Of a stretch of DNA of 64,000 nt, positions 1-64,000 are shown piece by piece. The translations under genes were made by a program, and so were the position numbers. The stretch's first letter is position 1. Each line of letters starts with the position of its first letter. The notes under the pieces are model-generated. The model was not told the DNA's origin and did no database searches. It worked only from the letters and a program-made list of their open reading frames with translations. The DNA comes from Pseudolabrys sp. (GTDB lineage: Bacteria > Pseudomonadota > Alphaproteobacteria > Rhizobiales > Xanthobacteraceae), in assembly GCA_017849615.1 (NCBI GenBank), contig JAFIGS010000003.1, positions 186,001 through 250,000 of the forward strand, in the 5' to 3' direction.

Positions 1-600
1 GCCGAGGAGGAAAGCCAGCATCAGGCCGGGAATGACGCCGGCCATGAATAGCTGACCGACGGATGCCGACAGGACCCGCTTGCCCTCGGGATCCATGGCG
101 ACGCTGCCGCCGGTCGAAACCGCGTACAGCACCATGACGATCGACGGCGGGATGAGAATGCCGAGCGCGCCCGAGGTGGCGATGACACCGGCGCCGAAGC
201 GCTTCGGGTAGCCCGCCTGCACCATGGCCGGAATGAGGATGGAGCCGATGGCCACGACGGTCGCCGGCGAAGAGCCGGAGATCGCCGCGAACAGCGCGCA
301 GGCCATGACCGCCGCGAGGCCCAGACCGCCATACCAATGCCCGACCATGGATGCGGCGAAATTGATCATGCGCCGCGCCACACCGCCATGGGTGAGGAAA
401 TTGCCGGCGAGAATGAAGAACGGGATCGCCATGATCTCGAAGCTCTCGATGCCGGTGAAGAGCTTGAGGGCGACCGACTCGATCGGCACCGTGGTCAGGA
501 AGAACAGGAACGAGAGCACGGTCAGGCCGAGCGCAATCGAGATCGGCATGCCGGTCAGCATCAGCGCGATCAACAGACCGAAGATAATGGCGGCGTTCAT
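1..600 (-). CDS. dctM: TRAP transporter large permease, DctM-like (partial, 3' end outside window)
   Basis: Only the first 200 codons are in view; the gene runs off the left edge. The protein begins MNAAIIFGLLIALMLTG and shows the alternating hydrophobic segments of the DctM/SiaM ion-coupled permease subunit, including the conserved stretches PFFILAGNFLTHGGVARR and AISGSSPATVVAIGS and the GILIPPSIVM segment. In the family this 12-TM subunit carries out Na+- or H+-driven uptake of the carboxylate handed over by the periplasmic receptor. The ATG is 2 bp past the stop of dctQ, so the two are certainly co-transcribed. The substrate cannot be told from sequence. Confidence 0.93.
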   Translation of the reverse strand, partial: MNAAIIFGLLIALMLTGMPISIALGLTVLSFLFFLTTVPIESVALKLFTGIESFEIMAIPFFILAGNFLTHGGVARRMINFAASMVGHWYGGLGLAAVMACALFAAISGSSPATVVAIGSILIPAMVQAGYPKRFGAGVIATSGALGILIPPSIVMVLYAVSTGGSVAMDPEGKRVLSASVGQLFMAGVIPGLMLAFLLG

Positions 601-602
601 CG

Positions 603-1217
603 TCAGTTCCTCGGCGGGGGGCTGGCGAGTTCTTCGTCGCGAAGATCTCTGGCGGCGGACGGGCTTTCGACCACGCCCTCGACGTGACCCGGATCGTGAT
701 GCGGCAATTCACCGGTCCACCAGAACGACCATGCGACCTGAAGGAAGCGGAAACACATCAGGTAGGAGCCGAGCGGCACCGCGAGAAAAATGATCCAGCG
801 CGGGAATTCCATGTCGGGCGAGACCTGCCCGGTCGGATAGAGTTCGATGACAAACTTGGCGCCCATGGTGCCGACGATCGCCGTGAAAAACGCGCCGGCG
901 AACAGGCTGAACATGACCATCTTCTTGCGCGCCGGCGGCTCCAGCATATTCACCAGAACGTCGACGCCGACATGGATGCCGGTGCGCACGCCATAGGCGG
1001 CGCCGAACTTCGCCATCCACACGAACAGGTAAATGCACAGTTCCTGTGCCCAGGTGAGATTGATGTCGAAGACGAAAGGATAGAGCCAGGGAACGCCGAC
1101 GGCGTAGCGATGCAGGACGGCGACGAAAATGATGACGGTCGCCACCGCGATCAGGGTCGCGATCAGGATTTCCTCAAGCCGGTCCAGGATACGAAGAAAC
1201 ATCGGCGCCTCGTTCAA
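603..1217 (-). CDS. dctQ: TRAP transporter small permease, DctQ-like
   Basis: 204 residues, usual for the family. Four hydrophobic segments are visible (about residues 16-38, 58-78, 100-124 and 140-165), followed by a charged C-terminal tail that is probably cytoplasmic. DctQ is the small membrane subunit that pairs with DctM in tripartite ATP-independent periplasmic transporters. It lies between dctP (140 bp upstream, with a hairpin in the gap) and dctM (2 bp downstream), the normal P-Q-M order. The start MNEAPMFLRIL was kept because it precedes the first membrane helix by a short cytoplasmic stretch. Confidence 0.92.
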   Translation of the reverse strand: MNEAPMFLRILDRLEEILIATLIAVATVIIFVAVLHRYAVGVPWLYPFVFDINLTWAQELCIYLFVWMAKFGAAYGVRTGIHVGVDVLVNMLEPPARKKMVMFSLFAGAFFTAIVGTMGAKFVIELYPTGQVSPDMEFPRWIIFLAVPLGSYLMCFRFLQVAWSFWWTGELPHHDPGHVEGVVESPSAARDLRDEELASPPPRN

Positions 1218-1314
1218 TCACGGGGGCTCGTCTCGTCTTGGCGACGATCGTGACGTCCATCTTGTATTGAAAAACGGGCAACGCCCCTTCGCCGCCCGCT
1301 CGATCTTCAGACAG

Positions 1315-1349
1315 AAAAGGAGCCGCGGGGTCGCGCCGCGGCTCCTTTT
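1315..1349 (-). terminator. Hairpin between dctP and dctQ (partial terminator or mRNA stabiliser)
   Basis: A perfect 14-bp inverted repeat, AAAAGGAGCCGCGG / CCGCGGCTCCTTTT (1315-1328 and 1336-1349), with a 7-base loop. It sits just after dctP, in the gap before dctQ. On the minus strand the stem ends in TTTT. Such hairpins after a binding-protein gene commonly keep the receptor mRNA more abundant than that of the permeases; here that role is inferred. Confidence 0.75.
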
Positions 1350-1356
1350 GTCGTCG

Positions 1357-2373
1357 CTAGCTCTGGCCGCCGACGGTCTTGACGACCTCGTCGATCAGCT
1401 CCTTGCCGACGCGCTTGCCCATGTCGTCATAGAGCGGCGCCATGGTCTTGCGCATCTCGGCGGTTTCCGCCGCGGTCGGCGTGATGATCGTCGTCTTGCC
1501 GGATTTCACGACTTCGGCCTTGGCGTCGTCGTTTTCCTTGGCGGACTGGTTGTTGGCGAACTGCGTCGACTCGGCCATCGCCTTGTCGAGCTGGGTGCGC
1601 ACGTCGGCCGGCAGGCCGTCCCAGAATTTCTTGTTCACGACCACCACGTAGCCGATATAGCCGTGGTTGGTTTCGGTGATGAACTTTTGCACTTCGTGCA
1701 TCTTCTGGGTGTACATGTTCGACCAGGTGTTCTCCTGGCCGTCCACGACGCCGGTCTGCAGCGCCTGATAGACTTCCGAGAAGGCCATGACCTGCGGCAC
1801 GGCGCCGAGCGTGCGGAACTGCGCTTCCAGCACCTTCGACGACTGGATTCGGAACTTCAGGCCCTTGTAGTCGGCCGGCGCCTTGAGCGGCTTGTTGGCG
1901 CTCATCTGCTTGAAACCGTTGTCCCAGTAGGCGAGGCCCACCATGCCCTTGGAATCCATCAGCTTGAGCATGCGCTTGCCGATCGGGCCTTCGGTGACCT
2001 TGCGCAGCGAATCGAGGTTCGGCAGCAGGAACGGCAGGTCGAACACCTCGAATTCCTTGATGCCGATCGGGCCGAACTTGGAGTTCGACGGCGCCAGCAT
2101 CTGCACCGCGCCGAGCTGCAGCGCTTCGAGTTCTTCCTTGTCCTTGTAGAGGGTCGAGTTCGGATAGACTTCGACCTTCACCTTGCCGTTGGTGTACTTC
2201 TCGGCGAGTTCCTTGAACTTCTCGGCGCCCTTGCCCTTCGGCGTGTCCGGGGCGACGACGTGGCTGAACTTGATGACGATGGGCTGCTGCGCCAACGCGG
2301 CGGCCGGGGCCGAAAGCAGCGCGGCGGCTGCGGCAGCGCCGACAAGCCACTGGCGTTTGGACATCTCGAACAT
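1357..2373 (-). CDS. dctP: TRAP transporter solute-receptor, DctP-like
   Basis: 338 residues from the chosen ATG (2371-2373), which has a strong AAGGGAGG Shine-Dalgarno 8 nt upstream; the frame stays open further upstream but has no signal there. The N-terminus MFEMSKRQW is followed by an Ala-rich hydrophobic segment and a likely signal-peptidase site after ALA (about residue 28). The mature start PIVIKFSHVVAPDTPKGKG is typical of the DctP/SiaP family, as are EVYPNSTLYKDKEELEALQLG and the central VDGQENTWSNMY. It is the periplasmic receptor delivering an organic acid to DctQ/DctM. First gene of the operon; its ligand is not predictable from sequence. Confidence 0.93.
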   Translation of the reverse strand: MFEMSKRQWLVGAAAAAALLSAPAAALAQQPIVIKFSHVVAPDTPKGKGAEKFKELAEKYTNGKVKVEVYPNSTLYKDKEELEALQLGAVQMLAPSNSKFGPIGIKEFEVFDLPFLLPNLDSLRKVTEGPIGKRMLKLMDSKGMVGLAYWDNGFKQMSANKPLKAPADYKGLKFRIQSSKVLEAQFRTLGAVPQVMAFSEVYQALQTGVVDGQENTWSNMYTQKMHEVQKFITETNHGYIGYVVVVNKKFWDGLPADVRTQLDKAMAESTQFANNQSAKENDDAKAEVVKSGKTTIITPTAAETAEMRKTMAPLYDDMGKRVGKELIDEVVKTVGGQS

Positions 2374-2514
2374 TCTCAATTCCTCCCTTGGACGGCCGTT
2401 TGCGGCCTTATTGCTTGATCTGCGACAGTCACGCTCAGCGACAAATTGACACCAAAACTTCCGCTCCGGCAAGGGCGAAGCCCCTGCCCAACCACGCGAA
2501 AACCGCCGCAACGC

Positions 2515-2547
2515 AAAAAAAATACCGCGCCCCGAAGGACGCGGTAT
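2515..2547 (-). terminator. Rho-independent terminator of leuA
   Basis: Arms ATACCGCG / CGCGGTAT (2522-2529 and 2540-2547) around a 10-base loop, followed on the minus strand by eight T (A-tract at 2515-2522). It lies 37 bp past the leuA stop and before the dctP promoter region, so it separates the two transcripts. Confidence 0.88.
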
Positions 2548-2583
2548 CAATTATGAACTTGCCTAAATCGACGGCGGTGGCGA

Positions 2584-4161
2584 CTAGCCGACTTCGTTGG
2601 CGTGGATGCGCTTCTCGATGCCCGGCGTCTTGCCGCGCTTGCTCATCATCTTGTTGAGCGCACCGAGATAGGCCTTGGCCGACGCGACCAGCGTATCCGG
2701 ATCGGCGCCCTTGGCGGTGAAGGATCGCCCTTCCGACGCCAGGCGCACCGACACCTCGGCCTGCGCATCGGTGCCCTCGGTCACAGCATGCACCTGGTAC
2801 AACTCCAGCTTGGCCTCGTGCGGCACGATGGCGTGGATCGCGTTGAAGATCGCGTCCACCGGGCCGTTGCCGGTCGCCTGATGCGTGGTGTGCTTGCCGT
2901 CGATGTCGATGGTCAACGTCGCGGTCTGCGGGCCCATGGTGCCGGCGATGACGGTGAGCGACACGATCTTGGCGCGGTCATGCGCGGTGGCGATTTCCTC
3001 GTCGACCAGCGCCTCGATGTCCTCGTCGTAGATCTGCTTCTTGCGATCGGCCAAGGCCTTGAAGCGCACGAAGGCATCCTGCAGCTGGTTGTCCGAGAGC
3101 TGGTAACCCAGCTCCTCCAGCTTGTGCTGGAAGGCGTGGCGGCCCGAGTGCTTGCCCATGACCAGCGAGGTCTGTTTCACGCCAACCGATTCCGGCGTCA
3201 TGATCTCGTAGGTCTGCGCGTTCTTGAGCATGCCGTCCTGGTGGATGCCGCTTTCGTGCGCGAAGGCGTTCCGTCCGACGATGGCCTTGTTGTACTGCAC
3301 CGGGAACGACGTCGCCGCCGCCACCAGCTTGGACGCGCGCGTCAGCATGGTGGCGTCGATATTGGTGGCGTACGGAAACACGTCGTTGCGCGTCTTGATC
3401 GCCATCACGACTTCCTCGAGCGCGGCGTTGCCCGCGCGCTCGCCGATGCCGTTGATGGTGCATTCGATCTGGCGCGCACCGCCCATGACGCCGGCGAGCG
3501 AGTTGGCGACCGCCATGCCGAGATCGTTATGGCAGTGCACGGAGAACACCGCCTTGTGGGAATTCGGCACGTTCTCGATCACGCGGCGGAACAGGTCGCG
3601 ATATTCCTCCGGCGTGGTGTAGCCGACGGTGTCCGGGATGTTGATGGTGGTGGCGCCGGCCTTGATCGCGGCCTCGACGCAACGGCACAGGAAATCGAAC
3701 TCGGTGCGGGTGCCGTCCTCGCTCGACCACTCGACGTCGTCGGTGTGGCTGCGGGCGCGCGTCACCTGCGCGATCACCATCTCGTAGACTTCGTGCGGCT
3801 CCTTTTGGAGCTTGTACTTCATGTGCACCGGCGAGGTGGACAGGAAGGTGTGGATGCGATTGCGCTTCGCAGGCTTGATGGCCTCGGCGCAGCGGTCGAT
3901 GTCCTTCGGGGCGGCGCGCGACAGGCCGCAGATCACCGAATTCTTGGCGCGGCGCGCGATCTCGTTGACGGCGGCGAAATCGCCTTCCGACGCGATCGGG
4001 AAGCCGGCCTCGATGATGTCGACGCCCATCGTGTCCAGGAGTTCGGCGACCTCGAGCTTTTCCTCGTGAGTCATGGTCGCGCCGGGGCACTGCTCGCCAT
4101 CGCGCAAGGTGGTGTCGAATATGACGACGCGGTCCTTATCGGACGGGGTCTGGGTAGCCAT
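2584..4161 (-). CDS. leuA: 2-isopropylmalate synthase
   Basis: 525 residues, the length of the long bacterial LeuA. It condenses acetyl-CoA with 2-oxoisovalerate, the committed step of leucine synthesis. The N-terminal TIM barrel opens with IFDTTLRDGEQCPGATM (Arg-Asp-Gly-Glu active-site motif, about residues 14-30), carries the metal-binding VHCHNDLGMAVAN near residue 210 and the INGIGERAGNA motif about 30 residues later. The last 130 residues form the LeuA dimer domain that binds leucine for feedback inhibition. The ATG has AGAAGGAC at good spacing. Upstream lie a Leu-rich leader peptide and a promoter, indicating attenuation by leucine supply. Monocistronic: a terminator follows. Confidence 0.96.
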   Translation of the reverse strand: MATQTPSDKDRVVIFDTTLRDGEQCPGATMTHEEKLEVAELLDTMGVDIIEAGFPIASEGDFAAVNEIARRAKNSVICGLSRAAPKDIDRCAEAIKPAKRNRIHTFLSTSPVHMKYKLQKEPHEVYEMVIAQVTRARSHTDDVEWSSEDGTRTEFDFLCRCVEAAIKAGATTINIPDTVGYTTPEEYRDLFRRVIENVPNSHKAVFSVHCHNDLGMAVANSLAGVMGGARQIECTINGIGERAGNAALEEVVMAIKTRNDVFPYATNIDATMLTRASKLVAAATSFPVQYNKAIVGRNAFAHESGIHQDGMLKNAQTYEIMTPESVGVKQTSLVMGKHSGRHAFQHKLEELGYQLSDNQLQDAFVRFKALADRKKQIYDEDIEALVDEEIATAHDRAKIVSLTVIAGTMGPQTATLTIDIDGKHTTHQATGNGPVDAIFNAIHAIVPHEAKLELYQVHAVTEGTDAQAEVSVRLASEGRSFTAKGADPDTLVASAKAYLGALNKMMSKRGKTPGIEKRIHANEVG

Positions 4162-4266
4162 TGGAATTGTCCTTCTCAGAAACTTGCGCCCGGGTTCATG
4201 ACCGAAGGGCGCTTTTCAGGGTGTGCTGTATCCACCGCGATCCCCCGAGTGCCCAGGCAACCAAGC

Positions 4267-4332
4267 CCAGCCGGCCCTCAGGGGCGGGTAAGGAGAAGGA
4301 GCGTGCCCAGAATGAGGGAAGCCGCCGGCTGG
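4267..4332 (-). promoter_or_regulatory. leuA leader: complementary segments flanking the Leu codons
   Basis: The segment CCAGCCGGC inside the leader-peptide gene (plus positions 4324-4332) is perfectly complementary to GCCGGCTGG just past its stop (4267-4275). Pairing would enclose the run of leucine codons, so a ribosome stalled there would change the folding. No obvious terminator with a U-tract was seen between this point and leuA, so the output step (termination, Rho access or translation) is unclear. Confidence 0.5.
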
Positions 4333-4385
4333 CCCTTCAAGGCCGCCAGGTCGTCGATCGCGCAGAACTGCTGCCGCGTCGGCAT
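4278..4385 (-). CDS. leuL: leuA leader peptide (attenuator, 35 residues)
   Basis: A short frame of 36 codons, ATG at 4383-4385 and TGA at 4278-4280, ending SLILGTLLLLTRP. Eight of its 35 residues are Leu, with four consecutive Leu codons (CTC CTT CTC CTT, 4290-4301) six to three residues before the end. It stops 116 bp before leuA on the same strand. A run of codons for the pathway's product in a short frame upstream of the first biosynthetic gene is the hallmark of ribosome-mediated attenuation. A GAGGG stretch lies 11 nt before the ATG. Function is inferred from position and composition. Confidence 0.7.
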   Translation of the reverse strand: MPTRQQFCAIDDLAALKGQPAASLILGTLLLLTRP

Positions 4386-4506
4386 TGGCTCAAGTACCCT
4401 CGTTTCGACCTGACGGTCGGCGATTCCGGTAAAACCCGCGTTAAGCGGCCCCGAACGGACAGCTTCTAGCCGATGGCGGCGGCGGCGGGCAAGCGTTCAA
4501 TAGGTC

Positions 4507-4535
4507 AGCATAGCTGTCCGTTCGCATCAATGCAA
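4507..4535 (-). promoter_or_regulatory. Possible leuA promoter
   Basis: On the minus strand TTGCAT (4530-4535) and TATGCT (4507-4512) are separated by 17 bp, about 120 bp upstream of the leader peptide. Both boxes match the housekeeping consensus only partly. Position fits a transcript covering the leader and leuA. Confidence 0.4.
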
Positions 4536-4593
4536 CTTAAGCGCTAACATCGGTTGTACTGACCTTTGGGGGGCGACGTGAGACAGGGGGCTC

Positions 4594-5478
4594 TCAGTCC
4601 TTCTCCGCCTTCAACGCCGCCCTCGCCTGCTCCAGTGCCGCCAGCGCGGCGCCTTCGACCTTGGGGTATTCGAGCTTGAGGCGCTCCAGCGCGTGGACCA
4701 GCGCGCCGGCGACCGCCAGCCGCGTGAACCACTTCTTGTCGGCCGGGATGACATACCACGGCGCCTCGGGCGTCGAGGTCTCGCGGATCGCCTCCTCATA
4801 GGCCGCCATGTATTGCGACCACAGCTTGCGCTCGACGACGTCGCTCATGGAAAATTTCCAGCGTTTGGCCGGCTCGTCGATGCGGTCGAGGAAACGTTTG
4901 CGCTGTTCGTCGCGCGAGACATTGAGAAAGAACTTCAGGACCAGCGTGCCGTTGCGCGCCAGATGCGTCTCGAAAGCGCGGATGTCGTCAAAGCGCTGGT
5001 GCCAGATATCCTTGCCGTTCTTCGCGTCCGGCAGGCGCTGCGCCTTCAGGTACTCGGGATGCACGCGCACCACGAGAACTTCCTCATACTGTGAGCGATT
5101 GAAGATGCCGATGCGGCCGCGCTCCGGCAAAGCGCGGTTGATACGCCACAGAAAATCGTGATCGAGCTCCTCGGCGCTGGGCTGCTTGAAGGAGACGACC
5201 TGCACGCCCTGCGGGTTGACCCCGCTCATGACATGCTTGATCAGACTGTCCTTGCCGGCGGCGTCCATGGCCTGCAGCACGACCAGCACCGACCAGCGGT
5301 TTTCGGCGTAGAGCCGCTCCTGCAGCTCGGCCAGCCGCTCCACGCCTTCCTTGAGCAGAGCCTTGGCGTCGTCCTTGTCGATGGCAAGGCCGCAGCAATC
5401 TCCCGGATCGTAATCGGCAAGCTTGAACTTGTCGGGCTTGTCGATGCGGAAGCGCGTGGCAATCTGATCGAGCTTCAT
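4594..5478 (-). CDS. ppk2: Polyphosphate kinase 2 family protein
   Basis: 294 residues from the ATG at 5476-5478, chosen for its GAGGAG Shine-Dalgarno and because it begins only 11 bp past the preceding stop. PPK2 enzymes transfer phosphate between polyphosphate and nucleotides. The Walker A-type motif MDAAGKDS and lid-module segment [17 protein letters not shown] are both present, as are [15 protein letters not shown] and the DDIRAFE region. A single PPK2 domain of about 300 residues fits the short PPK2 classes, which usually phosphorylate nucleoside mono- or diphosphates; the exact class is not decided here. Last gene of the run pdxY-like, phzF-like, Nudix, ppk2. Confidence 0.88.
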
Positions 5479-5489
5479 GGGGTCGCTCC

Positions 5490-6200
5490 TCAGGCGGGAA
5501 ACCGCTGGGTCAAGAATATGCGCGCGAAAGACCGCATCGCCGGGCTGAAATCGTCGGGACCGCGGACGATGCGGATATCGGCCAGTTCGGGAAGCTGCTC
5601 GCTGGCGAGGTGTCTGAGCATGCGTGCGCGTAACGTTACGGCGTCGAGCGACGATTGCATCACCTTGATGGCGCAAATCAGATCGCCATCGATGGCCAGG
5701 GTCCAGCCGCGCTCCTCAGCGAGTTCGGCGGCGTTCAGGCCGGTCTCCTCCTTGAGTTCGCGGCGCACGCTCATGTCGAAATCGACGCGATTGCCGACGA
5801 GGTCGCTGAGATCCGGCGTTCCGCACGGAAAGTAGATCTGGCCGGCATTGAAGGTGTGCGCGCCCATCTCGCCGAGCAGAAACGCTCCGTCGGACGACAT
5901 CACCGCCGCGGCGCCGAAACAGTCGCGGATGCCCGCTTCGGGCCGACCCGACGCCATCCAGAAAGTAAAGCTGGCATAGTCCGCCTCCATGAAGCCGCCG
6001 CTCAAGGCGTCCGAGGAGATGTCGCAGCGATGCATCAGCAGCACGCGGCCATTGAACAGCGCCGGTTTCTTCTTCTGCGTCTCGGCGAACAGCGCATCGA
6101 TCGCGGCGCGCCTGGCATCCGCATAGGCCCAGGGCTGCGGCTCGAACGTGAGTTCGAGACGATCGACATGCACGACGCGCTGGATGTCGGATGAAATCAT
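5490..6200 (-). CDS. Nudix hydrolase family protein
   Basis: 236 residues. The core Nudix signature is recognisable around [16 protein letters not shown] (REL-x-EET-G), preceded by [15 protein letters not shown]; the spacing between the first Gly and the RE element is longer than the strict consensus, so the annotation is to superfamily level. Such proteins hydrolyse nucleoside diphosphates linked to another moiety. The N-terminal 90 residues are a separate conserved-looking region. Its ATG overlaps the phzF-like stop by 4 bp (ATGA), so translation is coupled. Substrate unknown. Confidence 0.8.
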
Positions 6201-7093
6201 GCCTCGATGACGCCCTCGCAGACCACGACGACATGGCCACCGATCGAGGCGCCCCGAAGCGCGCCGCCCTGGAGGTCGAGCGACAGCCTTATTTCGCTCG
6301 GCCGTCCCATCTCGTAACCCTGCTCAATGACAATTTGATGCGAGCCATCGGCGGGCTTCTTGTGCGCCGAATAAAGGCCGGCGAACGCGGCGACCGCGCT
6401 GCCCGTGGCGGGGTCTTCGGCGACGCCTCGCGAAGGCGCGAACATGCGGGCGTGCACGTGATGCGCGGCATTCGCCGTCTCGGCGCAGATCACATAGACC
6501 ATCGCATGGCCGCCGAAGGCGAATGTCCTGTCGAACCGCGCCGGATCCGGCCTGACGCGCGCCGCCGCGTCCAGTGAGCGCACCGGCACCATGCTGAACG
6601 CCACGCCGGCGGACCAGCGTGACGGCGGAAAGGCATTCGCATCGATATCGTGCGGATCGAGGCTCAGCGCAGCGGCCATGGTCGCGGCGTCCGGCAGGTC
6701 GCCGACACGCTCGGGCAGTTGCGGCAGCCTGAATTCCGCAAAGCCGGAATCAGCGTCGTGCATCTCGGCGGCGCAGGACACGGGGCCGACCTTTTCCTCG
6801 ATGACGAGGCTCTGGCGGCCGCCGCCCGAAGCGCGCGCCAGGCCAACCGCGGCGCCAACCGTCGGATGGCCGGCGAAAGGAAGCTCCGAGGCCGGGGTGA
6901 AGATACGCATCGCCGCCGCGTGGCTGGAATTCTCCGCCGGCAGCATAAAGACGGTTTCCGGGTGGCCGATCTCCCGGGCGATCGTCTGCATCGCGTCGGT
7001 ATCGAGGCCTTGCGACTCGAGCACCATGCCGAGCGGATTGCCGGCAAAGCGCCGGCGGGTGAAGACGTCGAGAGTCATGAAACGGCGACGCAT
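6197..7093 (-). CDS. PhzF family epimerase/isomerase-like protein
   Basis: 298 residues, family length. It starts with MTLDVFTRRRFAGNPLGMV and contains AREIGHPETVFMLPA, RIFTPASELPFAGHPTVGAA and EDPATGSAVAAFAG, all typical of the PhzF/diaminopimelate-epimerase-like fold; the Glu of the first of these (HPETVF) is the family's catalytic residue. Reactions vary (PhzF isomerises dihydro-hydroxyanthranilate), and with no phenazine genes nearby the substrate is unknown. The start at 7093 leaves a 2-bp gap to the kinase upstream; an in-frame ATG five codons later is also possible. Confidence 0.88.
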   Translation of the reverse strand: MRRRFMTLDVFTRRRFAGNPLGMVLESQGLDTDAMQTIAREIGHPETVFMLPAENSSHAAAMRIFTPASELPFAGHPTVGAAVGLARASGGGRQSLVIEEKVGPVSCAAEMHDADSGFAEFRLPQLPERVGDLPDAATMAAALSLDPHDIDANAFPPSRWSAGVAFSMVPVRSLDAAARVRPDPARFDRTFAFGGHAMVYVICAETANAAHHVHARMFAPSRGVAEDPATGSAVAAFAGLYSAHKKPADGSHQIVIEQGYEMGRPSEIRLSLDLQGGALRGASIGGHVVVVCEGVIEA

Positions 7094-7095
7094 GA

Positions 7096-7977
7096 TCAGA
7101 GCTGCCTTTCTGAGCCGAATTTCGGCGCGACCAGTTGCTCGGCTTCGAAGCGCCGGCTCGGCTTGATGATTTCATCCTGTGCCGTCACCACCTGGATTTC
7201 GTCGGCCCCGGCCTCCAGGCTTTTCTGCATGATGCCGAACACCGAACTGCCGGCGCACGCCAGCGCCTCCCGGGCGCTGCCCTGACGCAAATAGTGCGCG
7301 AAGAACAACGCGGCGATCAGATCGCCGGCGCCGTTGGCGACGAATTGCAGCTTCGGCGTCCGCAGCAAATAACCACCGGTTTCGTCCGAGGCGAGCATGT
7401 CGATGGCGTCGGCCGGCGTTTCGCCGGTGTGCAAGGAAGTCACCAGCACCGAACGCGGCCCCATGTCATGCAGCGCCTTGACCGCGTCGAGCGCCTGCGC
7501 GCGCGTGCCCGACGCGCGGCCGGTGAGGTAATCGAGTTCGAACTGGTTCGGCGTGACGATGTCGGCGGCCGGCAACGCGCTTGTCTTGATGAAATCGGGA
7601 ATACCCTCGCGCACGAAGACGCCCTTGCCGACATCGCCGATCACCGGATCGCAGCAGTAGCGCGCCGACGGATTGGCGCGCTTGACGGTGCCGGCGGCCT
7701 CGACGATCGCCTCGGCGATCTCCGCGCTGCCCATGTAACCCGACAGCAGCCCGTCGCAATCGGTCAGCACGCCGCGCGCCTCGAGCCCGGCCATCAGGCC
7801 GCGGATAAGCGACGCGCCGAACACCTCGCCTTTCCAGGCGCCATAGCCGGTGTGGTTGGAAAACTGCACGGTATAAATCGGCCAGACCTCGACCCCCATG
7901 CGCTGCAGCGGAAACACCGCCGCGGAATTGCCGACATGACCGTAGACGACGTGCGACTGGATCGAGACGAGGTTCAT
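7096..7977 (-). CDS. pdxY: Pyridoxal kinase (PdxY/PdxK type)
   Basis: 293 residues from the ATG at 7975-7977, the usual family length. It begins [28 protein letters not shown], the diagnostic N-terminus, and carries [11 protein letters not shown] and the anion-hole/catalytic motif [17 protein letters not shown] (GAGD). It phosphorylates pyridoxal in vitamin B6 salvage, in the cytoplasm. The region upstream of the chosen ATG contains a terminator hairpin, so longer starts are excluded. First gene of the four-gene run ending in ppk2. A clear Shine-Dalgarno is lacking (GGGCGGC adjoins the ATG). Confidence 0.92.
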
Positions 7978-7994
7978 GCCGCCCACAATAACAG

Positions 7995-8021
7995 AAACGG
8001 CGGGGAAGTTCCCCGCCGTTT
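7995..8021 (-). terminator. Terminator after the ABC importer operon
   Basis: Perfect 12-bp arms AAACGGCGGGGA / TCCCCGCCGTTT (7995-8006, 8010-8021) with a 3-base loop, just past the substrate-binding protein gene and before pdxY. Confidence 0.85.
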
Positions 8022-8053
8022 TGCCGATCAGCGTTGTGCCGCGAGGGGGCGCG

Positions 8054-9079
8054 TCAGTTCGACTTGCCCGCCGCCTCGACATACTTGTTGGTGTAGGTCT
8101 TCGACAGGTCGATCTTGGCATCGCGAATGGCCGGCACCGACTGGCTGAACACCGCGAGCACGGCCTCCGCGCCCTTGGGGTCCATCATTCCGGTCTCGGA
8201 GAACATCGGCAGCGTGTTCTTGAGCGCCGCGATGTAACCGGCCTTGTCCTTGCCGACCAGTTCCGCCGGCATCTTGTCGGCGATCTCCTCCGGCGAGTGC
8301 GAGTGGATCCACTTCAGGGTGGCGATGATGGCGTTGGTCATCGCCTGCACTTCCTTCTCGTGCGACTTGATCCAGTCGGCCTTGGTGTACAGCGCACCGC
8401 CCGGGTACTCGCCGCCGAACACTTGCAGCGTGTCGTGCGCGGTGCGCGTATCGCTCAGGATCTTCAGATCCTTATGACGGCCCTGTAGCACGGTGATCGC
8501 CGGGTCGAGCATGATCGCGGCTTCGATCTCGCCCTGCTCCATCGAGGCGACCGCGGTCGCGCCGAGGCCGACGCCGATGACGCCGATCGAGTGCGGATCG
8601 ACGCCGTTTTTGTTCAGGATGTATTTGAGGAAGAAGTCGGTCGACGAGCCGGGCGCCGAGACGCCGACCTTCTTGCCGGCCAGGTCCTTGATCGTCTTGA
8701 TGGTCGCCGTGTGCTTGGGCGACACCACCAGCGCGAAGCCCGGATAGCGGTCATACACCACGAAGGATTGCAGGCTCTGCCCCTTGGCGGCGAGGTTGAC
8801 GGTGTGGTCGAAATAGCCGGAGACCACATCGGCCGAGCCGCCCATGACCGCCTGCAGCGACTGCGAGCCGCCCTTGAAGTCCACCACCTCGACATTGAGG
8901 CCGGCCTTCTCGAACTCGCCAAGTTGCTTGGCCAGCATGGTCGGCAGATAGCACAGGCAGGCGGCGCCGCCGACGGCGAGCGTGATCTTGGTCTGGGCGA
9001 GCGCGGAACCGGCCATCAGGGCGGTCGAGACGACGAGCGCGGCGGCCGTGGTAGCGACACGGCGGAACAGCGTGGGCAT
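8054..9079 (-). CDS. NitT/TauT-type ABC transporter substrate-binding protein
   Basis: 341 residues with a clear signal peptide (MPTLFRRV then a hydrophobic core, cleavage after SALA near residue 28). The mature protein has the SsuA/TauA/nitrate-type fold signatures: LAKQLGEFEKAGLNVEVVDF, GGSQSLQAVMGGSADVVSG, and KDLAGKKVGVSAPGSSTDFF. An AACLCYLPT stretch lies in the ligand-facing N-terminal loop. GGAGG lies 6 nt before the ATG. It is the last of three genes (ATPase, permease, binding protein). Family members bind aliphatic sulfonates, nitrate, thiamine precursors or other small molecules; the ligand is not predictable. Confidence 0.92.
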   Translation of the reverse strand: MPTLFRRVATTAAALVVSTALMAGSALAQTKITLAVGGAACLCYLPTMLAKQLGEFEKAGLNVEVVDFKGGSQSLQAVMGGSADVVSGYFDHTVNLAAKGQSLQSFVVYDRYPGFALVVSPKHTATIKTIKDLAGKKVGVSAPGSSTDFFLKYILNKNGVDPHSIGVIGVGLGATAVASMEQGEIEAAIMLDPAITVLQGRHKDLKILSDTRTAHDTLQVFGGEYPGGALYTKADWIKSHEKEVQAMTNAIIATLKWIHSHSPEEIADKMPAELVGKDKAGYIAALKNTLPMFSETGMMDPKGAEAVLAVFSQSVPAIRDAKIDLSKTYTNKYVEAAGKSN

Positions 9080-9168
9080 TCGTTTCCTCCATTTTGTATT
9101 TGGTTGGCGCGGAATTTAGGCCAGCGCTCCGGGATTGCCTAGGCCGAAAAGGCCGCCTCGCGGCGGGG

Positions 9169-9957
9169 TTACGGCCTGGCATCCCCGGTGTTGGGCCGCC
9201 AGACGAGCAGCCGCTTCTCGACCACCGTCACCAGCATGTCGATGACGATGACGAAGGCCGCCAGCACGAACATTCCCGCAAACACGCCGGCCACGTCGAA
9301 CACGCCCTCGGCCTGCTGGATCAGATAGCCGAGGCCGGCCGCCGCGCCGAGATACTCGCCCACGACCGCGCCCACAACGGCGAAGCCGACCGAGGTGTGC
9401 AGCGACGAGAACATCCAGGACAGTGCCGACGGCCAGTACACATGGCGCATCAACTGGCGCTCGTTCATGCCCAGCATGCGCGCATTGGCAAGCACGGTCG
9501 GCGAGACTTCCTTGATACCCTGATAGACGTTGAAGAAGACGATGAAAAAAACCAGCGTAACGCCGAGCGCCACCTTCGACCAGATACCGAGGCCCAGCCA
9601 CAGCGTGAAGATCGGCGCCAGCACGACGCGCGGCAGCGCATTCGCCATCTTCACATACGGGTCGAACACGGCGGCGGTGCGCGGCTGACGCGCGAACCAG
9701 AAGCCGACGACAATGCCGCCGATCGAGCCGATGATGAAGGCGAGCGTCGCCTCGACTAAAGTCACATAAAGATGCTTCCAGATCACGCCGGAGGCGAACC
9801 AGGCGACGATCTGCTTGGCGACGTCGAACGGGTTGGAAAAGAAGAACGGCGGCAGGATCATCCGCCCGAAGATCGGATAGGTCGTAAGGACGTGCCAGAG
9901 CAGCAGCGAGACAACGGCGACCAGAACCTGGAGGGTGACGAGCGTTATGCGGGACAT
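9169..9957 (-). CDS. NitT/TauT-type ABC transporter permease
   Basis: 262 residues, start MSRITLVTLQVLVAVVSLLLW. Six hydrophobic segments and the EAA loop (ANARMLGMNERQLMRHVYWPSA) place it in the binding-protein-dependent permease family of SsuC/TauC type. It forms the inner-membrane channel. Its ATG overlaps the stop codon of the ATPase gene by 1 bp (TAATG), so translation is coupled; the binding-protein gene begins 89 bp downstream. Confidence 0.93.
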   Translation of the reverse strand: MSRITLVTLQVLVAVVSLLLWHVLTTYPIFGRMILPPFFFSNPFDVAKQIVAWFASGVIWKHLYVTLVEATLAFIIGSIGGIVVGFWFARQPRTAAVFDPYVKMANALPRVVLAPIFTLWLGLGIWSKVALGVTLVFFIVFFNVYQGIKEVSPTVLANARMLGMNERQLMRHVYWPSALSWMFSSLHTSVGFAVVGAVVGEYLGAAAGLGYLIQQAEGVFDVAGVFAGMFVLAAFVIVIDMLVTVVEKRLLVWRPNTGDARP

Positions 9958-10790
9958 TACTTGCTCTCCGCCTGGGTATAGCCCTTCACGACTTCGTCCT
10001 TCAGCATCTGCCAGATCTCGCGGTGCAACTCGTGAAACGCCGGATCGAGCTTGACCTCGGAAATATCCCGCGGCCGAGGCAGCGTGACACGCCAGTCGCC
10101 GATGATGCGCGACGACGGCCCCGCCGACATGATGACGACGCGGTCGGACAGCGCGATCGCCTCTTCCAGATCGTGAGTGACGAACAGCACCGCCTTGCGA
10201 TCCGCGCTCCACAGATCGAGCAGCAAGTTGCCCATGATCTGCCGCGTCTGGGCATCGAGCGGACCGAACGGCTCGTCCATCAGCAGGATTTTCGGATCGC
10301 GAATGAGGACCTGGGCAAGGCCCACGCGTTTGCGCTGACCGCCCGAGAGCATGTGCGGATACCGATCGCCGAAGGCGCCAAGGCCGACCTTGCCGAGCCA
10401 CTCCCTGGCCCGCGCCCGCGCCTCGGCCTGCGCCACGCCGGCGACTTCCAGGCCGATGGCGACATTCTCCAGCGCGGTCTTCCAGGGGAACAACGAGTCG
10501 GCCTGAAACAGGTAGCCGGCCTGTCGGTTGAGATCGGCCAGCGGCGACCCGAAGATGTTGGCCGAGCCGGCGGCCGGCGCCAGCAGGCCGGCGGCGATGT
10601 TCAGCAGCGTGGATTTGCCGCAACCGGTCGGACCGACAATGGCGACGAATTCACCGTCAGCCACGGAGAGCGAGGCATTGTGAACAGCGCGAAACACGCC
10701 GCCATCGGCCAGGCGGAACGCCACATCCACATCGGTCAATGCGACCGCAGCTTCTCCCGCCGCCGCTGTCGTGCCCGTTGCCGCCGTCAT
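9957..10790 (-). CDS. NitT/TauT-type ABC transporter ATP-binding protein
   Basis: 277 residues from ATG 10788-10790 (MTAATGTTAAAGEAAV). Walker A GPTGCGKST, Q-loop YLFQADSLFPW, signature LSGGQRKRVGLAQVL, Walker B ILLMDEPFGPLD and the switch His (FVTHDLEEAI) are all intact, so it is an active ATPase of the SsuB/TauB/NrtD group. An in-frame ATG 13 codons upstream is a possible alternative start; the chosen one follows AGGGATTATC. First gene of the importer operon. Confidence 0.94.
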   Translation of the reverse strand: MTAATGTTAAAGEAAVALTDVDVAFRLADGGVFRAVHNASLSVADGEFVAIVGPTGCGKSTLLNIAAGLLAPAAGSANIFGSPLADLNRQAGYLFQADSLFPWKTALENVAIGLEVAGVAQAEARARAREWLGKVGLGAFGDRYPHMLSGGQRKRVGLAQVLIRDPKILLMDEPFGPLDAQTRQIMGNLLLDLWSADRKAVLFVTHDLEEAIALSDRVVIMSAGPSSRIIGDWRVTLPRPRDISEVKLDPAFHELHREIWQMLKDEVVKGYTQAESK

Positions 10791-10886
10791 TTCCCTGATA
10801 ATCCCTGCGTTTTTCAGTCCGGCGCGCAAACTAGCGGCTCACGCGCACAATGCAAACGGCACACAGAGGCGGCAGTTTGCCTTCTT

Positions 10887-11019
10887 GTCATGGCCGGGCA
10901 TAGCCCGTCCAAGACGGGCGTAACCGCCCTTATGTCCCCGCCATCCCGCTCGGGAACGCACGGCATGGCCCACTAAACGAGATGGCCGGGTCGCGGCGCT
11001 TGCGCGCCGGCCCGGCCAT
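10887..11019. repeat. Palindromic repeat region between ilvC and the ABC operon
   Basis: The 217-bp gap holds two copies of a GTCATGGCCGGGC-type sequence: one at 10887-10899 with a nearby GCCCGTC/GACGGGC hairpin, and one as an inverted repeat ATGGCCGGG / CCCGGCCAT (10982-10990, 11011-11019) with further pairing inside. The second lies about 30 bp past the ilvC stop and could end its transcript. Looks like a dispersed palindromic element family rather than a gene. Confidence 0.6.
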
Positions 11020-11047
11020 GACAATCTTTAGCTCTGTGCGACCAGGC

Positions 11048-12154
<1,107 letters not shown>

Positions 12155-12174
12155 TTAGCCGCTGGAATTGGGCC

Positions 12175-12768
12175 CTAAAGAACCATCGGCACGATGCTCG
12201 CCACGAGCAGCAGAGCCATGACGATATTGAAGGTTCGGGCGTGGCGCGGGTTGCTTAGGAGCCCCCGCAGCGCCACGCCGAAACCGGTCCAGGTCCCGAC
12301 GCTCGCCACTGTAAAGAGCGCATTCACCGCGAACACGACCGCAAAATCAGTCAGCCGGTGGTCCGGCCGGATGTAGATCGCGATCACCGCGATCGCGATC
12401 ATCACCGCCTTGGGGTTGACCCACTGAAAGGCCGCGGCCTGCCAGAACGTCAGCGGCGACGCCAACTGCCGCTCCTCGCCGGCCGGCCGCGCGTTCGCCA
12501 CTTTCCACGCCAGCCACAGCATGTAGGCGGCGCCAGCAACCTTGAGCAGTGTTTGCAGCGCCGGCGCCGCCGCAAATACGGCGCCGAGACCGACCGCACA
12601 GGCCGAGATCAGCACCAGGAACCCGACCGTAATTCCGGCCATATGCGGCAGCGTCCGGCTGAATCCGAAATTCACCCCGGAAGCGGTCACCATGATCGTA
12701 TTCGGACCCGGCGTGAATGCAGTCACCGCAGTGAACAGCAGCAGCGCCGAAAAAACATCGAGCGGCAT
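12175..12768 (-). CDS. LysE/RhtB family amino-acid exporter
   Basis: 197 residues with six hydrophobic segments. The N-terminus AVTAFTPGPNTIMVTASGVNFG is the family signature. Such proteins export amino acids or homoserine lactones. Its ATG directly follows the ilvN stop (TAAATG, no gap), so it is translated with the acetolactate synthase subunits and is probably subject to the same attenuator. That linkage suggests export of a branched-chain amino acid or intermediate, but this is inference. Confidence 0.88.
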   Translation of the reverse strand: MPLDVFSALLLFTAVTAFTPGPNTIMVTASGVNFGFSRTLPHMAGITVGFLVLISACAVGLGAVFAAAPALQTLLKVAGAAYMLWLAWKVANARPAGEERQLASPLTFWQAAAFQWVNPKAVMIAIAVIAIYIRPDHRLTDFAVVFAVNALFTVASVGTWTGFGVALRGLLSNPRHARTFNIVMALLLVASIVPMVL

Positions 12769-13323
12769 TTACATCGGGTCCGGCCCACGCGCGATCGCGG
12801 CGATGCCCGTGCGCGAGACTTCGACAAGACCGAGCGGCAGCATCAGCGCCACGAACTGCTCGATCTTGTCGCTCTTGCCTGTGATCTCGAAGACGAAGCT
12901 TTCGGTGGTGGCGTCGATGACACGGGCCCGGAAGGCATCGGCCAGACGCAGCGCCTCGACCCGCTCGTCGCCCTTGCCGCGCACCTTGACCATCGCCAAC
13001 TCTCGCTCGATCGCCTTGCCGGAAATCGTCATATCGACAACGCGATGCACCGGCACGAGACGGTCGAGCTGGTTCTTGATCTGCTCGATCACCATCGGCG
13101 TGCCGGTGGTGACAACGGTAATAAGCGACTGATGCTTCTGGTGCTCGGTCTCCGACACCGTGAGCGACTCGATATTGTAGCCGCGGCCGGAGAACAGGCC
13201 GATGACCCGGGCAAGGACGCCCGGCTCGTTATCGACCAGCACGGACAAAGTGTGGGTTTCCGGCTTCTGCACATTGGTCGCGGTCGGATAATGCGACGTC
13301 GACGACGGGACGTTGGCGTTCAC
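12769..13323 (-). CDS. ilvN: Acetolactate synthase small (regulatory) subunit
   Basis: 184 residues. The ACT domain (about residues 24-100) begins THTLSVLVDNEPGVLARVIGLFSGRGYNIESL, the classic IlvN/IlvH sequence that binds valine for feedback inhibition, followed by the conserved C-terminal domain. The start codon is GTG at 13321-13323 with AAGGA 8 nt upstream. It lies 128 bp after ilvB; a palindromic repeat fills most of that gap. It assembles with IlvB. Confidence 0.95.
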   Translation of the reverse strand: MNANVPSSTSHYPTATNVQKPETHTLSVLVDNEPGVLARVIGLFSGRGYNIESLTVSETEHQKHQSLITVVTTGTPMVIEQIKNQLDRLVPVHRVVDMTISGKAIERELAMVKVRGKGDERVEALRLADAFRARVIDATTESFVFEITGKSDKIEQFVALMLPLGLVEVSRTGIAAIARGPDPM

Positions 13324-13343
13324 GTGTTTGATCCTTTTGCTCC

Positions 13344-13449
13344 GTCATTCCGGGGCGCACCGAAGGTGCGAACCCGGAATCCAGCGGCAGTTTCTGAATT
13401 CGTTTCTGGATTCCGGGTTCGCGCGCCAACGCGCGCGCCCCGGAATGAC
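13344..13449. repeat. Nested palindromic element between ilvB and ilvN
   Basis: Outer arms GTCATTCCGGGGCGC / GCGCCCCGGAATGAC (13344-13358, 13435-13449) enclose inner arms GCGAACCCGGAATCCAG / CTGGATTCCGGGTTCGC (13368-13384, 13406-13422). The 106-bp element sits inside the ilvBN operon. A relative with the same outer arms lies inside uvrD at 58257-58372. No coding capacity is evident. Confidence 0.85.
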
Positions 13450-13451
13450 CA

Positions 13452-15245
13452 TTAAACCAGCATCTTGCCTTCCTCGGTGATGGCATCGTCGAGAGACACG
13501 CCGGAGTCACCGAGGATCATTTCGTTATGCGCCTTGCCCGACGGGATCATCGGGAAGCAGTTCTCCGCCTTGTCGACGACGCAGTCGAACAGCACCGGGC
13601 GGTCGATATCGATCATCTCCTTGATGGCGTGATCGAGATCGCCCGGCTTCTCGCAACGGATGCCGACCGCGTGCATTGCCTCGGCTAGCTTGACGAAGTC
13701 GGGCAGCGCCTCGGAATAGCTCTCCGAATAGCGGCTGCCGTGCAGCAGTTCCTGCCACTGCCGGACCATGCCCATATAGCTGTTGTTGAGGATGAATATC
13801 TTGATCGGCAGGCGGTACTGCACCGCCGTCGACAGTTCCTGCATCGTCATCTGCACCGATGCCTCGCCGGCGATGTCGATGACCAGCGATTTGGGATGCG
13901 CGAGCTGCACGCCGACCGACGCTGGCAGGCCGTAGCCCATGGTGCCGAGGCCGCCGGACGTCATCCAGCGGTTCGGCTCGTTGAAGTGATAGAACTGCGC
14001 CGCCCACATCTGATGCTGACCGACTTCGGTCGTGATGTAGGTGTCGCGATCCTTGGTCAGCTCGAACAGCCGCTGGATGGCGTATTGCGGCTTGATGACC
14101 TCGTTCGACGGCCGGTAGGAGAGCGACTTGCGGGCGCGCCACTTGTCGACCTGCTTCCACCAGTCGCCGATGGCCTTCTTGTCGGCCTGCTTCTTTTCGG
14201 ACTTCCACAGATGCAGCATGTCCTGAAGGACGTGCGCGCAATCGCCGATGATCGGGATATCGACATGGACGTTCTTGTTGATCGACGACGGATCGATGTC
14301 GATGTGGATCTTCTTCGAGTTCGGCGAGAAGGCATCGAGGCGGCCGGTGATGCGGTCGTCGAAGCGGGCGCCGACGCAGACCATGACGTCGCAATCATGC
14401 ATCGCCATGTTGGCTTCGAGCGTGCCGTGCATGCCGAGCATGCCGAGCCACTGCGGATCGGCCGCCGGATAGGCGCCGAGGCCCATCAGCGTCGATGTGA
14501 TCGGGAAACCGGTCGCCTGCACCAGTTCGCGCAGCAGCTTGCTGGCCTGCGGGCCGGAATTGATGACGCCGCCTCCGGTGTAGAAGATCGGTTTTTTGGC
14601 CCGCGCCATCAGTTCCACCGCCGCCTTGATCGGCGCCGGATCGGCCTTCAGCTTGGGGTGATAGCCGGTGTGGGGGAATTCCGTCGGCCGCGAGTACATG
14701 CCGGTGGCGAACTGGATGTCCTTCGGGATATCGACCACCACGGGGCCCGGGCGGCCGCTGGCGGCGATATGGAAGGCCTCGTGCAGGATGCGCGGCAGAT
14801 CCTCGATGCGCTTCACCAGATAATTGTGCTTGGTGCAGGGGCGCGTGATGCCGACCGTGTCGCATTCCTGGAAGGCATCGTTGCCGATCAAGTGGGTCGG
14901 CACCTGGCCGGTGATGCAGACCAACGGGATCGAGTCGCACAACGCGTCGGTGAGGCCGGTGACGGCGTTGGTCGCTCCCGGTCCGGAGGTCACCAGCACG
15001 CAGCCGACCTTGCCGGTCGAGCGCGCATAGCCCTCGGCGGCGTGAACCGCGCCCTGCTCGTGGCGGACGAGGATATGGCGCACGTCCTTCTGGGCGAACA
15101 GCGCGTCGTAAATCGGCAGCACCGCGCCGCCCGGATAGCCGAACAGGTGCTTCACGCCCTGATCGGCCATCGCCTGAATCACCATTTCGGCGCCGGTCAT
15201 CTGCCGGGGCTCGGTGGTGTCGTTCGTCGCCGTGTGTTTGGTCAT
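13452..15245 (-). CDS. ilvB: Acetolactate synthase large (catalytic) subunit
   Basis: 597 residues from the ATG at 15243-15245, which follows GGAAAAGGAAG. It catalyses the first shared step of valine/leucine/isoleucine synthesis using thiamine diphosphate. Three domains are visible: N-terminal TPP-binding (FGYPGGAVLPIYDAL, HEQGAVHAAEGYARSTGKVG with the catalytic Glu), a central FAD-type domain, and the C-terminal domain with GLGTMGYGLPASVGVQ and DIAGEASVQMTMQEL, in which the usual GDGS is GEAS. Transcription starts upstream of an Ile/Val/Leu leader peptide and a terminator, so expression is controlled by attenuation. Confidence 0.97.
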   Translation of the reverse strand: MTKHTATNDTTEPRQMTGAEMVIQAMADQGVKHLFGYPGGAVLPIYDALFAQKDVRHILVRHEQGAVHAAEGYARSTGKVGCVLVTSGPGATNAVTGLTDALCDSIPLVCITGQVPTHLIGNDAFQECDTVGITRPCTKHNYLVKRIEDLPRILHEAFHIAASGRPGPVVVDIPKDIQFATGMYSRPTEFPHTGYHPKLKADPAPIKAAVELMARAKKPIFYTGGGVINSGPQASKLLRELVQATGFPITSTLMGLGAYPAADPQWLGMLGMHGTLEANMAMHDCDVMVCVGARFDDRITGRLDAFSPNSKKIHIDIDPSSINKNVHVDIPIIGDCAHVLQDMLHLWKSEKKQADKKAIGDWWKQVDKWRARKSLSYRPSNEVIKPQYAIQRLFELTKDRDTYITTEVGQHQMWAAQFYHFNEPNRWMTSGGLGTMGYGLPASVGVQLAHPKSLVIDIAGEASVQMTMQELSTAVQYRLPIKIFILNNSYMGMVRQWQELLHGSRYSESYSEALPDFVKLAEAMHAVGIRCEKPGDLDHAIKEMIDIDRPVLFDCVVDKAENCFPMIPSGKAHNEMILGDSGVSLDDAITEEGKMLV

Positions 15246-15325
15246 GATCGGCTTCCTTTTCCGCTCGTCCTGCCGCTCTCGCCGTAGCTGCCGTTGCTGT
15301 CGCCGTAGCTGTCGTTGCTGCCAAT

Positions 15326-15347
15326 AAAAAAGGCCCGCTAAGGGGCC
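15326..15347 (-). terminator. ilvB attenuator (terminator of the leader)
   Basis: On the minus strand GGCCC-CTTAGC-GGGCC (15332-15347) is followed by six T (15326-15331). It lies between the leader-peptide stop (15380) and the ilvB start (15245), where premature termination would shut off ilvB, ilvN and lysE. Confidence 0.85.
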
Positions 15348-15353
15348 ACGTCC

Positions 15354-15396
15354 GGACACTCACCGAGGGTAGCGGTGGGCTACCCGGCCAGTGTCC
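15354..15396 (-). promoter_or_regulatory. ilvB leader pause/alternative hairpin
   Basis: Arms GGACACT (15354-15360) and AGTGTCC (15390-15396) enclose a second perfect stem GGGTAGC / GCTACCC (15367-15373, 15379-15385). The 5' RNA arm overlaps the last codons of the leader peptide, so a stalled ribosome would prevent this hairpin from forming and permit other pairings. This is the expected layout of a translation-coupled attenuator. Confidence 0.7.
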
Positions 15397-15430
15397 GAAC
15401 CTCGATTACGAGAATAATAATATTGCGCAT
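15380..15430 (-). CDS. ilvL: ilvB leader peptide (16 residues)
   Basis: ATG at 15428-15430, TAG at 15380-15382, encoding MRNIIILVIEVRTLAG. Eight of 16 residues are Ile, Val or Leu, the three end products of the pathway, with III-L-V-I in a row. It begins about 30 nt after the predicted -10 box and is followed by a pause hairpin and a U-tract terminator. It should sense the charging of branched-chain tRNAs. Too short for automatic gene callers. Confidence 0.85.
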   Translation of the reverse strand: MRNIIILVIEVRTLAG

Positions 15431-15461
15431 TGCTTGCGTCGTCCGAACTTTCGTTGCGCGC

Positions 15462-15490
15462 GTTATAGGGGCGGCTTTTTACCCGGTCAA
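15462..15490 (-). promoter_or_regulatory. ilvB promoter
   Basis: On the minus strand TTGACC (15485-15490) and TATAAC (15462-15467), each five of six matches to the housekeeping consensus, with exactly 17 bp between them. It lies just upstream of the leader peptide. Confidence 0.8.
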
Positions 15491-15567
15491 GCGCGAAAAC
15501 GAAGGGTAATACCCGTCCTGCAGGTCGGCAAGAGCCGCACCGCAGGGCTGCCGGGCGTCAAAAGCAC

Positions 15568-15590
15568 AAGGCCGGCACGAGGCCGGCCTT
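15568..15590 (-). terminator. Terminator of the first chemoreceptor gene
   Basis: Arms AAGGCCGGC / GCCGGCCTT (15568-15576, 15582-15590) with a 5-base loop, 22 bp past the chemoreceptor stop and followed by a T-rich stretch on the minus strand. Confidence 0.7.
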
Positions 15591-15612
15591 GTTGATCTCC
15601 CGGTCTCGGCCC

Positions 15613-17667
15613 TTAGGCCGCGCGCGCCCCTCGCGCCGGCTGGGCAGGAGCCGGAACCGACGAGGCCGGCGATGCGGAAGCTGCTGCCTTGCGGCTGCCC
15701 GCGCCCGCCATGGCTTCGCCCTCGACCTGGAAGAACGCGACCTGTTCGTTCATCGTCCGGGCTTGGCTTTCCAATGTCTGTGCCGTCGCAGCGTTTTCCT
15801 CGACCAGTGCCGAGTTGCGCTGCGTCAGCTCGTCCATCTGATCGAGCGTCCGTTTGATCTCCTCGATTCCAGTCGCCTGCTCCGAACTGGCATTGGCAAT
15901 CTCCGCCACCGCATTCGCCACCTGCCGGATCGACTCGACGATCTCGGTGAGCGCGCTACCCGCCTGATTGACGAGGCTGACGCCCTCCTTGACCTGCCCT
16001 GTCGAGTTGGTGATCAACCCGGCGATGTCCTTGGCCGCCTGCGAGGATCGCTGGGCCAGGCTGCGAACCTCGGACGCCACCACGGCAAAGCCACGGCCTG
16101 CTTCGCCGGCACGAGCTGCTTCCACCGCGGCGTTGAGCGCCAGCAGGTTGGTCTGACGCGCGATCTCATCGATCACGCTGATGATGTCCGCGATCTTGCG
16201 CGAGGACTCCTCGATCCGGGCCATCGCATCGACGGCGCGGCCGGCCACTTCTCCGCCCCGATCCGCCACTTCACTGGTCGCGCGGGCAGACCGGGTCGCC
16301 TCCTGCGCGTTCTCGGCATTGCGGCGCACCGTGTTGGCGATCTGCTCCATCGAAGCCGAGGTCTCCTCCAGGCTCGCGGCCTGCTCTTCGGTGCGCTGCG
16401 ACAGATCCGCCGTGCTCAGGGAAATCTCCGCCGAGGCGCTCGTGACCTCGTGCGAGGAATTTTTGATCTGGAAAATAGTGCTGCGCACCTGCTCGATCAT
16501 CGTGCTGGCGGCATTGACGATCTGGCCGACTTCATCCCGCGCTGCCATCCGCGGCAGAGTGACATTGAAGTCGCCTTCCGCGACCCGCATCATGCCGCCC
16601 TCGATCATGCGCAAAGGCCGCGTGACGCGGCGCGAAATCAGGAGCAGCGTCGTGGTCGAAAAGCCGAGGGCCGCGATCAACAGAGCGACCTCCATACCAA
16701 GCTTCCACTGGGCGGCCGTCCGCAGTTCGGCGGCATGTGCCTTGGTGCCGTCCAGCGCCGCGAGCGCGACATCCAGAACCGACTTCAGACGGATATTGGA
16801 ATGCTGGTTCCAGGCCGGCGGATCAACCCAGGCGAGATCGCCGGCGATGGCCTTCTTGAGCGAGGCCAGTCGCTCCGCCACAACGTCCGGCGCAAAGAAC
16901 TCTCGCCGCGCTGTCTCCATGGCCTCGTTGAAACGAGCCGGCAATGGCAATCCCGTCACCATGTCCTGGATGGCGGTCCACTGGGCATTCGTCTCGAGAA
17001 GATGCCCATTGTATTTGGTCAGCGCGTCCGGCGCCATTTTGAGGCCGAGCAGGCCGTTATAGAGAATGAGATTCGCATTGCCTGCGGAATTGCGGGCGGC
17101 CCATCCCAATTGCTTGATCTGCATCAGATGGCCGACATAGGAGTTGTCCAGCTTGACCAGATCGACGAGCCCTGCAGACACCTTCTCCACCGCGGCGATA
17201 AGCGCGCTGGAGGAGTCGAAAATCTCCTGATCGAGCCCGGCCTTGCGCGACCCCTTCGGCAGGGCGATCGCCGCCTCGGTCTCCTTGTGCAGGGCGACCT
17301 GCCTCTGCATGGCCTTCTCGAGCAAGGGGACGCCGGTTTCTTTCTGTCCAAGATCGTGCTTGTGCAGTACGGCAAGCGCCGAATTCAATGCCGTCATTTC
17401 GGCAACCCGTAAATCCCGCAACGTCGGATCCAACGGACCGGCTCGATCGGCCCTCAGATCACGGACTGACGACGAGCGGTCCGGACGCAGATTGTGCAGG
17501 GCATTAAACAGTCCGTCGGAAGCGTCGGCGACGTGCACCAGGCGCGTTGCCGTTTGCAATTCCCGCCATGACTGCCAGACGCCGAACGTCAAGACCACAA
17601 CGAGGGCCGCGGCGAGACCGCCCACGACGAACTTCAAAAGCGCATTCACCGACAAACGATTGAGCAT
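15613..17667 (-). CDS. Methyl-accepting chemotaxis protein
   Basis: 684 residues from ATG 17665-17667 ([17 protein letters not shown]); a TTG six codons earlier is possible. TM1 is at about residues 10-30, then a periplasmic helical sensor of some 300 residues, TM2 ([22 protein letters not shown]), a HAMP domain starting [20 protein letters not shown], and a cytoplasmic signalling coiled coil with the conserved hairpin tip [20 protein letters not shown]. The C-terminal tail is Ala/Pro-rich without a recognisable CheR-binding pentapeptide. It should relay a periplasmic stimulus to CheA/CheW. Followed by a terminator; a paralogue lies directly upstream. Confidence 0.93.
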
Positions 17668-17833
17668 TTTCCATCCCGCATTCAAGTCGACCGGACTTTG
17701 TGTCCAATCTCGCGGGAATACCTGAAAAGTTTATGAGCACCTTCGCCCGCAATCCTGGACTTTAGGTGCGAGCGTTTAATCAAATAGATTAAGGCAGCGC
17801 GGCGCCGAGGCACCGCGCCGTTGCGGACGCGGC

Positions 17834-19894
17834 TTATGCCGCCGCGTCAATCTTGCTCCGGACGGCCCGCTTTGCGACGGCCGGCGCAGCGGGACTCGCC
17901 GCCGGACGGCGGCCTTCCGACGCGCCGCCGGTTTCTTCGCCGAAGCGGAAGTAGCCGATCTGCCCATCCATCATGCGCGCCTGCTGCTCCAGCAGCTTGG
18001 CGGTCGCGGCGTTCTCTTCGACCAGCGCCGAATTCTGCTGGGTCGTGTTGTCCATCATGTTCATCGCCTTGTTGACCTCGTCGACGCCGCTGGACTGTTC
18101 GGCGCTGGCGCTTGCGATGTCGTTGATAAGGCTCGTCACCTTCTGGATCGAGTCGGTAATGCGGCCGAGCGCGGCGCCGGCCTGGTTGACCAGCTCGACG
18201 CCCTCCTGCACCTGCCCGCCCGATTTGGTGATCAGGGCCGTGATGTCCTTGGCGGCCTGCGAGGAGCGCTGCGCCAGGCTTCGCACTTCGGCGGCAACGA
18301 CGGCGAAGCCGCGTCCGGCCTCGCCCGCCCGCGCGGCTTCGACCGCCGCGTTGAGGGCGAGAAGGTTCGTCTGGCGCGCGATTTCGTCGATTACCACGAT
18401 GATTTCGGAAATGCTCTTGGACGACTCCTCGATGCGCGCCATGGCCTCGACCGCCTTGGCGACGACCTCACCGCTCTGATTGGCGACGTTGCGTGTGTCG
18501 TCCGCCGAACGGCTCGCCTCGCGGGCATTCTCGGCATTCTGCTTGATGATCGAGGAAATCTCCTCCATCGCGGCGGTGGTCTCTTCGAGGCTCGCGGCCT
18601 GCTCTTCGGTTCGCTGCGACAGATCGGTCGTGCTGGTCGAAATCTCGATCGAGGCGTTGGTGACCTCGCTGGCGGCCGTTTTGATCTGCAGCAGCGCGGC
18701 GCGCACCTTGTCGGCCATGCCGTTGACCGCGACGGCGATCTGGCCGATTTCGTCCGGCCGGTCGCGATACGGCACATCGACGGCGAAGTTGCCCTCCGCG
18801 ATCTGGCCAAGCGGCTTGGTCAGCATGCGCAGCGGCCGCGCCACCGTAATGACGCTGAAGGCAATGGCGCCGAAGAAAATCGCGACGCAGGCGAGCAGCA
18901 AACCTGCATTGAGCGCGAGATTCCACAGGCCGCTCGATTGCAGATCGGCGGTGTAGCCCTCGCTCGCCTTGCCGGCGCCGTTCATCACGTCGAGAATGGT
19001 GGCGAGCAGCGGCGTCGTGGCATCGACCCACTGATCGTTGGTCACCGGGTATTTTCCGCCCGCGGCGGAGACCTTGCGGATCTCGTCGGCCATCGGCTCG
19101 AATTTGCCGAAGTAGCCGTCGGTCGCCGCCTTAACGCCGGCGGCGATGGCCGCGTGCTCGCCGTCGATGAGCGAGGCCTGCAACAGCCGCCACAGCAGAG
19201 CGACTTGGTTGCGGATCACCTGGATGCGCTCAAGATTGGCGGCCGGAATGGCGGCGCCCGACGAAATCGACTGCGCCAATGTGGAGCGCTCGCTGCCGCC
19301 GATGTCGCGCATGTTCCAGGCATAGATGCGGATGTTCGCCAGACGCGCCAGTTCGGGGTCCATGGCGCTGGTGCTGCTCAGCACGCGATTCCACAGTTTC
19401 TGCGCCGTGCCGACGAAAGCCGACAGGGTGGGAACGGTGTTCTTGACGGTGTCCTCGTCGCGCTGCGCCTTCGGCTTCCTGATCTCGTCGTCGGCCTTGC
19501 GGCGATACTGCTCGGCCTTGGCGCGCGCGTCGTTGAATTCCTTGATCAGCTCCTGCTTGCGCGGGAAGTCTTCCGTCAGCAACGCGTTGAACGCCGCGTC
19601 GATCTTCGACTTGGCGCCGCTGCGCTGGTCGGCGATATCCTTGAGGAGCGAGGCGCCGGCGGGTTCGACGGCCTGAAGGGCGCTGCTGACGTAAGCGCGC
19701 TCGATCAGGATGTCATAGACGCCAAGTATGAGCGCGTTGGCGGCGGTGTTCTGCCGGTCCGCCTTCTGCGCCTTGCTGTAAAGCTCGTAAGACCGCCAGG
19801 TCTCCGTTGAAAGCGCCCAGATCGCGATCGGCACGACTAAAGCGAATGTAACTGCAATGCGGGTCGAGATGCTCTTGAACGAGAAAATCGCCAT
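17834..19894 (-). CDS. Methyl-accepting chemotaxis protein
   Basis: 686 residues from ATG 19892-19894 ([20 protein letters not shown]), preceded by GGAG at 9 nt. Same architecture as its neighbour: TM1 near residues 12-30, a long helical periplasmic sensor (about 290 residues, unrelated in detail to the neighbour), TM2 ([19 protein letters not shown]), HAMP ([18 protein letters not shown]), and a signalling domain with the [20 protein letters not shown] tip nearly identical to the other receptor. The near-identity of the tips beside divergent sensors points to an old tandem duplication with sensor divergence. Ligand unknown. Confidence 0.93.
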
Positions 19895-20071
19895 GATTTC
19901 AAAACTCCAGCCCAAGCGAAATTAACGCCCGCTTTCTGCGGTATTTAATTCACTTTGTCGGTTGTGCATTAAGGAGGTCTAAACCGGGCCCGAATTGCAC
20001 AGGGTCCTGCCTGGATTATTTGATAAACTGGATTATGTTTTTAACGATGAGTACCGCAAGGGTCCGAAACG

Positions 20072-20992
20072 TCACGCTCCTAGCGAGCGCATGATCGAAT
20101 CCAGCGCCTGATCGGCGGGAACCATCGGCCAGTCCTTCATCTGGCCGCGAAACCAGGTGTGCTGCCGTTTGGCGTAGCGCCTGGTGTCCATGACCGAACC
20201 GGCCGCGGCCTCCCCAAGGGTTATCTCGCCGCGCAGATGCCGGATCAGCCACGGCACGCCGTGAGCCTTCATCGCGGGCAGCAGCGGATCGAGTTCGCGC
20301 GCCGCGAGCGCCCTCACCTCGTCGAGCGCGCCGGCTTCGATCATCGCGGCGAAGCGCGTCTCGATCCGTGACACCAGCGCGGCTCGTTCGACCGTCATGA
20401 AAATCTTCATGGCCCGCTCGGCCGGCAACAATGGCGCCGAGTTCTCGCCGTGCCAGTCGCTGATTGATCGGCCCGTCGCCAGCACCACTTCGAGCGCCCG
20501 GGCGATACGCGAGCGGTCGAGCGGCATCAGCCGCGCCGCAGTCAGCGGATCGCGCGCAGTCAGTTCGGCATAGAGCGGAGAGACGCCGTCGCGTGCCAGC
20601 CGGTCGCGTACATTCTCGCGTATCTCGGCCGGGATCGCCGGCACGGCGGCGATGCCCTCGGTCAAGACCTTGAAATAAAGCCCGGTGCCGCCGACCACGA
20701 TCGGCACCCGTCCGGCCGCGGCGATGTCGTCCAAGGCCGCCGCGACCTCGCGCAGCCACTGCCCGGTCGAATAGGTCTCGGCGGCATCGACATGTCCGTA
20801 GAGGAGATGTGGCGCGCGGGCCTCCTCCTCTGCGCTCGGCCTGGCGGTGATGACGCGCAGGCCGGCATAGACCTGCATGGAATCGGCATTGACGATGGTG
20901 CCGCCGAGGCGGTCCGCGAGCGTCAGCGCCAAAGCCGACTTGCCGCTGGCGGTCGGACCGGCGATAAGCACCGCCTGTTTCAGCTCTGGCAT
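20072..20992 (-). CDS. miaA: tRNA dimethylallyltransferase
   Basis: 306 residues from ATG 20990-20992. It adds the isopentenyl group to A37 of tRNAs reading UNN codons. The P-loop [17 protein letters not shown] (about residues 7-23), [35 protein letters not shown] and the substrate segment [13 protein letters not shown] are all canonical. GAGG lies 8 nt before the start, inside the coding sequence of serB, whose ATG is only 4 bp away on the other strand. The C-terminal [14 protein letters not shown] motif is intact. Confidence 0.96.
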
Positions 20993-20996
20993 CGTA

Positions 20997-21896
20997 ATGA
21001 CCTCACCCGCACCCTTGACCGCCACTCTTATCGCCGGCCGCGAACCGCTCGATGACGCCGCGCTCGCGCGCGCCCGCGCCGCCTTGCCGGCCCCGGAAGC
21101 CCCGCTGTGGCTCGATCCCGGCCGCGCCGCCGACATACCCTTTAGCGCAGGCGCGAACGCCGACCAACGCGCCCTCGCCGAGAGCCTGCGCGCCGCCCTC
21201 CCCGGTACGGATGCTGTGGTGCAGCCATCCGCGGGCCGCCGCAAGAAGCTGTTCCTCGCCGACATGGACTCCACCATGATCGGACAGGAGTGCATCGACG
21301 AATTGGCCGCTTTCGTTGGCCTGAAGGATCACGTCGCCGCCATCACCGAACGCGCCATGCGCGGCGAAATCGAATTCGAGCCGGCCTTGCGCGAGCGCGT
21401 GGCGCTGCTCAAGGGGCTGCCCGAAAGCGTCGTCGATGAGGTCATTGCCGGACACATCGTGCTGACGCCGGGGGGGCGTACCGCCATCGCGACCATGCGC
21501 GCGCACGGCGCCTATACCTGCCTGGTGTCCGGCGGCTTCACGTCATTCACCGGACGAATCGCAGCGATGCTCGGTTTCGACGAAACGCGCGCCAACACTT
21601 TGGAATTGGACGGCGGCAAGCTCGCCGGTCTGGTGCGCGAACCGATCTTCGGCCGCGACAGCAAGCGCGCTACGCTTGTCGAATTGCGCGAGCGTCGTAA
21701 CCTTGCCGCCCACGAAACCATGGCGACCGGCGACGGCGCCAACGATCTCGCCATGATCGCGGAAGCCGGCCTCGGCGTCGCCTATCACGCCAAGCCGAAG
21801 GTGGCGGAAGCCGCACCGGCTCGCATCGAATATGGCGACCTCACAGCGCTTCTTTATATCCAGGGCTACCGACGAGACGAGTTCGTCGAGGCATAA
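20997..21896 (+). CDS. serB: Phosphoserine phosphatase
   Basis: 299 residues. It hydrolyses phosphoserine in the last step of serine synthesis. The HAD nucleophile motif is [14 protein letters not shown] (Asp89, Asp91), the second motif VSGGFTSF, and the metal-binding [18 protein letters not shown]. The N-terminal 80 residues form the family's variable regulatory region. The start [16 protein letters not shown] was chosen because it gives the normal length; it has no strong Shine-Dalgarno, and its ATG lies 4 bp from the divergent miaA start, so any upstream promoter must lie within miaA. Confidence 0.94.
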
Positions 21897-21902
21897 GCAA
21901 AA

Positions 21903-21924
21903 CGGCCGGGCGTTGGCCCGGCCG
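21903..21924. terminator. Shared terminator between serB and degP
   Basis: Arms CGGCCGGG / CCCGGCCG (21903-21910, 21917-21924) between the convergent 3' ends. On the minus strand it is followed by GTTTTG, so it best serves degP, but it may end both transcripts. Confidence 0.75.
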
Positions 21925-21951
21925 CTTGATACTGTGCGGGTCAGCTTCCCC

Positions 21952-23442
21952 TTACTGCAGGCCGATGGCCACGAAGCTCGGATCGCCTGACGGCGACTGC
22001 ACCAGCAGCACCACCGTCTTCTTGCCTTCCTTCTTGAGCTGGTCGATCCGCTTCTGCAGATCGGCGGCATTGGTCACCGGCTGCTGCTGCACTTCGGAGA
22101 TCACCATGCCGGGCTGCAGACGCTTCTCGGCCGCCGCGGAATTCGGATCGACCGCGGTGATGACGACGCCCTTCACCTTGTCCTCGATCTTGAATTTCTT
22201 GCGGTTGGCTTCGTTGAGGTTGGCGAGATCGAGCCCGAGCGCCTTGCGGACCGACGATTTCTCGTCGTCGGGCTGGTCCTTCTTAGGCGTCAGCGCCGCC
22301 TGCACCGGCTTCTCGTCCTCGAGGCGGCCGAGCTTGACGATCTTGGTCTCTTCCTTGCCCTTGCGGATGATCGTGACCTCGACGTCCTTGCCGACGGCCG
22401 TATCGGCGACGATGCGCGGCAGGTCGCGCATTTCCCTGACGTCCTTGCCGTCTAACTTGACGACGACGTCGCCTGGCTCGATGCCGGCGGGCTTGGCCGG
22501 CCCCTTGTCATCGACGCCGGCAATCAGCGCGCCGCGCGCCGGCTTGACGTTAAGACTGTCGGCGATTTCGTCGGTCACCTGCTGGATGCGAACGCCGAGC
22601 CAGCCGCGCCGCACTTCCTTGAAGTTGCGCAACTGATCGATGACCGCGAGCGCCGTCTTCGACGGCACGGCAAAGCCGATGCCGATCGAACCGCCGGAGG
22701 GCGAGATGATCGCCGTATTGACGCCGATGACATCGCCATCGAGGTTGAACAGCGGGCCGCCGGAGTTGCCGCGATTGATGGCGGCGTCGGTCTGGATGTA
22801 GTTGTCGTACGGGCCCGACTGGATGTCGCGGTTACGCGCCGAGACGATGCCCGCGGTCACTGTACCGCCGAGCGAGAACGGGTTGCCGATCGCGATGACC
22901 CATTCGCCGAGACGCAGCTTCTCGCTGTCGCCGAATTTCACTGCCTTGAGCGGCTTGGTCGGCGTCACCTTGAGCAGCGCAAGATCGGTCTTCTTGTCGG
23001 TGCCGATCAGCTCGGCTTTCAACGTCGAGCCATCGTTGAGAATGACGCTCACCTCATCGGCGTCGGCGATAACGTGATTGTTGGTCACGACATAGCCCTC
23101 GGCGTCGATGATAAAGCCCGAGCCGAGCGAATTGACCCGGCGTGATTGCGGGGTGTTATTGCCGTTCGGCCCCGGGCCGCCCGGTCCGCGCCGGTTCTTG
23201 AAGAATTCTTCGAAGAACTCCTCGAACGGCGAGCCCGGCGGCACCTGCGGCATGGCGCCGGAATTCATGTCGACCTTCTGCTTGGTCGAGATGTTGACCA
23301 CCGCATCGATCACCTGTTCGGCAACGTCGGCAATGCCGTCCGGTCCGCGCGCCTGCGCAGGCGCGGCGGTCAAAGGCCCGGCCAAAATGGCGGCGAGCAG
23401 GAGTGCGAAAGTCGTTTTCAAACGAATGGCGGTGGCGCCCAT
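21952..23442 (-). CDS. degP: Periplasmic serine endoprotease, Do/DegP type
   Basis: 496 residues. A signal peptide (hydrophobic core LLLAAILAGPLTAAPAQA) is followed by a trypsin-like domain with the triad His123 (TNNHVIA), Asp153 (KTDLALLK) and Ser227 (NRGNSGGPLF), then two PDZ domains (WLGVRIQQVTDEIADSL and the final GVVITAVDPNSAAAE). It degrades or refolds damaged envelope proteins. It is the last gene of hflK-hflC-DUF2065-degP, with 144 bp between it and the DUF2065 gene, so a separate promoter is possible. A Gly/Pro/Asn-rich linker lies between residues 85 and 100. Confidence 0.95.
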   Translation of the reverse strand: MGATAIRLKTTFALLLAAILAGPLTAAPAQARGPDGIADVAEQVIDAVVNISTKQKVDMNSGAMPQVPPGSPFEEFFEEFFKNRRGPGGPGPNGNNTPQSRRVNSLGSGFIIDAEGYVVTNNHVIADADEVSVILNDGSTLKAELIGTDKKTDLALLKVTPTKPLKAVKFGDSEKLRLGEWVIAIGNPFSLGGTVTAGIVSARNRDIQSGPYDNYIQTDAAINRGNSGGPLFNLDGDVIGVNTAIISPSGGSIGIGFAVPSKTALAVIDQLRNFKEVRRGWLGVRIQQVTDEIADSLNVKPARGALIAGVDDKGPAKPAGIEPGDVVVKLDGKDVREMRDLPRIVADTAVGKDVEVTIIRKGKEETKIVKLGRLEDEKPVQAALTPKKDQPDDEKSSVRKALGLDLANLNEANRKKFKIEDKVKGVVITAVDPNSAAAEKRLQPGMVISEVQQQPVTNAADLQKRIDQLKKEGKKTVVLLVQSPSGDPSFVAIGLQ

Positions 23443-23586
23443 TGGCGTCGATTCTCCAGGGAGGGGTGCCCACAGGGTGACCCTGAATTAGCGGCAATTC
23501 AAGGGCGACGGCTGCGGATCGCCATCAACAGCGCGCGAGAAGGTGCCCGGCATCTGTCCGGCGCACCGACGGAGCGTCAGGCACTC

Positions 23587-23772
23587 TCAGAAACGCGCCA
23601 CCCAAACGATCAATAGCCCGATGATGGCCGACCCCAGTCCGATCAGACGCAAGGTCGCCGGCGGCGTGTTCAGCACGCTTTCCACGGCTCTTTTGCCGTG
23701 AGCCGGAAAAGCCGCGAAGATCATGCCTTCGATGACGAAGACCAACCCCAGCGCGGCCAAAAAATCCGACAT
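23587..23772 (-). CDS. DUF2065 (YjeT-like) small membrane protein
   Basis: 61 residues: two hydrophobic helices (about 5-22 and 42-59) with the conserved IEGMIFAAFP at the end of the first. This small inner-membrane family is regularly encoded next to hflC. It starts 14 bp after the hflC stop on the same strand. Function unknown; association with the HflKC complex is inferred from context only. Confidence 0.88.
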   Translation of the reverse strand: MSDFLAALGLVFVIEGMIFAAFPAHGKRAVESVLNTPPATLRLIGLGSAIIGLLIVWVARF

Positions 23773-23786
23773 CCTGCGTTACGCGG

Positions 23787-24731
23787 CTACTGGGCCGGCG
23801 CCGGCCCAGGTGTTGGTTGCGGCCGGGGCGGCAGTTGAGGCTGCGACTGCGCCCCATTCCCGGCTCCGTTCGGCTGATTGAAGAAGCGGAAGAAATTATT
23901 GTCCGGCTTGAGCAGAATCCGCGTGTCACCGGGCTTCAGACTGGCTTCATAGGCCTGCATGGAGCGGTAGAACGCGAAGAAGTCCGCATCCCGGTTGAAG
24001 GCGTCGGCGAAGATCTGGTTTCGGGTGGCGTCACCCTCACCGCGGATCTGCTCCGCCTTCGAGTTGGCGTCCGCCACCAGCACCGTGACGTCGCGGTCGG
24101 CGCGGGAGCGGATTTCCTGGGCGCGCTGGGCGCCCTGCGCGCGGAATTCCGCGGCTTCGCGTGCGCGCTCGGTCTGCATACGCTGGTAGACCGCCTGGCT
24201 GTTCTGCTCCGGCAGGTCGGCGCGGCGAATACGGACATCGACAACCTGGATGCCGTAGCCGGCCGCTTCCTTGTCGACGAGCTGCAAAATGCGCTCCATC
24301 AGATCGGCGCGTTGGTCGCGAACGACCTCGGTGAAAGTTGCCGCGCCGAGGACCCGGCGCAGGGCCGAGTTGAGCAGAATCGACAGCTGCGAGTTGGCGC
24401 CCGGCACCGAGCCGACCGTCTGGTAGAAGCGCAGCGGGTCGCGGATCCGGTAGCGCGCGAACGCGTCCACCACCAACCGCTTCTGATCGGACGCGATTAC
24501 TTCCTGCGGCGGCGCTTCCAGGTCGAGGATGCGGCGATCGATATAGACCACATTGTCGATGAACGGCGCCTTGAAGTGCAGGCCAGGCACCGTGACGGGC
24601 GCCTGCGGATTGCCGAGCCGCAGCACCAGCGCCTGCTGTGTTTGATAGACGGTGAAAATCGACGAATAGCCGAGGACGAGAGCGGCTACCAGAATAACGA
24701 CGGCGACACCGCCGATGAAATTAAGTCTCAT
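23787..24731 (-). CDS. hflC: HflC, modulator of FtsH protease
   Basis: 314 residues. An N-terminal signal-anchor (VAVVILVAALVLGYSSIFTV) precedes a periplasmic SPFH/band-7 domain containing QALVLRLGNPQ, RYRIRDPLRFYQTVG and a long coiled coil (QTERAREAAEFRAQGAQRAQ). With HflK it forms the large membrane vault around FtsH. Its ATG overlaps the hflK stop by 4 bp. The C-terminus is a Pro/Gln-rich tail of about 25 residues. Confidence 0.95.
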   Translation of the reverse strand: MRLNFIGGVAVVILVAALVLGYSSIFTVYQTQQALVLRLGNPQAPVTVPGLHFKAPFIDNVVYIDRRILDLEAPPQEVIASDQKRLVVDAFARYRIRDPLRFYQTVGSVPGANSQLSILLNSALRRVLGAATFTEVVRDQRADLMERILQLVDKEAAGYGIQVVDVRIRRADLPEQNSQAVYQRMQTERAREAAEFRAQGAQRAQEIRSRADRDVTVLVADANSKAEQIRGEGDATRNQIFADAFNRDADFFAFYRSMQAYEASLKPGDTRILLKPDNNFFRFFNQPNGAGNGAQSQPQLPPRPQPTPGPAPAQ

Positions 24732-25876
24732 TGGCGGGCTCCCGACGGCGTACGCGGCTGCTGCGGACGGGTCAATTCATTGAGCGGCAGGTAAGGCACG
24801 ACGCCCGAGCCGTTCGGACCGGAATCGAGGATCACCTTGTCGGCACCGCCGAGCACGCGCTCCATCGTTTCGAGATACATGCGCTCGCGGGTGACGTCCG
24901 GCGCCTTCCGGTACTCGTCATAAATCTTCAGGAAGCGCGAAGACTGACCGGTCGCTTCGGCGACGGTCTGCTGCCGGTAGGCTTCGGCAGCCTGCGTGAT
25001 CTGGGCGACGCGGCCGCGCGCTTCCGGCACGACGCGGTTTGTATAGGTCTGCGCCTCGTTAACGGCGCGCTCGAGATCGGCGCGCGCGGCTTGCACGTCG
25101 CGGAAGGCGTCGATGACCTGCTGCGGCGGATCGACCTTCTGCAACTGAACCTGCTGGATCATGATGCCGGCGCCGTAGCCGTCGAGCGTCTTCTGCATCA
25201 GCTCGTGGACGGCGTTTTCGATGGTCTGACGCGCGCCGGTGAGGATCGGCTGGATCTCGGAGCGGCCGATGACTTCGCGCATCGCGCCCTCGGCCACCGC
25301 CTTCACGGTGCCTTCCGGATTCTGGATGTTGAACAGGTAGTCGCCGACGCCGGTGGGCTTCACTTTCCACAATACGGAGAAATCGACATCGACGATGTTC
25401 TCGTCTCCTGTGAGCATCAGGCTCTCTTCCGGCACATCGCGCACGGTCGAGCCGCGGCGGATGTCGTCGCTGACGCGCATGCCGATGTCGATCTTGTTGA
25501 CGCGCAGCGCCTTCGGCGTGAGCGCGGTCTCGATCGGAAATGGCAGATGGTAGTTCAGGCCCGGCTGGACCTCGCGCACTTCCTTGCCGAAGCGCAGCAC
25601 GACGCCAAGCTCATCGGGCTCGACGCGGAAGAAGCCGGAAAAGCCCCACAGCGCCACAGCGGCGAGCGCCGCCAGCGCGATGCCCTTGCCGCCCATATTA
25701 CCGGGCAGCACGCCGCGAAGACGGTCCTGGCCACGGCGCAGCATTTCTTCCAGATCGGGCGGACGGCCGCCGGGCGGAGGCGGGTTTGAGCCCCACGGGC
25801 TCTTGCCCCCACCGGATCCGGACCCCCAGGGGCCGCCGGATCCGCTGCCACCACCGCCTTGATTGCTCCACGGCAT
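24728..25876 (-). CDS. hflK: HflK, modulator of FtsH protease
   Basis: 382 residues. The first 60 are Gly/Pro/Ser-rich and cytoplasmic, then a TM helix (IALAALAAVALWGFSGFF), an SPFH domain beginning VEPDELGVVLRFGKEVREV and a coiled-coil region ending in the membrane-distal cap. Start ATG 25874-25876 has GGGAG 9 nt upstream. First gene of the envelope quality-control cluster; its promoter must lie in the 240-bp divergent gap shared with the SDR gene. Confidence 0.95.
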   Translation of the reverse strand: MPWSNQGGGGSGSGGPWGSGSGGGKSPWGSNPPPPGGRPPDLEEMLRRGQDRLRGVLPGNMGGKGIALAALAAVALWGFSGFFRVEPDELGVVLRFGKEVREVQPGLNYHLPFPIETALTPKALRVNKIDIGMRVSDDIRRGSTVRDVPEESLMLTGDENIVDVDFSVLWKVKPTGVGDYLFNIQNPEGTVKAVAEGAMREVIGRSEIQPILTGARQTIENAVHELMQKTLDGYGAGIMIQQVQLQKVDPPQQVIDAFRDVQAARADLERAVNEAQTYTNRVVPEARGRVAQITQAAEAYRQQTVAEATGQSSRFLKIYDEYRKAPDVTRERMYLETMERVLGGADKVILDSGPNGSGVVPYLPLNELTRPQQPRTPSGARQ

Positions 25877-26116
25877 AAATCTTGTCTCCCGGCATAGGGC
25901 CGAAATGCGGCCTGCCTTTACTTTGGGACGGGTTATAGGGGACGCAAGAGCCGGTTACAACGCGCTGACATGCCGCATTTTGATCGAAATTACGGGCACA
26001 TGCGCCCGAGATCGTAATGAATTTCGGGAGGCGTCGCCCTTGCGCGCCGTCCCCTGTGGTAAATTAAGGTGCTCGCGACCGCGGAGCGCAAAAAGCATCG
26101 TACGGGGAAACATTCA

Positions 26117-26881
26117 ATGAGCGCGTTCGATTTGAAGGGCCGTGTCGCCCTCGTAACAGGCGGCAATGGCGGTATCGGTCTCGGCATGGCCAAAGGTCTG
26201 GCCGGCGCCGGCGCGACGGTGGTCATCGCAGGGCGCAACAAGGCCAAGGCCGACGCGGCGCTCGCCGAGATGCGCGCGATAAACCCTAAAGCAGACTTCG
26301 TCGAGATCGATGTGCTCAGGGAAGAGTCGTGCCGCGGCGCCGTGCAGATGGTGGCCGACAAGTTCGGCCGGCTCGACATCCTGGTCAACAATGCCGGTAC
26401 CAGTGTACGCAAGCCACCGGAAGAGCTGACCGCAGCGGAGTGGCATCTGGTGATGGACACCAATGTCACCAGCGCCTTCCTGTGCTCCCAGGCAGTCTAC
26501 CCGCACATGAGACAAGCCGGCGGCGGCAAGATCATCAACATCGGCTCCATGATGACCATCTTCGCCTCGTCCTACGCGGCGCCTTATGCCTCGAGCAAAG
26601 GCGCCATCGTACAGATGGCGCGCTCTTTCGCGGTCGCCTGGGCGCAAGACAATATCCAGGTCAACTCGATTCTCCCCGGCTGGATCGACACCGAACTCAC
26701 GAAGAAAGCGCGCGAACAGGTGCCCGGTCTGCATGAGCGCGTGCTGGCGCGCACGCCGGCCGGACGCTGGGGCGCGCCCGGCGATTTTGCCGGCATCGCG
26801 GTGTTCCTGGCATCGCCGGCATCGGACTTCCTCACCGGCACGGCGATTCCTGTCGACGGCGGCTATTCCGTGATGGCCTGA
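26117..26881 (+). CDS. Short-chain dehydrogenase/reductase (SDR)
   Basis: 254 residues from ATG 26117, preceded by ACGGGGAAAC. A classical SDR: cofactor motif VTGGNGGIGLGMAKG (about residues 13-27), NNAG near residue 90, and catalytic Ser/Tyr-x3-Lys in INIGSMM and APYASSKGAIVQM. The C-terminal FLASPASDFLTGTAIPVDGGYSV is typical of 3-oxoacyl reductase/glucose dehydrogenase-like members. Arg in AGRNKAK after the second strand suggests NADPH preference. Substrate unknown; it stands alone between convergent folA and divergent hflK. Confidence 0.9.
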   Translation: MSAFDLKGRVALVTGGNGGIGLGMAKGLAGAGATVVIAGRNKAKADAALAEMRAINPKADFVEIDVLREESCRGAVQMVADKFGRLDILVNNAGTSVRKPPEELTAAEWHLVMDTNVTSAFLCSQAVYPHMRQAGGGKIINIGSMMTIFASSYAAPYASSKGAIVQMARSFAVAWAQDNIQVNSILPGWIDTELTKKAREQVPGLHERVLARTPAGRWGAPGDFAGIAVFLASPASDFLTGTAIPVDGGYSVMA

Positions 26882-26891
26882 CAACGCGCCG

Positions 26892-27425
26892 CTAACGGCG
26901 GACGTAAGCGACGGTGTCGAAACTGGCGTCGTCGTCCGGCCCCGCTTCGTAATGATGGCGCTCGGTCTCGCGCCACTCGGCCGGATCGATGGCCGGGAAA
27001 TAGACGTCACCCGGCGGCCGGGCATGAACATGGGTGATTTCCAGCCGGTCCGCGATCGGCAAGGTGCGCTCGAACACGTCGCCGCCGCCGATGATCATCA
27101 AGTCTCCAACGCCGCGTTTGGCGGCATCCTCGACGGCGATGCCGAGCGCGGCATCGAGGGTCGTGGCGAGAATGCCGCCCGGCACCGCAAGCCCGAGGTC
27201 GCGCGTCATGACGATGTTGGTGCGGCCGGGCAGCGGCCGGCCGATGGACTCATATGTCTTGCGGCCCATCACCACCGGCTTGCCGATCGTCACCCGCTTG
27301 AAATGCTGCAGATCGGATTTCAGCCGCCACGGCAGCTGGCCATTGCTGCCAATAACGCCGTTGTCGCCGATGGCGGCGACCAGCACGATCTTGTAGGGCG
27401 CGGTGTTGCGCGGCCGCGTGATCAT
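26892..27425 (-). CDS. folA: Dihydrofolate reductase
   Basis: 177 residues. Conserved DHFR elements: IVLVAAIGDNGVIGSNGQLPWRLKSDLQHFK with the catalytic Asp, KPVVMGRKTYESIGRPLPGRTNIVMTR, and IIGGGDVFERTLPIADRLEITHV. It regenerates tetrahydrofolate after thymidylate synthase (thyA lies 3 kb away on the same strand). The ATG overlaps the GNAT stop by 4 bp, so it is the second gene of a two-gene operon. Confidence 0.96.
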   Translation of the reverse strand: MITRPRNTAPYKIVLVAAIGDNGVIGSNGQLPWRLKSDLQHFKRVTIGKPVVMGRKTYESIGRPLPGRTNIVMTRDLGLAVPGGILATTLDAALGIAVEDAAKRGVGDLMIIGGGDVFERTLPIADRLEITHVHARPPGDVYFPAIDPAEWRETERHHYEAGPDDDASFDTVAYVRR

Positions 27426-27991
27426 CGCTGCGCGCCTTTCGCGAATGAATTGAGCGCATCCCCGCTCATGCGGCAGATCTTCCAGTCGGGCAGCACCTGC
27501 GCGCCGATCGATTCATAGAACGCAATCGACGGCGCATTCCAGTCGAGCACCGACCACTCGAAGCGCGCGTAGCCTTCCTCGACGCAGCGCCGCGCCAGAT
27601 GCGCCATCAGCGCCTTGCCGAGACCTTTGCCGCGATAGGCCGGGCGCACGAACAAATCCTCGAGATAGACGCCATGGCGGCCGCGGAAGGTCGAGAAATT
27701 CAGGAACCACACCGCGAGCCCCGCCGCCTGACCGTCCCACTCGGCAATGGCGCAGAACAGGCGCGGCTTCTCACCGAACAATGCCTCGGCGATCATGGCC
27801 GGCGTCGCATCGACCGCATCGGCGAGCTTCTCGTAGTCGGCGAGTTCGCGGATCAGATCGAAGATCAGCGCCGTGTCGACGGGCTCCGCCGGCCGGATAC
27901 CGACACCTTGTCCATATCGAGGCTCCGACTGACCTTGCGCCGACATCACCCGTTCGGAAACATCCTTGTTGACACCTTTAGCAAACTGCAT
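27422..27991 (-). CDS. GNAT family N-acetyltransferase
   Basis: 189 residues from the first ATG (MQFAKGVNKDV); an in-frame ATG at codon 16 is an alternative. The acetyl-CoA-binding motif is VYLEDLFVRPAYRGKGLGKALMAHLA, followed by FEWSVLDWNAPSIAFYESIGA, characteristic of the spermidine/diamine acetyltransferase-like GNAT subgroup. Upstream of folA with a 4-bp overlap. Acceptor substrate unknown. Confidence 0.88.
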   Translation of the reverse strand: MQFAKGVNKDVSERVMSAQGQSEPRYGQGVGIRPAEPVDTALIFDLIRELADYEKLADAVDATPAMIAEALFGEKPRLFCAIAEWDGQAAGLAVWFLNFSTFRGRHGVYLEDLFVRPAYRGKGLGKALMAHLARRCVEEGYARFEWSVLDWNAPSIAFYESIGAQVLPDWKICRMSGDALNSFAKGAQR

Positions 27992-28263
27992 GCCGCGCCT
28001 TGAGATCGTACCCAGTGGCGCAATGCCGCAGCCACCCCGGCAATCTTAGCCGACAGCGCATCCGCTGTCCAAAACGTGCCAGCCGGGCAGCATTGGCAAC
28101 CCGCAAAGCTGAAAACCGCGAATCCGGCCGCGCCTCGCGATGCCGCACCGCGTCATCAACGACACCGTGCGATGAAGCGTCGCGCCTGCGAGACGCGGTT
28201 CCAGTCGTTATTGTTTGCGGTCGGGCACGTCCAGTCAGCCGGCCAATCCAAAGACAGTCCTTA

Positions 28264-29643
28264 ATGCATCACGCGCAAGCCAATCACGACGACACCGTTC
28301 ACACACACACCCTCACGCGCTTCGACGCGGTCGTCATCATGGTCGGCCTGGTCGTCGGCATCGGCATATTTCGCACGCCATCGCTGGTCGCGGCCAATGT
28401 CGACAGCGAATTCGCCTTTATCGCCGTCTGGGTGGCCGGAGGACTGATCACGCTGATCGGCGCGCTCTGCTACGCCGAATTGTCCGCCGCGCACCCACAT
28501 GCCGGCGGCGAGTATCATTTCCTGCGCCGCGCCTATGGCAGGCCGGTCGCCATGATGTTCGGCTGGGCGCGCGGCACCGTCATCCAGACCGGCGCCATTG
28601 CCGGCGTCGCTTTCGTGCTCGGCGACTATGCGGCGCAACTCGTGCCGCTCGGTCCCTACGGCCCTGCGCTTTACGCAGCGATCTCCATCATCCTTTTCAC
28701 CGGCATCAACGTCATCGGCACCGTTCAGAGCAAATCTCTGCAGATCGCCATGACGGCGATCGAGATCGGTGCCATTGCCGCCATTATCCTGTTCGGCCTG
28801 TTTGGTTCGAGCGAGCCGCCGCCCGCGGCGCCCGCAATCCCGCCCGGCAGCGCGGCGCTCGGCATGGCCATGATCTTCGTGCTGCTCACCTATGGAGGCT
28901 GGAACGAAGCCGCTTATCTCACGGGCGAACTGAAGGACGCGCCGCGCAACATCGCCAAGGTTCTGACGATGGGCACGCTGATCCTGATCGGGCTTTATGT
29001 GCTCGCCAATGTCGCGCTGCTGTCGATCCTCGGTCTCGAAGGCCTGCGCACGTCCGACGCCGTCGCTGCCGACATGATGCGCCGCGTCGCCGGCCCGGCG
29101 GGCGCGACCATCGTCAGCATCGCCATTGTCGTGGCCGCCATATCGACGCTCAATGCGACGATCTTCACCGGCGCCCGCGTCTATTACGTCATGGCTCACG
29201 ACGTCACATTGCTGCCGAGCGTCGCCGAGTGGAACGAGCGCGGCAAGACTCCGGCCAATGGCCTCGTCCTGCAGGCCGTGGTCGCCCTTCTCCTTGTGGT
29301 GATCGGCGCGGTCACGCGTGACGGCTTCAAGGCGATGGTCGAATACACGGCGCCTGTGTTCTGGGGCTTCCTCCTGCTGGTCGGCATCGGTCTCATCGTG
29401 CTTCGCATTCGCGAGCCGGACCGGAAACTGCCCTACAAGGTGCCGCTCTATCCGCTGACGCCGATCTTCTTCTGTCTGACCTGCGTTTACATGCTGCACG
29501 CCAGTATCGCCTATACCGGCGTGGCCTCGCTGGTCGGCCTTGGCGTGCTTGCCGCGGGCACGCCGCTGCTTTTGTTTCAACGCAAGGAGGCAAGCGCCAA
29601 TACGCCGCCGCCCGCCTCTGCCGCTTCCGCTCTGACCGAATGA
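28264..29643 (+). CDS. APC family amino-acid permease
   Basis: 459 residues from ATG 28264 (MHHAQANHDDTVHTHTL); the frame is open further upstream but that part is not hydrophobic and looks non-coding. Twelve hydrophobic segments are visible. TM1 carries VVGIGIFRTPSLVA, the APC substrate-binding loop, and EYHFLRRAYGRPVAMMFGW and LTYGGWNEAAYLTGEL are typical of the L-type/basic amino-acid exchangers. The next gene, an exported methyltransferase-like protein, starts 22 bp on, so the two are co-transcribed. Confidence 0.9.
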   Translation: MHHAQANHDDTVHTHTLTRFDAVVIMVGLVVGIGIFRTPSLVAANVDSEFAFIAVWVAGGLITLIGALCYAELSAAHPHAGGEYHFLRRAYGRPVAMMFGWARGTVIQTGAIAGVAFVLGDYAAQLVPLGPYGPALYAAISIILFTGINVIGTVQSKSLQIAMTAIEIGAIAAIILFGLFGSSEPPPAAPAIPPGSAALGMAMIFVLLTYGGWNEAAYLTGELKDAPRNIAKVLTMGTLILIGLYVLANVALLSILGLEGLRTSDAVAADMMRRVAGPAGATIVSIAIVVAAISTLNATIFTGARVYYVMAHDVTLLPSVAEWNERGKTPANGLVLQAVVALLLVVIGAVTRDGFKAMVEYTAPVFWGFLLLVGIGLIVLRIREPDRKLPYKVPLYPLTPIFFCLTCVYMLHASIAYTGVASLVGLGVLAAGTPLLLFQRKEASANTPPPASAASALTE

Positions 29644-29665
29644 TGACCTTGGACAGGAGACGCAC

Positions 29666-30499
29666 ATGAAAACTTTGAAGACTCTCGCCCTCGCCTGTGC
29701 CGTATCCGCCATCGCGCTCAACGGCGCCTTGGCGCAGACCGCTCCCGCCGCACCTCCGGCTGCCGGAGTTTACGAGCCGAAGTCCGGTCAGGACGGCAAG
29801 GACGTCGTCTGGGTGCCGACGCCGCAGGCCCTCGTCGATCGCATGATGAAAATGGGCGGGGTAACCAAGGACGACTACCTCGTCGATCTCGGCTCCGGCG
29901 ACGGGCGCACCGTTATCACCGCCGCCAGGCTCGGCGTGCGCGCGCACGGCATCGAATACAATGGCGACCTGGTCGAACTGTCGAAGCGCAATGCTCAAGC
30001 CGCGGGCGTCGCCGACCTCGCCACCTTCGAGCGCGCCGACATCTTCGAGTCGAATTTCTCCGACGCCACCGTCGTGACTTTGTTTCTGCTGAAGGCCTTG
30101 AACGTGAAGCTGCGGCCGACCCTGCTGGACATGAAGCCCGGCACGCGCATCGTTTCCAACACATTCGACATGGGCGACTGGACACCCGACGACAAGATCG
30201 ACGCCGGCGAAGGGTGCACGTCGTGGTGCACGGCCTATAAGTGGGTGATCCCGGCGAAAGTTGCCGGCACCTGGCGCATTGGCGAGAGCGAGCTCAAGTT
30301 GACCCAAACCTATCAGATGCTGTCGGGTACGCTTGCGGCCAACGGCAAATCGATGCCGATCAGTAACGCGAAGATGGACGGCACGAAGATCACCTTCACC
30401 GCCAGCGGCCAGCAGTACACCGGTACAGTGACGGACGGAAAAATGAGCGGCCAGACGGCGGGCGGCCAGAACTGGAGCGCTACGCGCGCCGCGAGCTGA
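29666..30499 (+). CDS. Exported class I SAM-methyltransferase-like protein with C-terminal extension
   Basis: 277 residues. It begins with a clear Sec signal peptide (MKTLKTLALACAVSAIALNGALAQ) with cleavage after ALA near residue 23. Residues 65-130 hold a Rossmann methyltransferase core, DDYLVDLGSGDGRTVITAA (motif I) and HGIEYNGDLVELSKRNA (post I acidic residue). The last 90 residues look like a small beta-rich domain. Start supported by AGGAG 6 nt upstream. Class I methyltransferases need S-adenosylmethionine, which is not expected outside the cytoplasm, so the activity is questionable. A strong terminator follows. Confidence 0.85.
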   Translation: MKTLKTLALACAVSAIALNGALAQTAPAAPPAAGVYEPKSGQDGKDVVWVPTPQALVDRMMKMGGVTKDDYLVDLGSGDGRTVITAARLGVRAHGIEYNGDLVELSKRNAQAAGVADLATFERADIFESNFSDATVVTLFLLKALNVKLRPTLLDMKPGTRIVSNTFDMGDWTPDDKIDAGEGCTSWCTAYKWVIPAKVAGTWRIGESELKLTQTYQMLSGTLAANGKSMPISNAKMDGTKITFTASGQQYTGTVTDGKMSGQTAGGQNWSATRAAS

Positions 30500-30519
30500 C
30501 CAAACGGCTGATAAACAGG

Positions 30520-30549
30520 AAAGGCCCCGCCAACCGCGGGGCCTTTTTT
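30520..30549 (+). terminator. Rho-independent terminator
   Basis: Arms AAAGGCCCCGC / GCGGGGCCTTT (30520-30530, 30536-30546), loop CAACC, with six T (30544-30549). It ends the permease-methyltransferase transcript and, read from the other side, lies just past thyA. Confidence 0.92.
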
Positions 30550-30567
30550 ATTCCGCGGGCGGCCGCT

Positions 30568-31362
30568 TCAAACCGCGACTTCGGCCTTGATGTGCGGATG
30601 CGGGTCGTAGTTCTCGACCGCGAAGTCCTCGAAACGGAACGAGAAGATGTCCTTCACGTCGGGATTGATGCGAATCCCGGGCAAGGCGCGCGGCGCCCGC
30701 GACAACTGGAGCTCGGCCTGCTCGACGTGATTGAGATAGAGGTGCACATCGCCGAAGGAGTGCACGAAGTCGCCCGGCTTGTAGCCCGTGACCTGCGCCA
30801 CCATCATCGTCAGCAACGCATAGGACGCAATATTGAACGGCACGCCGAGGAACACATCGGCCGAGCGCTGATAGAGCTGGCACGACAGGCGGCCATTGGC
30901 GACATAGAACTGAAACAGGCAGTGGCACGGCGGCAGCGCCATTTTGTCGACGTCGGCCGGATTCCACGCCGTGACGATGAGACGGCGCGAGTCGGGGTTG
31001 CGCTTGATCATCGCGATCACGTTCGAGATCTGGTCGATGGTCTGGCCATCCTTGGCCGGCCACGAACGCCACTGATGGCCGTAGACCGGACCCAGATCGC
31101 CGCGCTCGTCCGCCCACTCGTCCCAGATGCGCACGCCGTTGTCTTTGAGATATTTGATGTTGGTGTCGCCGGCCAGAAACCACAGCAACTCGTGGACGAT
31201 CGACTTGATGTGCAGTTTCTTGGTCGTCAGCAGCGGAAAGCCCGCGGACAGGTCGAAGCGCATCTGATAGCCGAACACCGACCGCGTGCCGGTCCCGGTG
31301 CGGTCGTGCTTCTCCACGCCGTGGCGGAGAATATGGTCCATCAGATCGAGATACTGGCGCAT
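30568..31362 (-). CDS. thyA: Thymidylate synthase
   Basis: 264 residues, identical in length to the E. coli enzyme. It methylates dUMP using methylenetetrahydrofolate. The catalytic Cys is Cys146 in [12 protein letters not shown]; the [19 protein letters not shown] start, [11 protein letters not shown] and [18 protein letters not shown] segments are all intact. The ATG lacks a strong Shine-Dalgarno. It depends on the folA product for cofactor recycling, although the two genes are not in one operon. Confidence 0.97.
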
Positions 31363-31536
31363 CGGGGGCTCTGGAGTTCGCGCGGTTCCGGACGACTCTT
31401 CGACCCAACATGGTGAAGATTGCCCCGCCGGGCAACGCCGCAGCGGCGGTTTTCAACCGCGCCGGGTCCCGGGAACCAGGTTCCTGACGATCCGGGCCAA
31501 CCCATTAACCGTATTAGTTAATCGCCGTTTCCTAAC

Positions 31537-31552
31537 GTTAATGATCGGTTAA
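31537..31552 (-). promoter_or_regulatory. CtrA-like box upstream of mlaE/thyA
   Basis: Read on the minus strand, TTAA-CCGATCA-TTAAC is an exact match to the alphaproteobacterial CtrA consensus TTAA-N7-TTAAC. It lies in an AT-rich, TTAA-dense stretch (31503-31556) in the 277-bp gap between the divergent thyA and mlaE starts, about 90 bp upstream of mlaE. Binding is not shown. Confidence 0.5.
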
Positions 31553-31639
31553 TGTGTGTCGCGGTGGCTCGGCATTAGCCGCCCGCGACGTATTTTTGCC
31601 CATTCGCCGGCGAAACGGCCGTTTTCGAGGAGTGGCTTC

Positions 31640-32776
31640 TTGACCGCGGGTACCCTTCAGCACGGCCCGTCCCAAGGCGACGGACTGGACCTGACGGCCG
31701 CCGGGACATGGACCGCCGAGCATGCCCGCTCGCTCGAGCCGTTGATCGACGCCGCGACGCGCGGCCACGACAAGTTTTCCCGTATCGTCTTCGACGCCAC
31801 CCGTATCACCCAGCTCGACACGTATGGCGCCTGGCTGATCGAGCGCACCTTGCGGGTCTGGACAAGCCGCGGCGCCGAGGCCCGCCTGGTCGGCCTGCCC
31901 GCGACCTACGGCAACCTGTTCCAGAAGGTCCGCACCGGCAAGCAGGCGCTGACGCCGCTGAAGCACAAGCCGACCGGCCCCATCGCCACGCTGGAAAGCG
32001 TCGGCCGCACCATGGTGGCGGTAACGTCAGACCTCACCACGATCTTCCAGATGGCCGGCCAACTGGTGATGGCGTTCCTGAGCGTCTGCGCCCACCCTTG
32101 GCGCTTCCGCTTCACATCGCTCATCAATCATCTCGAGCGCGTGTGCTGGCATGCCGTGCCGATCATCATCCTCATTACGTTTCTGATCGGCGCCATCATC
32201 GCGCAACAGGGCATCTTTCACTTCCGTACCTTCGGCGCCGACATCTACGTCGTCGACATGGTCGGCGTGCTGGTGCTGCGCGAACTCGGCGTGCTGATCG
32301 TCTGCATCATGATCGCCGGCCGTTCGGGCTCGGCCTACACCGCCGAGCTAGGCTCGATGAAGATGCGCGAGGAAGTCGACGCCCTGCGCACCATGGGCTT
32401 CGACCCGATCGAGGTGCTGGTGCTGCCGCGCATTCTGGCGCTCATCATCGCCGTGCCGATCCTCACCTTCATCGGCTGCATGGCCGCGCTTTACGGTGGC
32501 GGGCTGGTGTCCTGGCTCTATGGCGGCATCGACCCGAAGATCTTCATGTCGCGGCTGCACGAGTCGATCAACATGAAGACCTTCGCCGTCGGCATGATCA
32601 AGGCGCCGTTCATGGCGCTGATCATCGGCCTCGTGGCCTGCATGGAGGGCATGCAGGTCAAGGGCTCGGCGGAATCGCTCGGCGCCAAGACGACCGACTC
32701 GGTGGTCAAATCGATCTTCCTCGTCATCGTCATCGACGGCCTGTTCGCCGTGTTCTTCGCCGCGGTCGGGATCTAG
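31640..32776 (+). CDS. mlaE: MlaE-type lipid ABC permease with N-terminal STAS-like domain
   Basis: 378 residues. The start is taken as TTG (31640-31642), which has CGAGGAG 7 nt upstream; a GTG 28 codons earlier has no ribosome-binding site. The first ~110 residues resemble a STAS domain (LTAAGTWTAEHARSLEPLID, ITQLDTYGAWLIERTL), followed by the MlaE/YrbE permease core with five to six helices and the hallmark GRSGSAYTAELGSMKMREEVDALRTMG. It forms the inner-membrane channel for retrograde or anterograde phospholipid transport together with MlaF and MlaD, which follow immediately. Confidence 0.92.
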   Translation: MTAGTLQHGPSQGDGLDLTAAGTWTAEHARSLEPLIDAATRGHDKFSRIVFDATRITQLDTYGAWLIERTLRVWTSRGAEARLVGLPATYGNLFQKVRTGKQALTPLKHKPTGPIATLESVGRTMVAVTSDLTTIFQMAGQLVMAFLSVCAHPWRFRFTSLINHLERVCWHAVPIIILITFLIGAIIAQQGIFHFRTFGADIYVVDMVGVLVLRELGVLIVCIMIAGRSGSAYTAELGSMKMREEVDALRTMGFDPIEVLVLPRILALIIAVPILTFIGCMAALYGGGLVSWLYGGIDPKIFMSRLHESINMKTFAVGMIKAPFMALIIGLVACMEGMQVKGSAESLGAKTTDSVVKSIFLVIVIDGLFAVFFAAVGI

Positions 32777-32778
32777 CC

Positions 32779-33585
32779 ATGGTCGCGCGCGGCGAACCCG
32801 TTATCAAGGTGCGCGACCTCAAGGTCGACTTCGCGTCGCGTCGCGTCCTCAACGGCGTCGATCTCGACCTCAAGCGCGGCGAGATCCTCGGCTTCGTCGG
32901 CGCGTCGGGCGCCGGCAAATCGGTGCTGACGCGCACCATCATCGGCCTGCTGCCGTTCCGCGAAGGCACGATCGAGGTGCTCGGCACCGATCTTGGCAAG
33001 GCGTCGCTGAAGGAACGCCAGGCGGTAGACCGCCGCTGGGGCGTGCTGTTCCAGCAAGGCGCGCTGTTCTCGTCGCTCACCTCGGGCAAGAATGTCGAAT
33101 TCCCGATCCGGGAATATCTGCGTCTGTCGCCCAAGCTCACCACCGAAATCGCCATCTCCAAGCTGGAGATGGTCGGCCTCAAACCCGACGTCTATCGCAA
33201 CTATCCGTCCGAACTGTCGGGCGGCATGATCAAGCGCGTTGCGCTGGCCCGTGCGCTGGCGCTCGACCCCGAGATCCTGTTTCTCGACGAGCCCACATCC
33301 GGCCTCGATCCGATCAGCGCCGCCGAGTTCGACCATCTGCTGCTGACGCTACAGGAGACGCTCGGCATTTCCGTGTTCATGGTGACGCACGACCTCGACA
33401 GCCTGCACCGCACCTGCGACCGCATCGCGGTGCTGGGCGACGGCAAGATCATCGAGGCCGGCACCATGGAAGTGGTTCAGGCATCGCAGCACCCGTGGCT
33501 GAAATCGTATTTCCACGGCGAGCGCGCGCACAGCGATTTCCATGTACCGATAAAGGGACGGCGCGTCACCGAACGACGCGCGTGA
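32779..33585 (+). CDS. mlaF: MlaF-type lipid transport ATP-binding protein
   Basis: 268 residues, ATG 2 bp after the mlaE stop. Walker A GASGAGKS (residues 41-48), Q-loop VLFQQGALFSSLT, signature LSGGMIKRVALARAL, Walker B ILFLDEPTSGLDP and His-switch MVTHDLDSL are complete. The GAGKS loop and ALFSSLT are characteristic of MlaF/MKL-type ATPases. Drives lipid movement through MlaE. Confidence 0.95.
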   Translation: MVARGEPVIKVRDLKVDFASRRVLNGVDLDLKRGEILGFVGASGAGKSVLTRTIIGLLPFREGTIEVLGTDLGKASLKERQAVDRRWGVLFQQGALFSSLTSGKNVEFPIREYLRLSPKLTTEIAISKLEMVGLKPDVYRNYPSELSGGMIKRVALARALALDPEILFLDEPTSGLDPISAAEFDHLLLTLQETLGISVFMVTHDLDSLHRTCDRIAVLGDGKIIEAGTMEVVQASQHPWLKSYFHGERAHSDFHVPIKGRRVTERRA

Positions 33586-33600
33586 TGTGAGGTTGCGACG

Positions 33601-34512
33601 ATGGAAGACAGGGCAAAATTCGCGCTGATCGGCTTGTTCACCTTCGCGGTGGTCGCCGCGGCGTTTGTCTTCGTCTACTGGCTGCACAATGCCGGCGGCT
33701 CGAAGGAAACCCGGCCGTATCTGGTCGTGTTCGAAGGTTCCGTGTCCGGCCTGCGCGTCGGCGGCCCGGTGCTGTTCAACGGCATCCGCGTCGGCGAGGT
33801 CACCGAGATGCGGCTGACGGACAAGCCGTCCGAAGTCGCCGCCGTTATCTCGATTACACCATCCACGCCGGTGCGCGCCGACACCACCGTAACGCTGGAA
33901 TATGCCGGCCTCACCGGCATCGCCTCGGTGTCGCTGAAGGGCGCGACCGCCTCGTCGCCGGCCCTGCCGCCGGAAAAGGACGGCGGCCTGCCGACCCTGC
34001 GCGCCGGTTCCACCGCCGGCGACATGGGCACCGCCGTTCGCGAGACCCTGGCCAAGGCCGACGCCATCATCGTCGAAAACCAGGAATCGCTGCGCAACGC
34101 CATCAAGAACCTGGAAGTCTTTACTCAGGCGCTGGCGCGGAACGGCAACAAGATCGACGACCTGGTGCATAACGGCGCCACCGCGATGGGCTCGATCAAC
34201 GAACTGGCGATCAGCCTGAAGGCCGACACGAACCGGGTCGCCGAAAACCTCGACAAGCTGACGACCAATCTCGACAAGCAGACCACCATGCTGGCCGAGA
34301 ACCTCGACAAGCGCACCGCGGACATCACCGAAGGCGTCCTCAAGGTCACCGACAGCACCAACAAGCAGATCAACCTCGTGGGCACCGACCTGCGCCGCTC
34401 CATCGGCAACATCGACCGGGCGGTGTCGGATCTCGCCAAGAACCCGCAGCGCATCCTGTTCGGCGGCGGCGGCGGCGGCGGCGACAACAACAGCGGCGGG
34501 CCACGCCGGTAG
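33601..34512 (+). CDS. mlaD: MlaD-type MCE-domain protein
   Basis: 303 residues. A single N-terminal TM anchor (FALIGLFTFAVVAAAFVFVYWL) is followed by one MCE domain (PYLVVFEGSVSGLRVGGPVLFNGIRVGEV, about residues 40-120) and a long helical periplasmic tail rich in Asn/Asp/Lys (residues 150-285), ending in a run of seven or so glycines. It forms the periplasmic lipid-binding ring on MlaE. The long helical tail may bridge toward the outer membrane. GAGG precedes the start; 15 bp after mlaF. No mlaB or mlaC gene is adjacent. Confidence 0.92.
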   Translation: MEDRAKFALIGLFTFAVVAAAFVFVYWLHNAGGSKETRPYLVVFEGSVSGLRVGGPVLFNGIRVGEVTEMRLTDKPSEVAAVISITPSTPVRADTTVTLEYAGLTGIASVSLKGATASSPALPPEKDGGLPTLRAGSTAGDMGTAVRETLAKADAIIVENQESLRNAIKNLEVFTQALARNGNKIDDLVHNGATAMGSINELAISLKADTNRVAENLDKLTTNLDKQTTMLAENLDKRTADITEGVLKVTDSTNKQINLVGTDLRRSIGNIDRAVSDLAKNPQRILFGGGGGGGDNNSGGPRR

Positions 34513-34650
34513 AACGACAGCCGCCAGGCAGTCGGCTTTTCAACAGGCTGGGGGCGCGTCACTTTTTCTGTGACAGGTTTACGGCGGGAATGCTAACGGG
34601 CATTCCGTCAGGCGGCGGTCCGCTCGCCTCGCTGCGGTGCGGAACCTATT

Positions 34651-36150
34651 TTGGCCAAAAGCGCTCTCGACAAAGACCTCAAGAAAGTCGTCCAGCTCGA
34701 AACCGCGACCTATGCGCGGTCGCGGTCGCTGGCGACGCCCGGCCTTCTCATCGTCTTCATGATCGGCGCGGTGGTGATCGCCAGCCTGTCGGTCGGCGGG
34801 CCGCTTCGATATTTCGTCTTCTTCGCCGCGGTCATCGCTGCCTACATGGCGCTCAATATCGGCGCCAACGACGTCGCCAACAACATGGGCCCTGCTGTCG
34901 GCAGCCGCGCTCTGACAATGAAACATGCGTTGGTGATTGCCGCCATCGCGGAGATCTCGGGCGCAATACTCGCCGGCGGCGACGTGGTCGATACGGTCTC
35001 GAAGAACCTGCTGCATCCTGAGCAAGCGCTTTCCGTCGTCTCCTTCATTTTCGTAATGACGTCAGCGCTGCTTGCCGCTTCGCTGTGGATTCACCTCGCG
35101 ACTTATCTGGGCGCGCCGGTGTCGACGACGCATGCGATTGTCGGTGGTGTTGTTGGTGCCGGCGTCGCCGCCGCCGGCGCCGCCGCCGTCGAGTGGACCG
35201 TGATCGGCTCCATCGCGGCGAGCTGGGTGATTTCCCCCCTGTTCGGCGGCATTGTCGCCGCTTTGCTGCTCGGTTTCATCAAATGGCGGGTGATCTACCG
35301 CGACGACCGCGTCGCCGCCGCGCGCCGCTGGGTCCCCGTCCTGGTCGCCGCCATGAGCGGCATTTTCGCCGTCTATCTCGTCACCAAGGGCCTGCAGCGC
35401 ATCTGGAAGCCGCCCGTCCTCCTCGTCCTGACCGTGGGCGTCGTCTTCACATTCGGCGCGTTTATGGCAGCCAAGCCCTGGGTGATGCGCCGCTCGCGGG
35501 GCATGGAAAACCGCCGCAAACACATCGCCGGCCTGTTCACCGTCCCGCTGGTCTTCGCCGCCGGCCTTCTCTCCTTCGCCCATGGCGCCAATGACGTCGC
35601 CAACGCCGTCGGGCCCCTCGCCGCCATCGTCGCCGCGGCGCAAAGCGGCTTCGCCGGCGCCGAGAAGGTGGAATTGCCGTTCTGGGTGCTGGGCATCGGC
35701 GCCGTCGGCATCGCGCTCGGCCTCGGCCTGTTCGGACCCGCGCTGATCCGCACGGTCGGCGAGAAGATCACCCGCATGGACACGATCCGCGCCTACTGCG
35801 TGGCGCTGTCGGCCGCCGTGACCGTGCTGGTCGCCTCGGCGTTCGGCCTGCCGGTGTCGTCCACCCATATCGCGGTCGGCGCGGTGTTCGGCGTCGGCTA
35901 CCTGCGCGAATACATCACCAACAGCGGCGTGCCCAACCCGGCCGTGACGCCGCGCGCCTTGTTTCTCGAGCCCTCGCGCCTCAACGAGACCCCGGAAATG
36001 GCGCTGGCGAATTTCCAGAAGCGCGAGCGGCGGCGGCTGGTACGGCGCCGGCACGTGCTCGGCATCGGCGCGGCCTGGGTCATCACCGTGCCGGCGGCGG
36101 CGCTGCTGTCCGCGCTGCTCTACCGCGTGATGTGGGCGATCGGCGGATAA
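34651..36150 (+). CDS. pit: Pit family inorganic phosphate transporter
   Basis: 499 residues if translation begins at the TTG at 34651 (MAKSALDKDLKKVVQ); no good ribosome-binding site is seen, so the exact start is unsure. Two copies of the family signature, NIGANDVANNMGPAVGSRAL near residue 70 and HGANDVANAVGPLAAIVAA near residue 310, confirm a Na+- or H+-coupled phosphate symporter with about ten helices. The final 31 bp overlap the 3' end of a Nudix gene on the other strand. Confidence 0.93.
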   Translation: MAKSALDKDLKKVVQLETATYARSRSLATPGLLIVFMIGAVVIASLSVGGPLRYFVFFAAVIAAYMALNIGANDVANNMGPAVGSRALTMKHALVIAAIAEISGAILAGGDVVDTVSKNLLHPEQALSVVSFIFVMTSALLAASLWIHLATYLGAPVSTTHAIVGGVVGAGVAAAGAAAVEWTVIGSIAASWVISPLFGGIVAALLLGFIKWRVIYRDDRVAAARRWVPVLVAAMSGIFAVYLVTKGLQRIWKPPVLLVLTVGVVFTFGAFMAAKPWVMRRSRGMENRRKHIAGLFTVPLVFAAGLLSFAHGANDVANAVGPLAAIVAAAQSGFAGAEKVELPFWVLGIGAVGIALGLGLFGPALIRTVGEKITRMDTIRAYCVALSAAVTVLVASAFGLPVSSTHIAVGAVFGVGYLREYITNSGVPNPAVTPRALFLEPSRLNETPEMALANFQKRERRRLVRRRHVLGIGAAWVITVPAAALLSALLYRVMWAIGG

Positions 36151-36635
36151 TCCGGCAGTCCGCGCGCGCGCAGGCGTTGATTGAGCCGCACCGCGAGCTC
36201 GGCGACCTTGGCGTCCGACAGCAGCCGCCGCGCTTCCTTCAGCATGACCCAATGGCGATGGCGGCGGCCCTTCTCCTGCCACTCGCCCAGTTGCTGGGTC
36301 ACCCGCAGCGGATACATCTCGACCTCGATGACCTTGCGCCGGAGCGCCAGCGTCTTGAACGCGCGGTAGCGGCCGATCGGCATCGGATCGACCTCGCCCT
36401 CGACACCGGCTTCCTCCAGCGCCTCCTGCATGGCGACCTGCGCCGGCGCATGGCCTTCCATCGGATCGCCCTTGGGAAAGATCCAGCGGCCGGTGCCGCG
36501 CGAGGTGACCAGCAGAAAGACCACCTGCCCTTTGACGACGGTATAGGGAATGGCGCCGAACTGGCGGCTGACATTCCTGCCGCTCGCGCGCAGCAACAGG
36601 CCGTCCACCGCCTTCCTGATCACACCGAGCGCCAA
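36120..36635 (-). CDS. Nudix hydrolase family protein
   Basis: 171 residues from a TTG at 36633-36635; a GTG four codons later is equally possible. The Nudix box is present as KGDPMEGHAPAQVAMQEALEEAGVEG (G-x5-E...EALEEAG), preceded by RWIFPKG, resembling diphosphoinositol-polyphosphate/Ap4A-type hydrolases. The box has E-A-x-E-E-x-G, with Ala-Leu where RE is usual, so catalysis may differ. It follows tctA by 10 bp on the same strand and overlaps the pit 3' end tail to tail by 31 bp. Confidence 0.85.
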   Translation of the reverse strand: MALGVIRKAVDGLLLRASGRNVSRQFGAIPYTVVKGQVVFLLVTSRGTGRWIFPKGDPMEGHAPAQVAMQEALEEAGVEGEVDPMPIGRYRAFKTLALRRKVIEVEMYPLRVTQQLGEWQEKGRRHRHWVMLKEARRLLSDAKVAELAVRLNQRLRARGLPDYPPIAHITR

Positions 36636-36645
36636 GGCGACCCCG

Positions 36646-38160
36646 CTAGTTTTCCGACTCGACGAACACCTCGTCGCGTCGCTTGCGGATCATCGGCAGC
36701 AGCGCCAGCACCAGCATCGCCACCGAAATGAAGATGAGCACGCCGGAGATCGGCCGCGTGATGAAGATCGACGTGTCGCCGCGCGCGATCAGCATGGCGC
36801 GGCGCAAATTGTCTTCCATCAGCGGGCCGAGCACGAAGGCGAGCACCAGCGGCGCCGGCTCGAAGTCGTGTTTCACCAGCCAGTAGCCGAGCACGCCGAA
36901 GATCGCCGCGATCATCACGTCGCTCGGCGAATTGTCGATCGAGTAGATGCCGATGCAGCAGAACACGATGATCGACGGGAACAGAATGCGGTACGGCACG
37001 CGCAAGAGACGCACCCAGATGCCGACCATCGGCAGGTTGATGATGATCAGCATCAGATTGCCGAACCACATCGAGGCGATCATGCCCCAGAACAGGTCCG
37101 GCTGCTTGGTCATCACCTGCGGGCCCGGCACGATGCCGTGAATGGTCATGGCGCCGACCATCAGCGCCATCACGGCATTCGGCGGGATGCCGAGCGTCAG
37201 CAGCGGAATGAACGAGGTCTGCGCCGCGGCATTGTTGGCCGACTCGGGGCCCGCAACACCTTCGATGGCGCCGCGGCCGAAGCGTTTGGGATCCTTGGCC
37301 AGGCGCTTTTCCATCGTATAGGAAGCGAACGAGGCGACGACAGCGCCGCCGCCGGGCAGGATGCCGAGGATCGAGCCCAGCACGGTGCCGCGCGCGATCG
37401 GCCAGGACGAATCCTTGAGGTCCTGCCGCGTCGGCATCAGGCCCTTGATCTTGCCTTCGATGATTTCGCGGTTGGAGCCGGTGGCTTCGAGATTGCGGAT
37501 GATTTCGGCAAAGCCGAACAGGCCCATAGCCACGTTGGTGAAGCCGATGCCGTCGAGCAACTCGGGCAGGCCGAGCGTCATGCGGCCCGCGCCGGTGTCG
37601 AGATCGGAGCCGACCGTCGAGAGCAGCAGGCCCGTCACCACCATGGCGATCGACTTGACGACCGAACCCTTGGCCAGCACCACCGCGAAGATCAGGCCGA
37701 GTAGCATCAGCGCGAAGTATTCGGCCGGGCCGAACTCGAGCGCGACACGGGTGAGCGGCTGTCCAAGGGCGGCGACCAGCACGGTCGCGACGCAGCCCGC
37801 GAAGAACGAACCGATGGCGGCGATGGCCAGCGCGGCGCCGGCACGGCCCTGCTTGGCCATCTCGTGACCGTCGAGACAGGTGACGACCGACGTCGCCTCA
37901 CCCGGAATGTTGACCAGGATCGATGTGGTCGAGCCGCCATACTGCGCGCCGTAATAGATGCCCGCGAGCATGATGAGCGCGCCGACGGGATCGAGCCCGA
38001 AGGTGATCGGCAGCAGCATGGCAATGGTCGCCACAGTGCCGACGCCCGGCAACACGCCGACGAGAGTCCCGACCAGCGCGCCGAGCAGACAGAAGCCGAG
38101 ATTGATCGGGTGGCCGGCGATCGAGAAGCCGAGCCACAAATTGGAAAGAAGATCGGACAT
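36646..38160 (-). CDS. tctA: Tripartite tricarboxylate transporter permease, TctA
   Basis: 504 residues with about twelve hydrophobic segments. The family signatures [21 protein letters not shown] and [20 protein letters not shown] near the N-terminus, and [20 protein letters not shown] and [20 protein letters not shown] later on, are all present. It is the large inner-membrane subunit for periplasmic-receptor-dependent uptake of citrate-like or other carboxylates. It starts 12 bp after tctB; no TctC receptor gene is in the window. Confidence 0.95.
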
Positions 38161-38172
38161 TGCGGGCGCGTC

Positions 38173-38709
38173 CTAGAAAGCCGGCCAGAGCGGAAATGGC
38201 AGTTGCAGGAGATAGCGGAACAGCACGACGCAAAAGGCCGTCATGACCGCGCCGGCGATCAGGCTCTCCACCCAGCGGATCTCGCGCGCGGCGAGCACGG
38301 AGATCATGTAGGCGAGAAAAGTCGCGACGATCAGCCCGAGTTCGGGAATCCGCACCGGCAAGCCGAAGAAACTGAAACGGAAGCCGCGGATGGTGACGGC
38401 AAAGACGACAATGGCGCACACCACGAGAGCGGGGCCGCGCAGCGCATAGCTCTCGAGCGGCGGACCGTCTACCAACAGGCCGGAAATCGCGATGCCCGCG
38501 CCGACCACGATCAGAAGGCCGGCGAACAGCCGCGGCGTCGTACCGGGGCCGAAGGAAAAGCCGCGCATGCCGGCAAGATCGCTCGCCGCCCACAACGCGA
38601 AAAGCGCCACAGCGACCAGGGCGAGCCCACCATAGAACTCGCGCGGGCCGCGAATCCGCAATGGAAAGATGCCCCCGCCCGTGGGCCGGGATTGTGCGTC
38701 CTCCGCCAT
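38173..38709 (-). CDS. tctB: Tripartite tricarboxylate transporter small subunit, TctB
   Basis: 178 residues from ATG 38707-38709, chosen for its GGAG at 8 nt. Four hydrophobic segments, with [22 protein letters not shown] after the first helix typical of TctB. It pairs with TctA. The frame is open upstream but lacks a membrane or family signature. The gene is divergent from patB with about 205 bp between the starts, which must hold both promoters. Confidence 0.9.
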
Positions 38710-38914
38710 CCTCTGATCTCCAGTCTTTTTGCTCCGGATCGCCTCTAGCACAATGAGCAAGGCCTCCAAAGCAATGCCTTGCCGTGCACACAAGGCAAAC
38801 GCGGAATTTTCGGCACTTTTAATCGCGACAGCGAAACGAAGGCGGCTTGACCCCGCGCGCGGTGAAGATCATCAAGGAACCGAATTTGGAGCACCCCAGG
38901 GAGCCGCCGTTCTC

Positions 38915-40096
38915 ATGTTTGACTTCGACCGCATAATCGAGCGCCGTGGCACCCATTCGTCCAAATGGGACAACATGGCCAAGCTGTCCGGCATCACCGC
39001 GCCGGACGCCATCGCGATGTGGGTCGCCGACATGGATTTCGCGGCCCCGGCCGGCGTCACCGAAGCGCTGATGGCGGAGGTGAGCCGCGGCGTGCACGGC
39101 TATTATGCCGACACAGGAAGCTGGGCCGAAGCGCTCGCCGCCTGGCTCAAGCGCCGCCACAAGCTCACCATCGATCCGGCCTGGGTCACGCCGGTGCCGG
39201 GTATCGTCGCCGGGCTCGGCATGCTGATCCAGGCCGTCAGCGAACCGGGCGACGAGATCGTGCTGTTTCCGCCGGCCTATCACGCCTTCCGCAGGGTCAT
39301 CCTCGCCAACGATCGCCGCATTCTTGACGCCCAGCTCGTCAACCAGCAGGGCCGCTATGCCATGGACCTCGAGGCCCTGCGCAAGCAGCTCACGCCGCGC
39401 ACCAAAATCGTGTTCCTTTGCAGCCCGCACAATCCGGGCGGCACGGTGTGGTCGCCGGACGAGCTCAAGGCCCTCGCCCACTTCTGCGCCGAGCACGACC
39501 TGATCCTCGCCTCGGACGAGATCCACTGCGACCTCATCTTCAGCCACGCCACGCATACGCCGACGCTCAATGCCGCGCCGGAGATCGCCGACCGGATCGT
39601 GTCGTGCTTTGCCGCCACCAAGACCTTCAATCTCGCCGGCGCGCATATGGGCGCGCTGGTGACGTCGAACGCGGCGCTGCGCAAGAAGATCGAGGCGCGC
39701 GTCGCCGCCGCCAACCTCAATTCGCTCGCCAGCTTCGGCATGATCGCGACCGAAGCTGCCTGGCGCACCGGCGAAGCCTGGCTCGACGCTTTGCTGCCCT
39801 ATCTCGAAGCCAACCGCGACCTCCTGCACAGCCGCATCGAGAAGGCCGCGCCCGGGGCCCGCGCCATGAAGCTCGACTCGACTTATCTCTCCTGGATCGA
39901 CTTTGGCGGCACCGGCCTTTCCGCCGACGATGTCGCGGAGCGCGTCGCCAGGCGCGCGCGTATCTTCGCCTCGCCCGGCCCGCAATTCGGACCCGGCGGC
40001 GAAAGCTGGCTGCGCTTCAACTTCGCCACGCCGCGCCCGCTGCTCAATCAGGCCCTCGACCGCATCGACGAGGCCTTCGCCGATCTGCGCAAATGA
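38915..40096 (+). CDS. patB: PatB/MalY-type PLP enzyme (cystathionine beta-lyase-like aminotransferase)
   Basis: 393 residues from ATG 38915 (MFDFDRIIERRGTHSSKWD), the standard PatB N-terminus, with AGGGAG upstream. Fold type I PLP enzyme: Lys236 in FAATKTFNLAG forms the Schiff base, SPHNPGGTVW and SDEIHCDLIF bind cofactor. The W-VADMDF motif near residue 36 marks the MalY/PatB C-S lyase subfamily, which cleaves cystathionine or cysteine S-conjugates. The next gene starts 45 bp downstream. Confidence 0.9.
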   Translation: MFDFDRIIERRGTHSSKWDNMAKLSGITAPDAIAMWVADMDFAAPAGVTEALMAEVSRGVHGYYADTGSWAEALAAWLKRRHKLTIDPAWVTPVPGIVAGLGMLIQAVSEPGDEIVLFPPAYHAFRRVILANDRRILDAQLVNQQGRYAMDLEALRKQLTPRTKIVFLCSPHNPGGTVWSPDELKALAHFCAEHDLILASDEIHCDLIFSHATHTPTLNAAPEIADRIVSCFAATKTFNLAGAHMGALVTSNAALRKKIEARVAAANLNSLASFGMIATEAAWRTGEAWLDALLPYLEANRDLLHSRIEKAAPGARAMKLDSTYLSWIDFGGTGLSADDVAERVARRARIFASPGPQFGPGGESWLRFNFATPRPLLNQALDRIDEAFADLRK

Positions 40097-40141
40097 GTGC
40101 TATGATCAACCCGTATCGAGACTCTCCCTGACGTATCTCCC

Positions 40142-40912
40142 ATGAAGCGGCCCGTCGTCGGCGTCATCGGCAACATGTCCCTTGCGGAAAACCGCTTTCC
40201 GGCGCAGCGCGTCGGCGAGCGCAATCTGCGCGCGGTGCATGACGTGGCCGGCGCGCTGCCGCTGATGTTCGCCGGCGCGCCGGACATTACCGACGTTCAG
40301 GATCTGCTCGACGTCGTGGACGGTATCGTGCTCACCGGCGCGCGCGCCAATGTCCATCCGACCCGTTTCGGCGTCGAACCGCATCTGAGCTACGAGCCCT
40401 ATGACGAGCCGCGCGACGCGCTGGCGCTCGATCTGGTGAACGCCTGTGTCGCGCGCGGCGTGCCGTTGCTCGGCATCTGCCGCGGCTTCCAGGAAATGGC
40501 GGTGGCGTTCGGCTCGACGCTGCATCCGGAAATCCGCGAACTGCCCGGCCGCATCAATCACCGTATGCCGCGGCTCGATAATGGTGAAATCCATCCCGAT
40601 CAGGCGGTTATCTACGGCGACCGCCACGCCGTGCACCTCACATCGGGCGGCCTGTTCGCCGGCATTTTCGGCGCCGACACCATCCGCGTGAACTCGCTGC
40701 ACGGCCAGGGCATCCTCGAGCCCGGCAAGCGCATCGTGGTCGAAGGCCTCGCCGACGACGGCACCATCGAGGCGATCCATATCGACGGCGCGCAGGGCTT
40801 TGCCCTCGGCGTGCAGTGGCATGCCGAGTACGATCCGCAGACCAACCCGGTGAACCGCGCGCTGTTCGAAGCCTTCGGCGCCGCGGTGAAGGGCTACGCC
40901 GCGAAGGATTAG
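40142..40912 (+). CDS. Class I glutamine amidotransferase-like hydrolase (PuuD/gamma-glutamyl-GABA hydrolase type)
   Basis: 256 residues. The catalytic triad of peptidase C26 is visible: Cys113 in LLGICRGFQEMAVAFG, and His227/Glu229 in GVQWHAEY. The GIVLTGARANVHPTRFG loop and NSLHGQGI are shared with gamma-glutamyl-gamma-aminobutyrate hydrolases. It probably hydrolyses gamma-glutamyl amides in amine catabolism. Same strand as patB, 45 bp away; no other putrescine genes nearby, so the exact substrate is uncertain. Confidence 0.88.
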   Translation: MKRPVVGVIGNMSLAENRFPAQRVGERNLRAVHDVAGALPLMFAGAPDITDVQDLLDVVDGIVLTGARANVHPTRFGVEPHLSYEPYDEPRDALALDLVNACVARGVPLLGICRGFQEMAVAFGSTLHPEIRELPGRINHRMPRLDNGEIHPDQAVIYGDRHAVHLTSGGLFAGIFGADTIRVNSLHGQGILEPGKRIVVEGLADDGTIEAIHIDGAQGFALGVQWHAEYDPQTNPVNRALFEAFGAAVKGYAAKD

Positions 40913-40943
40913 CGCGCGATAGCCGCTGCAGCGATGCTCGATA

Positions 40944-42281
40944 TCACTTGCTGATGCGCGCCGATTGCGACGCCTTCTGGAACAGCGCGTTCATGGCCTC
41001 GGCGATGCCGTCGGTCGGGCTCACTTCGAAGTAGTAGCCCGGCGTCGCGCAAGACTGCATATTCTTGGCGACTTCGCTGTTCGGCGACGGGCCGTAAGGC
41101 CCCTTGTTGAACGGGTCGATCCACGTCGTGTACCAGCCGTTCGCCGGCAGAGCGAGATAGGTGGTGTAAAGCACCGCGATCTTGATGCCGCGGTTCTTGA
41201 GCGTGTCGCAGAACTTGGTGTTCAGCGGCGACATGCAGCGCGTGTACCTGATGCCCGTCACCGGATCCTGCCCCTGCACCGTCGTCTTGATGCAGGCGAC
41301 ATTGGCGGCGTCCTGTACGCCGTCGGACACGAAGAACACGAACTTCTGCGGCGAGCTCGACTTGCTGCCGTCGCCGGGCGTGCCGATCTCCAAATTCATG
41401 CTGGTGAAGATCTTGTCGAAGTTGGTCTGCGTGTCGCTCTGGTAGTTCTGGTAGGGAATGGTCATCAGATCGACCGCGTTCGCCTGCGTCTTGACCGCCA
41501 TGAGGTTGGACGACAGCGACGACACTTTCGTCAGGCCCATGGTCTCCGCCGCGGCGCCGAAGGTATAGACCGCGGCGCGAAACTGGTTGGGCACGACCTG
41601 GCTGGTGTTCGCCGTATCCATCAACTGCTGCGTGGCGCTGCGCACCACGTCGATGCGCATGGTGACGCCGAGACTCTTGGCGAGGCCGTAATAGTCGTTC
41701 GGCGCGGTGTCCATCTGATGGCAGGCGAAGGCGCATTTGTCGGGCGTGTTGTTGACCATGCGCGTCATGTCGGCCGGCGTCGCCGCCACGCCCATCGACG
41801 GCGTGTTGTCCAGCAACATGTAGAAGTCCATATAGACCGGCAGCGCGGAATTGGCGGTCGCCTTGCCGCCAATATCGATCTTGGCGATGCCGGCGACGTT
41901 GGCGAGGGTCGTATCGACGCTCGCGGTGTAGTTGACGATGGCGGCGCGTCCGCTCGTCGTATCGGTCACCGTCGCGGTCACCGTGCCGATCGTACCGCGC
42001 TTGAGCGTCGCGGCCTGGGTTTTGAAGAAGGTGATGGCCGACTGCTGCGCCTGCGTTTCCGTCATCGCCATGGCCTTGGTGTTGACGACCGAAAGCGCCG
42101 CGGCGTCGGCATAGGCATCGAGAGTCGCCTTGGTGCGGTTGGCCAGGCTGTAGTCGACCGCGGCGCCGACCGAGACGACGACCGGCACGCTGGTCAGGGC
42201 GAACAAGATCGTCATGTTGCCGCGGCGATCGGCGGCAAAGGCCCGCAGGCGATGAAAGAGTTGGGCGAGCATTCTGCTCAT
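40944..42281 (-). CDS. TadG-like pilus-assembly protein with von Willebrand A-like domain
   Basis: 445 residues from ATG 42279-42281 with AGGAAG 7 nt upstream. The N-terminus (FAADRRGNMTILFALTSVPVVVSVGAAVDYS) is a TadE/TadG-like pseudopilin helix with the RRGN motif; the following NRTKATLDAYADAAAL is also typical. From about residue 145 an integrin-like domain begins with FYMLLDNTPSMG (MIDAS, D-x-T/S-x-S type) and continues to FVFFVSDGVQD. Such proteins belong to Flp/Tad pilus loci, but no tad genes adjoin it, so this is an orphan copy. Confidence 0.87.
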   Translation of the reverse strand: MSRMLAQLFHRLRAFAADRRGNMTILFALTSVPVVVSVGAAVDYSLANRTKATLDAYADAAALSVVNTKAMAMTETQAQQSAITFFKTQAATLKRGTIGTVTATVTDTTSGRAAIVNYTASVDTTLANVAGIAKIDIGGKATANSALPVYMDFYMLLDNTPSMGVAATPADMTRMVNNTPDKCAFACHQMDTAPNDYYGLAKSLGVTMRIDVVRSATQQLMDTANTSQVVPNQFRAAVYTFGAAAETMGLTKVSSLSSNLMAVKTQANAVDLMTIPYQNYQSDTQTNFDKIFTSMNLEIGTPGDGSKSSSPQKFVFFVSDGVQDAANVACIKTTVQGQDPVTGIRYTRCMSPLNTKFCDTLKNRGIKIAVLYTTYLALPANGWYTTWIDPFNKGPYGPSPNSEVAKNMQSCATPGYYFEVSPTDGIAEAMNALFQKASQSARISK

Positions 42282-42514
42282 GGCGGTCTTCCTGTTGACC
42301 ACCACCCTCACCGCTCGACGTTAATGCACATTTTATGGATTCGAATAAGCCGCCCTGTTCCACATCCTTGGTTGACGGGCCGTTAGCCGGATCGCGGAAA
42401 AGGCGGTCCGCCGCCCCGGGGAACCGGTTTTTTGGTGTGGTTTGGGGGCCGCTCCCGACCACCGGGGCCGGTTTGACCCTTACCCTCGGCCGCAAACCGC
42501 CCTATATTGGTGAG

Positions 42515-42838
42515 TGCCGGGGCAACCCGGTCTATGGCGATAAACGGACGTCACAATAAACCTTTCGGACCCGGGGGCAGTACCCGGCGCCTCCACCCAA
42601 GCCCGGCGAGCCCGGGTTTCGGCGGGGGCGAACTAGGATCGACGAGGGCGTAAAAGGCGATCTTTCGCTCGGCATGGTTCCGCCGATATCGGGCCAATTC
42701 CATAGTTGCCAACGACAACTATGCTCCGGTTGCTCAGGCCGCCTAAGCGGTCCTGAAAAACCAAGCCTGCAAGTCCTAACGGGATAAGCTCCGTTAGGCG
42801 GGGTCCGGAGGCACCTGGCAACAGAAGCCTCCACTCAA
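42515..42838 (+). ncRNA. ssrA: Two-piece (circularly permuted) tmRNA
   Basis: The tag reading frame GCC AAC GAC ... GCC TAA (42708-42746) encodes ANDNYAPVAQAA, the alphaproteobacterial proteolysis tag. The order is permuted: the T-arm CCGGG-GGCAGTA-CCCGG (42571-42587) and the 3' acceptor strand CGCCTCC (42588-42594) precede the 5' acceptor strand GGGGGCG (42624-42630), which pairs with it over 7 bp including one G-U. After the acceptor comes ACC without the final A, so CCA completion is probably enzymatic. The spacer 42598-42623 is removed in maturation. A TATATT at 42503-42508 may be the -10 box. Outer ends are approximate. Confidence 0.93.
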
Positions 42839-42971
42839 TTCCTTGCCGCGCCGGGCGCGGTCTCCGCCAAATTCGACAATCGGGCCAGAGTGATACCGCG
42901 GCGCTCCCTTGCCGGGCGCTTATGCGCTAACATCGGCGCGACTCTTTTGTTGCCTTCGTCCCGGGATCTTC

Positions 42972-43568
42972 ATGGCCGACCACATTCGCTACGACCTCCT
43001 CACTCAACAGGCCTTGCGCGGGGTCGTCCGCGCCGTGCTGACGGACACCGCCAAAAAAGGCCTGCCGGGCGACCACCATTTCTACATCTCGTTCGAAACC
43101 CGGGCCGAGGGCGTGCGCCTGTCGGAGCGGCTGCGCGCGCAATACCCGGAGGACATGACCATCATCCTCCAGCACCAGTTCTGGGACCTGACGGTCACCG
43201 ACGCCGGCTTCGAGGTCGGCATGTCGTTCGGCGGCATTCCGGAGAAGCTGTACATTCCCTTCGCCGCCGTGACCGGCTTCTTCGATCCGTCGGTGCAGTT
43301 CGGCCTGCAGTTCGAGGAGGTCTCGGACGATCAGGCGGCGGCGGGCAAACCTGCGAAAGAAACGGTCAAGGACAATGCGGCCAAAACCGCGGCCGGCAAG
43401 CTCACCGCCGTCAAGGACGAGCCGGCAGCGCCGAAGCTGACCGTGCCGTCTCTGCCGGCAGCTACGGCGGCTACGGCGGCTACGGCTTCCGAGCCTGACG
43501 AGCCCGGCCCCGACAAGCCGTCGGGCGGCGGCGAAGTGGTGCGCCTCGACCGTTTCCGCAAGAAATAG
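42972..43568 (+). CDS. sspB: SspB, ClpXP adaptor for ssrA-tagged proteins
   Basis: 198 residues from ATG 42972 (MADHIRYDLLTQQALRGVV), the standard alphaproteobacterial N-terminus. Residues 1-115 form the tag-binding SspB fold (HHFYISFETRAEGVRLSERL, IILQHQFWDLTV, IPFAAVTGFFDPSVQFGLQF). Residues 120-185 are a low-complexity Ala/Lys/Pro linker, ending in the ClpX-docking motif VVRLDRFRKK at the extreme C-terminus. It delivers tmRNA-tagged proteins to ClpXP and is encoded about 130 bp downstream of ssrA on the same strand. No strong Shine-Dalgarno was seen. Confidence 0.94.
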   Translation: MADHIRYDLLTQQALRGVVRAVLTDTAKKGLPGDHHFYISFETRAEGVRLSERLRAQYPEDMTIILQHQFWDLTVTDAGFEVGMSFGGIPEKLYIPFAAVTGFFDPSVQFGLQFEEVSDDQAAAGKPAKETVKDNAAKTAAGKLTAVKDEPAAPKLTVPSLPAATAATAATASEPDEPGPDKPSGGGEVVRLDRFRKK

Positions 43569-43636
43569 GCGCGGGCGCCGAACTTTACGGCCGCGCCAGG
43601 GCTTGCCCCGGTATCGATCCGCCTTAGGTGTCCCGC

Positions 43637-45055
43637 ATGGCCAAACCATTTGATTCCGCCAAGACCACGCGCAGCGAAAGCGACTCGTTCGGCGCGCTCG
43701 ACATTCCTTCGGACAAACTGTGGGGCGCGCAGACCGAACGCTCGCTGCGCAATTTCCGCATCGGCAACGAGCGGATGCCGATCGAGATCATCCATGCGCT
43801 CGGGCTGGTGAAGCGCGCCGCGGCGGAGGTCAATCGCGACCTCGGCCTCATCGACGCGAAATACGCAGACGCAATTGCCAAGGCCGGGCAGGACATCGCC
43901 GACGGCAAGCTCGACGAGCATTTCCCGCTGGTGACCTGGCAGACCGGCTCCGGCACCCAGACCAACATGAACGTCAATGAGGTGATCTCCAATATCGCCA
44001 ATGTGGCGCTCGGCGGCAGCCTCGGATCCAAAAAGCCGGTTCACCCCAACGACCACGTGAACATGGGGCAGTCGTCGAACGACAGCTTCCCCACGGCGAT
44101 GCACATCGCCGCGGCGCTGCGGATCGAGCATCACCTCAAGCCCGCGCTGACGCTGATGCAGCAGGCGCTCGAGGCCAAGGCGAAGGAATTCGCCGGCATC
44201 GTCAAGATCGGCCGCACCCACACGATGGATGCGACGCCGATCACGCTGGGCCAGGAATTCTCCGGCTACGCCGCGCAGGTGAAGTCGGCGGTGGCGCGGC
44301 TCAAGGAAGCGCAGCGCGATCTGATGCCGCTGGCGCAGGGCGGCACCGCCGTCGGCACGGGTCTCAATGCCCATCCGGAATTCGCCGAACGCTTCGCCCG
44401 GCGCATTGCCGAACAAACCGGCCTGCCCTTCGTCTCGGCCGACAACAAGTTCGAGCACATGGCCGCCCACGACGCCTATGTGTTCGTCCACGGCGCCATC
44501 AATGCCGCCGCCACCGCGCTGTTCAAGATCGCCAACGATATCAGGCTGCTCGGCTCGGGCCCGCGATCGGGCATCGGCGAACTGAACCTGCCGAGCAACG
44601 AAGCCGGATCGTCGATCATGCCGGGCAAGGTCAATCCGACCCAGTCGGAAGCTTTGACCATGGTCTGCTGCCAGGTCTTCGGCAATCAGACAACCATCAC
44701 GGTGGCCGGGAGCCAGGGCCACTTCGAGCTCAATGTCTATAATCCGGTGATGGCCTCGGCGATGCTGGAGTCGATCAGGCTGCTGGGCGACGCGGCCAAT
44801 TCCTTCACCGCCAACTGCATCCTCGGCATCACGCCGAATGTCGAGCGCATCACCGAGCTGATGCAGCGCTCGCTGATGCTGGTGACGGCGCTGGCGCCGC
44901 ACATCGGCTACGACAAGGCTACGCAGGTTGCCAAGGCCGCCCATGCCAAGGGCACGACGCTGCGGGAAGAAGCCGTCGGCCTCGGCTTCGTGTCCGGCGA
45001 CGAATTCGACCAGATCGTCCAGCCGGAGAAGATGACGCGGCCCGGCCTGGAATAA
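43637..45055 (+). CDS. fumC: Fumarate hydratase, class II
   Basis: 472 residues from ATG 43637, which has TTAGGTG upstream (a GTG three codons earlier is possible). It interconverts fumarate and malate in the TCA cycle. Conserved segments: [58 protein letters not shown] with the catalytic His, and the fumarase/lyase signature [15 protein letters not shown]. Length and composition are normal. Monocistronic. Confidence 0.97.
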
Positions 45056-45529
45056 ACAGCACTGTCGGACGCGCCCAAATAAGCTCGAGCCTTCAGAGGC
45101 AGAACAACTGTGTTCCCGCACCCTCGTGCGCGCGCCACATATTGCTCAAGGCTATATTCGCAACCATGAATTTGTTGCTCTTGTCATTCATGCATATCCG
45201 GATACTATTCTACTGGCAATTCGTGTTCTACTATTGTCGAGTTGGTGGTCGCTCGCCACCAATTCGATCTCTATATTTGCCACAAACCAAGTCATCTCTA
45301 ATTTAGCGAAGTTATATTTCAACGCTTCCGCGTAAATTTACATTTATACTGCCTACAGGCAAGTTTTACGTCATGTAATTGTCGATGAATTGTTGATTTC
45401 AACTAACCGTGTATTGAAATTTCGCCACAGTCTTTCCCAAAGTAGCCGGGAGCAAACCTTCCACGACTCGGCAACTGGTGAGAGGTTTCGGACTACGAAA
45501 ATACTGCGGAGCATCGGCCGGACGACTGA
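45056..45529. other. AT-rich intergenic stretch without a convincing gene
   Basis: The 474 bp between fumC and the DUF4169 gene are markedly AT-richer than both flanks, especially 45140-45420. One hairpin is present, TTGGTGG / CCACCAA (45242-45248, 45256-45262). A 69-codon frame beginning with GTG at 45126 has no ribosome-binding site and no recognisable features, so it is not called. The stretch may hold the promoter for the downstream pair, or be a remnant of transferred DNA. Confidence 0.6.
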
Positions 45530-45718
45530 ATGACGGACATCACAAACCTTCGGATCGCACGCAAACGTGCCAGGCGCCAACGCGATGAGCAGCAGGCTCA
45601 GGACAACCGCCTGGCGCATGGCCGTCCGAAACAGGAGCGCAGCCTCGATGCCGCGCGCCGCGAACAAGAAAATCGCCATCTCGACGGGCACAAGATCACC
45701 ACGGGAGAACGTCAATGA
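45530..45718 (+). CDS. DUF4169 family small basic protein
   Basis: 62 residues, MTDITNLRIARKRARRQRDE..., highly charged and probably helical, with the conserved RRLDGHKI-like ending (ENRHLDGHKITTGER). This small family is widespread in Rhizobiales next to an RHH protein. Its TGA overlaps the ATG of the following gene (ATGA), a strong sign that both are real and co-translated. Function unknown; nucleic-acid association is suggested only by the charge pattern. Confidence 0.8.
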   Translation: MTDITNLRIARKRARRQRDEQQAQDNRLAHGRPKQERSLDAARREQENRHLDGHKITTGERQ

Positions 45719-46002
45719 GCTCTCCAGTCGTCAAGCGATCGATCGTCATCGCCGGCCACAAGACCAGCGTCAGCCTGGAAGACGCGTTCTGGCAGGGACT
45801 GAAGGAAATCGCCGTGCTGCGCCAGATGACGCTGTCGGACCTGGTCGCGTCGATCGACACCGGCCGCCATCACGGCAATCTGTCGTCAGCGATTCGGCTT
45901 TTCGTGCTCGATTATTATCGGGCGCAAGGCAGCGACCCGCGCAAGGCGGCCGACCCGTTGCATGAGGACGCCACGCCGCAAAGCGTCAGTTTTGCGGGCT
46001 GA
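45715..46002 (+). CDS. Ribbon-helix-helix domain protein
   Basis: 95 residues. VVKRSIVIAGHKTSVSLEDAFWQGLKEIA matches the ribbon strand and first helix of the RHH_4-type domain, followed by the second helix TLSDLVASIDTGR. GGGAGA lies just upstream of the ATG. It should bind DNA as a dimer; targets are unknown. Co-translated with the DUF4169 gene; its last 17 bp overlap the 3' end of the asmA-like gene on the other strand. Confidence 0.87.
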   Translation: MSSPVVKRSIVIAGHKTSVSLEDAFWQGLKEIAVLRQMTLSDLVASIDTGRHHGNLSSAIRLFVLDYYRAQGSDPRKAADPLHEDATPQSVSFAG

Positions 46003-49000
46003 CCGCCGGCGCGTTGGGACGGGCGACACCGGCCGGTCGCGGCGCGGATCTGATATCGAGTGGCGCTGGCAATGCCGGCGCCATTTGCTTTTCCGGAGCG
46101 GGCCGCGGCGGGGCTGACGGCACAGAGTTCGTGGACGTCTCTTCCGCGGCCGCAACCGGCGGCCGCGCCGGTTGCGGTGGCAAAGCCATCGGTTTGGGCT
46201 GCGCGGCCTCGAGCGCTTTCAGCCGCTGCGCCTGGTGCTCGACGGAGCGCAATGTCAGCCAGCCCGTCAGCGCCGAGACATCAACACCGCGCGTCGTCTC
46301 GGCAATGGGCCCGCGTATCGCAACGAAGATATTCGGACGCGCGCCGGCCGTTTTTTCAGCGCCGGACAGCACGATCCTCGCATCGACCGTGCCGTCGCTG
46401 AAATCAACCTCGCCGGTGACACCGAGATCGGCATCGCGGCTGTCCACGGCCGCCTTGGTCAGCCGGAGCTGCCCGGCATTCACCGTATAGACCAGCTCCG
46501 CGCGCGACACCGCGAGTTGGCCGCTGTCGAGAGCGCCTTCGACAATGCCGGCGATGCGTCTGGCATCGATGACGACGCCCTGATCGACGGCGCGGGTGAC
46601 AGTGTCGAAACTTTGCGGGTTGAGCCCCGCCAGTTGACCGCCGGTCAAAGTCGCGGTGCCGCCGCCCTGCAGCGAGCCGATCAGCGCGATCGGGCTCATC
46701 CCCGAGCCACTGACATCGACCGTCAGATCGAGTTTGCCGGTAACAGGCGGACGCGCACCTGCCGGCAGCAAGGTCGTCGCCTCGGCACCCTTCACCGACA
46801 GCGCCGCCTTGGCGCCGAGACCAAGATCGCCGTCGCGCCAGTTCATCGAGCCGCCGAGCGCGCCGCCGCCGATGTCGCCGCTCATATCGTCGATGGTCAA
46901 TTCGCGGTCGGCAAAGCGCAACATGGCGCGGAATTCCCGGACCGCGATCTGCCGCGTTACATCGAGCCGCCGCGCCTTGAATGTCACGACGCCGGCGCGG
47001 CTGCCGAACACTCCATCGCCGAACGGCTCGCTCGACCACACCCACTGCTTGCCCGTCGCGGCCGCCGACGGCATGCCGATGGCCGCCGCGAGCAGAGCGC
47101 CGGCATCGGCGGTGTCGGCTTCGATGTCGCCCGAAACCTGACGCGGCGCGCTGAAACCGACAACGAGCCGGCCGCGCACGCGGCTGCCGCCGACGCTGGC
47201 GTTGATGTCGGTCATCGACACCTCCGCGCCCTTCACCGCCAGCCGCCCGTCGAAAGTCACCGGCAAGACGCTGTCGTCACGGGCCGGGCCGCGCAAAGGC
47301 GCCACATTGGCGCGCGCGATCGTCGCCTTGAGCGAGGCCAAAGGCGTTGCAGCGAAAGGCTGCGCCGTGCCCGTCGCCCGCGCTTCGAGACCCTTGGCGA
47401 GAAGCCGCGCATCGGTGCGCAGATCGCCGCCGGCCGGGCCGTTCAGCGCGACTGTCAGCGACGCGGGTCCAGGCTCGATGGCGATGGAGCGACCAAGGCC
47501 CAGCACCGTGAGAAGCGTGCGACCGTCTTCGGAATCGAGCTTGCCGTCGATCTTGATGTCGCCGCGGCTGAGCACATCGGCGCTGGCATTGCCGTGCCCA
47601 TTGAGCGCGACGCGCAGACGGCCAAGACGCCCGCCGACGGCGACGCGCGCGACGGCGGACGGCGCGGTGCCGTCGATGGTCAGCCGCGCCTGCAGAATGG
47701 CCGGCGAGATCATCGGCACGTTGTCGCTCAGCATGGCGACCGTGCCCGGCGCAAAACGCTGCAGCACCGCCAGCACCGGCTCCATCTCCGGCGCGTTGAG
47801 ATCGACATTGATGCTGCCGAGCGGCGTGGCGCCGCTGGTGTCGATGCGGCCGCTCGCCGAGAACGCGGCGCCGCCGAGATCGGCGACGGCGAGCTTGTCG
47901 ATCTGCAGGCCGCTGCCGTCCACCTTGAGGCGCGCGCTGGTATCGCGGGCGGTGAAGCCGCCGACGCTGGCGCGCCCGATATCGACGGCGATGGTCATGT
48001 CGCGCGGCCGCTCCAGCGACGAGCCCGACATCAACGCCATGCCGAAGCCGAGCGTGGCGTCGAGATCGAGATCGGGGGCGTTGAGCGCGGCATCGAGCCG
48101 GGCCTGCGAGCGCCCGGCGGCGAACACATAGGCGAAGCGGCCGGACACGACCTTCCGGTCGAATTCGGCTTTCAGATTATCGATGGCGATCTTCTCGCTG
48201 CCGAGCGTGACGTCGCCGCGTATGCTGATCGGGCTGACGTCGATCGGCGCCACCGGCTTGACCTTGTCGGCCTGGCCTTCGAGCCAGGCGGCGAGCATCT
48301 TCGGATCGTTGGCGTCGATTTCGGCCGGACCGTTGAAGGCGACGCCGCCATTGGCCACGGCGAGATGGCCGGACAGCCGGACCCGTGAATAGCCGGGGGC
48401 GCGAAATTCGAAGCGGTCGAGATTCCAGCCCCGCGCATCGCTGACGATGTCGCCGCGCAGATTCTGCACCGCGCTGCCGCCGAGCGTCACCTGGTCGATG
48501 CCGATGCCGATCGACATGGGAAACGCGGGCGCGAAAGCGCCGCCGCCGAGCGCGATCAATTCGCGGATCGCCGCCGCCGGCGGCGGACGCGCGCCGCCTT
48601 CGCTGACCAGCACGCGGTCGAGATCGACCTGCCGGCCCGACAGCACGCCGTCGAAGCGCGGCTCCTTGCCGAACTTGAAATCGGCGACGCCGGTGAGCTT
48701 CACCCCCTGCTCGTCCGAGCCGTAGAGATATTCGACCTGCTCCATCAACGCCGATTGGCCCGTGGCTTTCAGCTTTGCGGTGACGCGCCAGGGCTGCGTC
48801 AGACGGCCGTCGCCCTTCTGCGCGATACCCACGGCCTTCGCGAGCCTGAGCGCGCCTTCGAACTGCGGCGCGTCCTTCAGCGACAAGACGCCATCGGTTT
48901 CGATGCTGAGGGGACGATTGACCGGATCGACATTGATTTTGAGCTTGAGCGTGTCGTCCTCGCCATAGCGGCCGGTCGAGAGCCGGAACGGATACAGCTC

Positions 49001-49579
49001 GCCGGCGACGGTGACGGCGCCCTCCCCCTTCAAGGGGCCGAGCAGCGAGCGCGCATCGCCGTTGAACCAGACGCGCTCGAGCGTCACCGCGCCGCCATCG
49101 GGATCGGCGACACTGAACTTGCCGTCCTCGATGCTCAGCTTCTCGATGGCGAGATCGCCGGGATTGAAGGCGAAGGCGATGCCGGGCGTGCTGACCTGAC
49201 CGTTCGCGTCGGTGAGCAGATGAATCTCGGGGCCCGAGACCGTCAGCTCGGTGGCGCGCCACTCCCCGCGCAGCAGCGGCCCCAGCGCGAACTCGACGCC
49301 GAGCGCGCGCGCCTTCACCGACGCGCCTTCGGGCTGCGGCTTGGTCTGGGCGACCGAGGGGCTCGCGCCAAGCTGAATGTCGCTCAGGGTCAGGCGCGGC
49401 GACGGCAGCAGCCTCAGGTCCACCGGCCCGGCGACGCGCACCTCGGTGCCGAGGACGCGGCTCGCCTGCGCCTCGAACAGCGGGCGATAGCCGTTCCAGT
49501 CGATCAGCAGCGGGCCGACCAGCGCCGCCACCAGCGCCAGAATGATCGCGACCGCAATGCTGAGTAAGGTTGTCTGCAC
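45986..49579 (-). CDS. AsmA family protein (large envelope protein)
   Basis: 1197 residues from a GTG at 49577-49579, chosen because it has GGGAG 5 nt upstream and leads straight into the N-terminal anchor (TTLLSIAVAIILALVAALVGPLL). The N-terminal AsmA domain (DWNGYRPLFEAQASRVLGTEVRVAGPVDLRLLPSPRL) and a C-terminal AsmA_2 domain flank a long beta-repeat body. The last 75 residues are Pro/Ala-rich and disordered. AsmA-like proteins are thought to form lipid-conducting grooves spanning the periplasm. An upstream open extension overlaps a palindromic repeat and was rejected as coding. Confidence 0.9.
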   Translation of the reverse strand: MQTTLLSIAVAIILALVAALVGPLLIDWNGYRPLFEAQASRVLGTEVRVAGPVDLRLLPSPRLTLSDIQLGASPSVAQTKPQPEGASVKARALGVEFALGPLLRGEWRATELTVSGPEIHLLTDANGQVSTPGIAFAFNPGDLAIEKLSIEDGKFSVADPDGGAVTLERVWFNGDARSLLGPLKGEGAVTVAGELYPFRLSTGRYGEDDTLKLKINVDPVNRPLSIETDGVLSLKDAPQFEGALRLAKAVGIAQKGDGRLTQPWRVTAKLKATGQSALMEQVEYLYGSDEQGVKLTGVADFKFGKEPRFDGVLSGRQVDLDRVLVSEGGARPPPAAAIRELIALGGGAFAPAFPMSIGIGIDQVTLGGSAVQNLRGDIVSDARGWNLDRFEFRAPGYSRVRLSGHLAVANGGVAFNGPAEIDANDPKMLAAWLEGQADKVKPVAPIDVSPISIRGDVTLGSEKIAIDNLKAEFDRKVVSGRFAYVFAAGRSQARLDAALNAPDLDLDATLGFGMALMSGSSLERPRDMTIAVDIGRASVGGFTARDTSARLKVDGSGLQIDKLAVADLGGAAFSASGRIDTSGATPLGSINVDLNAPEMEPVLAVLQRFAPGTVAMLSDNVPMISPAILQARLTIDGTAPSAVARVAVGGRLGRLRVALNGHGNASADVLSRGDIKIDGKLDSEDGRTLLTVLGLGRSIAIEPGPASLTVALNGPAGGDLRTDARLLAKGLEARATGTAQPFAATPLASLKATIARANVAPLRGPARDDSVLPVTFDGRLAVKGAEVSMTDINASVGGSRVRGRLVVGFSAPRQVSGDIEADTADAGALLAAAIGMPSAAATGKQWVWSSEPFGDGVFGSRAGVVTFKARRLDVTRQIAVREFRAMLRFADRELTIDDMSGDIGGGALGGSMNWRDGDLGLGAKAALSVKGAEATTLLPAGARPPVTGKLDLTVDVSGSGMSPIALIGSLQGGGTATLTGGQLAGLNPQSFDTVTRAVDQGVVIDARRIAGIVEGALDSGQLAVSRAELVYTVNAGQLRLTKAAVDSRDADLGVTGEVDFSDGTVDARIVLSGAEKTAGARPNIFVAIRGPIAETTRGVDVSALTGWLTLRSVEHQAQRLKALEAAQPKPMALPPQPARPPVAAAEETSTNSVPSAPPRPAPEKQMAPALPAPLDIRSAPRPAGVARPNAPAVSPQN

Positions 49580-49708
49580 GCCAACTCCCGCGGCGCGCCG
49601 CGGCCCCCCCGGCCGGCGCACCCTCGCCGAATATAAGCGATTATTCGCGGTTTCCGTTGGCAAATCTATGTCGGGGCCGCGGGTTAGCGTCCGGACCTCA
49701 ATCGGCCC

Positions 49709-49797
49709 CATCCTGAGGAGCGCACGAAGTGCGCGTCTCGAAGACGAGGCCGCCCCATCCTTCGAGACGCGCGCCAAACGGCGCGCTCCTCAGGATG
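49709..49797. repeat. Palindromic element between asmA-like and FAD-oxidase genes
   Basis: Outer arms CATCCTGAGGAGCGC / GCGCTCCTCAGGATG (49709-49723, 49783-49797) enclose inner arms GCGCGTCTCGAAG / CTTCGAGACGCGC (49731-49743, 49760-49772). A second family of nested palindromes, distinct from that at 13344-13449. It lies just past the FAD-oxidase stop, where it may also serve as a terminator. Confidence 0.85.
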
Positions 49798-49830
49798 AGG
49801 CGGAATGGGCCGCACCGCGCCCGGGACAAG

Positions 49831-51255
49831 TCACTCCGCCGGAATCATCTTGCCGGGGTTGAGGATGTTCTGCGGGTCGAGCGCCTGCTTGATGGCCCGC
49901 ATCGCGGCGACGCCGGCGGCGCCGTGTTCCGCTTCCATGTACTTGGTCTTGCCCTGGCCGACGCCGTGCTCGCCGGTCGAGGTTCCGTCCATCGCCAGCG
50001 CCCGTTTCACCAGACGGTCGGAAATCGCCTTGGCGCGGGTGACTTCGTCGGCGTCGCTCATATCCACAAGCAAGGTCAGGTGGAAATTGCCGTCGCCGAC
50101 ATGACCGACGATCGGCGCGATCATGTTGTTTTCCGTGAGATCGGCCTGCGTTTGCGTCACGCAATCGGCCAGCCGCGAGATCGGCACGCAGACATCGGTG
50201 GCGATCATCGCCGCGCCGGGGCGGAGCTGGAAGTTGGAGAAGGCGGCATTGTGCCGCGCCTCCCACAATCGGGTGCGCTCCTCGGCCTGCGCCGTCCACA
50301 CGAACGGTCCGCCGCCGAACTCGGCAGCGATGTCGCCGAAGCGCTCCGCCTGCTCCTTCACCGACAGATCGCTGCCGTGGAATTCCATGAGCAGCAGTGT
50401 GGTTTCCGGCAGGCCCAGTTTGGAGCCGAGATTGAGCGCGCGCACCTGCATGGCGTCGAGCAGTTCGATGCGCGCCACCGGGATGCCGCTCTGGATCGTG
50501 AGGATCGTGGCGTTGCAGGCGGCCTCGACCGACGGGAATGGGCAACGGCCGCCGCTGATGGCTTCCGGAATGCCGGCGAGCCTGAGCGTCAGTTCGGTGA
50601 TGATGCCGAGCGTGCCCTCGGAGCCGATCATCAGCCGGGTGAGATCGTAGCCGGCCGAGGTCTTCTTGGCGCGGCGCGCGGTGTCGATGACCTCGCCATT
50701 CGCCAGCACGACCTTCATGGTCAGCACGTTGTCCTTCATGGTGCCGTAGCGCACGGCATTGGTGCCGGAGGCGCGCGTCGCCGCCATGCCGCCGAGCGAG
50801 GCGTTGGCGCCGGGATCGATCGGGAAGAACAGGCCGCTGTCGCGCAATTGCTCGTTGAGCTCCTTGCGCGTGATGCCGGGCTGCACGACGCAGTCGAGAT
50901 CCTCGGCGTGAACCGTGACGAGCCGGTTCATGTCGCGGAAGTCGAGCGACACGCCGCCCTGCGGCGCGTTGACGTGGCCTTCCAGCGACGAGCCGGTGCC
51001 GAAGGGAATGATGGGCATGCCGTGTCTGGCGCAGATGCGCACGGTCTGCTGCACGTCTTCGGTGGATTGCGGATAGATCACCGCGTCCGGCGCCTGATTG
51101 GCGATCCAGGTGACGGTGTTGCCGTGCTGCTCGCGCACCGCCCGCGATGTGACGACACGGTTGCCGAACGCGGCCTGCAATTCGGCGATGGCGGCGGCAA
51201 AGCGAGGCGGATTGGCGGTATCGGCAACGGTATCGGCAACGGTATCGGCGGTCAC
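49831..51255 (-). CDS. FAD-linked oxidase (D-lactate/glycolate dehydrogenase type)
   Basis: 474 residues from a GTG at 51253-51255, the normal length; GGGG precedes it. The first codons include three copies of a 12-bp repeat (GGTATCGGCAAC on the plus strand, 51217-51252) giving ADTVADTVADTA. The PCMH FAD-binding domain shows IIPFGTGSSLEGHVN and DPGANASLGGMAATRASGTNA; the C-terminal cap domain contains VGHVGDGNFHLTLL and EHGVGQGKTKYM. This fits GlcD/Dld2-type D-2-hydroxyacid dehydrogenases that pass electrons to the respiratory chain. Substrate not settled. The true start is uncertain. Confidence 0.88.
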   Translation of the reverse strand: MTADTVADTVADTANPPRFAAAIAELQAAFGNRVVTSRAVREQHGNTVTWIANQAPDAVIYPQSTEDVQQTVRICARHGMPIIPFGTGSSLEGHVNAPQGGVSLDFRDMNRLVTVHAEDLDCVVQPGITRKELNEQLRDSGLFFPIDPGANASLGGMAATRASGTNAVRYGTMKDNVLTMKVVLANGEVIDTARRAKKTSAGYDLTRLMIGSEGTLGIITELTLRLAGIPEAISGGRCPFPSVEAACNATILTIQSGIPVARIELLDAMQVRALNLGSKLGLPETTLLLMEFHGSDLSVKEQAERFGDIAAEFGGGPFVWTAQAEERTRLWEARHNAAFSNFQLRPGAAMIATDVCVPISRLADCVTQTQADLTENNMIAPIVGHVGDGNFHLTLLVDMSDADEVTRAKAISDRLVKRALAMDGTSTGEHGVGQGKTKYMEAEHGAAGVAAMRAIKQALDPQNILNPGKMIPAE

Positions 51256-51353
51256 GGCGAGCCCCGGCTGAACGAGCGGCGTGCCGGCAACGTGTCGGGA
51301 CGCAGGGCCGCCGTCAAGCTGCGGCGCAGCAGCGCCGCCAGCCGCGGCGAATG

Positions 51354-51557
51354 TCAGGAATAGAGATAGTCGGCCGGCGGCTCGGGCGGCGGCGGCACGC
51401 TGTGGCTTTGCGAGACGGCGTAGCTGGCGATCATCAGCGCCACGACGATGAAGAAGGCTCCCTTGGCGCCGATGCGCGCCGCCTTCCACGCGACCGAATA
51501 GTCGCGGGAGGCGAAGTTCCTGAATGCGGTTTTGACCGCGGCCATCCGGCTCGTCAT
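51354..51557 (-). CDS. Small single-pass membrane protein, unknown
   Basis: 67 residues from ATG 51555-51557 (MTSRMAAVKTAFRNFASRDYS), with GAGGAG 7 nt upstream. One TM helix (GAFFIVVALMIASYAVS) and a Pro-rich C-terminus (SVPPPPEPPADYLYS). No family recognised. It lies 98 bp upstream of the FAD-oxidase start on the same strand, and a perfect CtrA-like box sits about 60 bp upstream of its start, which suggests cell-cycle-linked expression. Confidence 0.7.
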   Translation of the reverse strand: MTSRMAAVKTAFRNFASRDYSVAWKAARIGAKGAFFIVVALMIASYAVSQSHSVPPPPEPPADYLYS

Positions 51558-51615
51558 CGGGCTGCTCCTCAACGGGCGGAGGATAGCCGGGCGGCCGGGC
51601 GGAAAAACGGTTTCG

Positions 51616-51631
51616 TTAAGAATTGGTTAAC
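51616..51631 (+). promoter_or_regulatory. CtrA-like box
   Basis: TTAA-GAATTGG-TTAAC is an exact match to TTAA-N7-TTAAC. It lies in the gap between the DUF2778 gene's stop and the start of the small membrane-protein gene, placed to act on the latter. Binding is not shown. Confidence 0.55.
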
Positions 51632-51688
51632 TGTGGGCCGAGGCTGTGGATTATTGTTGCGCCGGGCCGGCCCGGGGGCCCGGTTTCG

Positions 51689-52702
51689 CTACTGCGCGCT
51701 GGCGATGAGGCGCGGCACCGGCTCGTCGATGCTGCGCATGACAATGATCTGGGTGAACTGCCCGGCCTCATAGGCCTGCAGGAACTTGTCATATTCGCGG
51801 ATGGAGATGCAGCCGTTCGACGCCCCCGCCTCCCCCAACAGGAACGAGTGCGCCAGAATACCGTCGCGGCCATACATCTTGCCGTCGCCGACCGGTTTCA
51901 TGCGCAAGGCGCGCACGCCGTGAAACGGCTTCTCGCGGAAGCTGACGGCATAGACGTTGGGCGGCGTGACGCCGACATTCTTCCGGTGCACGGAGTCGGG
52001 ATCGTCCATCCACTCGCCGAAGCCGGAATGCGCCTCCAGCCGGGTGCCGTCCGGCATGTAAACCGCGCGTTTCGTGATGTCGTAGAGCACCGTGTTGGGA
52101 TGCGCGGCCAGCACCGCCTTGGCGGCCTGGTCCGGATCGCCGAACAGTTTGTCGAGCAGACCGGGCTCGGACGGTCTGGCTTGCGGCTCCTGCTGCTGCG
52201 GCGGCAGCGATGCGACGCGCGGTTCGTTCGCCACCGCAGGTGCGGCGACGGCCTGCTGCGCGATGCCATCGGGCCGCGGCAGCGGCAAAGGCGTGGCGAC
52301 GGACGCGGCCGCTATATTGTTGCGCGCGAAGCGGGTCGCATAAGGGGAGGTCGCGGCCCAGAGCCAGCTATCATCGCGCTTTCGCTGCACGGGCATGCCG
52401 ATGCGGCCGGCGACCTGGACCCAATCGTCGTGCCATCGCTCGGCAAAATTGGAAGCGCGCGCCTGCACGGCAGGCGTCTTTGCGCCCGCCGACGTACCGG
52501 CCGAACGGCCTTGATGCATCGGCAGATAGGCCGCCGTCGCGGCCACCGCGCCGACGGTGACGAAGCCGACCGCCGTCCAGGACAACGGCACCGCACCGCG
52601 CGCCAGAAGGCGCGCGAGTTGGGCCGGGGCCGATCCGATGGTCGGTCCCGCGAACTGCAGGGCAGCCTTCCCTTTGGCGATCAATACGCGGGCGTCGATC
52701 AT
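51689..52702 (-). CDS. DUF2778 (Tlde1-like) L,D-transpeptidase-fold protein, membrane-anchored
   Basis: 337 residues from ATG 52700-52702. An N-terminal TM helix (WTAVGFVTVGAVAATAAYLP) is followed by a Pro/Gln-rich linker and a C-terminal catalytic domain of about 130 residues. The domain starts TVLYDITKRAVYMPDGTRLEAHSG and ends with LAHSFLLGEAGASNGCISI, placing a His (about 285) and a Cys (about 298) as in L,D-transpeptidases. DUF2778 includes the peptidoglycan-targeting Tlde1 toxins, but rhizobial membrane-anchored forms are chromosomal and probably remodel the cell's own wall. No secretion genes nearby. Confidence 0.85.
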   Translation of the reverse strand: MIDARVLIAKGKAALQFAGPTIGSAPAQLARLLARGAVPLSWTAVGFVTVGAVAATAAYLPMHQGRSAGTSAGAKTPAVQARASNFAERWHDDWVQVAGRIGMPVQRKRDDSWLWAATSPYATRFARNNIAAASVATPLPLPRPDGIAQQAVAAPAVANEPRVASLPPQQQEPQARPSEPGLLDKLFGDPDQAAKAVLAAHPNTVLYDITKRAVYMPDGTRLEAHSGFGEWMDDPDSVHRKNVGVTPPNVYAVSFREKPFHGVRALRMKPVGDGKMYGRDGILAHSFLLGEAGASNGCISIREYDKFLQAYEAGQFTQIIVMRSIDEPVPRLIASAQ

Positions 52703-52868
52703 GTGCCGCCCATGATAGCGCGCCGCGGCCGGAGTGCCTACCCGCGACAGGGGCTGTGGAATCCGGCCCAAAAAGACACGTTTCGGCCGCTTTCTGTTCC
52801 ACGCCGCTCTCTGACGGGGCTTTTTTGGCCACCATCAAAGGTTGTGCAATTTAAACATATCACGCAAA

Positions 52869-53735
52869 ATGGTACCGACTGCTGACGTGCGTCTAAACAT
52901 GCCATCACGGGTCGCGCGCGTACTTATCCTATGCAAGACCTACCCCTCGCCGAGCGGCAAGCACGTCGAGACGTCTTGTGTTGCCGGCATGGAGAACAAT
53001 GGCGAACTAATCCGCCTCTTTCCCGTCCCGTTTCGGCTGGTTGATGATGACCGGCAGTTTAAGAAATGGCAGTGGATCGACGTTCGGATTGAGAAGGCAA
53101 GGAACGACCACAGGCCGGAAAGCCACAAGGTCTTTGTCGATACGATCAAGTGCGACCACAGGGCACTGTCCACAAAAAATGGGTGGGCGGAGCGCAAGCT
53201 CCAACTGGGCAAGCTAACACTGATCTCAAGTTTTTCTGAGCTCGAAGCGAAACGACAATCTTTTGGCGCCACGCTCGGTCTCCTCAAGCCGTCGAAGATC
53301 CTTGAGCTTGAGATTGTGCCGGCGAGAAACCAAGACTGGACGCCACAGGAAAAAGAAAAGCTTATTCAAGACTGGCGCCAGGAAGGCTTCTTTGACGCCG
53401 CTGACGCCAGAAAAATTACGACGCTAAGAAAGGTGCCGTTCGATTTCTACTACCGATACGAATGCGCAGCGCAAGGCAAGACGGAAACTCATCGTCATAA
53501 AATCGCCGATTGGGAAGCCGGAGCACTCTATTGGAATTGCCGCCGACGGTACGGAAATTGCTGGGAAGAGCCATTCCGTGAAAAACTCGGGACGCAGCTT
53601 CCTTCCACCGACCTGATGTTCTTGATGGGAACCATCCATCGATTCCCCGACCAGTGGCTGATCGTCAGCCTGATCTACCCGCCGACACCTAAGCCGCGGC
53701 CCGAGCCTCATCAGAGATCACTTTTTGAGCCGTAA
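52869..53735 (+). CDS. Uncharacterised protein, convergent partner of a DUF488 gene
   Basis: 288 residues from ATG 52869; a TTG nine codons earlier and an ATG at 52899 are alternatives. I do not recognise the family. The N-terminus RVARVLILCKTYPSPSGKHVETSCVAG looks like a beta strand followed by a loop, then RLFPVPFRLVDDDRQFKKWQWIDV; the middle is Lys/Glu-rich, and conserved-looking Trp/Cys residues occur near NCRRRYGNCWEEPF. The last residues QRSLFEP resemble a bacterial sliding-clamp motif (Q-x-S/D-L-F). Its base composition is AT-richer than its neighbours. The final 47 bp overlap the DUF488 gene tail to tail. Confidence 0.75.
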   Translation: MVPTADVRLNMPSRVARVLILCKTYPSPSGKHVETSCVAGMENNGELIRLFPVPFRLVDDDRQFKKWQWIDVRIEKARNDHRPESHKVFVDTIKCDHRALSTKNGWAERKLQLGKLTLISSFSELEAKRQSFGATLGLLKPSKILELEIVPARNQDWTPQEKEKLIQDWRQEGFFDAADARKITTLRKVPFDFYYRYECAAQGKTETHRHKIADWEAGALYWNCRRRYGNCWEEPFREKLGTQLPSTDLMFLMGTIHRFPDQWLIVSLIYPPTPKPRPEPHQRSLFEP

Positions 53736-54165
53736 TGTGCTTGACGCGAAACCCGCCGAGCGGAGCGGCTGCCCGGGCAACGAACGTGCGGTGACACCTG
53801 TCAAAATCAGTTTCAAAGCAAACTAGACAAGACGGCGATGCCTTTGCGATAGCGACGACTTCCGCCAGCGCTTCGCCGTTCTTCTTTAGATGAGCCAAGA
53901 AGCCGCGGGTGTAGGCAGACCAGTTCTCGTCTTGCCTATACTTGTCACGGACAGGCTTCGGACACCCCATCTGCACGACATGGCGGTACGCAATACCGGC
54001 CTCGTCCAGCGCACAAGCGAGCGCAGATTTCGAGAAGCCTTTTTTTCGCGAAAGAGGATTGGCCCGGACGTCGATGACAGTTTTCACGCCGGCGCTTTTC
54101 AGACGCGCGAGGAAAATCTCAAGCGAGAGCCCTTCATAGCCAAAGGTGAAAAGGTCACGTTTCAT
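53689..54165 (-). CDS. DUF488 family protein
   Basis: 158 residues from ATG 54163-54165. Conserved DUF488 features: LFTFGYEGLSLEIFLARL at the start, the VIDVRANPLSRKKGFSK motif (about residues 30-46), and the cysteine cluster CLVCFETDFDRCHRTF (Cys113, Cys116, Cys124, His125). The family is of unknown function, with a possible metal- or nucleic-acid-related site. No Shine-Dalgarno is evident. It converges on and overlaps the preceding unknown gene by 47 bp; both are AT-richer than surrounding genes, suggesting joint transfer. Confidence 0.88.
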   Translation of the reverse strand: MKRDLFTFGYEGLSLEIFLARLKSAGVKTVIDVRANPLSRKKGFSKSALACALDEAGIAYRHVVQMGCPKPVRDKYRQDENWSAYTRGFLAHLKKNGEALAEVVAIAKASPSCLVCFETDFDRCHRTFVARAAAPLGGFRVKHITAQKVISDEARAAA

Positions 54166-54263
54166 ACTCAAGTCATTAACATCAGGACCGATTCTGCACC
54201 ATCAGGCGTCATCAACGGCGCGCTCCGAAACTGTGCAAATGCGGAGAGCTGATGGGGAACGAC

Positions 54264-55289
54264 TTAATTTCCCCCCGTCGTCTTTTTCCTGAACAGGTTA
54301 CCGACCAGCGACGAGAACATGCCGGGCATCTGCCCCGGCTCGAACGGCACCGGCCGGCACATGCTCATGGTGACGAGGCCGATCCGCGCCATGCGCTGAC
54401 CCGCATAGAGCGACTCGGCCGTGGAGGCGGCCAGCCGTTCGGCGATGGCGCCGCCCAGATGCTGGGTCAGGCCCATGCCGGCCATGTCGACGATGCCGAG
54501 TCGGCCGGCCTCGACGACCAACCGGCGCAGCAGATGAACGGTCGCCGCGGCGGTCGGCCGGTGGCCATAGACGGCGGCGACGCCGCGCACCATGCGCACC
54601 GCCATGGCGACGAAGAACACCACATCGGTCAGCGCCGTCGGCGACACCGCCGTGATGCCGAGCGCCTGCGCGGCGGAGCGGCGCACCACCGCTTCGGCGC
54701 GGCGGTCGAGCGGCGTCATCACCGTGCGCGACAGCAGATCGACCTGCTGCTCCGGCGTGTGATGCTGTTGCAACTGCCGCTGATAGGTTTCGATCGCGGC
54801 TTTGGTCTCGCCATCCTTCGGCACGACGCTCAGAACTTCGCGCACGGCGTGACGCATCTCCGCGGGACGCAAGGTTTTCGTCAGCAGCTTGTCGTGAATG
54901 GCCTCGACGCTGGTGAGCCGCACGAAGCTGCGGACCTCGCGGCCGATGATGATCAGCGCGCCGCCGACGCCGGCGGCGACCGCCGCGCTCGCCAGCCAGC
55001 CCAGCGTGGCGCTCGACGTGAACGCGTTGGCGATCCACTGATAGGCGTCAACCCCGAGCCACCCGACGATGGCGATGCCGATGCCCCACAGGCCGATACG
55101 GCGCCAGACGCTGCCACGGCGGGGCGCCGGCGCGGCCGGCGCGACGACCGCGCGCTCGCGCGGCACCACGCGCTCGGTCTCGTCGGTGGCAAACACCATC
55201 GGCGAGCCGGGCCGTGCTGTCGCTGCGGCGTCGAGTACATCTTCCTCGATGACGAACGGCCTGTTCTGCGGTTGGCGGGGATCGCTCAT
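54264..55289 (-). CDS. DUF697 / YcjF-like membrane protein
   Basis: 341 residues from ATG 55287-55289. Two TM helices (IGLWGIGIAIVGWLGVDAY and LGWLASAAVAAGVGGALIII) follow an 80-residue charged N-terminus; the C-terminal domain contains the DUF697 stretch SPTALTDVVFFVAMAVRMVRGVAAVYG. The family is encoded together with YcjX-type P-loop proteins, as here, where the ATG overlaps the ycjX-like stop by 4 bp. Function unknown; linked to envelope stress in other proteobacteria. Confidence 0.88.
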   Translation of the reverse strand: MSDPRQPQNRPFVIEEDVLDAAATARPGSPMVFATDETERVVPRERAVVAPAAPAPRRGSVWRRIGLWGIGIAIVGWLGVDAYQWIANAFTSSATLGWLASAAVAAGVGGALIIIGREVRSFVRLTSVEAIHDKLLTKTLRPAEMRHAVREVLSVVPKDGETKAAIETYQRQLQQHHTPEQQVDLLSRTVMTPLDRRAEAVVRRSAAQALGITAVSPTALTDVVFFVAMAVRMVRGVAAVYGHRPTAAATVHLLRRLVVEAGRLGIVDMAGMGLTQHLGGAIAERLAASTAESLYAGQRMARIGLVTMSMCRPVPFEPGQMPGMFSSLVGNLFRKKTTGGN

Positions 55290-56725
55290 TGCAGCCGGTC
55301 TCCGATCAGATAATCGAGCGCGAGATCGAGATTGATGTGCGGAATGCCGTCGACCGGCGCCGGATCGATCAGCGGCGGCTCGAACACCGGCACATCGAGG
55401 AACGGTGTGCCCCATTGGTCGGGCTTGGGCGGCCGCACCGGCACCTCGCCGCTCAGGAATTTGGCCTGCTTGGCGGAGCCGACCTTGCGGCCGACCACGA
55501 CCTCGACGTCGCGGCCGTCCATGTGCTGCGTCGCCTCGACGGTGGAAGCCACGGATGCAATCGACATCACGTCGATATCGGCGTCGCGGCCGCGCGCCGA
55601 CAGCACCGGCAACGCCGCCATGTTGCGCAAGAGCGCGCTCATGTGCTCGCGCTGGCGATCCGGGATGTGGTCGGCCTTGGTGGCGGCGAACAGCACCTTC
55701 TCGACGCGCGAGGCGCCGAGCAACCGGGTGAGGATGTTGTGCTGGCCGTATTTGAAGCTTTGCAGGATGGCCTCGGTGGCGAGCCGCGTATCTTCGAAGG
55801 CCTCGCGGCCGGCCAGCAGCGCCCCGAGCACATCGACCAGCACGATCTGCCGGCCGTAATTGCGGAAATAGTCGGCGTAGAATTTTTCGACGACCTCGCG
55901 CTTGTAGACCTCGAAGCGCTCCTGCATCAGGCCGCCCAGCGAGCCGGCGCTGAAGCGATCGATGCCGTCGGCGACGTCGAGCGGCGCGAACCACAGATAA
56001 GGCGCATCGGCCAGGGTGCCGGGACGCACGAAGCGGCCCGGTTGCAGATAGCTCAGGCCATGCTTGTCGCGCGCGGTGGCGAGCAGCGCGCGGTAGAGAT
56101 CGTGCGCCTCCCTGGCGACGGCTTCGCTGGAAGGCTCCGAAGCCGGGTGTTCGCCGACAAAGGAGAAGAAATCGCGCGCGATGTCGGCGCGCAGGCCGCG
56201 CTTCCACAGCGCCAGTGTGCCGCGCGACCACTCGGCGTAGCTCTGCGACAACAGCGGCAGATCGAGCAGCCACTCGCCGGGGTAATCGACAATGCGCAGC
56301 TTGAGCGTCGCGGCGTTACCCCCGAGTGTCCCGAGCAACTGGCCAACAAGACCGGTCGGCGCGAAACGGATATTGACGCCGATCTCGGAAATGTCGGCGG
56401 TCGGTTCCGGCCACACCGACGGCGTGCCGGCCATGGCCTCGATATTGGCGGCATAGGGAAAGCGCGGGAGCGTGTGCGCGCGGGCGGCCTCGAGCTGTGC
56501 GGCCATCAGCCGCCCCTCGCCGACCGCCTGCAAGAGCGGCATGCGGTTGGGATTGTGCAGCGCGGAGAGAAGATTGTGGACGAGCGAGGTGATGAACACC
56601 GTCTTGCCGGCGCGCGACAGGCCCGTCACCGCGAGCCAGACCGTGGAGCCCTTGGCCAGTTCGGTGAGATTGGGCGTTTCACTGAGCCAGTCCGGCAGAT
56701 CGCCGATGATCGGTATTTTCGCCAT
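55286..56725 (-). CDS. ycjX: YcjX-like P-loop NTPase (DUF463)
   Basis: 479 residues. WLAVTGLSRAGKTVFITSLVHNLL (about residues 30-53) is the P-loop characteristic of YcjX/DUF463, with PRFPYAANIEAMAG and IVDYPGEWLLDLPLLSQSYAEW (switch-like DxxG equivalent) following. It has GTPase-like features and a C-terminal KADHIPDRQREHM guanine-type motif. It is the first gene of a two-gene operon with the DUF697 gene; both are absent from classic essential pathways and their role is unclear. Confidence 0.92.
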   Translation of the reverse strand: MAKIPIIGDLPDWLSETPNLTELAKGSTVWLAVTGLSRAGKTVFITSLVHNLLSALHNPNRMPLLQAVGEGRLMAAQLEAARAHTLPRFPYAANIEAMAGTPSVWPEPTADISEIGVNIRFAPTGLVGQLLGTLGGNAATLKLRIVDYPGEWLLDLPLLSQSYAEWSRGTLALWKRGLRADIARDFFSFVGEHPASEPSSEAVAREAHDLYRALLATARDKHGLSYLQPGRFVRPGTLADAPYLWFAPLDVADGIDRFSAGSLGGLMQERFEVYKREVVEKFYADYFRNYGRQIVLVDVLGALLAGREAFEDTRLATEAILQSFKYGQHNILTRLLGASRVEKVLFAATKADHIPDRQREHMSALLRNMAALPVLSARGRDADIDVMSIASVASTVEATQHMDGRDVEVVVGRKVGSAKQAKFLSGEVPVRPPKPDQWGTPFLDVPVFEPPLIDPAPVDGIPHINLDLALDYLIGDRLQ

Positions 56726-56804
56726 GGTGCCCCAATCGCCTGTCGGGTGGATGTGCCGCGCACTCTATTATAGATAGGGATCGTTTCGCCTTGCAGGAGA
56801 CCCG

Positions 56805-57296
56805 ATGCCTCAATCGATAGCCGCGCCTTTTCTGTCCTCGGTGATGGCCATCGAGCCGGCCTGGATCGACTATAACGGCCACCTCAACGTCGCCTATTAC
56901 AATGTACTGTTCGACCGGGCGATCGACGAGCTGTACCTGCCGATCGGGCTCGGGCCGGACTACCTCAAAGAGACGAAGCATTCGACCATGGTGGTCGAGA
57001 GCCATGTGCGCTACCTGCGCGAGGTGCATCTCGGCACGCCGCTACGCATCTCGGCGCAGCTCATCGGCTTCGACGCCAAGCGGTTTCACGTCTACCAGGA
57101 AATGCTGCACGCGGAGGAAGGCTGGGTGTCGGCGACCTGCGAGACCATGACCGTGCATGTCGACATGACGGCCAAGAAGGTCGCGGCGTTCCCGCAGGCG
57201 GCCATGGCGGCGCTGCAGCAGGTCAGGGACGCGCATGCCGCCCTGCCGGTTCCGGCCGCCGTGGGCCGAAGAATTGCGATGCCGGCGGCGAAATAG
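56805..57296 (+). CDS. Hot-dog fold thioesterase family protein
   Basis: 163 residues. The AWIDYNGHLNVAYYNVLFDRAIDEL segment (residues 19-43) contains the catalytic Asp and the N-G-H-x-N motif of YbgC/4-hydroxybenzoyl-CoA-type thioesterases; VVESHVRYLREVHLGTPLRIS and CETMTVHVDM follow. AGGAG is 5 nt before the ATG. It should hydrolyse an acyl-CoA; acyl group unknown. Stands alone, divergent from ycjX. Confidence 0.87.
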   Translation: MPQSIAAPFLSSVMAIEPAWIDYNGHLNVAYYNVLFDRAIDELYLPIGLGPDYLKETKHSTMVVESHVRYLREVHLGTPLRISAQLIGFDAKRFHVYQEMLHAEEGWVSATCETMTVHVDMTAKKVAAFPQAAMAALQQVRDAHAALPVPAAVGRRIAMPAAK

Positions 57297-57425
57297 CCGC
57301 CGCGTCATCCACAGCTTCGCCTAAACCGCTGATTTCCAGCCCGAAACGGCCGGTAAATTTGCCCGCCAGCCCTCGAAATTGCGCCTTCCGAGTGCCATCT
57401 TGGCCGTGAAGGAATCGTATTTCTG

Positions 57426-60173
57426 ATGGCCGACCCCAGACGCTTTGAACCCGCGCCCGCCCCGGCGCGCCCCGCCGCCGGCGGTATCGCCGCCCGCGCG
57501 CAGGCGAGCATGGGAGCCAGGCGCGAGGCGCCCTATCTCGCCGCGCTCAATCCCGAGCAGCGCGAGGCGGTGGAGACGCTCGACGGGCCCGTGCTCGTCC
57601 TCGCCGGCGCCGGCACGGGCAAGACGCGGGTGCTGACCACGCGCATCGGGCACATATTGAACCTCGGCCGCGCCCATCCCAGCCAGATCCTCGCCGTCAC
57701 CTTCACCAACAAGGCGGCGCGCGAGATGAAGGAGCGCGTCGGCCACATGGTCGGCGAGATCGTCGAGGGCATGCCGTGGCTCGGCACCTTCCACGCCATC
57801 GGCGTCAAGATCCTGCGGCGTCACGCCGAAATGGTCGGGCTGAAGAACGACTTCACCATTCTCGGCGTCGACGACCAGATCCGCCTCATCAAGCAGCTCA
57901 TCGAAGCCGAGAAGCTGGACGAGAAGCGCTGGCCGGCGCGCGTCTTCGCCGGCATCGTCGATGGCTGGAAGAACCGCGGCCTCACGCCCGACCAGGTGCC
58001 GGCCGGCGAAGCCGCGAGCTTCGCCAACGGCAAGGGCAAGAAGCTCTATGCCGCCTATCAGGAGCGGCTGAAGACGCTCAACGCCGCCGACTTCGGCGAC
58101 CTGCTGCTCGAATGCATCCGGCTGTTCCGCGAGAATCCCGATGTGTTGAAGCAATATCAGCAGCGCTTCCGCTTCATCCTGGTGGACGAATATCAGGACA
58201 CCAACGTCGCGCAGTATTTGTGGCTGCGGCTCTTGGCGCAGATGCCGACCAACGCCGTCATTCCGGAAGCCGCGAAGCGGCTGTCCGGAATCCATAATCC
58301 CGGAGTCGACGATCAAGGCGAGACAGGGGATATGGATTCCGGGCTCGCGACGTCGTCGCGCCCCGGAATGACAGAGAGTGAAGGCGTCAGTCTTGAAGAC
58401 ACCTGGGATGCCCCCTCTCCCGACGCGCTGCGCGCGTCGACCTCTCCCCCAAGGGGAGAGGTGAAAGAAATCGCGGCCGCGCCCGCGCAAAAAAACATCT
58501 GCTGCGTCGGCGACGACGATCAGTCGATCTATGGCTGGCGCGGCGCGGAAGTCGACAACATCCTGCGCTTCGATCACGACTTCCCCGGCGCGAAAGTCAT
58601 CCGCCTCGAGCGCAATTATCGCTCGACCGGCCACATCCTCGCCGCCGCCTCGACCTTGATCGCCAACAACGAAGGCCGCCTCGGCAAGACCTTGCGCACC
58701 GAGGATGTCGATGGCGAGAAGGTCGAAGTCACCGGCGCCTGGGACTCGGAGGAAGAAGCGCGCTCGATCGGCGAGGAGATCGAGCAGATGCAGCGCGCCG
58801 CGCGCGACCGCGGCGAGGATCATCCGCTCGACGAGATCGCCATTCTGGTGCGCGCCTCGTTCCAGATGCGCGAGTTCGAAGAACGCTTCATCCAGCTCGG
58901 CCTGCCCTACCGCGTCATCGGCGGTCCGCGTTTCTACGAGCGCGCCGAAATCCGCGACGCGCTGGCCTATCTGCGCGTCATCGCCCAGCCGGCCGACGAC
59001 CTTGCCTTCGAGCGTATCGTCAACACGCCCAAGCGCGGCCTCGGCGACGCCGCGGTGCAGATGCTGCACGACTACGCGCGCAAGCAGCGCATCCCGCTGA
59101 CCGAAGCCGCCGCCATCCTCTCCGCCACCGACGAGATGAAGCCGAAGCCGCGCAACGCGCTGCGCGGGCTGATGGAAAGCTTCGCGCGCTGGCGCAAGCA
59201 GAAGGACACGCTGCCGCACACCGAACTCGCCGAGATCGTGCTCGACGAGAGTGGCTACACCGAGATGTGGCAGAAGGACCGCAGCGCCGACGCCGCCGGC
59301 CGCCTCGAGAACCTGAAAGAACTCGTGCGCTCGATGGAGGAGTTCGAAAACCTCGCCGGCTTCCTCGAGCACATCTCGCTGGTGATGGACACGGCCGAAG
59401 GCGACTCGGAGCAGAAGGTCAGCATCATGACGCTTCACTCCGCCAAAGGCCTCGAGTTCGACACCGTGTTCCTGCCCGGCTGGGAGGAAGGCCTGTTTCC
59501 GCATCAGCGCTCGCTCGATGAACAGGGCAAGTCCGGGCTCGAGGAGGAGCGCCGCCTCGCCCATGTCGGCCTGACGCGCGCGCGCAAACGCGCCAGGATC
59601 TATTTCGCCACCAACCGCCGCGTCCACGGCCTGTGGCAGAGCAACATCCCGTCGCGCTTTCTCGACGAGCTGCCGTCCGAGCATGTCGAGGTGAAGGAAG
59701 CGGCCGGCGGCACCGGCGGCTTCGGCATGAGCGGCTACGGTCCGTCGCGCTTCGACGAGATGGCCTCGTTCGGCTCGAAATATTCGACGCCCGGCTGGCA
59801 GCGCGCGCAGGGCCGTCGCGGGAGCGGCGGCTTCAACGAAAACGGCGCGCCGCGCTATGTGCCGGACGGCGTGTTCAACCAGGATGAGGATTACGGCGAC
59901 GACACTTCTTCTTCACCTCCCCCTGGAGGGGGGAGGTCGGCGCGCGAAGCGCGCCGGGAGGGGGTGAAGCCGCAACGGAAGCCCATCACCATCGAGGGCG
60001 AGCTGATCGCCAAGTCATCGGGGCCCGCTTCCAGCTTCCGCCCCGGCGACCGCGTGTTTCATTTGAAGTTCGGCAACGGCAACGTCACCGCCGTGGACGG
60101 CAACAAGCTGACCATCGTGTTCGACAAGGCCGGCGAAAAGCGCGTGGTGGATAGTTTCGTGGAGAAGGTTTAA
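57426..60173 (+). CDS. uvrD: UvrD/PcrA-type DNA helicase II with in-frame repeat insertions
   Basis: 915 residues; typical alphaproteobacterial UvrD is shorter by about 90. Helicase motifs: I AGAGTGKT (about residues 60-67), II DEYQDTN (near 254), III GDDDQSIYGWRGAEV (from 362), IV HILAAASTLIANNEGR region, V LHSAKGLEFDTVFLPGWEEGLFPHQRS, VI RRLAHVGLTRARKRARIY. Between motifs II and III about 70 residues (279-350) are encoded by two palindromic repeats, and residues 829-848 by a third; all stay in frame. These segments are Pro/Ser/Gly-rich and likely disordered. The extreme C-terminal RVFHLKFGNGNVTAVDGNKL is the normal UvrD Tudor-like end. A decayed copy of it lies at 61374-61463. Confidence 0.95.
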   Translation: MADPRRFEPAPAPARPAAGGIAARAQASMGARREAPYLAALNPEQREAVETLDGPVLVLAGAGTGKTRVLTTRIGHILNLGRAHPSQILAVTFTNKAAREMKERVGHMVGEIVEGMPWLGTFHAIGVKILRRHAEMVGLKNDFTILGVDDQIRLIKQLIEAEKLDEKRWPARVFAGIVDGWKNRGLTPDQVPAGEAASFANGKGKKLYAAYQERLKTLNAADFGDLLLECIRLFRENPDVLKQYQQRFRFILVDEYQDTNVAQYLWLRLLAQMPTNAVIPEAAKRLSGIHNPGVDDQGETGDMDSGLATSSRPGMTESEGVSLEDTWDAPSPDALRASTSPPRGEVKEIAAAPAQKNICCVGDDDQSIYGWRGAEVDNILRFDHDFPGAKVIRLERNYRSTGHILAAASTLIANNEGRLGKTLRTEDVDGEKVEVTGAWDSEEEARSIGEEIEQMQRAARDRGEDHPLDEIAILVRASFQMREFEERFIQLGLPYRVIGGPRFYERAEIRDALAYLRVIAQPADDLAFERIVNTPKRGLGDAAVQMLHDYARKQRIPLTEAAAILSATDEMKPKPRNALRGLMESFARWRKQKDTLPHTELAEIVLDESGYTEMWQKDRSADAAGRLENLKELVRSMEEFENLAGFLEHISLVMDTAEGDSEQKVSIMTLHSAKGLEFDTVFLPGWEEGLFPHQRSLDEQGKSGLEEERRLAHVGLTRARKRARIYFATNRRVHGLWQSNIPSRFLDELPSEHVEVKEAAGGTGGFGMSGYGPSRFDEMASFGSKYSTPGWQRAQGRRGSGGFNENGAPRYVPDGVFNQDEDYGDDTSSSPPPGGGRSAREARREGVKPQRKPITIEGELIAKSSGPASSFRPGDRVFHLKFGNGNVTAVDGNKLTIVFDKAGEKRVVDSFVEKV
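58257..58372. repeat. Palindromic element inside uvrD (first insertion)
   Basis: 116 bp bounded by GTCATTCCGG (58257-58266) and CCGGAATGAC (58363-58372), with the inner GGATTCCGGGCTCGCGA near the right end. It is recognisably the same family as the intergenic element at 13344-13449, which has GGATTCCGGGTTCGCG in the same place. Here it is read through as protein (residues about 278-316). Confidence 0.85.
58411..58466. repeat. Second palindromic element inside uvrD
   Basis: The stretch from CCCCCTCTCCCGACGCGC to GGGGAGAGGTGAAA is palindromic around GCGCGCGTCGACC and matches, in inverted orientation, the element at 59912-59968. It encodes residues of about 329-347 (SPDALRASTSPPRGEVKE). It follows the first element by 38 bp; together they keep the reading frame. 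Confidence 0.8.
59912..59968. repeat. Third palindromic element inside uvrD
   Basis: TTCACCTCCCCCTGGAGG ... CGGGAGGGGGTGAA, with the central GCGCGCGAAGCGCGC hairpin. Same family as 58411-58466 in the opposite orientation. Encodes SPPPGGGRSAREARREGVK in the linker before the C-terminal Tudor-like domain. Confidence 0.82.
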
Positions 60174-60212
60174 ACTGCCGCGGATTTTCCGCACCGCCGA
60201 GACCGGGTTGCC

Positions 60213-60407
60213 ATGCTGCGCGACAGTCGGGACATCATTCGGCGTTTGCTGGAAGACGGCTTCGAACAGGTTTCCGTGCGTGGGTCGCATCACAAGTTCG
60301 TTCACAAGGCGAAACGACTGATGGTCATCGTGACGCATCCGAGAAAAGACATTCCGGTCGGAACCGTTCGCAGCATCTACAAGATGGCCAACTGGCCAAA
60401 GGACTGA
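60213..60407 (+). CDS. hicA: HicA-type toxin (mRNA interferase)
   Basis: 64 residues, normal for HicA. The double-stranded-RNA-binding fold carries the catalytic His in VRGSHHKFVHKAKRLMVIVTHP (GSHHKF, residues 24-29), and ends with the VGTVRSIYKMANW helix. It cleaves mRNA when unopposed. It begins 39 bp after uvrD and is followed 3 bp later by hicB, the toxin-first order usual for hicAB. Confidence 0.9.
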   Translation: MLRDSRDIIRRLLEDGFEQVSVRGSHHKFVHKAKRLMVIVTHPRKDIPVGTVRSIYKMANWPKD

Positions 60408-60410
60408 TCG

Positions 60411-60689
60411 ATGCCGCACTACATCGCCCTGATCCACAAGGATGCCGACAGTTCCTACGGCGTGTCGTTTCCCGACATTCCCGGCGTCATCACCGGCGCC
60501 GACACGATCGACGAGGCCATTCAGATGGCCCGCGAGGTGCTGGAATTTGCCGCCGAGGATTGGGACGGCGAATTTCCAATGCCCCGCACCATCGACCAGC
60601 TTCGGGCTGATCCCGAATTCCAGGCGGACGCTGCGGATGCCGTCGTAGCCGCGGTGCCCTTCCGGGTGAAGGCAGAAGCGGCCGAATAG
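60411..60689 (+). CDS. hicB: HicB-type antitoxin
   Basis: 92 residues. The RNase H-like HicB fold is visible: HYIALIHKDADSSYGVSFPDIPGVITGADTIDEAIQMAREVL. The C-terminus (RADPEFQADAADAVVAAVPFRVKAEAAE) shows no clear helix-turn-helix or ribbon-helix-helix motif, so autoregulation may be weak or use another mode. It neutralises HicA and lies 3 bp downstream of it. Confidence 0.87.
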   Translation: MPHYIALIHKDADSSYGVSFPDIPGVITGADTIDEAIQMAREVLEFAAEDWDGEFPMPRTIDQLRADPEFQADAADAVVAAVPFRVKAEAAE

Positions 60690-60727
60690 CTCGCGTCATA
60701 CTCCGCTTATTGCCGCGGACAGCGCCC

Positions 60728-61240
60728 CTACTCCCTCACCCACTCCAGAATGCCGACGGTCTTCTGGCCCGGCAGCACGGCGGATGAAATCTCCGGCGTC
60801 CTGATGACGAGCCTGTCGCCCGCCACCTCGAAGAACCGCACCTGCCTGGCGCGCTCGCCGGAAAACACTTCGTTGGCCGACATGTCCACCGTGGTGGTGA
60901 TCTTGTTGCCCTCGAAGGTGGACTTGCCCGCATAGGCCAGCACGCTGTCGAGCAGCGCCGCCTTCTCCTCGGTGGTCTTGGCCGGCTTGCGATCGGCGCC
61001 GGAGATGATGACCATGAAATCGCCCTGCGGCGTGACGATGAGCCGGCCCTTCGGGTTGTCACCATAAGGCGGCTTGCTCTCGGTGGAGCCGACGACCTGC
61101 AGCACCCACTTGGTCAGCTTCCACGAGCCGATCAGTTCCTTCGGCGCGGCATCGGCCATGGCCATTCCTGTGTTGAGCATTACGGCGGCGAGCGCGGCGA
61201 CTGCCGCAATGCCGGCCTTCGCTGTGTTCGGGCGATTCAT
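60728..61240 (-). CDS. Exported lipocalin-like domain protein
   Basis: 170 residues from ATG 61238-61240 with AGGAGAG 4-5 nt upstream. Signal peptide: AGIAAVAALAAVMLNTGMAMADA, cleavage near residue 30. The mature part begins PKELIGSWKLTKWVLQVVG and contains GRLIVTPQGDFMVIISGADRKPA, matching the bacterial lipocalin-like domain (PF13924 type). Secreted or periplasmic; ligand unknown. It lies between hicB and the decayed uvrD tail, pointing toward hicB. Confidence 0.82.
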   Translation of the reverse strand: MNRPNTAKAGIAAVAALAAVMLNTGMAMADAAPKELIGSWKLTKWVLQVVGSTESKPPYGDNPKGRLIVTPQGDFMVIISGADRKPAKTTEEKAALLDSVLAYAGKSTFEGNKITTTVDMSANEVFSGERARQVRFFEVAGDRLVIRTPEISSAVLPGQKTVGILEWVRE

Positions 61241-61373
61241 GTTTCTCTCCTCTGGCGCTTCTTTGTGAGCGCGCGCGGCGAGACTGGCGGAAGCAAGGCG
61301 AGAAAGAAAGCGGTTTAAGTGTTCAGAATTGCGTATTGTGGTGCGGAACCCGCTATAAGTCAGCAATTGCAGC

Positions 61374-61463
61374 GGTAACGCTGTGACCGCAGTAAGTGGA
61401 TCACCACCCTCGACAAAGCCGGGGAGAAACCGACCGTCGATAGCTTTGCGAAGAGGACGCGAT
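61374..61463 (+). pseudogene. Decayed copy of the uvrD 3' end
   Basis: GGTAACGCTGTGACCGCAGT reads GNAVTAV (uvrD: GNGNVTAV), and after a frame slip ITTLDKAGEKPTVDSFAKR (61400-61456) matches uvrD's LTIVFDKAGEKRVVDSFVEK. Same orientation as uvrD, 1.2 kb beyond its stop, with at least one frameshift and no upstream remainder. It lies immediately before the AT-rich nuclease-STAND gene and may mark the edge of an inserted segment. Confidence 0.75.
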
Positions 61464-61503
61464 TAAAATCTAGACGTGATTCACAAAGTATCGGCGCTGA
61501 TTT

Positions 61504-63783
61504 ATGACCTATAACTTTTCAAATCTCTCGCCCGCCGATTTCGAGGATTTGTCACGCGAGTTGGTTGGCAAAGAGCTGGGCATTCGGTTTGAATCATTTG
61601 CCGCCGGACCCGACGGCGGCATCGATGGCCGTCACGCCGCTGGGAACAAGTCGACAATTCTTCAAGCCAAGCACTATGCCGGCTCAAACTACTCTACCCT
61701 GAAATCCGCAATTAAACGAGAAGTCAAAGCAGCGAAAAAGCTAAATCCAACCAACTACGTTCTAACTACATCTCTGGCACTCACACCCAAAAACAAGGAA
61801 GAGCTTTCGAAGCTTTTCGGTAAAAGCTTTTCCAGGCGAGTAACAATATTCACGCGTAGCGACCTAAACTCCCTCCTTCGAGACTTTCCAGAAGTTGAAA
61901 AAGCCCACATCAAATTATGGCTTTCTAGTTCTGCCGTTTTGGATCGCGTAGTCCGTTCCGCATCACACGCATTCTCCACAGCGTCCAAAGCGGAAATAGA
62001 AGCGAAAGTAAAAGTATACGCTCAGAACCCGAGCTTCAAAGATGCGAAAGAGAAACTCGAAACAAATCACGTCGCAATAATCTCAGGGCCTCCCGGCGTA
62101 GGGAAAACGACACTCGCGGAGATGCTATCCTATGCGTACATAGGAGAGGAATGGGAATTCGTCGCGATCAGGAACCTCGACGACGGCTTTGCCGCCATCA
62201 ACGACACCAAGAAGCAAATTTTCTTCTTCGATGACTTTCTAGGAAAAATCGCACTCGACGCCCGCGCGCTCGCCGCAAAAGACTTTGAGTTAGCAAAATT
62301 TATAAAGCGCATTCAAAGAACAAAAAATGCGCGATTTATACTAACCACACGAGCATACATTTTCGAAGAGGCAAGACGCGCCTCAGAATACTTAGCCGAC
62401 GACCGCCTCAACATCATGAAATACGTTTTGGATGTCGGAGTATACACTCGTCGAATTCGGGCCAGAATCCTCTACAACCATCTTTATGTACATAAACTGC
62501 CAATCGCAAGCATTCGCGAACTGATAAATAGTCGGGCACTAGCTAAGATCGTCGATCACGCGAATTACAATCCCCGCATAATAGAATGGATGACAGACGT
62601 CACAAACGTCAAAACAGTGCCCGCAAAAAACTATCCAAAAGTATTCATCGAATCGCTCGATCATCCATCACGAGTTTGGGATACAGCCTTCCGCAGTCAC
62701 ATTCCCACCAAATGCCAGAATCTTTTGTTCGCTTTATTTTTCTGTTCTGAATACGGAGTCGACGCAGAAGACCTCAGGACTGCATTCGAGCCGTTAAACC
62801 AAGCGATATGCAGAAATTTCGGCCAATCGCATACAGCGAAAGATTTCGAAGAAGCTTTGAAAATTCTTGAAGGCAGCTTTGTCAAGATTGCCGATGGATC
62901 AGTCTCATTCATTAACCCGTCAGTTCGGGACTACCTAGCGAATTACTTGCAGGACAAGAACCTGCTATCAATATTCCCCCCTGTCGCTCAAAGCGTCCGT
63001 TGGGCCCGAGAACTTTGGGAGCACTTCAAAAAGATTCCAGATATACAGCCCGAGGAAACAGATCAGTTCACAAGAAGATTTAAGAAAATAGCGCAGAAGT
63101 TTAATAGATTTCCAATCTGGAAGAAGGTCCGAAACGAACCGGGAATGCTACGGTATTTCGACGACTCAAATACAACGCGACTCGAATTGCTGCTGGAGTG
63201 GTGGAATATCTCTCATTTGAAGGAATATTCCGCCGCAGCCTTAGCTGTAGCCACTAATCCTACTGAGGGATATACGCATTGGCTCGACGGCGAAGATTTG
63301 GTGAGAATAATTGTCTCACTGAAATCAGACGACCAAAGCGAGATACCCTCCTTAGATAATTTAACCTTTGAGCTAGAAGGACGTTTGATAAGCATTCTAG
63401 AGTCTAACCTTGGCCCGGACGAGCTAAGGACGCTGGTTGAGCGCATTGATGATGCCCCTGCCTATTTCTCCCGAGATGTGTTTGACGCCATCAATCGCGC
63501 CATTAATTCAGCGATAGACGACGCCGATTTTTTCAGCACCCAAGTGGACTCCGAGTCGATTGTCGACGACCACTCGAAGGCGATCAAAGCCCTCGGCAAG
63601 CGGGCAAATGTCCAAAGTGATCGAGTTGAGATGGCAGTCGCAGCATATCAAAGTCGGAAGCAAGAAATTAGCGAAGCTGTTGAGGAAGAAAAACCTTCTT
63701 TCTCCGGAAATATCCTCAAAGAGAAAGATAAATTCAACGACACGGATCTTCAAAACCTCTTCAGTCTATTGATAAGCAAATAG
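61504..63783 (+). CDS. Nuclease-nSTAND ATPase fusion (candidate anti-phage defence protein)
   Basis: 759 residues. Residues 5-130 are an Mrr-like PD-(D/E)xK nuclease: Glu14 in FEDLSRELVG, Asp41 in GPDGGIDGR and the QAKHY motif (Gln54, Lys56). Residues 185-330 are an nSTAND3-type P-loop ATPase: Walker A GPPGVGKTT (195-203), Walker B QIFFFDDFLGK (Asp243, Asp244), sensor ARFILTTRAYIFEEARR (Arg283). The remaining 400 residues are helical without a recognised repeat and are the likely sensor. This order matches Avs-type single-gene defence proteins. Its AT-rich codon use differs sharply from the chromosome around it, indicating recent transfer. No Shine-Dalgarno is obvious; start ATG 61504. Confidence 0.85.
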   Translation: MTYNFSNLSPADFEDLSRELVGKELGIRFESFAAGPDGGIDGRHAAGNKSTILQAKHYAGSNYSTLKSAIKREVKAAKKLNPTNYVLTTSLALTPKNKEELSKLFGKSFSRRVTIFTRSDLNSLLRDFPEVEKAHIKLWLSSSAVLDRVVRSASHAFSTASKAEIEAKVKVYAQNPSFKDAKEKLETNHVAIISGPPGVGKTTLAEMLSYAYIGEEWEFVAIRNLDDGFAAINDTKKQIFFFDDFLGKIALDARALAAKDFELAKFIKRIQRTKNARFILTTRAYIFEEARRASEYLADDRLNIMKYVLDVGVYTRRIRARILYNHLYVHKLPIASIRELINSRALAKIVDHANYNPRIIEWMTDVTNVKTVPAKNYPKVFIESLDHPSRVWDTAFRSHIPTKCQNLLFALFFCSEYGVDAEDLRTAFEPLNQAICRNFGQSHTAKDFEEALKILEGSFVKIADGSVSFINPSVRDYLANYLQDKNLLSIFPPVAQSVRWARELWEHFKKIPDIQPEETDQFTRRFKKIAQKFNRFPIWKKVRNEPGMLRYFDDSNTTRLELLLEWWNISHLKEYSAAALAVATNPTEGYTHWLDGEDLVRIIVSLKSDDQSEIPSLDNLTFELEGRLISILESNLGPDELRTLVERIDDAPAYFSRDVFDAINRAINSAIDDADFFSTQVDSESIVDDHSKAIKALGKRANVQSDRVEMAVAAYQSRKQEISEAVEEEKPSFSGNILKEKDKFNDTDLQNLFSLLISK

Positions 63784-63939
63784 CCACATATCTTTCCGTC
63801 GATCTCCGTCAGTTCTCGCTATCAAACGCCTCTCAGATCGAAAGCTGAGCACACAGGTTTCTGCGCGCGTGGCCGGACGCAGAAGCGGTGGCCACTCTTG
63901 CTGGCCGCGTTGACCGCTGCGACGACCAGCCCTAAGCCA

Positions 63940-64000
63940 TCCAGCAATGGGCGAAGTCATCGGGCCATCGCCGCAACATCCTGCTCAAAGGCATCACGGC
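63940..64000 (+). pseudogene. Possible CAP/SCP-domain fragment running off the window
   Basis: The frame just after an in-phase TAA reads IQQWAKSSGHRRNILLKGIT to the window edge, resembling the W-x3-S-x-GHR-x-N-L motif of CAP (SCP-like) proteins. A signal-peptide-like stretch in another frame (QKRWPLLLAALTAATTS) occurs 60 bp upstream. It may be a 5'-truncated or frameshifted gene next to the defence island, but too little is in view. Confidence 0.3.

Follow-up and report, generated by a model that had tools for sequence, protein, structure and literature searches.

Gene, domain layout and conserved residues

The 64,000-nucleotide stretch of DNA that we analysed, hereafter the window, carries on its forward strand an open reading frame (ORF) for a protein of 759 amino acids (61504-63783), exactly where the earlier note had placed it, and the position of its start codon is common to the relatives. 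The product joins an Mrr-type nuclease to an nSTAND3 NTPase and is a member of the PADLOC family PDC-S73. Ahead of it on the same strand lie uvrD (57426-60173; Pfam UvrD-helicase, 2.8e-84), a HicA-like ORF of 64 amino acids (60213-60407), assigned by eye from its likeness to the HicA of genome G814 (Pfam 1.3e-18), and the HicB-like gene that follows this ORF (60411-60689), which is common to G004, G008, G010 and G814. A lipocalin-like gene common to G004 and G033 lies on the reverse strand (60728-61366). A Pfam scan of six neighbours returned UvrD, the HicB-like and lipocalin-like proteins, an L,D-transpeptidase, the ribosomal-protein methyltransferase PrmA (1.5e-54) and a peptidase M24. We found no sigma-70-like promoter upstream of the gene. 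We saw no protein partner in the window, nor the OLD-type genes that adjoin several relatives.

Residues 1-150 (61504-61953, forward strand) form a PD-(D/E)xK-type nuclease domain, the presumed effector. Mrr_cat (PF04471) matches residues 6-124 with an E-value of 1.5e-6 and a score of 28.8 bits (Pfam cut-off 21). E14, D37, D41 and Q54-x-K56 are invariant in the nuclease part of a 20-sequence alignment; G35, G39 and R43, along with D37, D41, Q54 and K56, are invariant in 20 family members. The catalytic residues that the earlier note had read in this domain, D41 and Q54-x-K56, are thus borne out by a family match above cut-off and by their invariance. The active site is modelled badly in the predicted structure (pLDDT ~39-45 at residues 31-50), so the evidence for a nuclease is the Pfam match together with the invariant residues.

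The nuclease is followed by the nSTAND3 NTPase (residues 172-328; 62017-62487, forward strand), which matches PF20720 at an E-value of 4.7e-52 and 176.2 bits (cut-off 27.2). Its Walker A motif (195-202), Walker B motif (240-244) and arginine (R283) are intact, as had been claimed from the sequence, and G195, G198, G200, K201, D243, D244, T281, R283 and H326 are invariant in the 20 family members; so, beyond this domain, are P357, R358, P472, D476 and F753. Residues 329-487 (62488-62964, forward strand) are, by their conservation, the last part of the STAND core; this part is helical and winged-helix-like and closes with an NPSVRDYL stretch at 471-478; HTH_TANC1 matches at 437-481 below the Pfam cut-off (E 0.012).

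The earlier note had described everything beyond the ATPase as a 400-residue helical C-terminus with no recognised repeat. This region is predicted to be helical, and profile self-comparison detected no repeat in residues 500-740, but its first part belongs to the core. Mean identity of the nSTAND3 domain to the window protein is 69% in 8 close and 41% in 11 distant members, and residues 329-487 retain 29% even in the distant ones, whereas residues 488-740 (62965-63723, forward strand) fall to 26% and 12%. Judged by sequence conservation, the STAND core extends to about residue 487, and the freely variable part is about 488-740 alone. This presumed sensor ends in a low-confidence linker, after which comes a conserved tail. 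Searches of Pfam, NCBIfam and PDB sequences gave nothing convincing beyond about residue 488 (for the PDB profile, among the best 60 of 304 matches). The whole-protein model, for which the prediction drew on four sequences, has a pLDDT of 71.1 and a pTM of 0.43; within its helical variable region pLDDT is 80-93 at residues 621-720 and below 50 at 534-553, 588-592 and 727-742. A single-sequence model of the C-terminus gave a pLDDT of 46.

The C-terminal tail (residues 741-757; 63724-63774, forward strand) reads DxxLxxLFxxL in the window copy, and residues 746-758 are predicted to form a helix. With mean identities of 44% (close members) and 24% (distant members), it is better kept than the region that precedes it. 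All but one of 36 members (35 of 36, L081 being the exception) have an [ILMV]F pair within their final 16 residues, against a background of 0.103 in equal-length windows from the preceding 230 residues of the same proteins; when the last 60 residues were shuffled 1000 times, at most 10 of the 36 carried such a pair. These 36 proteins were found via the window protein, and a few are partial; because they are related, the count measures conservation, not independent origins. The tail is not the clamp-binding motif, QLxLF, from which its LxxLF spacing differs.

The uvrD-prmA interval

Base composition sets the gene apart from its surroundings, as the earlier note had remarked. Its GC content is 0.466 and its GC3 is 0.50, against a mean GC3 of 0.82 (lowest 0.61) for 48 other ORFs picked by script in the window, and its codon adaptation (0.351) is the lowest of the 49 ORFs (next 0.437, median 0.699). 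Only 2 of 43 genomes of the genus carry the gene, the window's own included. Between the window and the other carrier, G008, 230 of 284 residues of the gene product (81%) and 734 of 873 residues of UvrD (84%) are identical. Because gene and UvrD have diverged about equally, the cassette may have been present in the genus for a long time and later have been lost or replaced in nearer species; part of the gene's history may therefore be vertical.

The sister species G004 has nothing that corresponds to 61350-63912; homology to G004 stops at 61349 and restarts at 63918, and homology to G033 stops at 61331-61334 and restarts at 63913. The right edge lies at 63916 against G010 and G027 (63936 for G027 in another comparison), and homology to G030 restarts only at 64801. 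At this edge relatives carry a CAP-family gene (identified by Pfam on the G010 copy), the front part of which is absent here. We detected no direct or inverted repeat of at least 9 bases between the two segment edges, and no integrase among the six neighbours scanned with Pfam.

The genes uvrD, the left conserved anchor of this interval, and prmA, the other anchor, are found across the genus. We examined the interval between them in 20 other genomes of the 43; elsewhere the anchors lie on separate contigs or were not both among the listed matches, and the G008 locus comes without a right flank. AT-rich ORFs (at least 150 residues, GC below 0.55) are present between the anchors in 10 of these 20 genomes and absent in 10. 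In a control with ten of these genomes, they occupy 15,705 of 62,721 bases (25.0%) in the spot and 744 of 281,119 (0.26%) in the flanks; although 24-29 kb of flanks were taken per genome, these yielded one AT-rich ORF in total.

The AT-rich cargo differs from genome to genome. Among the nine AT-rich spots scanned with PADLOC, matches are strong in five: Zorya II in G023 (ZorA2 3.1e-140, ZorB2 3.9e-92, ZorE2 3.1e-100), DRT6 in G004 (DRT6/4; 1.6e-137), a retron reverse transcriptase of the RT-Protease type in G014 (1.5e-170), a PifA-like KAP ATPase in G033 (4.1e-67) beside a second PifA-like ORF (7e-11), and a C5 methylase (7.9e-90) with Vsr (1.1e-28) in G006. They are weaker in two, a TIR-TPR protein in G030 (TIR-NLR, 3.1e-9) and a GajB-like fragment in G019 (6.5e-9) that may be only a piece of a UvrD-type helicase, and marginal in another two, a HEPN and a helix-turn-helix protein in G027 (CasR, 2e-4 at best) and an ORC-CDC6-like ATPase with a small ORF in G032 (HEPN_IX, 4.7e-4). 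The tenth spot, in G005, holds a 169-residue ORF with a GC content of 0.43. Middling PADLOC E-values prove little, because the housekeeping protein PrmA also yields a match (mad2, 1.1e-17).

The earlier note had called the gene probably mobile. Instead of a vertical position in all relatives and normal codon use, we found a gene restricted to 2 of 43 genomes, with aberrant codons, at a site whose cargo differs between species, and that view can stand. As far as genome sequences can tell, comparison shows that the gene arrived as a small cassette in a post-uvrD hotspot where defence genes differ between species. Such a cassette would have entered after uvrD; no moving agent was seen.

Searching with an nhmmer profile built from the final 150 bases of uvrD, we detected a degenerate second copy of the uvrD 3' end at 61357-61457 (forward strand; E 1.2e-8), which ends about 45 nucleotides before the start codon. 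G008 has a better copy (L069, 11232-11358; E 2.4e-30) that ends about 44 bases ahead of the gene, a further copy follows the HicB-like gene of G814 (E 2e-40), and in G005 a copy (E 2.7e-18, from a separate small search) lies exactly where the AT-rich ORF begins. Second copies occur in 4 of the 22 loci searched and none was found in the other 18; a control stretch of the window gave an E-value of 0.2 at best, and no stray match anywhere was better than 9.8e-5. These copies are what stacked insertions at the 3' end of a gene would leave. In literature searches on uvrD with defence islands or hotspots, the titles and abstract openings among the matches listed do not name uvrD as such a site. The compact uvrD-prmA hotspot could be mined for unknown systems, for example in the AT-rich cargo of G027, G032 and G005.

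Relatives and proposed function

Matches to the protein were found in 14 of 397 genomes of the order and 12 of 385 of the class, with the window's own genome in both counts and short partial matches included, and in 9 of 398 genomes of a phylum sample at E < 1e-100, again with its own genome. The 170 of 398 phylum genomes with any match, for which at most two candidates were scored per genome, were not accepted as carriers of family members, most of the listed matches being short P-loop ones. When genome contigs were searched with the single protein, one relative came up; viral contigs gave no match with the single protein and three with the alignment, one of them short and partial.

The neighbours of relatives, hand-picked from annotation and matched with PADLOC, include GajA (L034), Old (L009), PtuA/PtuB (L050), PD-T7-5 (L041), PDC-S46 (L036), Ppl-like (L038) and LmuB-like (L040) proteins, and PDC-S06 adjoins relatives four times (L035, L039, L042, L046); these frequencies stand without a background rate. 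Matches were weaker at L037, L045 and L048, and the neighbours of L044 and L047 gave none. Two relatives are associated with phage genes. L071 carries capsid, terminase and integrase genes, and L072 is a P2-like prophage (Ogr, CI and integrase by Pfam) in which the gene lies directly after CI and before the integrase; a passage of PMC9122126 describes an antiviral hotspot between cI and the integrase of a P2-related phage.

We propose that the window gene probably encodes a single-gene anti-phage STAND immune receptor. In favour of this reading are the domains and their invariant residues, the PDC-S73 match, the fold match to Avs5, the alien composition and rarity in the genus, the hotspot, the neighbours of relatives and a variable C-terminus on a conserved core. 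Points that weigh against it are the modest structural model with its low TM-score to Avs5 and a majority of AAA+ ATPases among the fold matches, the lack of an Avs-named PADLOC match, the ten hotspot intervals free of AT-rich ORFs, the hand-picking of neighbours, the PADLOC match of PrmA, the possibly vertical part of the history and the missing sigma-70-like promoter. The more general claim of the earlier note is supported: the protein has a nuclease-STAND-sensor layout and very likely serves defence. The C-terminal helical region of about 250 residues (488-740) would bind a phage product. Binding would release the nSTAND3 core for ATP binding and self-assembly, as suggested by the STAND class and by the fold match to Avs5. 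Assembly would then gather the Mrr-type nuclease domains, so that DNA is cut and the phage, and probably the cell, is stopped.

The fold match comes from a Foldseek search with the pTM 0.43 model, in which EfAvs5, a SIR2-STAND protein (9jap), ranks first (E 4.9e-8, TM-score 0.24/0.22) and human SAMD9 second (E 1.2e-5, TM-score 0.18). Of the 11 fold matches at E 0.001 or better, the other 9 belong to general AAA+ ATPases, and no nuclease appears among the best 50 rows, the model being weak at residues 31-50. Comparison with PDB sequences gave weak, mainly P-loop matches (23 in one search, the best 60 of 304 in a profile search), and Avs5 is absent from both sets.

The same protein could instead be a modification-dependent, type IV-like restriction enzyme in which the C-terminus senses modified DNA and the ATPase gates the nuclease. 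Mrr, the namesake of the Mrr_cat family to which the nuclease belongs, is modification-dependent; the profile matches the P-loop of McrB (E 0.0033, residues 173-213), along with those of many other proteins; and the L072 relative adjoins a type IV mREase-like gene (2.9e-16). We consider this unlikely, given that the ATPase is an nSTAND3 domain, that Avs5 comes first in the fold search, and that the presumed reader diverges much faster than the core (12% vs 41-43% identity), a better fit to the sensing of varied proteins.

Plasmid carriage bears on another alternative, in which the main targets of the protein are plasmids or other mobile elements, or in which it serves such elements in competing with one another. 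At E 1e-5, 55 plasmid records match, 7 of them with one place that spans at least 80% of the protein, and two plasmid-borne matches lie close to repABC. The gene also occurs, however, on chromosomes and in prophages, at sites where phage-directed systems are found too, and we judge a mainly anti-plasmid role somewhat less probable still than type IV-like restriction. It is highly improbable that the gene is a decayed or inert passenger: some relatives are broken, by an insertion with an IS1595-type transposase (G098), near a contig end (G008) or into two ORFs (L035), but in the window copy the reading frame is unbroken and every invariant residue is present.

Returning to the anti-phage receptor, we tentatively extend the proposal, as a possibility that we hold to be more doubtful than the receptor function itself. 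The amphipathic [ILM]F tail of nuclease-nSTAND3 proteins might be a universal control element, either an off-latch or a hook to one common partner, that is kept despite unalignable sensors and lets one sensor replace another while the switch stays as it is. Receptors of this kind might, in this genus, travel as cassettes that land at the uvrD 3' end and leave a copy of it behind.

Comparison with known systems

The earlier note had suggested that the sensor domain might be new. This region has no convincing match in the searches described above, but it varies even among family members. Newness of the protein as a whole is not supported. PADLOC lists the single-gene phage defence candidate PDC-S73, and an Mrr_cat-STAND layout is described in PMC9122126; the family is already catalogued, and the window protein is only a new member. 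Its PDC-S73 match (E 6.5e-142) joins residues 2-690 to positions 3-670 of the 752-position profile; the layout is the same, and the last ~70 residues of the window protein fall outside the match. A literature search on PDC-S73 found no publication, one on nSTAND3 found two, of which one concerns an insect virus, and one on phage defence candidates found unrelated work, chiefly about padlock probes, among the matches listed. The uvrD 3'-end copies, the nuclease module shared with pAgo-associated proteins and the [ILMV]F tail are new details.

In PMC9122126, a passage on the P4 hotspot reports proteins in which an Mrr_cat nuclease replaces TIR; a STAND domain and C-terminal repeats follow it. 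By that description those proteins share nuclease and STAND with the window protein but differ in their repeats, of which we found none here. As to classical restriction-modification, we found no cognate DNA methyltransferase among the six neighbours scanned with Pfam; as to short pAgo systems, the same six include no pAgo partner, and TIR and PNTD domains are absent.

The nuclease itself has close counterparts beside pAgo. Residues 1-186 match the PADLOC profile of the pAgo-associated protein Aga (E 2.7e-56), the rest of the protein having no match to Aga, and the N-terminal nuclease is 50-52% identical to the N-termini of four pAgo-associated-type proteins. One such protein, on pNGR234a, has a TIR domain after its nuclease-like start and lies beside a class I pAgo (E 1.8e-218). 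At an E-value of 0.001 Pfam did not report Mrr_cat in the pAgo-type proteins scanned. In a midpoint-rooted tree of 32 N-terminal domains, the four pAgo-type sequences group with eight from STAND proteins, including that of the window protein, with support of 89/96, below the 95 mark; this grouping points to nuclease exchange between two immune switches. REase-TIR proteins paired with class I pAgo, such as that of pNGR234a, thus have an akin N-terminal nuclease region, but continue into TIR and PNTD domains, have a pAgo partner and lack STAND. Two unrelated immune switches, STAND and pAgo-TIR, apparently employ one nuclease module.

The PADLOC library includes named Avs models, and none of the 16 PADLOC families reported for the window protein at E up to 1 is Avs-named. 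The nuclease-STAND-sensor layout is common to Avs1-Avs4 and the window protein, which we set by description beside Avs4, the member of Mrr type. The relevant passages of PMC12931631 describe nuclease effectors, a STAND ATPase and a C-terminal sensor in Avs1-Avs4 and name PF20720 (nSTAND3) in Avs5, and those of PMC12724215 summarise assembly on ligand and ATP for Avs2 and give terminase as the target of Avs1-3 and portal as that of Avs4. Avs5 shares with the window protein the nSTAND3 core and the order of parts and is its best fold match, though at a low TM-score, but has a SIR2 effector where the window protein has an Mrr_cat nuclease. For the PDC-S73 candidate family, genome position is now a strong argument, and there is a concrete model that can be tested. 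The window protein is a well-supported though ordinary example of bacterial immune receptors of a known kind.

Further candidate defence genes and a possible toxin-antitoxin pair in the window

Besides the gene of the nuclease-STAND protein, the window contains a second AT-richer feature, a pair of genes at 52842-54171 (GC 0.54 and 0.56). We found that this pair matched the PADLOC candidates PDC-M19B (2.5e-57) and PDC-M19A (5.5e-35), with the PDC-M19A-matching gene assigned to DUF488 by Pfam, and the two genes possibly form a defence system. Immediately 3' of uvrD, at window positions 60213-60689, we observed a HicA-like ORF of 64 aa, a label given by eye, and a HicB-like gene. These genes look like a toxin-antitoxin pair, and a HicA occupies the equivalent position in another compared genome, G814 (Pfam 1.3e-18).

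Cargo of the uvrD-prmA hotspot in other genomes

In genome G005, uvrD is followed by two small overlapping ORFs, a second copy of the uvrD 3' end and, located at this copy, an AT-rich ORF of 169 aa with a GC content of 0.43 (L123 1-1550). We read this arrangement as a clear sign of stacked insertions in the interval. AT-rich cargo was also present at the same hotspot in G032 (L064 832-2999) and, as AT-rich ORFs, in G027 (L055, 1270-3392 of the reversed locus), with only marginal PADLOC matches in both genomes; we propose this cargo as candidate unknown defence genes.

Interrupted or incomplete relatives, and neighbours of relatives

Several homologues of the window protein were interrupted or incomplete. 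The G098 relative is divided by ~2.5 kb carrying an IS1595-family transposase (L012 3051-3974 with L022), and the match of the copy in G008, the other carrier in the genus (L069 11402-12392), ends at residue 284, 139 bases short of the contig end, perhaps at an insertion that broke the assembly. The Thioclava relative (L042 6989-8647) starts only at window-protein residue 212, right behind an IS1247 transposase gene, and therefore lacks the nuclease.

The relative on Prosthecochloris plasmid pPAES01 (L045 2550-5482) adjoins an annotated diversity-generating retroelement, whose annotated parts are Avd, reverse transcriptase and formylglycine-enzyme-type proteins.

PDC-S06 genes adjoin four relatives (L035, with a PDC-S06 piece only, L039, L042 and L046), and an Old-type gene adjoins the relative in L009. 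Relatives may thus often have an OLD-like nuclease beside them, although none was seen in the window.
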